From the NCBI GenBank assembly GCA_030830185.1, contig JAURNN010000007.1, forward strand, positions 1 through 38,740: DNA of 38,740 nt, in the 5' to 3' direction. Under the pieces are notes generated by a model, which was not told where the DNA came from, did no database searches, and saw nothing but the letters and a program-made list of their open reading frames with translations. Below, piece after piece: positions 1 to 38,740 of the stretch. The translations under genes and the position numbers were made by a program. This DNA comes from Bacillota bacterium. Lineage in GTDB: Bacteria; Bacillota_I; Bacilli_A; Acholeplasmatales; Acholeplasmataceae. Position 1 is the stretch's first letter, and each line of letters begins with the position of its first letter.

Positions 1-605
<605 letters not shown>

Positions 606-611
606 AAGGAT

Positions 612-640
612 AAGGTGAGAGATAACACTCTTACCTTTTT
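612..640 (+). terminator. Rho-independent terminator of eno
   Basis: A 10-bp stem with one G-U pair (AAGGTGAGAG with CTCTTACCTT, 6-base loop) is followed by a T run. It lies 7 bases after the eno stop and ends only about 8 bases before the rnr ATG. Confidence 0.85.
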
Positions 641-648
641 AATAAATA

Positions 649-2664
649 ATGGATATTAAAGAACTTTATCAAGCACTTTATGATGGTTATCAACATTGCA
701 TTGAAGTTGATGATGAATCGATCTTAAAACTTGCAAAATCAAGTGAATATATACATGTCAATGGGAAAAAGATTTGTTTAAAAAAACAATACTCTATTGG
801 TACAATGGATATCAAAAAAGAATTTGGTTTTTTAAGACAACCTGAAGATGATATTTATATAGATAAAAAATTCTTGAATGGTGCCATGCAAGATGATTTT
901 GTGATTGTTGATGATACAGGCTATCAATCTAAAGTGATTCATATCATTAGCCGAGCGATGACACTCCTTTTATGTCGTTGTCACAAACAAAAAGAGATGA
1001 TTTATTTTGAACCACTCATTGACATTCAACAGTTATTACATATCAATTATGATGTACCACTTGTGGAAGGTCATTTAGTTGCGATTCTTATTGATTCTAT
1101 CGATGGGTTAAATATCCATGGACATGTTGATCACATTATTGGTCATGAGCACGACCCTGATATTGAAACTAAAAAGATTGTATCAAGTTATCAGTGGCCA
1201 CAAGCATTTATTAAAGATGTCTATGACTCTTTAAAGAAAATTAAAAAAGAAACTTTTGATCAAATCGATTTTGAAGATGCATTAATTATTACCATTGACG
1301 GTGCAGATGCTAAAGATTTAGATGATGCCATTCACTTAAAAAAGACAAATAGTGGCTATGAAATTGGCGTTCATATCGCTGATGTATCTCATTACGTTAA
1401 ACCAAATGATAAGATTGATCAACAAGCTTTTTCAAAAACAACCTCTGTGTACTTAGCAGATCGAGTGATACCGATGTTGCCTGAATATTTATCTAATGAT
1501 TTATGTTCACTCAATCCTTTGGAACCTAAAAAAACATTAAGTATTTTGATGCAGCTAGATGTAAATTATAAAGTCATCTCTCATGCGTTTCATTCATCTG
1601 TGATTATGTCTAAATACCGTTTAACGTATGGTGAAGTCAATTTGATTTTACAAGGAAATAAAAATCATAAAAACCGAGAACTTCAAGACATGCTATTTCA
1701 ACTCAATGAGGTTTCAAAAGGATTATCAAAGATTCGTTATCAACGTGGTGAAATGAATTTTCATACAGAAGAAATGAAGTTTCATATCGAAAATCATCAA
1801 ATTAAAAGTGTGTCTCTTCGTAAACAAGATGACGCCGAAAAATTGATTGAATCTTTAATGTTACTTGCTAATGAAACTGTAGCAAAACACTTTAACGATC
1901 ATCATATCGCATCACTTTACCGTACACACGATGTTCCAGATATTGGTAAATTACAAAAAGCACTTCATATATTAACGCAACTTGGTGTTTCAATTCCTCA
2001 TCAATTGAATCAAGATGCTCATTTCATACAAAAAATCATTGAAAAAACAGAAACCCATCCTCAAAAAGATTTGATTCATATGATTATTTTACGTGCGATG
2101 CAAAAAGCAAAATATGAGTCTCAAGTAAGTGGACATTTTGGACTTGGGGCAACGTACTATACACATTTCACATCTCCAATAAGACGTTATCCAGATCTAA
2201 TCATACATAGACTCATACATATGTTTATTTTAAAAGATCATGACATTGAAAAACTTGATCTTACTGATATTGCAAAACAAACGTCTGTTCAAGAACGTAT
2301 GGCATTATCATTGGAACGAGATGTGAATCAGTTAAAAAGTTGCGAATTTATGGTCGATAAAGTAAATAAAACGTTTTCTGGTGTTGTTATTGCAACGCTT
2401 TCCAGAGGAATGTTTATAAGACTAGATAGTGGAATTGAAGGTTTTGTATCTTTAAAAACATTTAAACAACATGTTATTTATCATGAACATACTGTATCGT
2501 ATTCTGATAGAAGAGGCTTATTATACCGACTTGGAGATCGCGTAGAAGTTGAATTAATTTCAGTCGATATTATTAAAAGACACATTGACTTTAGAATTAT
2601 GAATCAAGTAAAAAGAAGGAGCCATCATGGAGCTCATCGTACAAAACAAAAAGGCAAGGTTTGA
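649..2664 (+). CDS. rnr: Ribonuclease R (3'-5' exoribonuclease)
   Basis: RNase R degrades structured RNA from the 3' end and takes part in mRNA decay and tmRNA-linked quality control. Order seen in 671 residues: an N-terminal region, an OB/cold-shock-like segment near residues 50-75 (DIKKEFGFL), the RNB catalytic domain from about 200 with its Asp cluster IDGADAKDLDDAIH, GVHIADVSHYV, LADRVIPMLPEYLSN and FTSPIRRYPDL, then a C-terminal S1 domain from about 575 and a basic tail. This is somewhat shorter than Bacillus RNase R (~780). The ATG at 649 has no Shine-Dalgarno and sits right behind the eno terminator, so how it is transcribed and started is unclear. It overlaps smpB by 38 bases, the usual rnr-smpB pairing. 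Confidence 0.96.
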   Translation: MDIKELYQALYDGYQHCIEVDDESILKLAKSSEYIHVNGKKICLKKQYSIGTMDIKKEFGFLRQPEDDIYIDKKFLNGAMQDDFVIVDDTGYQSKVIHIISRAMTLLLCRCHKQKEMIYFEPLIDIQQLLHINYDVPLVEGHLVAILIDSIDGLNIHGHVDHIIGHEHDPDIETKKIVSSYQWPQAFIKDVYDSLKKIKKETFDQIDFEDALIITIDGADAKDLDDAIHLKKTNSGYEIGVHIADVSHYVKPNDKIDQQAFSKTTSVYLADRVIPMLPEYLSNDLCSLNPLEPKKTLSILMQLDVNYKVISHAFHSSVIMSKYRLTYGEVNLILQGNKNHKNRELQDMLFQLNEVSKGLSKIRYQRGEMNFHTEEMKFHIENHQIKSVSLRKQDDAEKLIESLMLLANETVAKHFNDHHIASLYRTHDVPDIGKLQKALHILTQLGVSIPHQLNQDAHFIQKIIEKTETHPQKDLIHMIILRAMQKAKYESQVSGHFGLGATYYTHFTSPIRRYPDLIIHRLIHMFILKDHDIEKLDLTDIAKQTSVQERMALSLERDVNQLKSCEFMVDKVNKTFSGVVIATLSRGMFIRLDSGIEGFVSLKTFKQHVIYHEHTVSYSDRRGLLYRLGDRVEVELISVDIIKRHIDFRIMNQVKRRSHHGAHRTKQKGKV

Positions 2665-3070
2665 ATATTTCATCGAAGAAACTTTTGAAGCCGGTATTGC
2701 TTTAAAAGGTTCAGAAATTAAATCTGTCCGTTTGAAAAAAGTGAATTTAACAGATGCTTATGTTTTAGTAAAAGATGGAGAAGCATTTATTATTAATATG
2801 CATATTTCAACATATGCTTTTTCATCTTTATTTAATCATGATGAAACAAGAAGAAGAAAATTATTACTACATAAACATGAAATTAATAAACTTGAATCAA
2901 AAAAGAAGCTTCAAGGGTTAACCATTATTCCTTTAAGGATGTATTTAAAAGAGGGCCTTGCTAAAGTAGAAATTGCTTTAGCTAAAGGGAAGAAATTATA
3001 TGATAAACGCCATGATTTACAAACAAAAGATTTGAATTTACGTTTAAAGAAAATACATAAAAGAGGTTAA
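2627..3070 (+). CDS. smpB: SsrA (tmRNA)-binding protein SmpB
   Basis: SmpB binds tmRNA and delivers it to stalled ribosomes in trans-translation. The 147-residue protein has the family blocks NKKARFEYFI, GIALKGSEIKSVR, NLTDAYV, LLHKHEINKL and KGKKLYDKRHDLQTKDL, followed by the basic C-terminal tail that enters the mRNA channel. The start is set by AAGGAG at 2616-2621, 5 bases before the ATG, inside the end of rnr. The ssrA gene that often follows smpB in Bacilli is not here; the next gene starts 3 bases after the stop. Confidence 0.97.
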   Translation: MELIVQNKKARFEYFIEETFEAGIALKGSEIKSVRLKKVNLTDAYVLVKDGEAFIINMHISTYAFSSLFNHDETRRRKLLLHKHEINKLESKKKLQGLTIIPLRMYLKEGLAKVEIALAKGKKLYDKRHDLQTKDLNLRLKKIHKRG

Positions 3071-3073
3071 AAG

Positions 3074-3508
3074 ATGATTGTTGTAAAATCTTTTGATGAA
3101 CTTTCACCACGCATGCTGTATGACATTATGCATTTACGTCTTAAAGTTTTTGTAGAGGAACAAAACATTGTGTATGTCGATACCGATTATGATGACTTAC
3201 AAGCAGATCATGTCATGTATGTTGTTAATGATGACATTGTTTCATATGCGCGTGTTTTAAAAAAAGACCAGCGCTATCAAGATCATATGTCCATTGGACG
3301 AGTTGCAACGCATATGACACATAGAAATAAAGGATATGCAACAGAAATATTAAAAACAATATTATCTACATATAAAGAAAATTTCATGATTTCAGCTCAG
3401 GCATATTTAATTCACTATTATGAAAAGTTTGGTTTTAAAGTCGTATCAGAACCGTACATAGAAGAAGGAATTTTACATGTTAAGATGAGATATGAAACTA
3501 AAATATGA
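3074..3508 (+). CDS. GNAT N-acetyltransferase, ElaA-like
   Basis: Likely an acetyl-CoA-dependent N-acetyltransferase of the GNAT superfamily; the substrate is unknown. The 144 residues match the ElaA pattern: LRLKVFVEEQNIVYVDTDYDD near residues 20-40, then IGRVATHMTHRNKGYATEIL around 75-95, which is the acetyl-CoA pyrophosphate loop (basic residue and glycine where R/Q-x-x-G-x-G/A is expected), then AQAYLIHYYEKFGFKVV, the closing strand-helix of GNAT folds. AGAGG lies 7 bases before the ATG. It probably shares the rnr-smpB transcript, although nothing connects it to their function. Confidence 0.85.
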   Translation: MIVVKSFDELSPRMLYDIMHLRLKVFVEEQNIVYVDTDYDDLQADHVMYVVNDDIVSYARVLKKDQRYQDHMSIGRVATHMTHRNKGYATEILKTILSTYKENFMISAQAYLIHYYEKFGFKVVSEPYIEEGILHVKMRYETKI

Positions 3509-3514
3509 TACAAT
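3506..3514 (+). promoter_or_regulatory. Probable extended -10 promoter for alaS
   Basis: TGATACAAT fits an extended -10 (TGn plus TACAAT at 3509-3514); its TGA is the stop codon of the acetyltransferase. Predicted start of transcription is near 3521. No convincing -35 is visible. GAGGTG follows 5 bases before the alaS ATG. Confidence 0.5.
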
Positions 3515-3538
3515 ATATGTTGATAATTGAGGTGAAAC

Positions 3539-6115
3539 ATGAGGTTTTTTTCAGCCCAAGAAATTAGAGAAACTTGGTTACGTTTTTTTAAAGATAAAGG
3601 ACATTTAATTGAGCCTTCTTCTAGTCTTATACCCCAAAACGACAAATCATTATTATGGATCAATGCAGGGGTTGCGCCATTAAAGAAATACTTTGATGGA
3701 AGAGAAAAACCAAGTCAACCAAGACTGGCAAATATTCAAAAATGTATACGAACGAATGATATTGATAATGTAGGAAAAACGGCAAGACATCATACTTTTT
3801 TTGAAATGCTTGGTAATTTTTCAATTGGTGATTACTTTAAGAAAGATGCGATTAAGTTTGCATATGAAATCTTAATATCAGAAGCATATTTTAATATGCC
3901 AAAAGAGTTGCTTTATATGACTTATTATCCTGATGATGTTGTTGCATATGAGACATGGATTGAACTTGGTATCGATCCTGAACATCTTATTCCTGTAGAA
4001 GGTAATTTTTGGGAAATTGGACCAGGACCGTGTGGACCTGATACGGAAATATTCTACGATCGTGGATCCTCCTATGATGCAAGAGGCAAAGAATTAATTG
4101 CTGAAGATATTGAAAATGAAAGATTTATTGAAATTTGGAATGTTGTTTTTTCACAATTTAATTCTACAGAAGGACTATCTCGTGATGAATATCCTTTACT
4201 TCCTCAGAAAAATATTGATACTGGCGCTGGCTTAGAGCGTTTTGCCTGTATCTTGCAAGGTACAAAAACGAACTTTGAGACGGATTTATTTTTACCTATC
4301 ATTCAACACATCGAAGCATTATCAGGTATCAACTATGATGGACAGATCGCATTTAAAGTCATCGCTGATCACATTAAAGCACTTACTTTTGCAATCGCTG
4401 ACGGTGCGATTTTATCTAATGAAGGCAGAGGTTATGTTTTAAGACGGTTATTAAGAAGAGCGATAAAATATGGTTTGAAACTTAATTTGAATCATCCTTT
4501 TTTACATGTTCTGATTCCTACCGTTATTAGCATGATGCAATCCTTTTATCCATATTTAAATGATAGATTAGACATTGTTACAAAAATCGTGTTTCAAGAA
4601 GAAACGAAATTTTTTGAAACGATCTCTGACGGTGAATTACTATTGGAGCATGAATTAAAACATATTCAAGGCCAAATATTATCTGGTGATGTGGCATTTA
4701 AGCTGTATGATACGTTTGGTTTCCCTTTTGAACTCACAGAAGAATATGTATTAGAAAAAGGCTTTACAGTAAATAAAGAAGAATTTTTAGAAGCATTAAA
4801 AATTCAAAAAGACAGATCAAGACAAGCCATGAAACAATCTTCAGGTATGCATCTACAAGATGATGCGTATATAAATTTCTTTGAAAAATCTACGTTTGTA
4901 GGTTATGATCAACTAAAAGTGGAAACAGTTGTCGTAGGCGTTTTTGAAGAAGGTATTGTCTTAGAATATACTCCTTTTTATGCTGAAAGTGGTGGACAAC
5001 TATCAGACAGTGGACTTATTAATGGGATAGAAATAAAACACGTTAAAAAACTTCCTAATGGTCAGTTCTTGCATGTGTGTGAGACAGATTCATTTCAAGT
5101 GGGAGACCAAGTTCTAGCCATCGTAGATGAAAAACTTAGACTTCAAACAGAAAGAAATCACAGTTCAGCACATTTATTTCACCAAGCACTTAAAGAAGTA
5201 TTAGGAGATCATGCGATACAACAAGGTCAACAAGTCAATGCAAAAAGTTGTCGATTTGATTTTAACCATTATGAATCCATGAATGATGAAACAATTTTAA
5301 AACTAGAAACATTAGTAAACACTTACATACAAAAAAACCCCTTAGATGTTAATATTTATGAAACCACTTTAGAGGACGCTAAACAAAAAGGAGCAATGGC
5401 GCTTTTTGGAGAAAAATATGGAGATCATGTTCGAGTTGTTGATATGGGATGGTCTATTGAGTTGTGTGGTGGAACTCACGTTAAAAACACGAAATCGATT
5501 ATAAATTTTACGATCACATCATTAAGCTCAATTGGATCGGGAATTTTTAGAATGGAAGGGATAAGTGGTGATCAAGTAATTGCTCAAATGCAAACCCAGC
5601 TCAACCCATTTTTGATTGAACTAAAAGCGATACAAGATAAAATAGATCAAGAAAATTATAATTTTAAGTTGAACTTTCCAACGATAAAAGGATCATATGA
5701 AGATATCATCACTTACCGACATTACTTAGAGACAGTAAGAAAAAAAGTTAAAGAATTAGAAAAATCAAAAGCTGAGAAAGACCAACAAAATGTTCTTTCT
5801 TTAGTTGATGTATCTAGTTTTGAAAAGAATCAAGACATCTCTGTGATTCAAGTAGAACACATTGAGAAAAAACTTCTGAAAGCTCTTGTTGATCAATTAT
5901 TTGATCACCTTCAATCAGGAACTTTAATTTTAATTAATAAAGAAGATGAGAAAGCGTCATATGTGATTAAATCTTCAAAAAATCTTGCTTCTGTTCTTGT
6001 TAAGAAAATCGCTTCTATGACGGAAGGTTCAGGTGGCGGTCAAGATCATTTTGCGCAAGGTGGTACAACAAGACTCGATTTGATTGATGATGCGATTAAG
6101 GCATTGATATTATGA
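3539..6115 (+). CDS. alaS: Alanyl-tRNA synthetase
   Basis: Charges tRNA-Ala with alanine and edits mischarged tRNA. At 858 residues it is full length (family ~870). Seen in order: a class II catalytic domain with TARHHTFFEMLGNFSIGDYFK and GRGYVLRRLLRRAIKYG; an editing domain with its zinc ligands in SSAHLFH and ELCGGTH (residues ~535-650); and a C-Ala region ending in GSGGGQDHFAQGG. The start is supported by GAGGTG 5 bases upstream. It heads the alaS-ruvX-yrzB block known from Firmicutes; yrzL, which lies between alaS and ruvX in Bacillus, is missing. Its stop overlaps the ruvX start (ATGA). Confidence 0.98.
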   Translation: MRFFSAQEIRETWLRFFKDKGHLIEPSSSLIPQNDKSLLWINAGVAPLKKYFDGREKPSQPRLANIQKCIRTNDIDNVGKTARHHTFFEMLGNFSIGDYFKKDAIKFAYEILISEAYFNMPKELLYMTYYPDDVVAYETWIELGIDPEHLIPVEGNFWEIGPGPCGPDTEIFYDRGSSYDARGKELIAEDIENERFIEIWNVVFSQFNSTEGLSRDEYPLLPQKNIDTGAGLERFACILQGTKTNFETDLFLPIIQHIEALSGINYDGQIAFKVIADHIKALTFAIADGAILSNEGRGYVLRRLLRRAIKYGLKLNLNHPFLHVLIPTVISMMQSFYPYLNDRLDIVTKIVFQEETKFFETISDGELLLEHELKHIQGQILSGDVAFKLYDTFGFPFELTEEYVLEKGFTVNKEEFLEALKIQKDRSRQAMKQSSGMHLQDDAYINFFEKSTFVGYDQLKVETVVVGVFEEGIVLEYTPFYAESGGQLSDSGLINGIEIKHVKKLPNGQFLHVCETDSFQVGDQVLAIVDEKLRLQTERNHSSAHLFHQALKEVLGDHAIQQGQQVNAKSCRFDFNHYESMNDETILKLETLVNTYIQKNPLDVNIYETTLEDAKQKGAMALFGEKYGDHVRVVDMGWSIELCGGTHVKNTKSIINFTITSLSSIGSGIFRMEGISGDQVIAQMQTQLNPFLIELKAIQDKIDQENYNFKLNFPTIKGSYEDIITYRHYLETVRKKVKELEKSKAEKDQQNVLSLVDVSSFEKNQDISVIQVEHIEKKLLKALVDQLFDHLQSGTLILINKEDEKASYVIKSSKNLASVLVKKIASMTEGSGGGQDHFAQGGTTRLDLIDDAIKALIL

Positions 6116-6534
6116 GTGTGTATCTCGGATTAGATTTAGGTAGTAAAACGCTTGGCATCGCAATAAGCCATTCTGGAATTATTGCTTCACCACTCGAAAC
6201 ATATCGGTTTAAAGAGCATGTTTATGACATGGCAATTCAATATTTAAATCAATTAATTAAAGAATATTCTGTCACACATGTGATTCTTGGATTACCTAAA
6301 CATATGAATAATGATATGGGTGATCGTGCTCAATTAACCATTCAATTTCAAGAAAAACTTAAAGGTGTCGACGTGATTTTATGGGATGAACGTTTGTCTA
6401 CGAAATCAGCAATGGATTCAATGCGTATGTTTCGTTTATCTCATCAGGAAAAAAAAGCTCAAAAAGATACTCAAGCAGCACTCATCATCTTACAAAACTA
6501 TTTAAATTATAAGGAGAATCAACATGGAAGATAA
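6112..6534 (+). CDS. ruvX: RuvX/YqgF-family RNase H-like putative pre-16S rRNA nuclease
   Basis: This family has an RNase H fold and has been linked to 5' processing of 16S rRNA and to Holliday junction resolution. The 140 residues carry the typical blocks: YLGLDLGSKTLGIAIS at the N-terminus (first acidic residue), VILGLPKHMNN near 60, LWDERLSTKSA near 95 and DTQAALIILQNYL at the end, so the acidic catalytic set appears complete. It overlaps alaS by 4 bases (ATGA) and the next gene by 11, with no strong Shine-Dalgarno of its own, so translation is probably coupled to alaS. Confidence 0.93.
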   Translation: MSVYLGLDLGSKTLGIAISHSGIIASPLETYRFKEHVYDMAIQYLNQLIKEYSVTHVILGLPKHMNNDMGDRAQLTIQFQEKLKGVDVILWDERLSTKSAMDSMRMFRLSHQEKKAQKDTQAALIILQNYLNYKENQHGR

Positions 6535-6811
6535 GCAATTAATTATTACGGATGAAAAAGGCAATGAACAACTTTGTGAAATCATTTTTACAATGGACAT
6601 AGAAGACCGTTCTTATGTTATTTTCACCGTACCTGATTCAGATGAAGTCAGCGCAGCTGAATATATTCCTAATCCCTCTAAAGAAGGAGAAGGAACATTT
6701 AAAGACATCGAAGATGATTATGTATGGGAACAATTAGAGGATGCATTAGAATCATATCAACAAGAATTAGATGAAGAAGACGACGAAGACGACGACGATA
6801 CAGAAAATTAA
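6524..6811 (+). CDS. YrzB-like DUF1292 protein with acidic tail
   Basis: A 95-residue acidic protein of unknown function. The N-terminal half has the DUF1292 signature (DEKGNEQLCEIIFTMD) and its place after alaS-ruvX matches yrzB of Bacillus. The C-terminus is almost pure Asp/Glu (LDEEDDEDDDDTEN), coded by near-repeats of GAA and GAC. AAGGAG lies 7 bases before the ATG. In Bacillus the next gene is mltG (yrrL), a cell-wall transglycosylase; it is absent here. The last 41 bases are also read in another frame as the start of the methyltransferase. Confidence 0.88.
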   Translation: MEDKQLIITDEKGNEQLCEIIFTMDIEDRSYVIFTVPDSDEVSAAEYIPNPSKEGEGTFKDIEDDYVWEQLEDALESYQQELDEEDDEDDDDTEN

Positions 6812-7409
6812 AGATCACGCAATTGCAAATCAAATTCCAATCATTCAAGATGAAGTTGCCAAGGTATTAAAAATTTTAATTGAAACGTATGATGTTAAAA
6901 AAGTTCTTGAAATAGGTACAGCAACGTCATACAGTGCTCACGTGATCGCAAGCTGTGGTTCAGAGGTTTGGACAATTGAAAGAAATGCATTAAGATACTC
7001 AATTGCTGAAGATTTTGTAAAAAACTCTGAATATCACCATAAAATTCATTTAATCTTTGATGATGCATTAACACACATATTAAAGGAAAATCATTTTGAT
7101 TTAATTTTTATTGATGCTGCAAAAAGCCAATATATTCCATTTTTTGATAAGTATCAACACTATTTAAATCCAAAAGGATTAATGATTGTTGATAATATTT
7201 TTTTCCATCATTTAGATCCTTTAAAAGTAAAACGACCAACAAGACAACTTTTAAAAAAGATTGAAAAGTTTAAACTTTTTTTATCAGTACATCCAAATTT
7301 TCAATCACAAATCTTATCCTATGGTGATGGCTTAAGTATAAGCTATCAAGATCATGAACGATATATTGAAATGCATTCAATCATTGAATCAACACTTCAA
7401 AAATGGTGA
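6771..7409 (+). CDS. SAM-dependent O-methyltransferase, YrrM-like
   Basis: A class I methyltransferase related to the catechol/caffeoyl-CoA O-methyltransferase family; Bacillus YrrM (TrmR) in the same gene neighbourhood methylates the 5-hydroxyuridine of the tRNA wobble base, so a tRNA role is a fair inference. Seen: VLEIGTATSYSAHVIA (SAM motif I), VWTIERN (motif II), FDLIFIDAAKSQY (metal-binding Asp region) and GLMIVDNIFFH (second metal region). It has 212 residues, similar to YrrM. The ATG at 6771 has no Shine-Dalgarno and lies inside the acidic tail of the previous gene, giving the odd N-terminus MKKTTKTTTIQK. Coupled translation is likely. The start is the least certain part. Confidence 0.88.
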   Translation: MKKTTKTTTIQKIKDHAIANQIPIIQDEVAKVLKILIETYDVKKVLEIGTATSYSAHVIASCGSEVWTIERNALRYSIAEDFVKNSEYHHKIHLIFDDALTHILKENHFDLIFIDAAKSQYIPFFDKYQHYLNPKGLMIVDNIFFHHLDPLKVKRPTRQLLKKIEKFKLFLSVHPNFQSQILSYGDGLSISYQDHERYIEMHSIIESTLQKW

Positions 7410-8071
7410 CAAGACCTATGATGTACATACACAAGGACATGCCAGTATATATTTATCGTAAAAAAAACAAACATATGTATGTTCGCATGAGAAATACAGG
7501 ATGTCACATAACTGTACCTAAACTACTTTCACATCAACTCATACAACAATATGTCACCGAAAATGAACGTAGGTTATTGCAAACCTATCAAAAACTTCAT
7601 GACATTCAATATACATTGTTAGGCAGAGCAATAACGATTGATTACAAACAAAGAGAGTTTCATTATGAAATCCATCACAATCAATTAAAGATCGCTCATC
7701 CAACTAGTTTTGATGTTGGATTTAAGTTATTTTTAAAATTGGAATTTCAAAAGTACCTTGAATTGATTCAACATGAGATTCAAGCACACATCATCAAACA
7801 TGGTTTAAAACCTGTAAACATTGAAATTAAGTATATACAATCAAAATATGGCAGTTATCATCGTTTAAAAAACAAAATCACACTGAATAGTTATTTATAT
7901 ATGCTTGATCCTAAACTCATCGATTATGTCATTATGCATGAATATGCCCATACGAAAGAGTTTCATCATCAAAAATCATTTTATGACTTGCAACATCAAT
8001 TATGTTCTAATGATAAAGAATTATCAAAATGGCTCAAAACATTAACGATTCCCACACATTTTACGTTATAA
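7403..8071 (+). CDS. YgjP/DUF45-type putative metallopeptidase
   Basis: A predicted zinc metallohydrolase of the YgjP-like (SprT-related) family, function unknown. In its 222 residues the zinc site is clear near residue 180: VIMHEYAHTKEFHHQKSFY, an HExxH with a further His downstream. The preceding KYIQSKYGSYHRLKNKITLN matches the W/YGSC-like block that precedes HExxH in this family. No signal peptide or membrane segment, so cytosolic. It overlaps the methyltransferase by 7 bases and has no Shine-Dalgarno at the listed ATG; in-frame ATGs follow at 7418 and 7421, so the start could be about six residues later. Confidence 0.82.
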   Translation: MVTRPMMYIHKDMPVYIYRKKNKHMYVRMRNTGCHITVPKLLSHQLIQQYVTENERRLLQTYQKLHDIQYTLLGRAITIDYKQREFHYEIHHNQLKIAHPTSFDVGFKLFLKLEFQKYLELIQHEIQAHIIKHGLKPVNIEIKYIQSKYGSYHRLKNKITLNSYLYMLDPKLIDYVIMHEYAHTKEFHHQKSFYDLQHQLCSNDKELSKWLKTLTIPTHFTL

Positions 8072-8072
8072 T
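8042..8072 (+). promoter_or_regulatory. Probable greA promoter
   Basis: A perfect TATAAT at 8067-8072 overlaps the stop codon of the metallopeptidase gene. A possible -35 TTAACG lies 19 bases upstream, a long spacer. TAGGAGGAT precedes the greA ATG, so greA can be expressed on its own. Confidence 0.55.
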
Positions 8073-8099
8073 AGTAAAGAAGGATTTTAGGAGGATATT

Positions 8100-8573
8100 A
8101 TGGCTATAAAACCTGTTTACCAATTAACCCAAGAAGGTTATGATCATTTAAAAGAAGAACTTAAAGAACTTGTTGATGTAAAAAGACAAGAAAATTTAGA
8201 TGCTTTAAAAGAAGCTCGTGCACAAGGCGATTTATCTGAAAATGCAGATTATGATGCTGCAAGAACAGAACAAGCTCGTATCGAATCAAGAATCACTGAG
8301 ATTGAAAACATCTTAAAGTACTCAAAAATCATTAAAACAAGTAATGAAGATGTTGTAAATATCGGTAAAAAAGTCAAGATTCAATTTAAAGACACTGGAA
8401 AAGAAAAGGAATTTTATTTTATTTCTAGTATCGAAGTCGATCCTAAACTCAATAAAATATCAATTGAGTCTCCTATAGGTAAAGCACTTAAAGGTCATGA
8501 AATTGGAGATATCATTACATTTAAATCAGAGACAAATAAAGTTTCAACGATTGAAATTTTAACGATTGAATAA
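8100..8573 (+). CDS. greA: Transcription elongation factor GreA
   Basis: GreA rescues backtracked RNA polymerase by stimulating transcript cleavage through the secondary channel. The 157 residues are full length: an N-terminal coiled coil with the catalytic acidic tip region EARAQGDLSENADYDAARTEQ (residues ~39-60), and a C-terminal FKBP-like domain ending SPIGKALKGHEIGDIITF. AGGAGG lies 6 bases before the ATG. The stop overlaps the next start by one base (TAATG). The position after the yrrM-like gene keeps Bacillus order. Confidence 0.97.
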   Translation: MAIKPVYQLTQEGYDHLKEELKELVDVKRQENLDALKEARAQGDLSENADYDAARTEQARIESRITEIENILKYSKIIKTSNEDVVNIGKKVKIQFKDTGKEKEFYFISSIEVDPKLNKISIESPIGKALKGHEIGDIITFKSETNKVSTIEILTIE

Positions 8574-9145
8574 TGGCAATTATTCCATATCTCAAACCTC
8601 AATTATACGTACAATCATTTCAAGATATTCCGTATGATGATTTTAAGAAGCAAGGTATAAAAACCTTGTTTTTTGACCTTGATAATACGGTTATGAGTTA
8701 TGATGAAAAAATAATTTCTACTGAAAACTTGTTATTTTTAGATCAATTAAAAAAAGATTTCAAAGTTGTTATTGTTTCAAATAGTGGCTACAAAAGAGTT
8801 TCACACGCATGCATTAAAGCAGGATATGATTTTATTCATAGTGCTAAAAAACCATTTAAATCAGGATATAAAAGAGCACTTAAAAAAGCCTCTGCTCAAG
8901 TCAATACCTCTTTATTTATTGGTGATCAATTGATGACAGATATATTTGGAGCAGCAAGAATGAATATAACTTCTATTTTAGTGAAACCTCTCAAACAACG
9001 TTCTGATCATTTTTTTACAAGAACAAATCGAAAAATCGAACGTATGTTATTAAAGAAGATGAATAAAAAATATCCTAAACTTTTAAATCATTCGCTAATT
9101 GCATACGGAAGAGAAATTCATGGATTATTTAAAGACTTTAAGTAA
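8573..9145 (+). CDS. yqeG: HAD-superfamily phosphatase YqeG
   Basis: A haloacid-dehalogenase phosphatase of the YqeG family; the physiological substrate is not known. In 190 residues: TLFFDLDNTVMSYD (motif I, nucleophile Asp in DxD form) near 31-45, VVIVSNSG (motif II), a Lys in AKKPFKSGYKRAL (motif III) and LFIGDQLMTDIFGAARM (motif IV). It begins the yqeG-yqeK-rsfS-yqeM order known in Bacillus; yqeH, aroE, yhbY and nadD, which lie between yqeG and yqeK there, are all absent. The start overlaps the greA stop by one base. Confidence 0.9.
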   Translation: MAIIPYLKPQLYVQSFQDIPYDDFKKQGIKTLFFDLDNTVMSYDEKIISTENLLFLDQLKKDFKVVIVSNSGYKRVSHACIKAGYDFIHSAKKPFKSGYKRALKKASAQVNTSLFIGDQLMTDIFGAARMNITSILVKPLKQRSDHFFTRTNRKIERMLLKKMNKKYPKLLNHSLIAYGREIHGLFKDFK

Positions 9146-9698
9146 TGTGATTCATGATGTGAATCATGTCATGAAATCACATCCAAAAAGACTTTTACAC
9201 ATTCAAGGTGTCGCTTCTTGCATGGAGAAATTTTCAAAACAACATCATTTGAACGTTATAAAATCGCTTATTATTGCGTATTTACATGATATTACAAAAA
9301 AAGAAGATGATCGTTGGCACCTAAGTCATTCAAATCCTTTGTATCTAACTATTTTTGAAGATTATCCATACTATTTACATGCATTGTCAGCATGTCATAT
9401 CGCAAAAGAAAAATATAACATAGAAGATCAATCCATATTAGATGCATTACTATATCATTGTACAGGACATGATGATTTAGACATTTATGCAAAGTTACTT
9501 ATAATTTCTGATGTTTGTGAACCAAGTCGTAAACATCATGACACAACGTTGATATTCAATGTTGCACTCAAAGACGTAGAAGCAGCATACAAGATGGCAT
9601 TTGAATTAAAATATCAAATGCATTTGAAAGAAAATCAAAAGATTCATCCTTGGTTTAAAAAAGCAAAAGAAAATATAGAGGAAAATCATGTCAGCTAA
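9120..9698 (+). CDS. yqeK: YqeK-like HD-domain hydrolase (probable Ap4A hydrolase)
   Basis: Bacterial YqeK proteins hydrolyse diadenosine tetraphosphate symmetrically to ADP. Here 192 residues show the HD site: a first His in RLLHIQGVASCM, HD in IIAYLHDITKKE, His in ALSACHIA and LLYHCTGHDDLDIYAKLLIISDVCEP. The ORF track starts at a TTG at 9099, but the ATG at 9120 has GGAAGAG 6 bases ahead and is the better start. It overlaps yqeG by 26 bases and rsfS by 11. Confidence 0.87.
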   Translation: MDYLKTLSNVIHDVNHVMKSHPKRLLHIQGVASCMEKFSKQHHLNVIKSLIIAYLHDITKKEDDRWHLSHSNPLYLTIFEDYPYYLHALSACHIAKEKYNIEDQSILDALLYHCTGHDDLDIYAKLLIISDVCEPSRKHHDTTLIFNVALKDVEAAYKMAFELKYQMHLKENQKIHPWFKKAKENIEENHVS

Positions 9699-10020
9699 AA
9701 TTAAAACAATTATTGATCAATTAGAAAACGTTAAAGCAAAAGATATTAAAGTATTCAATTTAAAAAGTGTGTCACCTTTTTATGATTATTTTATTGTTGC
9801 AACAGCAAACGATAGGCAATCAAATGCCGCAATCAATTATATAAAAAAAGCACTTGGTGACAAAGAAATCAAACACTCAGAAGGTAAAGGCGGATCATGG
9901 TTACTCATGGACTGTTTTGATGTGATTGTACATATTTTTGATGAACCATCAAGACAATTTTATCAATTTGACCAAAGACTCATGGAATATACGGTAGATG
10001 ACATTTCAAAAGATTTATGA
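9688..10020 (+). CDS. rsfS: Ribosome silencing factor RsfS
   Basis: RsfS (YqeL/YbeB, DUF143) binds ribosomal protein L14 and blocks subunit joining when nutrients are low. The 110 residues cover the whole domain, with DIKVFNLKSVSPFYDYFIVATANDRQS and GKGGSWLLMDCFDVIVHIFDEPSRQFYQFDQ. GAGG precedes the ATG by about 7 bases. It overlaps the upstream yqeK-like gene by 11 bases and the downstream methyltransferase by 23, so the three are probably translated from one message. Confidence 0.95.
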   Translation: MSAKIKTIIDQLENVKAKDIKVFNLKSVSPFYDYFIVATANDRQSNAAINYIKKALGDKEIKHSEGKGGSWLLMDCFDVIVHIFDEPSRQFYQFDQRLMEYTVDDISKDL

Positions 10021-10618
10021 TTTTTCGATAAAAAAAGAGATTTATGATCAGTACATTGAAATCATAAAACCTTATTTGGATGAAAATATGCGTCTTTTAG
10101 ATGTAGGATGTGGAACTGGGAAATTACTTTCAATGTTAGACCATGAAGTTCAATATTTATATGGCATAGATCAAGATGCACAAATGATATCTTATGCAAA
10201 AACTAAGCATCCAAAAATTCATTTTAAAATACATGATATGCATCAATCGTTTCCATATTATGCAGATATCATCATTTTATCAATGGACGTCATTCATTTT
10301 TCAAAAGATCCAATAAGTGTATTATCGCATGCAGTAGATGCGCTCGAAGAACATGGAATGATTATATTCGATTTTTTTATAAAACCTTTATTCAACGTTA
10401 GGGAAGTCCATGAAAAACCAGTTCATTACACATGGGAAAGAAACATCCATCAAGATGAAATTTATCATCGCATACAATTTGACGATACATCGATAGAACT
10501 CACTCAATACATGCATCTTCACATTGATTTTTATCAGTATTTCAAAGACTTAGATTTTGAAGTCATACAAATCTCATCTATTGATCCAAATAAAAAAATT
10601 ATCGTTGCGAAACGGTAA
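9998..10618 (+). CDS. YqeM-like class I SAM-dependent methyltransferase
   Basis: A class I methyltransferase of unknown substrate in the position of Bacillus yqeM. In 206 residues: MRLLDVGCGTGKLLSML (SAM motif I, residues ~31-47), YLYGIDQDAQMISYAK (acidic residue for ribose), IHDMHQSFPYYADIIILSMDVIHF and GMIIFDFFIK. It starts inside rsfS with no clear Shine-Dalgarno, and its stop codon is inside a terminator stem, so it ends the transcript. Confidence 0.82.
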   Translation: MTFQKIYDFSIKKEIYDQYIEIIKPYLDENMRLLDVGCGTGKLLSMLDHEVQYLYGIDQDAQMISYAKTKHPKIHFKIHDMHQSFPYYADIIILSMDVIHFSKDPISVLSHAVDALEEHGMIIFDFFIKPLFNVREVHEKPVHYTWERNIHQDEIYHRIQFDDTSIELTQYMHLHIDFYQYFKDLDFEVIQISSIDPNKKIIVAKR

Positions 10619-10626
10619 TTTTTTTT
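10598..10626 (+). terminator. Terminator overlapping the yqeM-like stop codon
   Basis: A 9-bp stem (ATTATCGTT with AACGGTAAT, one G-U pair), a GCGA tetraloop and eight Ts. The TAA stop at 10616-10618 is inside the 3' arm, so the coding end and the terminator share bases. Confidence 0.88.
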
Positions 10627-10674
10627 AAGTAAAATTCCATGATTATACTATTATTTGATAAAGGAGAATATTTC

Positions 10675-11178
10675 ATGCGCTATTTATGGATGTATTCATT
10701 ATTAATGACAATACTTGTTTCTGTTTGGCTTTTACCAAGTCAAGAGATTCATGTTTCAAAACTTGAATCTCAACCATCATTTCAGATTACTGTCACAGGA
10801 GCTGTTGTTTTTCCAAAGACATTGACGTTTTATGAGCCTATCACTTATGAAGAAATTATAAATTATGTTGGAGGATTTAATCATTCCGATGTAAATTATA
10901 CGCCTCCAAGTTATGTTTTTACTCAATCTCAAGTACTCCATATTCCAGTACCTATACAAAACACTGAACTAACTGAAAATATTTTGAAAGTGAATATTAA
11001 TACAGCGTCTTTTCAACAATTACTTAGTATTCCATATATGACAGAAACGAGAGCTGCTGAACTCATCATTTATAGAAGAGAACATGGATTTTTTGATTCT
11101 ATTGAAGGATTGATTCATGTTAAATATATCGGAACTGCTACGATTGAAAATCTTCGTCCATTTATTACTACAACGTAA
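10675..11178 (+). CDS. comEA: Competence protein ComEA (membrane-anchored DNA receptor)
   Basis: ComEA binds double-stranded DNA outside the membrane during uptake. From 10675 the protein has 167 residues: one N-terminal membrane segment (YSLLMTILVSVWLL), an SLBB-like domain (ITVTGAVVFPKTLTFYEPITYEEIINYVGGF) and a C-terminal helix-hairpin-helix pair starting VNINTASFQQLLSIPYMTE, the family hallmark. The track starts at 10639, but AAGGAG at 10661-10666 sits 8 bases before the ATG at 10675, which is the more likely start. A weak -10 (TATACT, 10644-10649) follows the upstream terminator, so a new transcript probably begins here. comEB is absent between comEA and comEC. Confidence 0.93.
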   Translation: MRYLWMYSLLMTILVSVWLLPSQEIHVSKLESQPSFQITVTGAVVFPKTLTFYEPITYEEIINYVGGFNHSDVNYTPPSYVFTQSQVLHIPVPIQNTELTENILKVNINTASFQQLLSIPYMTETRAAELIIYRREHGFFDSIEGLIHVKYIGTATIENLRPFITTT

Positions 11179-13195
11179 TTTATTCATAACAATCATTTTC
11201 ATATTAACCATTTTTTATAGTGTTTTGTATCCATTATTTTTAATTGTTTGTATCTTGATATGGCTAAAATTTAAAAATCATATCAATTATCCATTGTTTT
11301 TCATCAGCATGATTATCTTTTTTAGTGGGTTGATCGATATTACCTCAAATATTACCTATGATCAATTCACTAATAAAGAAATCGTCATCATCGATAAACA
11401 AAAACAAACTCATATGTATCAATATATTGTTAGAGACCAACAATTTAAGTATATATATCACTCTTACATTGATTATACAATTGGCACAAACTTACATATC
11501 GATGGAGAAATCATACCATTTAATAAAAATACAATTCCTAATGGATTTCATCCAAAAGAATATTATTTGAGTAAAGGTATCATTGGAAGATTAAATCATG
11601 TAAAAGTCATCGTTGTTGATGAGAAAACGACCATCAAAGAGTGGTTTTATGATTGGAAAGAAACGTATCATGAAACAGAGGTTGAACCATTTATCGATGC
11701 TTTTATCTTTGATGATCAAAAAGAACTTCGAACGCTTAGCTTTGAATGGTTATTTTATTTATTTAGTGTGTCTGGTATACATATATTCGCACTAAGTCAA
11801 CTCATCATTTATCTTTTTAAAATTAGACAAATGAAGTTTCAAATATATACAAGACTTTTAATTGTCATCCTTTTTTTAATCTTTCAACCCTTCCATTATT
11901 CAATTATTCGAATACTTTTAATGAATATCGCAATCGTATGCTTGTTGATATTGAGATTTCAAATTCCTAAATATGTCATCTTGGGAATGATATGGATTTT
12001 AATTTTAATTGTTCAGCCTTTTAAGATATATGACATTGGTTTATTAATTAGTTTTTTCTTAGTGATGAATCTCTATTTAAGTATAGAAGATAAAACACAT
12101 CCAATCATCAATCAATATCATATTATTTTGTTAGCAGCATCACTAATTTTTTTATTTAATGGACGATTCTTACTGATTCCAATCATCATCATGCCAGTCC
12201 TTGTTTCTGTCATTATTTATACGATTTTTATGCCGACATTGTTGATGTTTATTTTACAAATCGAAATTATTTTTTTTATAGATTGGTTCAATAAATTATT
12301 TGATATGTTTAAAATCGTTCAAAATTATAGTGGTGTGATTCAACTTCCGATGCCATCAAACATGATTGTTTCCCTTGCTTTCATAGTCATTTTTTTAATG
12401 CATCTATCATCTTCTAAAAAAATGATTATGAAAAGACTTTTTCTGATGTGTCTCATCTTTTTGATTTCAGGGAAATTATTTGTACTAAACCAACCAGCAT
12501 CATTAATGTTTTTAGATGTTGGTCAAGGAGATGCTACTGTTTATATAGACAAAGATTGTGTGGTTGTTATTGATGCTTTTTCAAATGTTGAATCCTATTT
12601 AAGAAGTAAAGGAAAACAACATATTGATTATTTATTTTTAACCCATAGTGATTTAGATCACATAAAAGAAGCAAAAAGTCTTGTTGAAAATATGCAAATT
12701 CATCACGTGATAACAAGTCCTTACCAAGAAATAGAAGACATACCAACAACAACGACAATATATCAATTTCCAACAACTTTTTTTTGTGGTGAAATACGAA
12801 TAGATATTTTAGGTCCTGTTGATTCGATGTTTGATGATAATGATGATTCACTGATTATCCTTATCGATTTTTCAGGTAAAAAGATATTGTTTACTGGAGA
12901 CGCTTCAAAAGAAAGAGAAAAACAACTCATAAAATTGATCAATGATGATATCGATGTATTAAAAGTTGGACATCATGGTTCTAAAACATCAACCTCACCT
13001 GAATTACTTAATGCATTAAATCCTGAGTTTGGTATCATTAGTACATCGATTAATAATCGATACGGTATGCCACATCAAGAAGTCATCAATCAATTGAAAG
13101 TATTTCACATAAAGTATTTCATAACATCATTAGATGGTAGCATTCAAATGACCATTCATCAAGGAGAAATAAAATGGGAAACCTATCCACCATAA
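11117..13195 (+). CDS. comEC: DNA uptake channel protein ComEC/Rec2
   Basis: ComEC is the polytopic channel that moves single-stranded DNA into the cell. The 692 residues show N-terminal membrane segments, a central competence domain with many hydrophobic helices (about residues 190-450), and a C-terminal metallo-beta-lactamase-type domain with FLDVGQGDATVYI, LFLTHSDLDHIKEA (HxDxDH), FTGDASKE and LKVGHHGSKTSTS, a nuclease-like metal site. The first 62 bases overlap comEA; GAAGG sits about 8 bases before this ATG, which supports the long overlap. No frameshift is seen, so the gene looks functional. Confidence 0.95.
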   Translation: MLNISELLRLKIFVHLLLQRNLFITIIFILTIFYSVLYPLFLIVCILIWLKFKNHINYPLFFISMIIFFSGLIDITSNITYDQFTNKEIVIIDKQKQTHMYQYIVRDQQFKYIYHSYIDYTIGTNLHIDGEIIPFNKNTIPNGFHPKEYYLSKGIIGRLNHVKVIVVDEKTTIKEWFYDWKETYHETEVEPFIDAFIFDDQKELRTLSFEWLFYLFSVSGIHIFALSQLIIYLFKIRQMKFQIYTRLLIVILFLIFQPFHYSIIRILLMNIAIVCLLILRFQIPKYVILGMIWILILIVQPFKIYDIGLLISFFLVMNLYLSIEDKTHPIINQYHIILLAASLIFLFNGRFLLIPIIIMPVLVSVIIYTIFMPTLLMFILQIEIIFFIDWFNKLFDMFKIVQNYSGVIQLPMPSNMIVSLAFIVIFLMHLSSSKKMIMKRLFLMCLIFLISGKLFVLNQPASLMFLDVGQGDATVYIDKDCVVVIDAFSNVESYLRSKGKQHIDYLFLTHSDLDHIKEAKSLVENMQIHHVITSPYQEIEDIPTTTTIYQFPTTFFCGEIRIDILGPVDSMFDDNDDSLIILIDFSGKKILFTGDASKEREKQLIKLINDDIDVLKVGHHGSKTSTSPELLNALNPEFGIISTSINNRYGMPHQEVINQLKVFHIKYFITSLDGSIQMTIHQGEIKWETYPP

Positions 13196-13198
13196 ATT

Positions 13199-13207
13199 TG
13201 GTATAAT
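13199..13207 (+). promoter_or_regulatory. Extended -10 promoter giving a predicted leaderless holA mRNA
   Basis: TGGTATAAT (extended -10; TATAAT at 13202-13207) lies just after comEC. Counting 7 bases from the last T puts +1 at 13214, the A of the holA ATG. No Shine-Dalgarno exists and no -35 is evident. Confidence 0.65.
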
Positions 13208-13213
13208 CTTTAT

Positions 13214-14185
13214 ATGATAATAAAAAATTATGTTTGGATAAGTCCAAATAATCAACATTTACAAATACAAATTCAAAAACATATCGACACAATTAAAAAC
13301 GATACGTACGATCTCATCCAGTTTGATTGTAAAGAGAGTTCATTTTCAGATGTGTATGAAGCTATGATTACACCATCATTATTTTTTGATGCAAAAATCA
13401 TGCTTCTGTTCCATTTAGAGGAAATTTTAGAAGAAGACAATCATCGAGAAAAATTCATTCAAGTTTTACAAAGAAGTGATGAAGATTTAGTTTTATGTAT
13501 ACAAATAGAAAAAGCGCTAGATCATCCAGAGTTAAAAAAAGCATTTAATTTGTATGTTGATATTCAAAAAACAAGCCAGATGAATACTCAAGATATGTCA
13601 TCATACATTCAATCAAATTTGTTAGAAGATGATTATAGTATGGATTTTTCTACGCAACAATTTTTCTTAGACCGATTAAAAAATCAAGAAGAAACCATGT
13701 ATTCTTATTTAGCGATTTTAAAAACGTATAAGATGCAACAAAAAGTGATTTTGAAAGAAGATATTTTAATGATGGTACCTGCTCCAATTGAAGATAATAT
13801 CTTTGATATCGTTACCAGTTACATACAAGGTGACATTAAACAATCCTTATCACTTTTTGAAGACTTACTGGTTAGTCAAGAAGATCCTTTAAGCATTCTA
13901 TCTATGATAAGTCGAAAACTAATTGAAATCGAAGATGTAAAACGTTATTTAAAAGTAGGGTTAGATCAAAGGCAAATATCAGAAAAGATGAATGTTTCAA
14001 ATGGTAAAGCATATTATTTAATTAAAGAATCAAAATCACTTGAAACAAAAGACATCGAAAAAGCGATAGATGCCATCAATATTTTAGATTTTAAGATAAA
14101 ATCAGGTCAAATAGATAAAACGCTAGGTGTCTATTTATTTTTGATAGGAGGTCAAAATGAAACAACAGATAATCGCCATCATTGA
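13214..14185 (+). CDS. holA: DNA polymerase III delta subunit
   Basis: Delta opens the sliding clamp as part of the clamp loader. The 323 residues fit the family (~340): an N-terminal domain beginning NYVWISPNNQHLQIQIQKHI with TPSLFFDAKIMLLFHLEEIL near 55-75, a middle lid region, and a C-terminal helical collar domain around 195-315 (IFDIVTSYIQGDIKQSLSLFEDLL, DPLSILSMISRKL). Sequence identity is low, as is usual for delta, but the position after comEC and before rpsT matches Bacillus yqeN (holA). It appears to have its own promoter and to be leaderless. Confidence 0.88.
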   Translation: MIIKNYVWISPNNQHLQIQIQKHIDTIKNDTYDLIQFDCKESSFSDVYEAMITPSLFFDAKIMLLFHLEEILEEDNHREKFIQVLQRSDEDLVLCIQIEKALDHPELKKAFNLYVDIQKTSQMNTQDMSSYIQSNLLEDDYSMDFSTQQFFLDRLKNQEETMYSYLAILKTYKMQQKVILKEDILMMVPAPIEDNIFDIVTSYIQGDIKQSLSLFEDLLVSQEDPLSILSMISRKLIEIEDVKRYLKVGLDQRQISEKMNVSNGKAYYLIKESKSLETKDIEKAIDAINILDFKIKSGQIDKTLGVYLFLIGGQNETTDNRHH

Positions 14186-14813
14186 TTTTGAAACAACAGG
14201 TTTCAAAGGTCGTGAAGATGACATTATAGAAATCGGTGCACTTTTATTTTCGACCTCAAATTTTGAGATTATTGATACCTATCAAACATTTATCAAAAGA
14301 GATCAACCTCTACCTCAAAAAATTATCGAAATTACGCATATTACAGATGGAATGCTTCAAACTCAAGGGATACCAAGAGTTGATGCAGCTCAACAATTAT
14401 TTCAATTTATTCCCGAAGAGGCTGTAATTTGTGGATATAATGTTATGTTTGATTTGAGTTTTTATGAAACGCTTATCAAAAAATATGTAAAAAGTGAGTA
14501 TCATATTAACAATGACATACTTGATGTTTTGACAATTTTTAGAGATTTAAGTACCACATCTCATAAACTTTCAGATGCAGTTGATTATTATCAAGTCACA
14601 ACGCCAAATACCCACCGCGCATTAGATGATGTGATTGCGACATTTGAAGTATTAAAAAAAATGCACACAGAAAATGCGCACATTATTGATACGTATAAAA
14701 ATATTATTGGCTATCCACCATTTAGAACATATTTTGGTTTGAAATTACCACATGTAAAATATTTACCACAAAGAAGTGGGATGAAAGATTTAATGCTTGT
14801 ATCTAAGCTATAA
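14157..14813 (+). CDS. DEDDh 3'-5' exonuclease (DnaQ/PolC-exonuclease-like)
   Basis: A DnaQ-type exonuclease of 218 residues. Motifs seen: IIAIIDFETTGFKGREDDIIEIGALLF (Exo I with DxE), VICGYNVMFDLSFYETLI (Exo II) and TPNTHRALDDVIATFEVL (Exo III with HxxxxD). It could proofread for DNA polymerase III or act in repair or RNA trimming; the residues alone do not decide. After the domain come about 45 residues (HIIDTYKNIIGYPPFRTYFG onward) that I cannot assign. AGGAGG lies 5 bases before the ATG, and the gene overlaps holA by 29 bases, so it is co-expressed with a replisome subunit. Confidence 0.88.
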   Translation: MKQQIIAIIDFETTGFKGREDDIIEIGALLFSTSNFEIIDTYQTFIKRDQPLPQKIIEITHITDGMLQTQGIPRVDAAQQLFQFIPEEAVICGYNVMFDLSFYETLIKKYVKSEYHINNDILDVLTIFRDLSTTSHKLSDAVDYYQVTTPNTHRALDDVIATFEVLKKMHTENAHIIDTYKNIIGYPPFRTYFGLKLPHVKYLPQRSGMKDLMLVSKL

Positions 14814-14815
14814 AA

Positions 14816-14843
14816 AAAAGAATGGATGCCATTCTTTTATTTT
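14816..14843. terminator. Bidirectional terminator between the exonuclease gene and rpsT
   Basis: A 10-bp perfect stem, AAAAGAATGG with CCATTCTTTT, and a 3-base loop. On the plus strand TTTTATTTT follows; on the minus strand the A tract before it gives a run of eight Ts. The rpsT stop lies just inside it, so it serves both converging genes. Confidence 0.88.
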
Positions 14844-15100
14844 ACGCCATTAACGAGTGTTGCTAACTGTGATTTGTTACGAGCAACGAAGTTTTTATGA
14901 AAGATACCCTTTGCTTGACCCTTGTCTAGCTTTTTACTTGCGAAAGCTAAGGTAGTTTTAGCAGCGTCGGCATCTTTACTTTCTACCGCACGCTCAACGG
15001 CTTTGATTGCAGTACGAACTGATGATTTATAAGATGCATTGAATAGACGTCTCTTTTCGTTCGTTTTATTACGTTTGATTTGTTGTTTAATGTTTGCCAT
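14837..15100 (-). CDS. rpsT: 30S ribosomal protein S20
   Basis: S20 is a primary binder of 16S rRNA in the small subunit. The 87 residues are full length and very basic, with MANIKQQIKRNKTNEKRRLFN at the start and KGIFHKNFVARNKSQLATLVN near the end, both characteristic. On the minus strand a GGAGGTG Shine-Dalgarno lies 5 bases before the ATG. It runs against its neighbours and has its own promoter and terminator. In Bacillus, rpsT also follows holA. Confidence 0.97.
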   Translation of the reverse strand: MANIKQQIKRNKTNEKRRLFNASYKSSVRTAIKAVERAVESKDADAAKTTLAFASKKLDKGQAKGIFHKNFVARNKSQLATLVNGVK

Positions 15101-15127
15101 TGTTTCACCTCCAATTTACGCGATATT

Positions 15128-15156
15128 ATTCTATCAAAACAAGACCAAAAAAGCAA
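15128..15156 (-). promoter_or_regulatory. rpsT promoter
   Basis: On the minus strand: TTGCTT (15151-15156), a 17-base spacer ending in TGA, then TAGAAT (15128-15133), that is an extended -10 with a partial -35. The spacing to the rpsT Shine-Dalgarno is normal. Confidence 0.6.
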
Positions 15157-15173
15157 CAACAAAAACTTTTTTA

Positions 15174-15182
15174 TGGTAAAAT
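15174..15182 (+). promoter_or_regulatory. Probable extended -10 promoter for pgsA
   Basis: TGGTAAAAT at 15174-15182 is an extended -10. Predicted +1 is near 15189, giving a 17-base leader that contains GAGG. No -35 is visible. Confidence 0.5.
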
Positions 15183-15205
15183 ATGAATGTTATGAGGTAC
15201 TTAAA

Positions 15206-15772
15206 ATGAACTTAGCAAACAAATTAACACTATCAAGATTTGTGATTATACCAATCATGGTAATCATTGTCTATATTCAACCATTAGATGATCCAATTGG
15301 ATTTCTTGGATTAAGTATAGAGCAATTCATCATTTCGATATTATTTTTCTTGTCTGCTTTCACTGATTATTTAGATGGTTATATTGCACGAAAGACCAAT
15401 ACGATTACGATTTTTGGTAAATTCTTAGATCCTATCGCTGATAAGGCACTTGTTTTAACAGCGCTAACATATCTTTTATACTTAGGAGATATGCCTTACT
15501 GGGTTATTGTGATTATCTTTTTAAGAGAGTTTATTGTTAGTGGGTTAAGACTTGTCGCAGTAGAATCAAAAAAAGTCATTGCTGCAGGTAATTTAGGTAA
15601 ACAGAAAACAGCTTGGACAATGTTTGCAATCATGTTCTTTTTACTTAATTTACAACAATTTTCAATCATTGTATCTCAAATTTTAATCTTTATTTTTGTA
15701 AGCTTAACAATACTATCGGGGTTGGAATACGTGTATCACCACAAAACACTTTTTAAAAATAGTTTTAAGTAA
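15206..15772 (+). CDS. pgsA: CDP-diacylglycerol-glycerol-3-phosphate 3-phosphatidyltransferase
   Basis: Makes phosphatidylglycerol phosphate, the precursor of phosphatidylglycerol, in the membrane. The CDP-alcohol phosphotransferase motif is intact: DYLDGYIARKTN then GKFLDPIADK (DGxxAR-x8-GxxxDxxxD), residues ~51-75. About five hydrophobic segments span the 188 residues. The track starts at 15080 inside the rpsT promoter region; GAGG followed 8 bases later by the ATG at 15206 (MNLANKLTLSRF) fits the family start far better. recA follows after 44 bases; cinA, which lies between them in Bacillus, is missing. Confidence 0.95.
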   Translation: MNLANKLTLSRFVIIPIMVIIVYIQPLDDPIGFLGLSIEQFIISILFFLSAFTDYLDGYIARKTNTITIFGKFLDPIADKALVLTALTYLLYLGDMPYWVIVIIFLREFIVSGLRLVAVESKKVIAAGNLGKQKTAWTMFAIMFFLLNLQQFSIIVSQILIFIFVSLTILSGLEYVYHHKTLFKNSFK

Positions 15773-15816
15773 AAATGACATCATCACCTATTATTAATCA
15801 ATAAGGAGTATTACCT

Positions 15817-16815
15817 ATGGATAAAGATAAAAGAAGTCAAGCATTAGACCAAGCACTTAAAAGTATTGAAAAACAATATGGTAAAGGTGCAATTATGAGA
15901 TTAGGGGATGAGCCTGATCGTAAAATTGAAGCAACACCTTCAGGATCTATCAACTTAGATATCGCTTTAGGAGTTGGTGGTTATCCTAAAGGACGTATTA
16001 TTGAATTATATGGACCTGAATCATCTGGTAAAACTACACTTGCATTGCATGCGATTGCCTCATCTCAAAAATTGGGTGGTAATGTCGCTTTTATTGATGC
16101 AGAACATGCATTAGATGCTCAATATGCAAAAAAACTAGGAGTAGATATTGATAATCTATTACTTTCCCAACCTGATACTGGTGAACAAGCTCTTGAAATT
16201 GCTGAAGCATTAGTTCGAAGTGGATCAATTGATATGATTGTTGTTGACTCAGTCGCTGCGCTTGTACCAGAAGCTGAAATCAACGGAGATATGGGTGATT
16301 CTCACATCGGTTTGCAAGCGAGACTTATGAGTCAAGCCATGAGAAAACTTTCGGGTATTATTTCAAAAACACATACGACTGCTATTTTTATTAACCAGAT
16401 TCGTGAAAAAGTAGGTGTGATGTTTGGGAATCCCGAAGTGACTCCAGGTGGACGTGCTCTTAAATTTTATTCTAGTGTTCGATTAGAAATAAGACGTTCT
16501 GAATCGTTAAAAAACGGCACTGATTTTATCGGTAATAAAGCTAAAATAAAAGTTGTCAAAAATAAAGTTGCGCCACCATTCAAAGAAGCAATGGTTGATA
16601 TTATTTTTGGTGAAGGTATTTCTAAATACGGTGAAGTACTAGATTTAGCTACCGATTTAGAGCTTATTCAAAAAGCTGGTGCATGGTATGCCTACAATAA
16701 CGAAAAAATTGGACAAGGACGAGATAACGCAAAGAAATATTTAGAAGACCATTCAGATATTTACCATTTATTAGAAAAAAAGATTTTAGAGCATTATCAA
16801 ATTTCATATGCATAA
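15817..16815 (+). CDS. recA: Recombinase A
   Basis: RecA forms filaments on single-stranded DNA, drives strand exchange and is needed for transformation and repair. The 332 residues contain [16 protein letters not shown] (Walker A, ~65-80), [14 protein letters not shown] (Walker B), [21 protein letters not shown] (L2 DNA-binding loop) and a short C-terminal domain ending without a strongly acidic tail. AAGGAG lies 8 bases before the ATG. I see no GAAC-N4-GTTC type LexA/DinR box upstream, so SOS control is not apparent. It is probably transcribed with pgsA and ends at a strong terminator. Confidence 0.98.
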
Positions 16816-16817
16816 AT

Positions 16818-16846
16818 AAAAAGCCATTCATAAGAATGGCTTTTTT
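16818..16846. terminator. Bidirectional terminator between recA and the minus-strand gene
   Basis: A perfect 12-bp stem, AAAAAGCCATTC with GAATGGCTTTTT, a 4-base ATAA loop and T runs on both strands. It closes recA (stop at 16813-16815) and the converging gene ending at 16850. Confidence 0.93.
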
Positions 16847-16849
16847 GTA

Positions 16850-17491
16850 TTAATTGACGCGATCTGGATTTAAATCATTTAGTGGAATTGAAATATATTC
16901 AGTGACAACCAGAGGATCAACTCGATCACTTAATACTTCGTTATAAGTAACCTTTAAATAAAGAATTGGATCTGTAATACTTACTAGAAACATTGGGCGA
17001 TAAGGATATAAAACATTATGCGTTAATGTGAAGACTGTATTCGATGTCGTAAGACCAAAAGGGAGAATAACTCTTGGTTGAGCAATGTCTCTATTAATTG
17101 AAAATAAAGGTTGAATGACAGGAGTGACTTTAATATCGTTTATATCTTTATTATTTTCAATCTCATATGTAATTCTGAACTCCATACTACCATTTGATAA
17201 ACTACCATCTTCATTTTCAATAGGTTTGGTTAGTTTAAGCCAATCGACATAAAGCGTAATATCTTCTAAGTCATCTAAAGATTTAAAATTTCTTACATAA
17301 ACACTATCTTCAGTGACTTCAAAATCAAAAGTGACGCGAGTCGATTGTAAATAAGGGCTTACATATGCAATTACAATAAGAAGTAAAGGTGTTAAAACTA
17401 AAAACAATGATAATGCAATTTTAGTTCTATATTTATGAAACAAACTCAATAGATTAGGTTTTGACGGATTATTCGTATGACTATTAGACAT
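16850..17491 (-). CDS. Unknown protein with one N-terminal membrane anchor
   Basis: I do not recognise a family. The 213 residues have a polar, basic N-terminus (about 25 residues), one strong hydrophobic segment (IALSLFLVLTPLLLIVIAYV, ~29-48) and then an extracytoplasmic-looking domain rich in beta-type residues and acidic turns, ending DLNPDRVN. There is no lipobox Cys, so it is more likely an anchored protein than a lipoprotein. AGGGGA precedes the ATG by about 8 bases. It is a single gene set against the flow between recA and rny, with its own promoter and a shared terminator. Its function cannot be inferred. Confidence 0.75.
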   Translation of the reverse strand: MSNSHTNNPSKPNLLSLFHKYRTKIALSLFLVLTPLLLIVIAYVSPYLQSTRVTFDFEVTEDSVYVRNFKSLDDLEDITLYVDWLKLTKPIENEDGSLSNGSMEFRITYEIENNKDINDIKVTPVIQPLFSINRDIAQPRVILPFGLTTSNTVFTLTHNVLYPYRPMFLVSITDPILYLKVTYNEVLSDRVDPLVVTEYISIPLNDLNPDRVN

Positions 17492-17524
17492 ATATGTTCC
17501 CCTGATTCATAGATTTCTTTTTTT

Positions 17525-17530
17525 ATTATA
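17525..17530 (-). promoter_or_regulatory. -10 element of the minus-strand unknown gene
   Basis: On the minus strand a perfect TATAAT preceded directly by TG. The -35 region is poor (TTTAAC, 16-base spacer). The leader is about 30 bases and includes AGGGGA. Confidence 0.5.
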
Positions 17531-17569
17531 CATGATTATTTATAAAGTTAAAAATATATCATACAAAGA

Positions 17570-17598
17570 TTGAAAACAGTGACAGAAAAATGTATAAT
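17570..17598 (+). promoter_or_regulatory. rny promoter
   Basis: TTGAAA (17570-17575), a 17-base spacer ending in TG, and TATAAT (17593-17598). This is one of the best sigma-70 (SigA) type promoters in the window. The leader is about 36 bases, AT-rich, and ends in GGAGG. Confidence 0.8.
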
Positions 17599-17640
17599 GA
17601 AATAGTAGTTTAATTATATATTTTAAAAATGGAGGATATT

Positions 17641-19206
17641 ATGATTGATTCAATCGTATTGATTATCTCCATTTTGCTAACGTTAATTGTAAGTTTAATT
17701 CTTGGATATTTCATTCGTGTTTGGCATCATGAAAAAAGTATTCAAGCATCAAAAAAATTAGCAGAACAAATTGTTGAAGATGGTAAAAAAGAAGCTTCTA
17801 AATACAAAAAAGAAAGTATTATTGAAGCAAAACAAGAAATATTTTCGTTACGTAAAGAATTTGATAATGACATAAAAGAGCGTCGTCAAGTTGTCATCCA
17901 ACTTGAAAACAAAGTTTCTCAAAGAGAAGAAGCGCTTAATAATCGTTCCGTTTATTTAGATAAACGTGAGGAGTCTATATCAAATAAAGAACAAAAGTTA
18001 GAAGAACGTAAAGAGCAACTTGAACAATTAAATAGCAAAATGGAAATCGCTTTAAAAGAACAAGAAACCAAGCTGCAAGAAATTTCTAATCTGTCAGTAG
18101 ATCAAGCGCGTGAAATTATTATGAAGCGTGTTGAAGATAGTATGGCTGATGAAATTGCAAACTTTATTCGTGAAGAAGAAGATAAAGCAAAAGTTGAAGT
18201 TCAAAATAGAGCAAAATTATTAATGGCTAATGCCATGCAAAAATATGCCAGTGAAACAACAACTGAACGTACAGTTACAGTTGTAGATATTCCTAATGAT
18301 GATATGAAAGGCCGTATTATTGGTAGAGAAGGCCGTAATATACGTACTTTAGAGGCTTTAACAGGTGTTGATTTAATTATTGATGATACTCCTAACGCCG
18401 TCGTTTTAAGTGGGTTTGATCCTGTAAGACGTGAAATTGCGAAACGTGCACTTATGTCACTCGTCTCAGATGGACGTATTCATCCAGGACGTATTGAAGA
18501 GGTTGTAGAAAAAGCACGTCAAGAAGTTGATATGTTCATAAGAGAAGCTGGTGAAGAGGCTGTTTTCCAAACAGGAATTGGACGTATTCATCCAGACTTA
18601 GTGAAGCTCATAGGACGTTTATCATTTAGAACAAGTTATGGCCAAAATGTTTTAAAACACTCAATAGAAGTTGCATTTCTTGCAGGGAAACTTGCTGCTG
18701 AATTGCATGAAGATGAAATTTTAGCAAGACGTGCAGGTCTTTTACACGATATCGGTAAAGCAGTCGACCATGAAATTGAAGGTGGACACGTGGAAATCGG
18801 TATTAATCTCGTAAGTAAATACAAAGAACCTGCAGTAGTTATAGATGCGATCGCATCACACCATGGTGATAAAGAACCTGAATCGGTCATTGCAGTCTTA
18901 GTTGCTGCTGCAGATGCATTATCTGCTGCGAGACCAGGTGCAAGAAGCGAATCCATGGAAAATTACATGAAACGTCTTGAACAATTAGAAACAATTTCTA
19001 ATGCTGTGGTTGGGGTTAAAAAATCATTTGCGATTCAAGCAGGACGTGAAGTTCGTGTTATCGTAGAACCTGAAAAAATTGATGATTTAGCAATCATTAA
19101 AGTTGCAAGAACCATTAAAGAACAAATTGAAGAAAATATGACTTATCCTGGAACAATTAAAGTAACTGTGATAAGAGAAACAAGAGCATCAGATGTCGCA
19201 AAATAA
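17641..19206 (+). CDS. rny: Ribonuclease Y
   Basis: RNase Y is the membrane-bound endonuclease that starts mRNA decay in Firmicutes and relatives. From 17641 it has 521 residues: one N-terminal membrane helix ([20 protein letters not shown]), a long charged coiled coil (~30-180), a KH domain ([33 protein letters not shown]) and an HD domain with [36 protein letters not shown]. The track begins at an ATG at 17629, but GGAGG at 17631-17635 lies downstream of that and 5 bases before the ATG at 17641, which is the real start. It is followed by ymdB, as in Bacillus. Confidence 0.96.
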
Positions 19207-19228
19207 AAGAGGCTATTGCCTCTTTTAT
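19203..19228 (+). terminator. Strong hairpin between rny and ymdB (attenuator or weak terminator)
   Basis: An 11-bp perfect stem, ATAAAAGAGGC with GCCTCTTTTAT, loop TATT; the rny TAA stop is in the 5' arm. The Ts lie in the 3' arm and no T run follows, and ymdB starts 14 bases later with AAGGAG and no obvious promoter. Partial termination or 3'-end protection is more likely than a full stop. Confidence 0.6.
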
Positions 19229-19242
19229 CATAAGGAGAATCC

Positions 19243-20007
19243 ATGAAATTTTTAATTATTGGTGATGTATACGGAAAACCAGGGCTTCAAGCATTGGAAT
19301 ATTTCTTGCCGCAATTAAAAGAGAAACATAACCCTCATTTTATTATTGTGAATGCAGAAAATGCTGCAAATGGAAGAGGCATCAATCAATCTATATATAA
19401 ATCTCTCATGTCTTTAGGCATTCATGTACTCACGATGGGAAATCACGTTTTTGCCAACAAAGAATTAGAAACGTTTATTGACCAATCCAACATTGTTCGT
19501 CCAATTAATTACTTACAAGCACCTGGAAAAGGATATCATGTCATGATGTTTAATAATCAAAAAATATTAGTAATAAATGCGCTTGGTCAAGCATTCATGA
19601 ACCAAAATGTACAAAGTCCTTTTCTAACCATTGAACAAACCCTTCATACCGTTGAACATGACATTTCGATTCTTGATATCCATGCAGAAGCAACGAGTGA
19701 AAAAGTCGCGTTAGGACATTATTTTGATGGAAAAATTGACATTATTTTTGGAACACATACCCATGTTCAAACACATGACAGTAGAATCATGCCAAAAGGA
19801 ACCTTTTATTTAACTGATGTTGGCATGACAGGTCCTTTAAATGGAGTGATTGGTGTTAAAAAAGAAATAGTTATTGACCGATTTATTAATGGATATTCGC
19901 TTCCTAATTCCGTTGATGATGGCGCGATACAACTTAATGGATGGTTTATTGATACACAGCTTAAAACACATCAACTCATTCATCTAGAGCATGATGAAAT
20001 GAAATAA
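19243..20007 (+). CDS. ymdB: YmdB-type metallophosphatase / cyclic-nucleotide phosphodiesterase
   Basis: Bacillus YmdB hydrolyses 2',3'-cyclic nucleotides and affects cell-fate decisions. The 254 residues match it closely: IIGDVYGKPGLQAL (metal-binding GD), IIVNAENAANGRGIN (NAEN), LTMGNHVFANKEL (GNH) and IFGTHTHVQTHDSRIMPKG (GTHTHVQT), so every metal ligand is present. The protein is cytosolic. AAGGAG lies 5 bases before the ATG. It follows rny in the conserved rny-ymdB pair, which hints at a shared role in RNA metabolism. Confidence 0.94.
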   Translation: MKFLIIGDVYGKPGLQALEYFLPQLKEKHNPHFIIVNAENAANGRGINQSIYKSLMSLGIHVLTMGNHVFANKELETFIDQSNIVRPINYLQAPGKGYHVMMFNNQKILVINALGQAFMNQNVQSPFLTIEQTLHTVEHDISILDIHAEATSEKVALGHYFDGKIDIIFGTHTHVQTHDSRIMPKGTFYLTDVGMTGPLNGVIGVKKEIVIDRFINGYSLPNSVDDGAIQLNGWFIDTQLKTHQLIHLEHDEMK

Positions 20008-20016
20008 TGGTGCTTT

Positions 20017-20025
20017 TGCTATAAT
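20017..20025 (+). promoter_or_regulatory. Extended -10 promoter for miaB
   Basis: TGCTATAAT (TATAAT at 20020-20025) with no -35. Predicted +1 at 20032 gives an 11-base leader with GAGGG, which is unusually short but still holds a Shine-Dalgarno. Confidence 0.6.
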
Positions 20026-20042
20026 AGATTTGAGGGATAATT

Positions 20043-21482
20043 ATGGATATTGATGTTTCTAAATATTTTAAACCTAATTTGAATGAAGCAAGAAAACGTT
20101 CTAGAAAAGACGTTTCACATGATCAATTTCAATTGGACGAACAGTTAAAAACGATTGGCCATGGAAAAAAATATTTAATTGATACGTATGGTTGCCAAGC
20201 AAACGAAGCAGATGGTGAAACCATGGCGGGTATTTTGACGTTAATGGGTTTCGAAAAAACATCTCAAGAGCTAGAAGCTGATATCATTATCATTAACACA
20301 TGTGCCATAAGAGAAAATGCTGAAAACCGAGTATGGGGAGAATTAGGGCGTTTTAAAGCTTTAAAAAGAGAAAATCCAGATTTGATCTTAGGTGTTTCTG
20401 GTTGTATGGCTCAAGAAGAAAATGTTGTCAATCGAATTTTAAAGAAATTTCAACATGTCGACTTAGTCTTTGGAACACATAACATCGACCAACTGCCTCA
20501 ATACATTCAAACAGCAATGTTTTCTAAAGAGCGAGTGATTGAAGTATTTTCTCAAGAAGGTCATATCGTTGAAAACTTACCTAAAACAAGAAATCATTCA
20601 AAAAAAGCTTGGGTCAACATCATGTTTGGTTGTGATGAGTTTTGTACCTACTGTATCGTACCTTACACACGAGGTAAAGAACGTTCTCGATTAAAAGAAG
20701 ACGTCATTCAAGAATTAATAGAGTTAAAACAACTTGGTTACTTAGAAGTTACGCTATTAGGTCAGAATGTGAATGCGTATGGTAAAGATTTTAAAGACAA
20801 TGACTACACGTTTGGTGATCTTTTAAGAGATATTGATACAATTGGTATTCCTAGAATCCGATTTACAACAAGTCATCCTCATGATTTAGATTTAAAGACA
20901 ATGGAAGCCATAAGAGATTGTGATACAATTATGCCTTTTTTTCATCTTCCTGTACAATCTGGATCATCTTCAGTGTTAAAAAAGATGAATCGTCATTACA
21001 CGAAAGAAAGTTACTTAGAAAAGCTTGAACAGCTTCGAACAATTGTACCAGGAATTTCAGTAACAACCGATATTATTGTAGGATTTCCTGGTGAAACAGA
21101 TGATGACTTCTTAGATACACTTGACCTCGTAGAAAAAGCTAAATTCGAAGGTGCATTTACGTTTGTTTATTCTCCTAGAGAAGGGACACCTGCAGCTAAA
21201 TTTGAGGATTGTCTTGATCCACAAATAAAAAAAGAAAGATTGTATAAACTTAATGAGAGTATTAATCAAGGTTATTTAGAGGGAAATCAACGCTTTTTAG
21301 ACCAAGTTGTTGATGTATTAGTCGATGGACCTTCAAAAAATAACCCTGAGGTTTTAGCTGGATATTCACCACATCAAAAACTTATCAATTTCAAAGCATC
21401 TGAAGAACTTGTAGGAACCATTGTTAAAGTTAGGATTACAGAAGTAAAAACTTGGTTTATGATTGGGGAACTTGTTTCGTAA
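20043..21482 (+). CDS. miaB: tRNA-2-methylthio-N6-dimethylallyladenosine synthase MiaB
   Basis: A radical-SAM methylthiotransferase that adds the methylthio group to i6A37 of tRNAs. In 479 residues: the N-terminal UPF0004 domain with three cluster cysteines (DTYGCQANEADGE, NTCAIRENAENR, SGCMAQEE), the radical-SAM motif MFGCDEFCTYCIVPYTRGKERSR (CxxxCxxC), and a C-terminal TRAM domain from about residue 415 (QVVDVLVDGPSK...LVGTIVKVRITEVKTWFMIGEL). It works after MiaA, which is encoded 6 kb downstream. In Bacillus it is followed by ymcA-cotE-mutS; here one unrelated gene stands between it and mutS. Confidence 0.97.
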   Translation: MDIDVSKYFKPNLNEARKRSRKDVSHDQFQLDEQLKTIGHGKKYLIDTYGCQANEADGETMAGILTLMGFEKTSQELEADIIIINTCAIRENAENRVWGELGRFKALKRENPDLILGVSGCMAQEENVVNRILKKFQHVDLVFGTHNIDQLPQYIQTAMFSKERVIEVFSQEGHIVENLPKTRNHSKKAWVNIMFGCDEFCTYCIVPYTRGKERSRLKEDVIQELIELKQLGYLEVTLLGQNVNAYGKDFKDNDYTFGDLLRDIDTIGIPRIRFTTSHPHDLDLKTMEAIRDCDTIMPFFHLPVQSGSSSVLKKMNRHYTKESYLEKLEQLRTIVPGISVTTDIIVGFPGETDDDFLDTLDLVEKAKFEGAFTFVYSPREGTPAAKFEDCLDPQIKKERLYKLNESINQGYLEGNQRFLDQVVDVLVDGPSKNNPEVLAGYSPHQKLINFKASEELVGTIVKVRITEVKTWFMIGELVS

Positions 21483-21542
21483 AAGTAATTCATGAGAATT
21501 TAAGTAAAGATGTAAAAAAACTGAATATTTTATTGTTGAATG

Positions 21543-21571
21543 TTGATAAACAAGCCTTTTTCATGTATGAT
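21543..21571 (+). promoter_or_regulatory. Promoter of the unknown membrane protein gene
   Basis: TTGATA (21543-21548), a 17-base spacer ending in TG, then TATGAT (21566-21571). It lies in the 118-base gap after miaB, which has no clear terminator. GGAGG is 8 bases before the ATG at 21601. Confidence 0.72.
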
Positions 21572-21600
21572 TAAGATATGTAAGGTTGGAGGTATTTAGT

Positions 21601-23052
21601 ATGGCAAAATTACAATTACAATCACAAATTAACGTGAATCAAGAATCAGTCACATTAGAGTCACTTTTACACGAATTACAAGGTCTAGAGGCTGAACAAT
21701 ATGTTTCTGTATTTCAAAATGCCAATTTTTTACTACCTCGCCAACTTAGAATGGATGTTTTGCGTCATTTATTAGAATCTAGTGTCAAACAAACAAGAAA
21801 AGAAAGATTAACACTTGCTGATGAACTTAATTACCGTTTGAAATGGTTTTATCAATATTCTGATTTTCAATACGTGAATTTATTGGTTTATTATCAAAAT
21901 AAAAAACTTAATCAAGCATATGTAGAAAATTTATTAACATCTGTATGTGAGCATTTAGTTGAGCAGAAGCGTGAGGATATTATCCAGTCATTAAGAGATG
22001 CGAAAAAAGCGCAACAAGATTCATATGATTCTCAAAATATTTTACTCTTCAATCAAACATTCAATCAAATATTTAAAGATAAAGAGTTAGAAATTGATGG
22101 ACTTCCTTTAAACTTAATTCGACTTGTACTCCTAAAAAGTTCAACGCTACAAGAACTCAAAGCATTTGGAGAAAAATATGGTATTATTGTCCCAAGAAGA
22201 TTAAAAAAAGAACAACTTCTAGAACTAATTTATTTGGAGCTTCAATCACGTGGTATTTTGACAGATGATATAAAAGCTGAACTTAAAAAGAAATCTGTGG
22301 TACTTATTCAAAGATATGCAATTGATCATGATATTAAAGTATCGACTGAGCTTAAAAAAGCTGAAATTATTGAGTATATCTTAGAATTTTCACACCAAAC
22401 AAAATCATTTTATAAATACCCACAACCTGGTGATTACGAACTTGAAATTGATGACCCATTTGAATTTGAAGAGGTATCAGAATTAAAAGAGAAGACTTCA
22501 AAACCTACTCCAATTCCAGTGATACCTGTGGTTGCTAAACCAAACAAAGAAAAAACTTCAAAAACAAAAGACAAAGTAGAGACATCTAAACCAGAAGTGA
22601 AGCCTCAACAACAAACGCAAGAAGATATTGTCAATTCTAAAGGTGTCCCACTTGTTTTAGATCGTCAAACAGCTAAGTTTTTAAAATTATATGCGATTAG
22701 TAACAATCAAAAATTAATGATTTTACCTGATAGAAAATATCATAAGAAAAGAAGAACATTTAAAGTTCAATTAGATCAACTAGGAAGTGTATCAACACCT
22801 AAGAAAAATAACGGTGTTATTGGTGAACTCCTAATCTTAAAACTTTTAGCACTCGTAGTCTTTAGAACACTAATCTTTGTATTTGCGATTGCGTTTGTCT
22901 TAGGATTACTTTTTGTAGGCTATGCAACAGCAAGTTACTTCTTAAATATCGAAGCACTTAATATGATTAATGATCAAATAAATACAATTGAATTTTTAGG
23001 TAAAGGACTATTAGATCATATATTTGATTTTTATCGTCAAATAGGTATATAA
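21601..23052 (+). CDS. Unknown C-terminally membrane-anchored protein with SAP/Rho-N-like segments
   Basis: No family recognised. From the ATG at 21601 (GGAGG 8 bases ahead; the track's 21586 is a TTG lying on that site) it has 483 residues. Seen: a helical N-terminal region (1-175); two helix-loop-helix segments resembling SAP, Rho-N or HeH motifs, LQELKAFGEKYGIIVPRRLK (~182-217) and LIQRYAIDHDIKVSTELKKA (~231-263); a Pro/Lys/Thr-rich linker (~295-345); a basic stretch RKYHKKRRTFKV (~377-388); and a hydrophobic segment of about 35 residues (~410-448) before a short tail. A membrane-tethered nucleic-acid-binding protein is possible but is inference only. It occupies the place of ymcA-cotE between miaB and mutS. 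Confidence 0.8.
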   Translation: MAKLQLQSQINVNQESVTLESLLHELQGLEAEQYVSVFQNANFLLPRQLRMDVLRHLLESSVKQTRKERLTLADELNYRLKWFYQYSDFQYVNLLVYYQNKKLNQAYVENLLTSVCEHLVEQKREDIIQSLRDAKKAQQDSYDSQNILLFNQTFNQIFKDKELEIDGLPLNLIRLVLLKSSTLQELKAFGEKYGIIVPRRLKKEQLLELIYLELQSRGILTDDIKAELKKKSVVLIQRYAIDHDIKVSTELKKAEIIEYILEFSHQTKSFYKYPQPGDYELEIDDPFEFEEVSELKEKTSKPTPIPVIPVVAKPNKEKTSKTKDKVETSKPEVKPQQQTQEDIVNSKGVPLVLDRQTAKFLKLYAISNNQKLMILPDRKYHKKRRTFKVQLDQLGSVSTPKKNNGVIGELLILKLLALVVFRTLIFVFAIAFVLGLLFVGYATASYFLNIEALNMINDQINTIEFLGKGLLDHIFDFYRQIGI

Positions 23053-23075
23053 CATAAAGGAAACTGATTTGTATC

Positions 23076-25559
23076 ATGTCTGAAAATATCAAACATACGC
23101 CAATGATACAACAATACTTAGACATCAAAGAAGACTACGCTGACGCGATAGTCTTTTTTAGACTTGGTGATTTTTATGAGATGTTTTTTGATGATGCTAA
23201 AATAGCCTCAGAAGTTTTAGACATCACACTTACTTCACGACATAAAGAATCAAATATACCGATGTGTGGAATTCCCTACCATGCTTCAGTTTTATATATT
23301 CAAAAACTTATTAAAGAGGGATTTAGTGTTGCAATTGCTGAACAAGTGACTGCACCCGGAAAAGGGCTTGTTGAAAGAAAAGTAACGCGTCTGATTACAC
23401 CAGGTACGGTGCTTGATGAAGGATTACTAGATCCTACCAATCATAACTATTTAGCTGGCTTATCCATGGATGAAACTGCTATTGGATTAAGTTTTTTTGA
23501 TATGTCCACTGGACAAGGATTTGTGTATGCATGTCAAAATATCGAAGAAGCTAAAGCACTTTTTTTATCATATGGTGCAAAAGAAATCATCATAAATATC
23601 GATGTTTCTTGGTTTTCAGAGATTAAAAAAACGGTTTTAAAAATTCCAAAGTCATTTGATATTCAAGCCACTAGAAATCTTACAGGACATTTAAAAGAAA
23701 GTGTGCAATTATTACTATTTTATGTCCATCAAACACAACAGCATCCTGTTTCTCATATTGTACCTTTTGAAGAAGTGAAATTAGAAGAACACATGCATAT
23801 TGAATCTCATGTGATGACAAATTTAGATATTTTTCATCCAGAAAAAAAGCAATCGTTGTATTATTATTTAAATGAAACAAAAACAGCGATGGGTAGTCGA
23901 TTACTGGCTCATATTCTAAAAACGCCTAGTAAAAATTTAAAGATCATAGAAACACGTTTAAATGACATTGAAAAAACAACGAATCACCCTCAAGTTTCAC
24001 AAATACATGCTCATTTCACATCTATCTATGATGTCTATCGTTTGCTTCAAAGATTTATGTATCAACGTGCAAATCCAAAAGATATCATTCAGTTAAAAAA
24101 TTCTTTAAAACAAATTGCTTTGATAAAAGATTCACTAGTGGAACTAAACATATTTGAATCTGAAATAGCGGCTCTAAATATCAATCCAGAATTATTTACG
24201 TATTTAGATCAAGCCATTATTGATGATCCACCAACATTAACAACAGAGGGTGGATTCATTAAAAAGGGATTTGATGACACGTTTGATCAGCTTTTGTATA
24301 CAATGGAACATCATCAATCTATACTGGATGTATATTTAGATGAAGTTAAACAAATCACATCCATTAAAAATATTAAATTAGGATATCAAAGACTTGTTGG
24401 TTATTTTTTTGAAATCAGTAAAATCTATAATGATCAAATTGACACGTTTGATTTTTTTGAGCGAAAACAAACATTAAAAAATGTAGAGAGATATACAACA
24501 AAACACTTAAAAGATATCGAGAAAACGTATCTTGATTCAGAACATAGAAAACTTGAAATCGAAAAATCATTGTTTGAAACTGTTGTTTTATACATACAAA
24601 ATCATTATCTCGAATTATTAAAAGCGTCTCAATCCATCGCTTATTTAGATGTTATTTGGTCTTTAGCACTTGTTTTCAAAAAAAATCAATACATCAGACC
24701 AACATTTAATACAAATTTTGAGATTGAACTTATGGATGCCAGACATCCGATTGTTGAAAAACATACCCGATTTATTAAAAATCAAATTCATATGACAGAA
24801 CACGATCAAATGATGCTGATTACGGGTCCTAACATGAGCGGAAAATCTACATATATGAGAATGGTTGCAATCATTGCTTACATGGCTCAATGTGGGTTAT
24901 TTATTCCGGCGTCATATGCTCATTTACCATTATATGATGCAATTTTCACACGTATTGGTGCTAGTGATGATATCTCAAAAGGCTTATCGACATTCATGAC
25001 TGAAATGACTGAAACAAATCATGCCCTTTCACATGCAACAAAAAATAGTCTATTATTATTTGATGAAATCGGAAGAGGAACCTCAACCTATGATGGTATG
25101 GCACTTGCTCAAGGTATTTTAGAATACATCCATGATGATATTGGTTGCCATACATTATTTTCAACGCATTACCATGAACTTACGGATTTAGAACATCATT
25201 TAAAGGGATTAAAAAACTATCATGTTGCTGCAAAAAAGCAAGGCCAATCCATGACCTTTTTACATGTTGTTAAACCAGGTAAAAGTGATAAGTCATATGG
25301 TGTTGCTGTTGCTTCTTTAGCACGTTTACCTGAAAAAATTATTAAACGTAGTCAAATGATATTAAACGCATATGAAGACATGCACATAAGACAATCAACA
25401 GATTTATTTACATATCAAGATGATGCTGTTCAAGTAGAGGTTCATCCTATTATAGAAAAATTAAAAAAGATGTCTATAAATCATTTAACACCTCTAGAAG
25501 CACTTCGTATTTTATCAGAATTCATTGATGACCTGGAGGATCAAGATGCCGAGTATTAA
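23076..25559 (+). CDS. mutS: DNA mismatch repair protein MutS
   Basis: Recognises mismatches and starts repair. The 827 residues are full length: mismatch-binding domain I with FFRLGDFYEMFFDDA (FxE motif in FYE), connector and lever domains, and an ATPase with MLITGPNMSGKSTYMRM (Walker A, ~585-601), LLFDEIGRGTSTYDGMA (Walker B and signature) and TLFSTHYHEL. A C-terminal stretch follows. The only Shine-Dalgarno-like sequence, AAGGA, is about 14 bases before the ATG, which is unusually far; no in-frame ATG, GTG or TTG start is closer. mutL overlaps its end by 14 bases. Confidence 0.98.
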   Translation: MSENIKHTPMIQQYLDIKEDYADAIVFFRLGDFYEMFFDDAKIASEVLDITLTSRHKESNIPMCGIPYHASVLYIQKLIKEGFSVAIAEQVTAPGKGLVERKVTRLITPGTVLDEGLLDPTNHNYLAGLSMDETAIGLSFFDMSTGQGFVYACQNIEEAKALFLSYGAKEIIINIDVSWFSEIKKTVLKIPKSFDIQATRNLTGHLKESVQLLLFYVHQTQQHPVSHIVPFEEVKLEEHMHIESHVMTNLDIFHPEKKQSLYYYLNETKTAMGSRLLAHILKTPSKNLKIIETRLNDIEKTTNHPQVSQIHAHFTSIYDVYRLLQRFMYQRANPKDIIQLKNSLKQIALIKDSLVELNIFESEIAALNINPELFTYLDQAIIDDPPTLTTEGGFIKKGFDDTFDQLLYTMEHHQSILDVYLDEVKQITSIKNIKLGYQRLVGYFFEISKIYNDQIDTFDFFERKQTLKNVERYTTKHLKDIEKTYLDSEHRKLEIEKSLFETVVLYIQNHYLELLKASQSIAYLDVIWSLALVFKKNQYIRPTFNTNFEIELMDARHPIVEKHTRFIKNQIHMTEHDQMMLITGPNMSGKSTYMRMVAIIAYMAQCGLFIPASYAHLPLYDAIFTRIGASDDISKGLSTFMTEMTETNHALSHATKNSLLLFDEIGRGTSTYDGMALAQGILEYIHDDIGCHTLFSTHYHELTDLEHHLKGLKNYHVAAKKQGQSMTFLHVVKPGKSDKSYGVAVASLARLPEKIIKRSQMILNAYEDMHIRQSTDLFTYQDDAVQVEVHPIIEKLKKMSINHLTPLEALRILSEFIDDLEDQDAEY

Positions 25560-27195
25560 ACTCATGTCGCCTCAACTTGCAAATATGATTGCAGCAGGTG
25601 AAGTTGTTGAACACCCTCAACATGTCATTAAAGAATTAATCGAAAATGCCATTGATGCTAAAGCAAAACATATTCAAATAGAAGTTATTGATGAAGGACT
25701 TACAAAAATACGTATTGAAGATGATGGCATCGGTATGGATGAAGAGGATTTGAAAATGTCCATTTTAAGACATGCCACCTCTAAAATATCAGAAATCAAA
25801 GAACTCTCTTCTATGAATTCATTAGGATTTAGAGGTGAGGCATTAGCTGCGATTGCATCTGTCTCAAAAATGCGAATAACTTCTAAGACAAAGCATACTG
25901 AAGGTCTAAAAATGGTTGTAGAATCCGGTGTGATCCAATCAATCGATCCTGTTGCGATGAATCAAGGAACATCTGTGGAGATAGAACACCTATTTTATAA
26001 TACACCGGCACGTTTTAAGTTCATGAAATCTTCATTTCAACAACAAAAGCATGTAAGACAACTATTTTTAGAAATGGCATTATCACATCCATCCATTGCT
26101 TTTACATTATTTGAAAATGAGAAACCATATAAATCAACATCAGGATCGAGTGATGTCATCACACTAATTGAAGAACTATACGGAAAACAATATGCATCAA
26201 TGATTCAAGTTCATGAAACTAAAATTGCACATACTAATATAACCTTATATTTAGGATCCCCTGATTTAAACTTTTCTACAAAAACATTTATAAACATATT
26301 CATTAATCAAAGATTTGTAAAACATTACGGCCTTCAAGAAAGTATTCTTTCAGGTTATGAAGGCAGATTGATGCTTAAACGGTACCCTTTTGTTGTGTGT
26401 TATATCAACATTGATCCTAATCGTGTGGATGTGAATATTCACCCTCAAAAACTACATGTTAAACTCACCAATGAATCAGTTTTATCGTATCATCTTCAAG
26501 AAACGATTAAATCCATCTTCAATCAAGAAGCAAGACCGATTGTAAGACCAATGCAAGTCAAAGATGATCAATATCACGTGCAAGCACTAGACTTTGAAAC
26601 TCTATTTGAAGAACATGTATCTTATGAAACACAATCAAAATTACCTTCGATGGAATATATAGGTATGATCGGTGGGACCTATGGTATCTTTCAAAATAAA
26701 GAAGGCATGTATTTAGTGGATGCTCATGCTGCTCAAGAACGTGTGCGATTTGAATATTATCAAAATAAATTTGATACGTTAAATACAATCAAGATGCAAA
26801 GACTGATTCCTTTTCCATGGAGACTTGATGACTCAAGTATTTCTGAATTATTACAACAAAAAGAAAAATTTGAACGTTATCAATTTGATATTTCTAAAGA
26901 TGGTATACACGCACATCCTCAAGGTATAAAAGAAGAAGATGTATACCGGGCAGTTGAAATTATCTTATCAAGTCATACATTAACGATGTCTGAATTTAGA
27001 GATGCACTTGCTAAAGATATTAGTTGCAAAGGGTCTATAAAAGCGAATCAAAAAATTAGTCAACATGAATTTGAATATTTGATACAAACACTTAAAACAT
27101 GTCAAGAGCCTTATCATTGTCCGCATGGAAGACCAACCATCATATCAATCACATATGATGACATAGAAAAAATGTTTAAGCGGATTCCTTCATGA
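25546..27195 (+). CDS. mutL: DNA mismatch repair protein MutL (endonuclease type)
   Basis: MutL links MutS to strand removal. From 25546 it has 550 residues. GHKL ATPase motifs: ELIENAIDA, IEDDGIGMDEEDL, SLGFRGEALAAIASV and GTSVEIEHLFYNTPAR. The C-terminal domain has LVDAHAAQERVRFEYY (form of the DQHA(x)2E(x)4E endonuclease motif), SCKGSIKANQKIS and CPHGRPT, so it is the nicking type used where MutH is absent. The track starts at 25525, but GGAGG 6 bases before the ATG at 25546 and the family N-terminus MPSIKLMSPQLANMIAAGEVVE fix the start. The TGA stop overlaps the miaA start (ATGA). Confidence 0.97.
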   Translation: MPSIKLMSPQLANMIAAGEVVEHPQHVIKELIENAIDAKAKHIQIEVIDEGLTKIRIEDDGIGMDEEDLKMSILRHATSKISEIKELSSMNSLGFRGEALAAIASVSKMRITSKTKHTEGLKMVVESGVIQSIDPVAMNQGTSVEIEHLFYNTPARFKFMKSSFQQQKHVRQLFLEMALSHPSIAFTLFENEKPYKSTSGSSDVITLIEELYGKQYASMIQVHETKIAHTNITLYLGSPDLNFSTKTFINIFINQRFVKHYGLQESILSGYEGRLMLKRYPFVVCYINIDPNRVDVNIHPQKLHVKLTNESVLSYHLQETIKSIFNQEARPIVRPMQVKDDQYHVQALDFETLFEEHVSYETQSKLPSMEYIGMIGGTYGIFQNKEGMYLVDAHAAQERVRFEYYQNKFDTLNTIKMQRLIPFPWRLDDSSISELLQQKEKFERYQFDISKDGIHAHPQGIKEEDVYRAVEIILSSHTLTMSEFRDALAKDISCKGSIKANQKISQHEFEYLIQTLKTCQEPYHCPHGRPTIISITYDDIEKMFKRIPS

Positions 27196-28046
27196 AAAAA
27201 GTGATTGTAATTTGCGGGCCAACATCTTCTGGTAAAACTGCTTTAAGTATCGAACTTGCTAAAAAGTATCATCTTGAAATCATCAATGGTGATTCTGTCC
27301 AAGTTTATAAAAACTATGATATTGGTTCAGCTAAAATCAAAGAAGAAGAAAAAAAAGGGATCCATCATCATTTAATTGATGTGATTGATCCGTTAAGTCA
27401 TTATGATGTTGCACAATTCCAACAAGATGCAAGAACCATCATAAATAAACAACAACTTAGCATGATTGTCGGTGGTACAGGATTATATATTAAAGCAGCA
27501 CTTTATGACTACCGTTTTAAAAAAGTGTCTTTTGATACGTTAGTGTCATATCCTGATTCAAAAACGATGTATGATACAATCTTAAAATTGGATTCGAATG
27601 CAGTTGTAGATATTCAAAATACAAAACGATTAAAAATGATGTATCAAAAAGTTTTATTGGGTCAAAAACCTTCAGAAAATCATTATAAAGATCAACCTTT
27701 ATACAACATACTCACCATCTACTTAGATATTTCAAAAGATGTTTTAAAAGAAAGAATTAAAACACGATTAGAAAAACAATTAGAAGATGGGTTTATAGAT
27801 GAAGTCAAGTATTTAAAAACATTAGGTCCAATTAAAGATGTCATTGGTTATCGTGAGATCAACATGTATCTTAATCAAGAACTTACTTTAGAAGAAGCAA
27901 AAGATCACATTCTTAAAAAAAGTTTAGCATTTGCAAAGCGTCAAAAAACATGGTTTATCAATCAAATGCATCCTTATATCATTGATGCAACGTCACCCAA
28001 TCTTTTAAATGAATGTATCAAGGAGATCGATAAATGGCTAAAATAA
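27192..28046 (+). CDS. miaA: tRNA dimethylallyltransferase MiaA
   Basis: Transfers dimethylallyl from DMAPP to A37 of tRNAs reading UNN codons, the step before MiaB. In 284 residues: VIVICGPTSSGKTALSIELA (P-loop), INGDSVQVYKNYDIGSAK, HHHLIDVIDP, MIVGGTGLYIKAALYDY and DVIGYREI, with FAKRQKTWF near the end. It is slightly shorter than the usual ~300-315. It overlaps mutL by 4 bases and aroK by 13. The presence of miaA and miaB together means the full ms2i6A37 pathway is encoded here. Confidence 0.96.
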   Translation: MKKVIVICGPTSSGKTALSIELAKKYHLEIINGDSVQVYKNYDIGSAKIKEEEKKGIHHHLIDVIDPLSHYDVAQFQQDARTIINKQQLSMIVGGTGLYIKAALYDYRFKKVSFDTLVSYPDSKTMYDTILKLDSNAVVDIQNTKRLKMMYQKVLLGQKPSENHYKDQPLYNILTIYLDISKDVLKERIKTRLEKQLEDGFIDEVKYLKTLGPIKDVIGYREINMYLNQELTLEEAKDHILKKSLAFAKRQKTWFINQMHPYIIDATSPNLLNECIKEIDKWLK

Positions 28047-28540
28047 CATATCCTATTTATTTCATTGGTATGCCATTATCTGGTAAGTCTACAATTGCAA
28101 AAGAAATTGCACAGCTATTAGACTTAACATATATTGATTTAGATAGTGAAATCGAAAAAAATGCCCACATGTTTATAGATGACATATTTGAGTCTCATGG
28201 TGAAGCTTACTTTAGACAATTAGAAACAGAAATATTAAATAAAGTTAAAGATCAACAAGCAGTCATTGCATGTGGTGGCGGCATTGTATTAAATAAATTA
28301 CATAAAACCATCATGCATCAAGGTTACGTCATTCATATAATGTCAGAGTTAGAAACGCTTAAAGAAAGACAAAAAAATAGTTATGGTAGACCCATACTTT
28401 TAAAGAAAACCTTAGAACGACTTATAGACGAAAGATTTTTGAAATACCAAGACTTTGCTCATGTCCATTTTCAAAATGATGATGATGTAAAGGTTACCGT
28501 CAATACCATTTATCAATATTTAAAGGAGCAATTAAAATGA
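28034..28540 (+). CDS. aroK: Shikimate kinase
   Basis: Phosphorylates shikimate with ATP in the pathway to chorismate. In 168 residues: IYFIGMPLSGKSTIAKEIA (P-loop), YIDLDSEIEK (the DxD that binds Mg and shikimate), IFESHGEAYFRQLE (the shikimate Arg in FR) and VIACGGGIVLN (GGG loop), with a lid around RQKNSYGRPIL. AAGGAG lies 8 bases before the ATG. It overlaps miaA and aroQ, so both aro genes ride on the mutSL-miaA transcript. No other pathway gene is in the window. Confidence 0.93.
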   Translation: MAKITYPIYFIGMPLSGKSTIAKEIAQLLDLTYIDLDSEIEKNAHMFIDDIFESHGEAYFRQLETEILNKVKDQQAVIACGGGIVLNKLHKTIMHQGYVIHIMSELETLKERQKNSYGRPILLKKTLERLIDERFLKYQDFAHVHFQNDDDVKVTVNTIYQYLKEQLK

Positions 28541-28959
28541 ATGTATTAATCTTACACGGACCCAATTTGAATATGCTAGAAAAACGCGATCCAACTTATT
28601 ATGGTGGATTGTCTCAAGAAGATATTTTTAATCATATCGTAGAGACATATCAGCACATTGATTTTACATTTTATCAGACGAATCATGAAGGTGAGATGAT
28701 CGATGTGATTCAACAAACTCAAAATGTGGATGCAATTATTGTAAACTTAGGGGCATGGACGCACTATGCTTTTGCCATTAGAGACGCATTAGAATTAACG
28801 AATAAGATCATCATTGATGTTCATTTATCTGATTTAACAAAACGTGAAGCATTCCGTCAAATAAATATCCTTGAAGGCCTCACTAAAAAAACATTTATGG
28901 GTGAAAAATTATTAAGTTACACAAAGGCAATCGATTATTGTCAAACACTTTTGGATTAA
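28537..28959 (+). CDS. aroQ: Type II 3-dehydroquinate dehydratase, divergent
   Basis: Dehydrates 3-dehydroquinate to 3-dehydroshikimate. The 140 residues keep the layout: ILHGPNLNMLEKRDPTYYGG (lid Arg and Tyr), FYQTNHEGEMIDVIQ, IIVNLGAWTHYAFAIRDALE and DVHLSDLTKREAFRQ. Changes from the usual family sequence are NPGA to NLGA, LGxRE to LEKRD, VHLSN to VHLSD, and loss of the C-terminal GLG block. The residues usually named as catalytic (Arg and Tyr in the lid, Asn of NxGA, His of VHLS, the late Arg) remain, so activity is likely. AAGGAG lies 9 bases upstream. In Bacillus, aroQ also stands close before efp. Confidence 0.9.
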   Translation: MNVLILHGPNLNMLEKRDPTYYGGLSQEDIFNHIVETYQHIDFTFYQTNHEGEMIDVIQQTQNVDAIIVNLGAWTHYAFAIRDALELTNKIIIDVHLSDLTKREAFRQINILEGLTKKTFMGEKLLSYTKAIDYCQTLLD

Positions 28960-28962
28960 ATT

Positions 28963-28971
28963 TGTTATAAT
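28963..28971 (+). promoter_or_regulatory. Extended -10 promoter for efp
   Basis: TGTTATAAT (TATAAT at 28966-28971), no -35 at normal spacing. Predicted +1 is near 28978, with AAGGAG at 28991-28996. Confidence 0.6.
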
Positions 28972-29002
28972 ATTTAAGGAATATACGAAAAAGGAGTCAA
29001 TG

Positions 29003-29566
29003 ATGATATCAACAAGTGATTTTAAAACAGGATTAACCATTTTATATGATCAAAACATTTTTCAAATTTTAGAGTTCATGCACGTCAAACCTGGTAAAGG
29101 TGCAGCATTTGTTCGTACAAAATTAAGAAATTTACGATCTGGTGCAGTGATTGATCATACATTTAATGCAGGTGTAAAAGTCGACCGTGCACAAATAGAT
29201 AAATTGCCAATGCAGTATTTATATCAAAATGGTGATACATATGCTTTTATGAATGCAGAAAACTATGAACAAATTGAGCTTACAAAAAAGCAAATTGAAC
29301 ATGAAATTCAATTTATTTATGAGGGTATGACCGTAGAAATCATGTTTTACGATGGAAAAGAAATGTTAGGTGTCTCTTTACCGGATAAAGTTACATTAGA
29401 AATTGTTGAGACCATGGATGCTGTTAAAGGCGACACGAAAACAAATGCAATGAAAGATGCGACATTACAAACAGGACTCGTGATCAAAGTACCAATGTTT
29501 ATTGCACAAGGTGAAAGAGTCATTGTTTCAACCTATGATGCAAGTTATGTTTCAAGAGAAAAATAA
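29003..29566 (+). CDS. efp: Elongation factor P
   Basis: EF-P relieves ribosomes stalled on polyproline. Two ATGs stand in tandem at 29000 and 29003. AAGGAG is 3 bases before the first and 6 before the second, and the second gives MISTSDFKTGLTI, the family N-terminus, placing the modifiable Lys at position 32 in HVKPGKGAAFVRTKLRN, as in Bacillus. From there the 187 residues span all three domains, ending with GLVIKVPMFIAQGERVIVSTYDASYVSR. It has its own promoter and a terminator on the stop codon, so it is a single-gene unit. Confidence 0.97.
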   Translation: MISTSDFKTGLTILYDQNIFQILEFMHVKPGKGAAFVRTKLRNLRSGAVIDHTFNAGVKVDRAQIDKLPMQYLYQNGDTYAFMNAENYEQIELTKKQIEHEIQFIYEGMTVEIMFYDGKEMLGVSLPDKVTLEIVETMDAVKGDTKTNAMKDATLQTGLVIKVPMFIAQGERVIVSTYDASYVSREK

Positions 29567-29585
29567 GGCTTTGAAGCCTTTTTTT
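29565..29585 (+). terminator. efp terminator
   Basis: A 6-bp GC-containing stem, AAGGCT with AGCCTT, loop TTGA and seven Ts, starting within the efp stop codon. The rluB promoter starts two bases later. Confidence 0.85.
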
Positions 29586-29586
29586 A

Positions 29587-29595
29587 TGGTATAAT
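29587..29595 (+). promoter_or_regulatory. Extended -10 promoter giving a predicted leaderless rluB mRNA
   Basis: TGGTATAAT, the same 9 bases as upstream of holA. From TATAAT at 29590-29595 the +1 falls at 29602, the A of the ATG. The preceding terminator makes read-through from efp unlikely, and there is no Shine-Dalgarno. Confidence 0.7.
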
Positions 29596-29601
29596 ACTCA
29601 T

Positions 29602-30339
29602 ATGTTAGAAAGACTACAAAAAGTCCTAGCCAACCATCAAATTGCATCAAGAAGAAAATGTGAAACGATCATTTTAGAAGGTCGTGTGAAAGTTAATGGT
29701 CAAGTGATCACTGAACTTGGAACAAAAGTTTCTTCAACGGATGACATTGAAGTGGATGGGAAAAAACTTTTTAAACAAGAATATACATACATTTTAATGA
29801 ATAAACCAAGAGGGATTATCTCTTCGGTTTCAGATGAAAAAGGTCGTAAAACGGTCTTTGATTTATTATTAAAAGAAGATCAAGAAGCGCGCTTGTATCC
29901 AGTTGGAAGACTTGATTATGATACAGCGGGTCTTTTACTGATGACCAATGATGGTGCACTCACACAAAGACTTACTCATCCTAAGCATCTTGTTGATAAA
30001 GTATATCGCGTTGTGTGCCAAGGCATTATTTCTAGAGAAGCAATCAAACAACTTAGAACAGGTGTTCCCATTGGTGGTAAACACGTTGTTAAAGGTGTTC
30101 AAGTTCGTGTTCTTGAAAGAAGAATTCCAACAAAAACATCTTATGTTGAAATCACGCTAGTCGACGGGAAATATCATCAAGTCAAAGAAATGTTTGCAAG
30201 TGTTGGATTTCCGGTTTCAAAACTTACAAGAATTAGATATGCATTTTTAGATTCTGAAGGAATTCAACGTGGCTTGTACCGATATTTAAAAGTTCATGAA
30301 GTTAAAAAATTATTTGGATATCAGTTCAAACTCAAATGA
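29602..30339 (+). CDS. rluB: rRNA pseudouridine synthase, RluB/RsuA family
   Basis: Makes pseudouridine in ribosomal RNA; RluB acts on the large subunit and RsuA on the small, and this sequence looks closer to RluB. The 245 residues contain an N-terminal S4 RNA-binding domain (LQKVLANHQIASRRKCETIILEGRVKVNG) and the catalytic domain with YILMNKPRGIISSVSD and LYPVGRLDYDTAGLLLMTNDG (the catalytic Asp in RLDYDT), then KVYRV and YHQVKEMFASVGFPV. It appears to be leaderless. In Bacillus the rluB-like gene also lies upstream of cmk. Confidence 0.94.
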   Translation: MLERLQKVLANHQIASRRKCETIILEGRVKVNGQVITELGTKVSSTDDIEVDGKKLFKQEYTYILMNKPRGIISSVSDEKGRKTVFDLLLKEDQEARLYPVGRLDYDTAGLLLMTNDGALTQRLTHPKHLVDKVYRVVCQGIISREAIKQLRTGVPIGGKHVVKGVQVRVLERRIPTKTSYVEITLVDGKYHQVKEMFASVGFPVSKLTRIRYAFLDSEGIQRGLYRYLKVHEVKKLFGYQFKLK

Positions 30340-30344
30340 TCATA

Positions 30345-30374
30345 TTGAGCTCAGTAGTATAAATATGTTATAAT
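30345..30374 (+). promoter_or_regulatory. cmk promoter
   Basis: TTGAGC (30345-30350), 18-base spacer ending in TGT, TATAAT (30369-30374): an extended -10 with a fair -35. GGAGG follows before the ATG at 30396. A perfect 8-base palindrome TGAGCTCA overlaps the -35; I cannot tell if it is an operator. Confidence 0.65.
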
Positions 30375-30395
30375 AATATAGATATTGGAGGAACT

Positions 30396-31058
30396 ATGCA
30401 GCTGTTTCATATTGCAATTGATGGCCCTGCCGGTTCAGGTAAGAGTTCAATTAGTAAAGAACTTGCGAATCAACTAAATTGCGTTCATATTGACACTGGT
30501 GCAATGTATCGAGCAGTTACCGCCATCGCACTTAGAAATCAGACACCTTTAGATGATGTGAAAACGTATCAGTTTTTAGAATCCTCAATATTTGAATATC
30601 AAAAAGAATCTATTTATGTAAATGGTGAAAATTTAACCGATATGATACGTGATAAAACCATTAATCAACATGTGAGTTTGGTTTCTAGTATCGAATATGT
30701 AAGAAAAAAACTTGTTGACGTTCAGCAAATCATTGCTGAAAAGTATGATGTTGTGATGGATGGCAGAGATATCGGATCTGTTGTATTACCTCAAGCACAA
30801 GTGAAAATATTTTTAACAGCAGAAATTGAAGAACGTGCGAAAAGAAGAATTCATGAAATGGGATTAGATATCCCGCTCAAACAAATGATTGATGATATCG
30901 CTAATAGAGATTTAAAAGACTCTACAAGAATGATCTCCCCACTTACAAAAGCGAGTGATGCCATCGTCATTGATACAACATATTTAACAAAAGAACAAGT
31001 CATTCAAGCAATCTTGATAGAAATTGATAAAAGGAAGCGACAACATGCAAAACATTAA
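30396..31058 (+). CDS. cmk: Cytidylate kinase
   Basis: Phosphorylates CMP and dCMP to the diphosphates. In 220 residues: IAIDGPAGSGKSSISKELA (P-loop), HIDTGAMYRAVTAIAL, VMDGRDIGSVVLPQAQVKIFLTA and EERAKRRIHEM, all typical of the bacterial long form with a CMP-binding insert. It heads the cmk-rpsA-der-gpsA cluster, which is preserved from Bacillus, and overlaps rpsA by 14 bases. Confidence 0.97.
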   Translation: MQLFHIAIDGPAGSGKSSISKELANQLNCVHIDTGAMYRAVTAIALRNQTPLDDVKTYQFLESSIFEYQKESIYVNGENLTDMIRDKTINQHVSLVSSIEYVRKKLVDVQQIIAEKYDVVMDGRDIGSVVLPQAQVKIFLTAEIEERAKRRIHEMGLDIPLKQMIDDIANRDLKDSTRMISPLTKASDAIVIDTTYLTKEQVIQAILIEIDKRKRQHAKH

Positions 31059-32448
31059 TATCCCCCGCGTTGGTCAAATCGTAGAAGGTAATGTCATAAA
31101 AGTAGAAGAAAATACTCTATATGTCGATTTAAATGCGATGACCGAAGGTAAAATCCATTTAGATAATTATGCAAAACCAGCGCCACAAACGTTTATTGGT
31201 TTGATTGCTATTGGCGACACTGTAAAAGCACGCATTCAAAAAATAACGGATGAACCAGCCCAAATTTTACTTTCTAGATTACCACTTTTAGAAGAAGAGT
31301 CTTTTAAGAAACTAGAAGAAGCTGTGATAAACGAAACAGTTGTTTTAGCATCTGTTAAAAAAGTAGACGAAAAAGGATTATTACTTAATGTAGACGGCTT
31401 TGAAGCATTTCTTCCTTATAGCCATTTAGATTTTGATTTAGTAAAAAACAAAGAACAATTACGTGGTAAAAAATTAGAAGTTCAACTTCTAGAAGCAACA
31501 AAACGAGGACGTTTTCAAAAAATCATCGCGTCACGTAAAAAGATTTTTGAACAAGCACGTCAAGAAGCATATGATGCTCGTGTGAAAGCACGTGAAGATG
31601 AATTATTACAAATTAAAACAGGCGATGTCATAAAAGGGATTGTTGATAAGATTGAAGCTTATGCTGCAACCGTCAAATTCGGTCATGTTGCTGGATTATT
31701 GCGTATTTCACAAGTCAGTCATTATCGTATTGATAAACTTGATGATCTATTAACGATTGGTCAAGAAGTTGAAGTAAAAGTCATTAAAAAAGAAGGCAAT
31801 CGACTAGATTTATCAATGAAAGCACTTATGCCAACGCCTTATGAAGAATATGCAAAAGTTCATCATAAAGCAGAAACGGTTGAAGGTGTTGTTGTTCAAA
31901 AATTACCATTTGGTATCATTGTTGAACTTGCACGTGACATACGTGGTCTTCTTCATCAATCAGAATTTTCTTGGAATCCAAATGATAATTATGATGCTTA
32001 TGTTAAAATTGGTGAAACGATTCCAGTTGCGATTTTAAGTATCGATGTTAAAAAAGAAAAAATTGCACTTTCTAGACGTGTTTTATTAGATAACCCTTGG
32101 AAAGATGTCACCGTTAGAAGAGGTGATGTGATTCAAGTTCCAATAACAGGGATAGAACGTAATATGATACTTGTCAATGTTCAAGGTGCAGATGGCATCA
32201 TCAAACAAGATGAATTAAGCATCGATCGTGTTGCAAAAATTGATGAATTATTTGCAGTTGGAGATACAGTTGAAGCAATTGTCTTAGTCGCAGATAAAAG
32301 CACTTGGACAATGGAATTATCGATTAAACGCGTTAAAGAAAAAGAATTACGTGCAGATTTTGAGAAGTTTATGGAATTAGAAAAAGTCGATGAATCAGGT
32401 ACAAATCTTGGAGAACTTTTTGAAGATAAATTCAAAAAGAAAAAATAA
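31045..32448 (+). CDS. rpsA: S1-domain RNA-binding protein (RpsA/YpfD-like) with five S1 repeats
   Basis: Related to ribosomal protein S1, which binds mRNA for translation; the Firmicute version is not always a stable part of the ribosome. From 31045 it has 467 residues and I count five S1 repeats: VGQIVEGNVIKVEENTLYVD, NETVVLASVKKVDEKGLLLN, TGDVIKGIVDKIEAYAATVK, ETVEGVVVQKLPFGIIVE and GDVIQVPITGIERNMILVN, each ending in a LSRR/LSxK-like strand. Bacillus YpfD is shorter, with four. The track's start at 31024 is a TTG; AAGGAAG 7 bases before the ATG at 31045 fits better. Its stop overlaps the der start by one base. Confidence 0.93.
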   Translation: MQNINIPRVGQIVEGNVIKVEENTLYVDLNAMTEGKIHLDNYAKPAPQTFIGLIAIGDTVKARIQKITDEPAQILLSRLPLLEEESFKKLEEAVINETVVLASVKKVDEKGLLLNVDGFEAFLPYSHLDFDLVKNKEQLRGKKLEVQLLEATKRGRFQKIIASRKKIFEQARQEAYDARVKAREDELLQIKTGDVIKGIVDKIEAYAATVKFGHVAGLLRISQVSHYRIDKLDDLLTIGQEVEVKVIKKEGNRLDLSMKALMPTPYEEYAKVHHKAETVEGVVVQKLPFGIIVELARDIRGLLHQSEFSWNPNDNYDAYVKIGETIPVAILSIDVKKEKIALSRRVLLDNPWKDVTVRRGDVIQVPITGIERNMILVNVQGADGIIKQDELSIDRVAKIDELFAVGDTVEAIVLVADKSTWTMELSIKRVKEKELRADFEKFMELEKVDESGTNLGELFEDKFKKKK

Positions 32449-33764
32449 TGGGATTTAAAATAGCAATTGTTGGACGTCCAAACGTCGGCAAGTCAAGTTT
32501 ATTTAATCGTCTGATTGGTCAAAGACACGCGATTACAGATGATCAACCAGGCATCACGAGAGATCGATTGTATGGTCGAGCGGAATGGTTGAACCAACCA
32601 TTTGAAGTCATTGATACAGGGGGCATCGACTATGTTGATGCTCCTTTTTTAACTGAAATCAGAGTTCAAGCAGAAATTGCAATGGATGAAGCTGATGTCA
32701 TTTTATTTGTTGTAGATGGTGTTTCAGGCATACAAGATGCCGATGAAATGGTTGCTAAAATTTTAATGAAGCGCCAAAAAGAAGTGATCGTCATTGTTAA
32801 TAAAATTGATGATGCTTCTAAAATGCCAAGCATTTATGAATTTTATGCATTAGGACTTGGCGATCCGATTGGTATATCAACAATTCACGGTATTGGGATT
32901 GGTGATGTTTTAGATAAAATCATGTCAATGCATCAATTACCAGAAGAAAAATATGATGAAAATGCCATTCAGTTTGCGATTGTAGGAAGACCGAATGTTG
33001 GTAAATCATCTTTAATGAATGCTATTTTAAATCAAGAACGCGTGATTGCGTCTCCACTAAGTGGAACGACAAGAGATGCCATTGATACGACATTTAGACG
33101 AAATCAAAAAGAATATGTTGTCATTGACACTGCTGGTATTAAAAAACGCGGTAAGATATATGAAAGTTTTGATAAATATGCGCTCATAAGAGCACGTTCT
33201 GCATTAGAAAGAGCCGATGTTGCCCTGCTTGTGATTGATGGGCATGAAGGTGTGATTGAACAAGATTTACATGTTGGTGGACTGATTGAAGATTATTTTA
33301 AATCAGTTGTGATTGTTATTAATAAGTGGGATCTTATTGAGAAAGATGATAAAACCATGGCCAAAATGGAAAAATCAATTCGAGATAAATTCCAATTTTT
33401 CGGTTATGCACCCGTTGTATTTTTGTCAGCTAAAGATAAAACAAGACTCAATCCACTCTTTGATGCCATTGATTTAGCGTATGCCAATTACATTAAAGAA
33501 ATAAAGACATCTGTTTTAAATGAAGTCTTACATGAAGCAACATTAAAACATCCACCTGCAATATTTAATCATGGCCGTGCAAACTTTACATACATTACTC
33601 AGTCAGGCGTGAAACCACCAACATTTCAATTGTTTGTCAATCAACCTGACTATGTCCACTTTTCATATGAAAGATATTTACAAAATGCGTATCGAGAATC
33701 CATAGATTTTACCGGTACGCCGATAAAATTTATTCTTAGAAAGAAGGTTTCTGATGACATTTAG
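32448..33764 (+). CDS. der: Ribosome biogenesis GTPase Der (EngA)
   Basis: Der has two GTPase domains in tandem and is needed for 50S subunit assembly. In 438 residues: G domain 1 with AIVGRPNVGKSSLFN, PGITRDRLYG, DTGGI and NKIDD; G domain 2 with AIVGRPNVGKSSLMN, SGTTRDAIDT, DTAGI and NKWDLIEK; and a C-terminal KH-like domain (~350-438). Length is standard. It starts on the rpsA stop (TAATG) with no Shine-Dalgarno, so it is probably translated by coupling, and overlaps gpsA by 11 bases. Confidence 0.98.
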   Translation: MGFKIAIVGRPNVGKSSLFNRLIGQRHAITDDQPGITRDRLYGRAEWLNQPFEVIDTGGIDYVDAPFLTEIRVQAEIAMDEADVILFVVDGVSGIQDADEMVAKILMKRQKEVIVIVNKIDDASKMPSIYEFYALGLGDPIGISTIHGIGIGDVLDKIMSMHQLPEEKYDENAIQFAIVGRPNVGKSSLMNAILNQERVIASPLSGTTRDAIDTTFRRNQKEYVVIDTAGIKKRGKIYESFDKYALIRARSALERADVALLVIDGHEGVIEQDLHVGGLIEDYFKSVVIVINKWDLIEKDDKTMAKMEKSIRDKFQFFGYAPVVFLSAKDKTRLNPLFDAIDLAYANYIKEIKTSVLNEVLHEATLKHPPAIFNHGRANFTYITQSGVKPPTFQLFVNQPDYVHFSYERYLQNAYRESIDFTGTPIKFILRKKVSDDI

Positions 33765-34743
33765 TTTCATTGGAGGTGGCGCATGGGGAGCCACACTTGC
33801 ACAAGTTCTTTTAGATAATGGCCATGACGTGATGATTTATGAAATCAATCCGTCACATCGTGCTTTATTAGAAAAACATCAACATCCATTTTTTAAAGTC
33901 ACATTACCATATGGAATCAAAGTAACAGATGATCTCACAAAAGCGCTTGACTTCTCAGAGTATATCATTTTAGCTGTTCCTACAAAGTTTTTTAAAAATT
34001 TAGTTCACGATATTAACAACGTATTAACAACGCCTAAGATCTTCATTAATGTATCGAAAGGATTTATTTTACCTGATTTAATGACGATGAGTCAATATAT
34101 GAACTTACACATGAAAGATAAAGTAAAGCATTATTTTAGTTTGACTGGACCTTCTCACGCTGAAGAAGTGATTGAAAGAAACTTAACATCACTTGTTTGT
34201 TCTGGAGATTCAGTTGAGAGTAGAAAAGAAATTGCACTCGCATTTAATAACCGATACATGAGACTTTATATGTCAGATGACTTAATTGGAAGTGAAGTTG
34301 CAGGTGCGAGTAAAAACGCAATTGCCGTGACTTCCGGTATCTTAACAGCTTTAGAATACGGTGAAAATGCAAGAGCTGCTCTATTAACTAAAGGTTTACA
34401 TGAAATGAAAGCAATTATTTTAGCTTTTGGTGGAAAAGAAGAAACAGCGACTGGACTGACCGGTATTGGTGATTTAATTGTGACTGGATTATCTATGCAT
34501 TCAAGAAATTTCAAGGCAGGTTTAAAGATTGGTCAAGGTATGGAACGTGAATCCATTGAAACGCATGAAAAGCAAACGATTGAAGGATTTTTAACGATTC
34601 AAGCGTTGTATGCGTTTGGAAAACAACATCAACTACACCTACCAATCATTGAAACAGCTTATGAAATTATCTTTAATAAGCGAAAAATCAGTGAAATTAT
34701 TGAAAAAATACTAGATCATCACGTAAAATTAGAACAAAATTAA
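33754..34743 (+). CDS. gpsA: Glycerol-3-phosphate dehydrogenase [NAD(P)+]
   Basis: Reduces dihydroxyacetone phosphate to sn-glycerol 3-phosphate for phospholipid synthesis. In 329 residues: FIGGGAWGATLAQVLLDNGH (Rossmann GxGxxG form), IILAVPTKF, INVSKGF, LTGPSHAEEV, GSEVAGASKNAIAVTSGI with the catalytic Lys in ASKN, and GIGDLIVTG. A Shine-Dalgarno-like GAAGG lies before the ATG. It ends the cmk-rpsA-der-gpsA run; no terminator is seen before the hup promoter. Confidence 0.97.
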   Translation: MTFSFIGGGAWGATLAQVLLDNGHDVMIYEINPSHRALLEKHQHPFFKVTLPYGIKVTDDLTKALDFSEYIILAVPTKFFKNLVHDINNVLTTPKIFINVSKGFILPDLMTMSQYMNLHMKDKVKHYFSLTGPSHAEEVIERNLTSLVCSGDSVESRKEIALAFNNRYMRLYMSDDLIGSEVAGASKNAIAVTSGILTALEYGENARAALLTKGLHEMKAIILAFGGKEETATGLTGIGDLIVTGLSMHSRNFKAGLKIGQGMERESIETHEKQTIEGFLTIQALYAFGKQHQLHLPIIETAYEIIFNKRKISEIIEKILDHHVKLEQN

Positions 34744-34761
34744 AAAAAAAAGGTTCTTATG

Positions 34762-34790
34762 TTGCATTCTTGCCTTAATGGTGCTACAAT
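34762..34790 (+). promoter_or_regulatory. hup promoter
   Basis: TTGCAT (34762-34767), 17-base spacer ending in TGC, TACAAT (34785-34790): a near-consensus -35 with an extended -10, consistent with strong expression of HU. GGGAGG is 7 bases before the ATG. Confidence 0.78.
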
Positions 34791-34817
34791 AAAGGTAAAA
34801 TAAAGGGAGGAAATTCT

Positions 34818-35090
34818 ATGAACAAAACAGAACTCATTGCAGTTTTAGCAAACGAAGCTAAAGTAACACAAAAAGTTGCTGAAGAAGTTTTAAGAGCATT
34901 AACAAATGCTGTCTCTGAAACTTTACAAAGAGGCGAAAAAGTTGTTGTTACAGGTTTTGGTACTTTTGAAGTGAGACATCGTGTTGCACGTCAAGGTAAA
35001 AATCCTCGTACAGGTCAACCAATTACTGTACCTGCACAAAATACACCTGCTTTCAGAGCTGGTAAATTATTAAAAGCAGCAGTTAAATAA
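34818..35090 (+). CDS. hup: DNA-binding protein HU
   Basis: HU bends and compacts DNA as a dimer. The 90 residues are a complete HU: MNKTELIAVLANEAKVTQK at the N-terminus, GEKVVVTGFGTFEVRHR, and the DNA-binding arm RQGKNPRTGQPITVPAQNTPAFRAGKLLK with the intercalating Pro in its usual place. It is a single-gene unit with its own strong promoter and terminator, following gpsA exactly as hbs follows gpsA in Bacillus. Confidence 0.98.
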   Translation: MNKTELIAVLANEAKVTQKVAEEVLRALTNAVSETLQRGEKVVVTGFGTFEVRHRVARQGKNPRTGQPITVPAQNTPAFRAGKLLKAAVK

Positions 35091-35100
35091 TTGATCAAGT

Positions 35101-35132
35101 AAAAAACACACAAGAAATTGTGTGTTTTTTTT
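35101..35132 (+). terminator. hup terminator
   Basis: A 13-bp stem closed by a GAAA tetraloop (CACACAA-GAAA-TTGTGTG core, flanked by A and T runs) followed by Ts. It is one of the strongest terminators here. Confidence 0.95.
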
Positions 35133-35153
35133 ATCTTTTTTTTTATTTTCATA

Positions 35154-35159
35154 TACAAT
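35154..35159 (+). promoter_or_regulatory. -10 element giving a predicted leaderless ankyrin-gene mRNA
   Basis: TACAAT at 35154-35159 puts +1 at 35166, the A of the ATG. There is no TG extension, only a weak TTATCT at -35 (17-base spacer), and no Shine-Dalgarno. The hup terminator shields it from upstream transcription. Confidence 0.5.
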
Positions 35160-35165
35160 AGAATT

Positions 35166-36113
35166 ATGCTTGAACCAATTTTACTTATTAATGATTTGAA
35201 TACATGTTCATTAGATACGATTAAATCGAGATATCGTGATGTACATGCTCAAGATGCAAGTGGTAAATCACTGCTTTTTTATGCAATCCAAACACATCGA
35301 GATGATGTTTTATCAGATTTTGTTTCTCGCGGTACGAGATTATCAGCACGCGATGATCAAGGAGAAACCATTATTTTTGAAGTCATACGCCGAGCACGAT
35401 TTGACTTATTAAAAAAATTAATTGCACTTCAAGTAGATATCAAACAAAGTAATGACTTAGGTCAAACACCGCTTCATATCGCTGCGATGAGTGGACATGT
35501 CGAAATGATTCAATTATTACGAGAAAATTATGCAACACATCAAGTTGATTTATTAGGAAAAAGTCCAATTCATGAAGCAGTTTTAAATGGGAAACTACTG
35601 GCTCTTAAATACTTGATAGAAGAAGATCAACAGTCCGTCTTTATTTTGACACATGACCGACTCAATTTATTACATTATGGTGTGATGACTTCTAATGTTG
35701 ATATGATTTCATATTTAATTGATTGTGATGTTGATATCAACGGACTTACAAGAGATTATGATACTCCACTTCATATTGCAGTAAGACATCAAAATACAGA
35801 TGCCATACAACAATTACTGAGTCATTTTGCATTTATGGATATCATGAATAAATACAAAGTGACACCAGAAGATGAAGCACACGATTTTCAAGACATAAAA
35901 AATCTCTTTACTGAGTATAAATTTATGCCTACTTACGAAAATCATCTCGCGAATTATCAAAAAATTTTAGCAGTACTCAATCGAGATAAAAAAAAATATT
36001 TAAAGCTTATATCACTGAAAGATCAAGATCCATTGGATCGATATCAAAAAAAAGCACATGATTATATCATGCACTATCAATTTCAATCGTTGTTTAAATT
36101 CGAAAGCTCGTAA
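35166..36113 (+). CDS. Ankyrin-repeat protein
   Basis: From 35166 the protein has 315 residues. Residues ~29-245 form about six ankyrin repeats: DASGKSLLFYAIQTHRDDVL, DDQGETIIFEVIRRARFDLL, NDLGQTPLHIAAMSGHVEMI (near consensus), DLLGKSPIHEAVLNGKLLAL, THDRLNLLHYGVMTSNVDMI and TRDYDTPLHIAVRHQNTDAI. The last ~70 residues are a charged helical tail without a known domain. No signal peptide or membrane segment, so it is presumably a cytosolic protein-binding scaffold; the partner is unknown. The track's longer start (35118) lies within the hup terminator and is wrong. Its 3' end overlaps the oppositely coded GH17 gene by 31 bases. Confidence 0.85.
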   Translation: MLEPILLINDLNTCSLDTIKSRYRDVHAQDASGKSLLFYAIQTHRDDVLSDFVSRGTRLSARDDQGETIIFEVIRRARFDLLKKLIALQVDIKQSNDLGQTPLHIAAMSGHVEMIQLLRENYATHQVDLLGKSPIHEAVLNGKLLALKYLIEEDQQSVFILTHDRLNLLHYGVMTSNVDMISYLIDCDVDINGLTRDYDTPLHIAVRHQNTDAIQQLLSHFAFMDIMNKYKVTPEDEAHDFQDIKNLFTEYKFMPTYENHLANYQKILAVLNRDKKKYLKLISLKDQDPLDRYQKKAHDYIMHYQFQSLFKFESS

Positions 36114-37012
36114 AAGGGCTTTTCTTTTTGCCATTTTTTAGGTGTTCTATCTTCATTGAAAATACCCCAATGTTTTTCTTGTTCCTCGGTATTACTAGAA
36201 CCTTTCCATGTTTCATCATAAGCTTCAAATAAGTAAGCAAGCATATTCTCTTCTTTTAAATGTTGATACACAGCATCTAAATAGATGGCTTGGTTTTCTT
36301 CTGTTGCTTCACTAATAATCATTTGATGATTGGCTTGTGTTGCCCAACCAAATTCAGTAATAATGACAGGTTTATTAAAAAACGTTTCTTTAGCTTCTTT
36401 GATATCTTGTTTTGTTTTTTTAATCGCTTCATCTAAAGGAAGACTCTGCCACTGAGGATAAGAGTGAATACTAATAAAATCAACGACTTCACCAAGTTTT
36501 TTATTTTGTAACCAAAAATATTGACCTTCACAAAATGTGATCGGAACGTCTATGTTTTGACGTACATAATGAACATGATCAATTAACGCTTGTTCAGGCA
36601 TTAAATTGGGATGCCAATCTGAAGTGTTTTCATTGCCTACTGAAACTGCAAAAACAATGTCTTTATAGGTTGTAGCTAATTCAATCATCTCATCAAGTTG
36701 TTGATAATTTGTACGTTTGTTATGTTCAATTTCTTCTTTTGAGTAACGACCACCAAAATGACAATTAGGGTTATCTAACTCACCCTTTGGTTCAACGCCA
36801 AGCATGATTTTTAAATCAATATCATGATTGATAATGAGTTTACAAACTTGCTTAACATGAAAAGAAGTATCATACATACGAATGTGTTTCACAAATGTTT
36901 GTAAGTGTTTTAGATCTTCTAAAACGTCTTGATCAGTTGGATACATTTGTTTTCTTGGACTTTGACCTTCTCGATATCCCGAATAGCAAATTGCTGGTTG
37001 AAAGTGATACAT
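36083..37012 (-). CDS. GH17-type glycoside hydrolase (beta-1,3-glucanase-like), cytosolic
   Basis: The 309 residues have the glycoside hydrolase family 17 pattern on a TIM-barrel scaffold: ICYSGYREGQSP at the N-terminus, VKHIRMYDTSFHVKQV, LKIMLGVEPKGE, FAVSVGNENTSDW (proton donor Glu128), FISIHSYPQW, VIITEFGWATQ (nucleophile Glu220) and LFEAYDETWKGSSNTEEQEKHWGIF at the C-terminus. That family cleaves or rearranges beta-1,3-glucans. There is no signal peptide or anchor, so it should act inside the cell on an imported or internal sugar. AGGAGG 5 bases before the ATG overlaps the stop of the upstream protease gene, so the two form an operon. Substrate not determined. Confidence 0.82.
   Translation of the reverse strand: MYHFQPAICYSGYREGQSPRKQMYPTDQDVLEDLKHLQTFVKHIRMYDTSFHVKQVCKLIINHDIDLKIMLGVEPKGELDNPNCHFGGRYSKEEIEHNKRTNYQQLDEMIELATTYKDIVFAVSVGNENTSDWHPNLMPEQALIDHVHYVRQNIDVPITFCEGQYFWLQNKKLGEVVDFISIHSYPQWQSLPLDEAIKKTKQDIKEAKETFFNKPVIITEFGWATQANHQMIISEATEENQAIYLDAVYQHLKEENMLAYLFEAYDETWKGSSNTEEQEKHWGIFNEDRTPKKWQKEKPFYELSNLNND
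36102..36129 (+). terminator. Possible terminator of the ankyrin gene
   Basis: An 8-bp stem with two G-U pairs (GAAAGCTC with GGGCTTTT), 6-base loop holding part of the stop codon, then CTTTTT. It lies inside the 3' end of the convergent GH17 gene. Weaker than the other terminators here. Confidence 0.45.
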
Positions 37013-37020
37013 GTCGCCTC

Positions 37021-38112
37021 CTAAAAAATAAGTAATATCGATATAATTGAAATCAAATTTGTGAGCATATGTACAACGGTCACAACAAATAAATTTTTGT
37101 TTTGTTTTGTATAGATGTAACCAAATACAAATCCCATGACAACATAAGGGATGATATTGATGAGTAAATCAGTAAAAGTAGGTTCAGCTAAAACATGAAT
37201 GAGACCAAATGTTAAAGAAGAAACGATGACAGCAATTTTTTGATTGGAGATGATTCCAAAAAATGCTTTTCTGAAAATTAACTCTTCGACAATAGGACCT
37301 AAAATAACTGCAGAAACAATCATTAAGATCGCACCATTTCCTTGAAGAGATTCCATGATAATGGTTTGATTGACAGCCTCTACTTGCTCTCTACCAGTTA
37401 CTAAATAAACAAATTGCGATAAAACGTTCGCGAATATATTTCCAGCGAGTACATATAAATATCCTGAAATGATGAGTCCAACCCATTTAGCTTGATAAGA
37501 TTTAGCGTCTTGAATATCTTTTATTAAATATGGTCTTAATAAGAAAAACAAAACAGGAAATAATAATAGATAAACAATAAAATTAATGATACTATTTGTA
37601 AATGATGTAAAGGTAAGATAGTCATTGATTTGAATTGTTTCTATCACATCATATCCTAGTAATTCTTCAGGAATCAATGATTTCTGGGTTGCCACATCTA
37701 TCGTACTTAATTCTAAGGCAGAAACGATATAGGTAGGAAGTATATTAGGAACACCATCAACATCAATAAAGTCATCAAAGTCTTGATAGACAATCATAAA
37801 ATAAGAATCATTAAATGGGTATGTAGTATACTTAACAAAATCTGAAATAATGGCGTTAGGCAAAACAACAACCAAATTTTCATATTGATCAAATAAACGA
37901 TCTACCTCAACTTGAGGTGTAATGGTTTCTTTGAGTGAAGGGATTGACGTATCTCCTAATTGATCAAATAATATAAAAATAAAAGAAGCTATTATCAACA
38001 TCACAAAAAAATAATACCCTATTGATAAAATAAAGCGACTTTTATTGACAAGATTGGAATGATGTTCTTCATGTGTAGTTTTAAATAGTTCTGAAAAGTT
38101 TAGTTGACTCAT
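37021..38112 (-). CDS. CPBP-family (CAAX-like) intramembrane protease
   Basis: A polytopic membrane protein of 363 residues. The CPBP motifs are in the C-terminal half: GPIVEELIFRKAFFG (EExxxR, ~270-284), TFGLIHVLAE (FxxxH) and VVTVVHMLTNLI (HxxxN). The N-terminal part has a membrane helix at ~27-50, an extracytoplasmic stretch of ~120 residues (70-175) and further helices, more than the minimal domain. Bacterial members act in prenyl-protein cleavage, bacteriocin immunity or regulated proteolysis; which applies here is open. AGGAG lies 6 bases before the ATG. Confidence 0.87.
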   Translation of the reverse strand: MSQLNFSELFKTTHEEHHSNLVNKSRFILSIGYYFFVMLIIASFIFILFDQLGDTSIPSLKETITPQVEVDRLFDQYENLVVVLPNAIISDFVKYTTYPFNDSYFMIVYQDFDDFIDVDGVPNILPTYIVSALELSTIDVATQKSLIPEELLGYDVIETIQINDYLTFTSFTNSIINFIVYLLLFPVLFFLLRPYLIKDIQDAKSYQAKWVGLIISGYLYVLAGNIFANVLSQFVYLVTGREQVEAVNQTIIMESLQGNGAILMIVSAVILGPIVEELIFRKAFFGIISNQKIAVIVSSLTFGLIHVLAEPTFTDLLINIIPYVVMGFVFGYIYTKQNKNLFVVTVVHMLTNLISIISILLIF

Positions 38113-38129
38113 GGGTAACTCCTATCCAT

Positions 38130-38135
38130 ATTATA
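38130..38135 (-). promoter_or_regulatory. -10 element of the CPBP-GH17 operon
   Basis: On the minus strand a perfect TATAAT, about 17 bases before the ATG, without a good -35. The 82-base gap to rdgB holds this and the divergent rdgB promoter, nothing else. Confidence 0.5.
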
Positions 38136-38173
38136 ACAAAATTATACACATAATATAGTTTGACTCATGATTA

Positions 38174-38182
38174 TGATAAAAT
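38174..38182 (+). promoter_or_regulatory. Probable extended -10 promoter for rdgB
   Basis: TGATAAAAT at 38174-38182. Predicted +1 is near 38189, only about 6 bases before the ATG, with no Shine-Dalgarno. A TTGACT at 38160 is too close to pair with it; with TATTGT at 38182 it would have a 16-base spacer and put +1 at the ATG. Confidence 0.45.
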
Positions 38183-38194
38183 ATTGTTAGTCAT

Positions 38195-38740
38195 ATGGAA
38201 AAGAAAATTATCATTGCAACTCAAAACTTAGGAAAACTTAAAGAATTTGAAATCGCACTTTCATCTTTTTTCGATACTTTTCTTTCGTTAAAATCATTCA
38301 ATGATCAAGATGAAGTAGAAGAAAATGGGATGACTTATCAAGAAAATGCCCACTTAAAAGCTATTTATTTTTATGAAAAATACCATTTACCTGTCATTGC
38401 AGATGATTCTGGATTAGAAGTCTCATCATTAAACAATTATCCAGGTATATACTCAGCTAGAATTGGTGAAAATGATGAAAAAAGACGAAAAATCATCTTA
38501 AATAAGTTAGATGGTAATTCTTCAAGAGATGCAAACATGATTACACATCTTACATATATGGATGACACAGGAATGTATGATTTTGAAGCACGAGTAGAAG
38601 GTAAGATTAGTCTTGAAGAAGAAGGCGATCAAGGGTTTGGCTATGATCGTATTTTCATACCCAAAGGGTATTCAAACACATTTTCATGCATGCAGCCTAA
38701 TGAGAAATTAAATGTATCGCATCGCGGGAACGCAATTCAA
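38195..38740 (+). CDS. rdgB: XTP/dITP (non-canonical purine NTP) pyrophosphatase, cut at the window end
   Basis: Absent from the ORF track because no stop is reached. Removes ITP, dITP and XTP from the nucleotide pool. The 182 residues visible contain KIIIATQNLGKLKEFE (substrate-binding TxNxxK), ENGMTYQENAHLKA (YxENAxxKA), VIADDSGLEVSSLNNYPGIYSARIGE (DDSGL; PG-x-YSAR), GFGYDRIFIPKGYSNTF and SHRGNAI at the very edge. This is nearly the whole ~195-residue protein. It reads away from the CPBP-GH17 operon. Confidence 0.95.
   Translation, partial: MEKKIIIATQNLGKLKEFEIALSSFFDTFLSLKSFNDQDEVEENGMTYQENAHLKAIYFYEKYHLPVIADDSGLEVSSLNNYPGIYSARIGENDEKRRKIILNKLDGNSSRDANMITHLTYMDDTGMYDFEARVEGKISLEEEGDQGFGYDRIFIPKGYSNTFSCMQPNEKLNVSHRGNAIQ

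Follow-up and report, generated by a model that had tools for sequence, protein, structure and literature searches.

The holA start region

The window (the whole stretch of DNA that was analyzed, 38,740 nucleotides) carries holA between a comEC-like competence gene and a gene for a DnaQ-type 3'-5' exonuclease (Table 1). From the end of comEC to the start of holA, the sequence reads CCACCATAA - ATT - TGGTATAAT - CTTTAT - ATGATAATAAAA. The extended −10 element lies ahead of the holA ATG exactly where the initial annotation had put it, and the first T of TATAAT is 12 bp from the ATG, as in "TA-led" genes, in which a TANNNT core is found about 12 bp upstream. HolA belongs to TIGR01128 (136.2 bits against a curated cut-off of 80, by profile match). 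The comEC-like protein scores below the cut-off for TIGR00361 (134 bits) and above the cut-offs for PF03772 and PF00753; the stop codon of its gene (TAA, 13193-13195) is on the same strand as holA and 18 nt from its ATG.

Table 1. Features near holA and at a second candidate leaderless start (positions in the window).
Feature	Position	Strand	Remarks
comEC-like competence gene	11117..13195	+	Longest ORF, true start probably later; TIGR00361, PF03772, PF00753
Extended −10 element TGG-TATAAT, TGGTATAAT	13199..13207	+	TG 13199-13200, TATAAT 13202-13207
Spacer CTTTAT, 6 nt, −10 to start codon	13208..13213	+	−1 base is T
holA start codon ATG	13214..13216	+	A is the predicted +1, best-placed purine, 6 nt past the −10
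holA, DNA polymerase III delta subunit, 323 aa	13214..14185	+	TIGR01128, PF21694, PF06144
Shine-Dalgarno AGGAGGT of the next gene	14146..14152	+	Read directly; ATG at 14157
DnaQ-type 3'-5' exonuclease, overlaps the end of holA	14157..14813	+	PF00929, 96.9 bits
Second candidate leaderless start, TGGTATAAT-ACTCAT-ATG	29587..29604	+	RsuA/RluB-type pseudouridine synthase, 29602-30339

The start of holA at 13214 is well supported because its reading frame opens only 18 nt upstream, with no ATG, GTG, or TTG between the in-frame stop and 13214, and because the N-terminus of HolA aligns with homologues whose genes have a Shine-Dalgarno (SD) sequence (e.g., in G021). The lack of an SD sequence that was claimed for this start holds up: there is no match of at least 4 bases to AAGGAGGT at a spacing of 4-12 nt from the ATG. 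The promoter scan found no −35 element near TTGACA that could be paired with the holA −10. Among the relatives, 16S rRNA is available for G015 and G021, and both have an intact anti-SD sequence; the 16S rRNA of the window's own assembly was sought but not found.

The exonuclease gene is probably cotranscribed with holA. It is followed by a terminator-like stem (14816-14838, reported on the − strand) and by an ORF on the − strand (14837-15100) that resembles rpsT by eye. We take holA of B. subtilis (yqeN) to lie likewise behind comEC and before rpsT. The initial annotation considered a promoter for holA within the comE cluster to be unusual. We reject this view of the setting: comEC adjoins holA in 47 of 57 loci, so the neighborhood is conserved and ordinary, and (as discussed below) a promoter at this place appears to be the ancestral state in the order.

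Candidate leaderless starts in the window and in related genomes

The pattern TGNTATAATN6ATG occurs twice in the window, compared with 0.06 occurrences expected from shuffled sequences, and both are at gene starts. The second precedes a pseudouridine synthase gene (Table 1) whose orthologue in G001 has the same layout (TGGTATCAT-N6-ATG). More broadly, we surveyed the ORFs of about half of G000 (499 kb, 430 ORFs; G005 and G022 were outside this survey). A −10 element was separated from the first ATG by a gap of 6 nt in 7 ORFs, against 0.25 expected from the ATGs inside genes, and all seven of these ORFs lacked an SD sequence. There is thus a genome-wide excess over background, as for TA-led genes. 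In this sample, a gap of 6 outnumbers gaps of 5, 7, and 8, gaps of 10-14 are near background, and genes with gaps of 15 or more are mostly SD-led, as are the first ATGs as a whole (273 of 430). (We also counted the plain pattern TATAAT-N6-ATG in 61 genomes, but codon usage dominates these counts and makes them uninformative, so we discarded them in favor of the ORF-based counts and the extended −10 pattern.)

If the A of the ATG is the +1, as the initial annotation had predicted for holA, then a pyrimidine is expected at −1. Indeed, 30 of 31 leaderless candidates (pooled from six genomes) have a pyrimidine there, as compared to 359 of 586 SD-led ATGs (P = 1e-5, Fisher exact test), which supports the prediction.

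The additional candidates in G000 are ung, hflX, tilS, photolyase, arginine deiminase, a SpoU methylase, an RNase HII-family protein, and a response regulator; in some of these the gap is 5 or 7 instead of 6. They are mostly information-processing enzymes, but there are too few of them to test for a bias. Two more candidates, pepF and rplS, were dropped after inspection, which favored an SD-led start or one further downstream. Besides holA, the pseudouridine synthase and a 152-amino-acid membrane-like protein (48% identity) are predicted to be leaderless in both G000 and G001.

Over whole genomes, the number of extended −10 elements at a gap of 6 versus a gap of 9 was 47 versus 7 in all five genomes of genus g1 and 35 versus 4 in genus g6. 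Because of this excess, we consider putatively leaderless genes to be an established class in g1 and g6. The counts were 130 versus 121 in the remaining 28 genomes of the family, and 7 versus 12 in g12 and g2 (G015 and G005), with no genome-wide excess. In g12, then, holA is predicted to be leaderless without any general excess of such genes. The preference for a gap of 6 is sharper in G009, of genus g6, than in G000: in G009 a −10 lies at a gap of 6 in 17 of 207 ORFs, as compared to 0, 0, and 2 ORFs at gaps of 5, 7, and 8, and 17/17 lack an SD sequence (loci L253-L272). By eye, these genes include lepA-, coaD-, miaA-, and cinA-like genes, and the lineage seems unusually rich in leaderless genes.

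Several other observations concern how starts are packed in these genomes. Among SD-led genes, the gap from TATAAT to ATG peaks at 17 nt (13 genes in G000 and 5 genes in G001), which corresponds to a leader of about 11 nt, close to the shortest leader with room for an SD sequence. In G001 (L060:56-95), a stem that resembles an intrinsic terminator (AAGGCTTTAAAGCCTTTTTTT) abuts the extended −10 of the candidate leaderless pseudouridine synthase, a tight packing of terminator, promoter, and start codon with no base to spare. Finally, contig C1 of G017 contains about eleven exact copies of TGGTATAATTATAGTATG, and G029 and G030 contain similar repeated 18-mers (TGATATAATTGAAGTATG and TGGTATAATTGAAGTATG, four times each). 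These repeats are possibly a mobile element with a leaderless ORF.

The holA promoter across relatives

We found HolA in 59 of 61 genomes and inspected the upstream region in 58. (In G003, of genus g1, this region is cut by the end of a contig.) In seven of the 58 genomes, the gap is exactly 6 and there is no SD sequence: G000, G001, G002, and G004 (an uncultured Bacillota MAG, JAQCDH010000014.1) from g1, G009 and G022 from g6, and G015 from g12. The other six have an ATG start codon as well, and the −10 of G022 is TATACT. In 44 genomes, a gap of 16-31 nt separates TATAAT from the likely ATG, and most of these have an SD sequence; starts in this group were chosen by SD sequence and position, and G017 was read by eye. 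Another seven were left unclassed (G005, G011, G024, G031, G033, G038, and G053). None of the classed genomes has a gap of 7-15, so leaders of holA fall into two separate classes of 0 nt or about 10-25 nt, and 51 of the 58 genomes in all retain the −10 (44 with a leader and 7 with the leaderless layout).

Within the leaderless group, the length of the spacer is constant at 6 nt while its sequence varies (GACCAT, GTCCAT, AGTTAT, TTTAAT, AGAAGT). For example, the spacing is kept in G001 and G002, in which HolA is only 53% identical, although most of the spacer bases have changed, and across the group it is kept while the HolA proteins have diverged to 21-30% identity. The comparison of the TATAAT-ATG spacing in close relatives that the initial annotation called for thus comes out in its favor: all four g1 genomes that could be read retain the spacing, as do two more genera of the clade.

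In FastTree trees, genera g1, g2, g6, and g12 group together in a single clade (support of 0.96 from AlaS, Der, and RecA and 0.93 with HolA added; these are SH-like values on long branches). All seven genomes with the leaderless layout, from three genera, lie inside this clade, and holA is SD-led in its sister genus, g7. Judging from this distribution, the promoter between comEC and holA appears to be older than the loss of the leader, and a promoter of its own would be ancestral for holA in the order. It is likely that the ancestral SD-led leader was deleted once, in the ancestor of the clade, and that the leaderless spacing was then kept. The weak point of a single loss is G005 (g2), which is nested in the leaderless clade yet has no clear site; its best candidate is TAAAAT, 7 nt before the ATG.

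A stronger version of this history is that leader deletion in the ancestor of several genera brought about a single switch of an essential replisome gene from SD-led to leaderless initiation, that no intermediate lengths were tolerated, and that the new state was held for a very long time and cut the translation of holA off from read-through of the comE operon. We give this version even odds. If the single switch is correct, then the clade is a natural series for the change from SD-led to leaderless initiation.

Proposed mechanism and comparison with known systems

We propose that holA is transcribed from an extended −10 promoter of its own, with the +1 on the A of its ATG, that its main mRNA is leaderless, and that this state arose by deletion of an SD-bearing leader in one lineage and was then kept (probability roughly 0.86). 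RNA polymerase would use the vegetative extended −10 (TG-TATAAT), without a good −35, and would start on the A of the ATG. Initiation on the resulting 5'-terminal AUG would probably involve 70S ribosomes, or 30S subunits with IF2 and initiator tRNA, instead of an SD sequence. As for the origin, the ancestral promoter would already have been specific to holA when one lineage of the order lost the short SD-bearing leader by deletion. The transcript is predicted to run into the exonuclease gene, and because that gene has a strong SD sequence, initiation on a single mRNA would be leaderless at the first gene and SD-led at the second.

There are several other explanations for the layout. First, the true +1 could be slightly off, so that the mRNA has a leader of 1-8 nt and is leaderless-like. 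In related bacteria, start sites are spread over 6-7 bases from the −10 (PMC7745072), and the A at 13212 could act as +1. We consider this unlikely because a gap of 6 is favored over 5, 7, and 8 in G000, and more sharply in G009, and because a T precedes the ATG in most cases.

Second, most holA expression could come from comEC-holA read-through mRNA, by termination and reinitiation at the comEC stop, with TATAAT being of little weight. Read-through is possible because a scan found no terminator between comEC and holA, which are on the same strand and often retained in this order, and reinitiation on such RNA is possible because the comEC stop is so close to the holA ATG. In this respect the initial annotation went too far: it was right that a read-through mRNA would lack an SD sequence at holA, but such an mRNA need not be silent. 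As the main source of HolA, however, read-through seems decidedly improbable, because the −10 is kept in most of the genomes and because, in diverged genomes, it is exactly 6 nt from the ATG, a spacing that reinitiation does not need. Given a leaderless main mRNA, one might speculate that the missing leader insulates the amount of HolA from comE expression.

Third, an SD-led mini-ORF (ATG at 13174, AAGGAG at 13161-13166, stop at 13204-13206 within the TATAAT) could couple its translation to holA. It has a good SD sequence and spacing, and its stop is 7 nt before the holA ATG, but its counterpart ATG in G001 and G002 is in a different frame and lacks an SD sequence. It is probably due to chance and we rejected it as highly improbable. 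Finally, although TATAAT is frequent near any ATG in a genome of about 33% G+C, a coincidence is refuted by the conservation of the layout in three genera, and the excesses in the window and in the genome sample also speak against it, so a chance origin is ruled out and the leaderless layout is probably real.

Leaderless genes as such have been described before in mycoplasmas and Mesoplasma, and holA adds a probable case. Start sites have been mapped onto start codons in Mesoplasma florum and Mycoplasma (PMC7745072, PMC4245973, PMC10568206). Transcription in Mesoplasma florum begins 6 or 7 bases past the −10, and A is the base at about 70% of its start sites (PMC7745072); leaderless genes make up about 16-18% in mycoplasmas (PMC4014445, PMC10568206), and the 5'UTR is 8 nt or shorter in about 16% of the mRNAs of M. 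pneumoniae (PMC10568206). The holA start shares with Mesoplasma florum, Mycoplasma gallisepticum, and Mycoplasma pneumoniae a vegetative −10, a weak or absent −35, and a +1 6-7 nt further on, at the A of the ATG. The difference is that the start sites in Mesoplasma and Mycoplasma were mapped experimentally (PMC7745072, PMC4245973, PMC10568206) while ours is predicted from the sequence. Also, the organism studied here is uncultured, belongs to another lineage, and has SD sequences at most of its genes.

The closest parallel is the TA-led genes of Zheng et al. (2011, PMC3160421), which have a TATAAT-like signal about 12 bp upstream (first T to ATG) and no SD sequence. In low-G+C Firmicutes the signal takes the form TAtAAT with a preceding TG, and information-processing genes are favored (PMC3160421). 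holA is the same in the distance of the signal, the missing SD sequence, and the preceding TG, and the information-processing leaning of the G000 candidates agrees with theirs. The Firmicutes cases that they named are Lactobacillales and Mycoplasma, and their text does not mention Acholeplasma or phytoplasma (PMC3160421). Our analysis therefore adds a lineage of uncultured bacteria, in which genus g6 appears to be especially rich in leaderless genes.

The less common part appears to be a single orthologous promoter whose leader has two states. When set beside the SD-led type of holA promoter found in 44 genomes of the order, the promoter in the window is in the same place and has the same TATAAT, but there the gap is 16-31 nt, mostly with an SD sequence, and here it is 6 nt with none. 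Leaderless genes are usually counted per genome. In contrast to the TA-led genes (PMC3160421), single orthologues are followed here from the SD-led to the leaderless state, so that one gene with the same promoter can be traced from a putative SD-led ancestor to a leaderless descendant, and the evolution of leaderless initiation becomes testable on single orthologues.

Follow-up and report, generated by a model that had tools for sequence, protein, structure and literature searches.

Between miaB and mutS, the window (the whole stretch of 38,740 nucleotides that was analysed) carries a gene, called X here, that starts 118 bp downstream of miaB. An earlier note, made from the sequence alone, had outlined its product as a membrane-tethered protein with tandem SAP- or Rho-N-like motifs. 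The reading frame is open in the standard genetic code and, consequently, the host is not one of the mollicutes that read TGA as tryptophan. The features of the gene and of its surroundings are the following.

21543..21571, + strand: promoter-like site TTGATA-N17-TATGAT (scan; 10 of 12 positions match; the best of the region)
21588..21592, + strand: Shine-Dalgarno sequence GGAGG upstream of the ATG of X (sequence)
21601..23052, + strand: coding sequence of gene X, a predicted membrane-anchored, tandem Rho_N-like protein of 483 aa (coding 21601-23049, ATG 21601, stop 23050-23052)
21664..21792, + strand: module 1, putative degenerate helix-extended-helix, residues 22-64, with conserved P46
22132..22242, + strand: module 2, Rho_N, residues 178-214 (K192, P198, R200, K203; Pfam, AlphaFold2 model, conservation)
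22285..22395, + strand: module 3, Rho_N-like, residues 229-265 (S248, L251, K252, K253; hhalign, AlphaFold2 model)
22426..22731, + strand: variable Pro/Lys linker, acidic and rich in Glu, Pro and Val in most homologues (alignment, composition)
22732..22764, + strand: basic patch RKYHKKRRTFK, residues 378-388 (sequence)
22843..22923, + strand: predicted transmembrane segment, about residues 415-441 (Kyte-Doolittle 2.76; N-terminus predicted inside from charge bias)
22930..23049, + strand: C-terminal tail of about 40 residues, predicted outside, with a GKG(L/I)LDH-type motif (alignment)
23076..25559, + strand: mutS (NCBIfam MutS, 830 bits), start codon 23 bp after the stop of X

The Pro/Lys linker, the basic patch and the C-terminal membrane segment, all three described in the earlier note, are thus present in X. 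The same note had proposed a strong promoter. Promoter-like sites are no more frequent in this region than expected by chance (8 found, 10.8 expected). Nevertheless, the 10-of-12 site upstream of X has been conserved where the sequence around it has diverged: in the same-genus relative L032, 29 of 33 positions at the site are identical, compared with 46 of 85 in the other intergenic sequence (permutation p=0.002). The short gap between X and mutS and the lack of a terminator-like site between them in a scan of this region make co-transcription plausible. Probably, X and mutS-mutL share a transcript that starts at the promoter of X, in agreement with the earlier suggestion that this promoter may also drive those genes. 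A search of the window for known RNA families gave no match.

The interval 21483-21600 lacks ymcA (Com_YlbF), which stands between miaB and X in most relatives. The assembly of the window's genome (G000), which is 83% complete, has no PF06133 match, and the same-genus loci are also devoid of ymcA. Further upstream, between recA and rny and on the opposite strand, a predicted gene at positions 16850-17491 encodes a protein of about 212 aa whose N-terminal part includes a hydrophobic stretch. This protein matches nothing in Pfam or NCBIfam, and many relatives have a counterpart in the same position.

Modules, linker and membrane segment

X scores 27.2 bits against the Pfam family Rho_N (PF07498; gathering cut-off 24.9; E=3.7e-6) over two stretches, the best at residues 178-210, and its N-domain alone reaches 29.0 bits. 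A Rho_N match is also found in 39 of 40 aligned homologues at E<=0.1, with 8.6e-11 as the best value. By comparison, HeH (PF12949) gives 7.6 bits on X, below its cut-off of 28.9, and reaches E<=0.1 in 8 of the 40 members, while the Pfam scan gave no SAP match in X and SAP_new25 is weakly matched in 3 of the 40. Of the three types that the earlier note had left open, Rho_N by these profile scores fits X far better than SAP or HeH.

That note had recognised two modules. Both are there, at residues 178-214 and 229-265, and they are mutual repeats (hhalign probability 94.6, p 7e-8), but a third and degenerate one, at residues 22-64, had been missed. When module sub-profiles from an alignment of 55 homologues are compared, module 1 aligns with module 2 in the same register (hhalign probability 60, p 9e-5). 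It has the pattern FFxxxGLxxPRxLRxxVL, its P46 is kept in 87 of 98 members, and a low-confidence model predicts helices at 31-42 and 47-64. As predicted from these comparisons, X carries two good and one degenerate helix-extended-helix modules.

Structure prediction had been put forward as a check on the module region. An AlphaFold2 model of residues 160-272 (pLDDT 72.6) forms a helix, a short strand and a helix, twice, with high confidence only centrally (pLDDT 82, 90, 95, 91 and 81 in the 10-residue blocks at about 200-249). The alignments used for folding held only three close sequences, and the model of residues 1-285 is consequently weak (pLDDT 50, pTM 0.30). PDB fold searches with the X models gave no significant match, which can be expected for modules so small, and PDB sequence searches were empty or marginal, again with no significant match. 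The N-domain profile marginally matched 1jjr (E=0.63), annotated as thyroid autoantigen, which we take to be the C-terminal SAP region of Ku70, and the repeat profile weakly matched 1zwv, a lipoyl-E2 subunit-binding domain (E=0.85). In addition, residues 178-210 match a PHROG of phage endonuclease VII (E=4e-4).

Across residues 166-270, nine alignment columns are at least 70% Lys or Arg, compared with six acidic columns. Within the modules, the conserved Lys and Arg occupy the loops and the second helices, and K203 and K253 are conserved at 95% and 92%, even outside the usual gene order. Averaged over 96 members, however, the two-module region has a net charge of 0, so that a strong basic face is not evident. 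Residues 65-165 are also well conserved (D74, E75, R79, L80, Q90, L91). A DUF4508 match at 74-129, seen in 2 of 40 members only, and a D-alanyl-alanine synthetase match far below its cut-off were set aside as noise. The idea that X is a residual rho gene was rejected, as Pfam and NCBIfam find neither the OB nor the ATPase domain of Rho in it.

The N-terminal 275 residues are conserved, whereas the length of the linker varies greatly across the family, which is the pattern expected of a tether. By hydropathy, a hydrophobic segment follows the N-domain in 84 of 98 members, and some of the 14 members without one are truncated at contig ends. In family f5, 5 of 10 members (L005, L029, L067, L068, L072) are intact and have no membrane segment, several of them ending in basic tails, so the anchor is not indispensable. 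Many members have 35-50 residues after the segment and others 0-9; in f16, f23 and other families it lies at the very C-terminus. The GKG(L/I)LDH-like tail motif is found in many members of f1, the family of the window, and is absent in the families that end at the membrane segment.

Distribution and gene neighbourhood

Phylogenetic spread had likewise been suggested as a check, and X proved to be no orphan. Homologues occur in 58 of 61 near relatives. A search of 395 genomes of the class with the N-domain profile gave 103 with X at E<=0.001, of which at least four have no more than single-motif fragments in frames with stops. In the phylum sample, no genome from outside the class is among the matches listed at E<=1e-6. 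The only genus of the window's family without X is g8, with small genomes that, to judge by their size and family, are Phytoplasma-like and that lack X in 7 of 7 cases. A tree of 97 N-domains largely follows taxonomy, and the label for gene position changes 7 times on it, against 18.4 when shuffled. The X family is clade-wide over at least eight families and mostly vertically inherited. It is genuine and conserved, and no searched library names a role for it beyond the Rho_N domain. Nothing on the family was found in the open-access full-text literature; a paper outside open access could describe it. A phage, plasmid or defence origin was rejected, as X has no relatives in viral contigs, plasmids or phages and no PADLOC match.

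By an adjacency rule, X is a direct neighbour of miaB, mutS or miaA in 78 of 98 members, most often in the arrangement miaB-(ymcA)-X-mutS-mutL. The order rny-ymdB-miaB-(ymcA)-X-mutS-mutL-miaA recurs, whole or in part, in f1 to f5, f16 and f24. In two examples, Pfam assigns the small gene that separates miaB from X to Com_YlbF/YmcA. One fixed gene position in most genomes of a large set of Bacilli allies suggests a core role for X. In B. subtilis, the gene between ymcA and mutS is presumably cotE; no relation between X and CotE is claimed.

Members outside the usual slot are mainly paralogues in varied places. In f16, paralogues lie at L119:4675-5829, L129:1749-2900 and L137:4719-5843; at two of these loci the paralogue is upstream of genes that, judged by eye, resemble hisS-aspS, and it adjoins others that resemble those of a signal peptidase and of exported proteins of the TasA type. 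In one genus of the window's family, several divergent copies of X lie elsewhere than beside mutS (L057, L058, L060 and L061; genomes G009 and G022), as if the family had expanded there.

Parts of the neighbourhood can be missing. Family f23 (L109, L122, L134) has lost mutS and mutL and keeps X between miaB and miaA; its MutS-like matches show about 30% identity over the ATPase part only, as expected for MutS2. The Phytoplasma-like genomes keep rny and have neither mutS nor X. Thus, X is tied to neither MutS nor RNase Y. The adjacency to mutS on which the earlier note had remarked is real, but the tie that it implied is only positional, since X persists where mutS and mutL are lost. In the window's genus and in part of f24, X is kept and ymcA is absent.

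The cut-off for rho is exceeded in only 6 of the 395 genomes, one of which, G074, has a distant X-like gene. As X-bearing genomes almost never have Rho, the Rho_N domain of X cannot be explained as a side effect of Rho. It is conceivable that X stands in for Rho, though the ATPase is absent. In a sample of 149 genomes, X never occurs together with a second gene of the ParB type (Noc). A genuine X is missing from all 56 genomes that carry two ParB/Noc-type genes, and the X-bearing genomes among the matches listed at E<=1e-30 have a single such gene each. This pattern follows a few deep clades and, being effectively one or few events, is weak evidence.

Possible roles of X

The Rho_N domain of the terminator Rho is likened to X by the score of X over the cut-off, by the predicted helix-extended-helix form and by the PxRLKKxEL pattern. 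By contrast, X has neither the OB-fold RNA-binding domain nor the ATPase, the hexameric ATPase being a feature of Rho; it has two or three modules per chain and a C-terminal membrane anchor, and its genomes are mostly without Rho. In Bacillus, Noc combines a DNA-binding part with a membrane anchor. RocS of Streptococcus is built of the same two elements (PMC13042908). Both resemble X in coming from Bacilli and in being membrane-anchored, DNA binding being a prediction in the case of X. Unlike X, they use helix-turn-helix or ParB-type DNA binding and amphipathic-helix anchors; no sequence relation was found, and the comparison is not a detailed one. Plastid RHON1, described in titles cited in PMC5897788 as an RNA-binding protein that supports RNase E, shares with X a Rho_N module in a non-Rho protein and, as a plastid protein, is likened to it by description only. 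The HeH/LEM proteins Src1/Heh1, MAN1 and LAP2 of the nuclear envelope tie nucleic acid to the membrane (PMC4810098) and, as is predicted for X, join a helix-extension-helix module to a transmembrane segment. Nevertheless, they are eukaryotic, and the two membrane spans and MSC domain of their non-metazoan members (PMC4810098) are not seen in X. RHON1, the Src1/Heh1-type proteins and RocS would be functional parallels of X only.

The explanation that we prefer, with a confidence just short of even, is that X is a membrane-anchored nucleic-acid-binding adaptor, RNA being slightly favoured over DNA as ligand. X would cross the membrane once, and its N-terminal 275 residues, from the predicted topology, would face the cytoplasm. 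The Rho_N-type modules most likely bind nucleic acid, and X would keep RNA or DNA on the cytoplasmic side of the membrane. The flexible linker would be the tether, free in its length, and the basic patch beside the membrane may help electrostatically. The function of X would not be mismatch repair, despite the probable joint transcription with mutS-mutL. Nucleic-acid binding is favoured by Rho_N being the best family, by the endonuclease VII match and by the Lys/Arg columns in the modules, while the zero net charge and the binding of proteins by related modules call for caution about this prediction.

If the modules behaved instead like LEM or lipoyl-E2 subunit-binding domains, X would be a protein-protein scaffold that holds a protein partner at the membrane, for instance RNase Y, the ribosome or a nucleoid protein, with no direct contact to nucleic acid. 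We consider this rather unlikely. It would suit the neutral module pair and the appearance of 1zwv among the weak repeat-profile matches, LEM domains bind BAF (PMC4810098), and the conserved residues 65-165 could be an interaction domain; yet almost all members score best with Rho_N, and Lys and Arg are conserved in the module loops and second helices. An accessory role in mismatch repair, with X bringing MutS/MutL or their substrate to the membrane, is far less credible. X adjoins mutS-mutL and is probably co-transcribed with them in most members, and both X and mutS are missing from the Phytoplasma-like genomes. However, X is absent from most genomes of the class, and the retention of X in f23, where MutS is gone, led us to reject X as a mismatch-repair partner.

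The DNA and RNase Y readings are special forms of the best explanation, and the confidences placed in them overlap with it. In a clade that lacks Noc, X might attach the chromosome to the membrane by binding its DNA, as a bacterial analogue of fungal Src1/Heh1, of Noc or of RocS. This has a low probability in our estimation, although the exclusion of X from the two-ParB/Noc-gene genomes, the link that RocS makes between DNA and membrane (PMC13042908), the binding of DNA by HeH domains of fungal membrane proteins (PMC4810098) and the endonuclease VII match all point to it: the X/Noc pattern is that of few deep clades, some clades have neither gene, and HeH and SAP fit worse than Rho_N. That X would be the bacterial counterpart of an HeH/LEM tether, holding the nucleoid at the membrane in this Noc-less clade, is distinctly doubtful. 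A similarly low probability attaches to an RNA adaptor that hands RNA over to the membrane-bound RNase Y, much as RHON1 supports RNase E in plastids, and that is functionally part of the rny-ymdB-miaB-ymcA neighbourhood. The order recA-rny-ymdB-miaB-(ymcA)-X-mutS is kept over many families, rny and miaB stand beside X even in f23, which lost mutS, and RHON1 offers a precedent (titles cited in PMC5897788). Nevertheless, RNase Y can do without X, as rny is kept and X is lacking in all seven Phytoplasma-like genomes; X occurs without ymcA in the window's genus and in part of f24; and the neighbourhood is an old one of the Bacilli, so that gene position says little about such a link.

Should the preferred adaptor reading hold, with X as a membrane tether for RNA or DNA, it would offer a simple account of how transcripts or the nucleoid are organised in the absence of Rho or Noc. 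It would also mean that the membrane-anchored helix-extended-helix design of nuclear envelopes arose in bacteria too.
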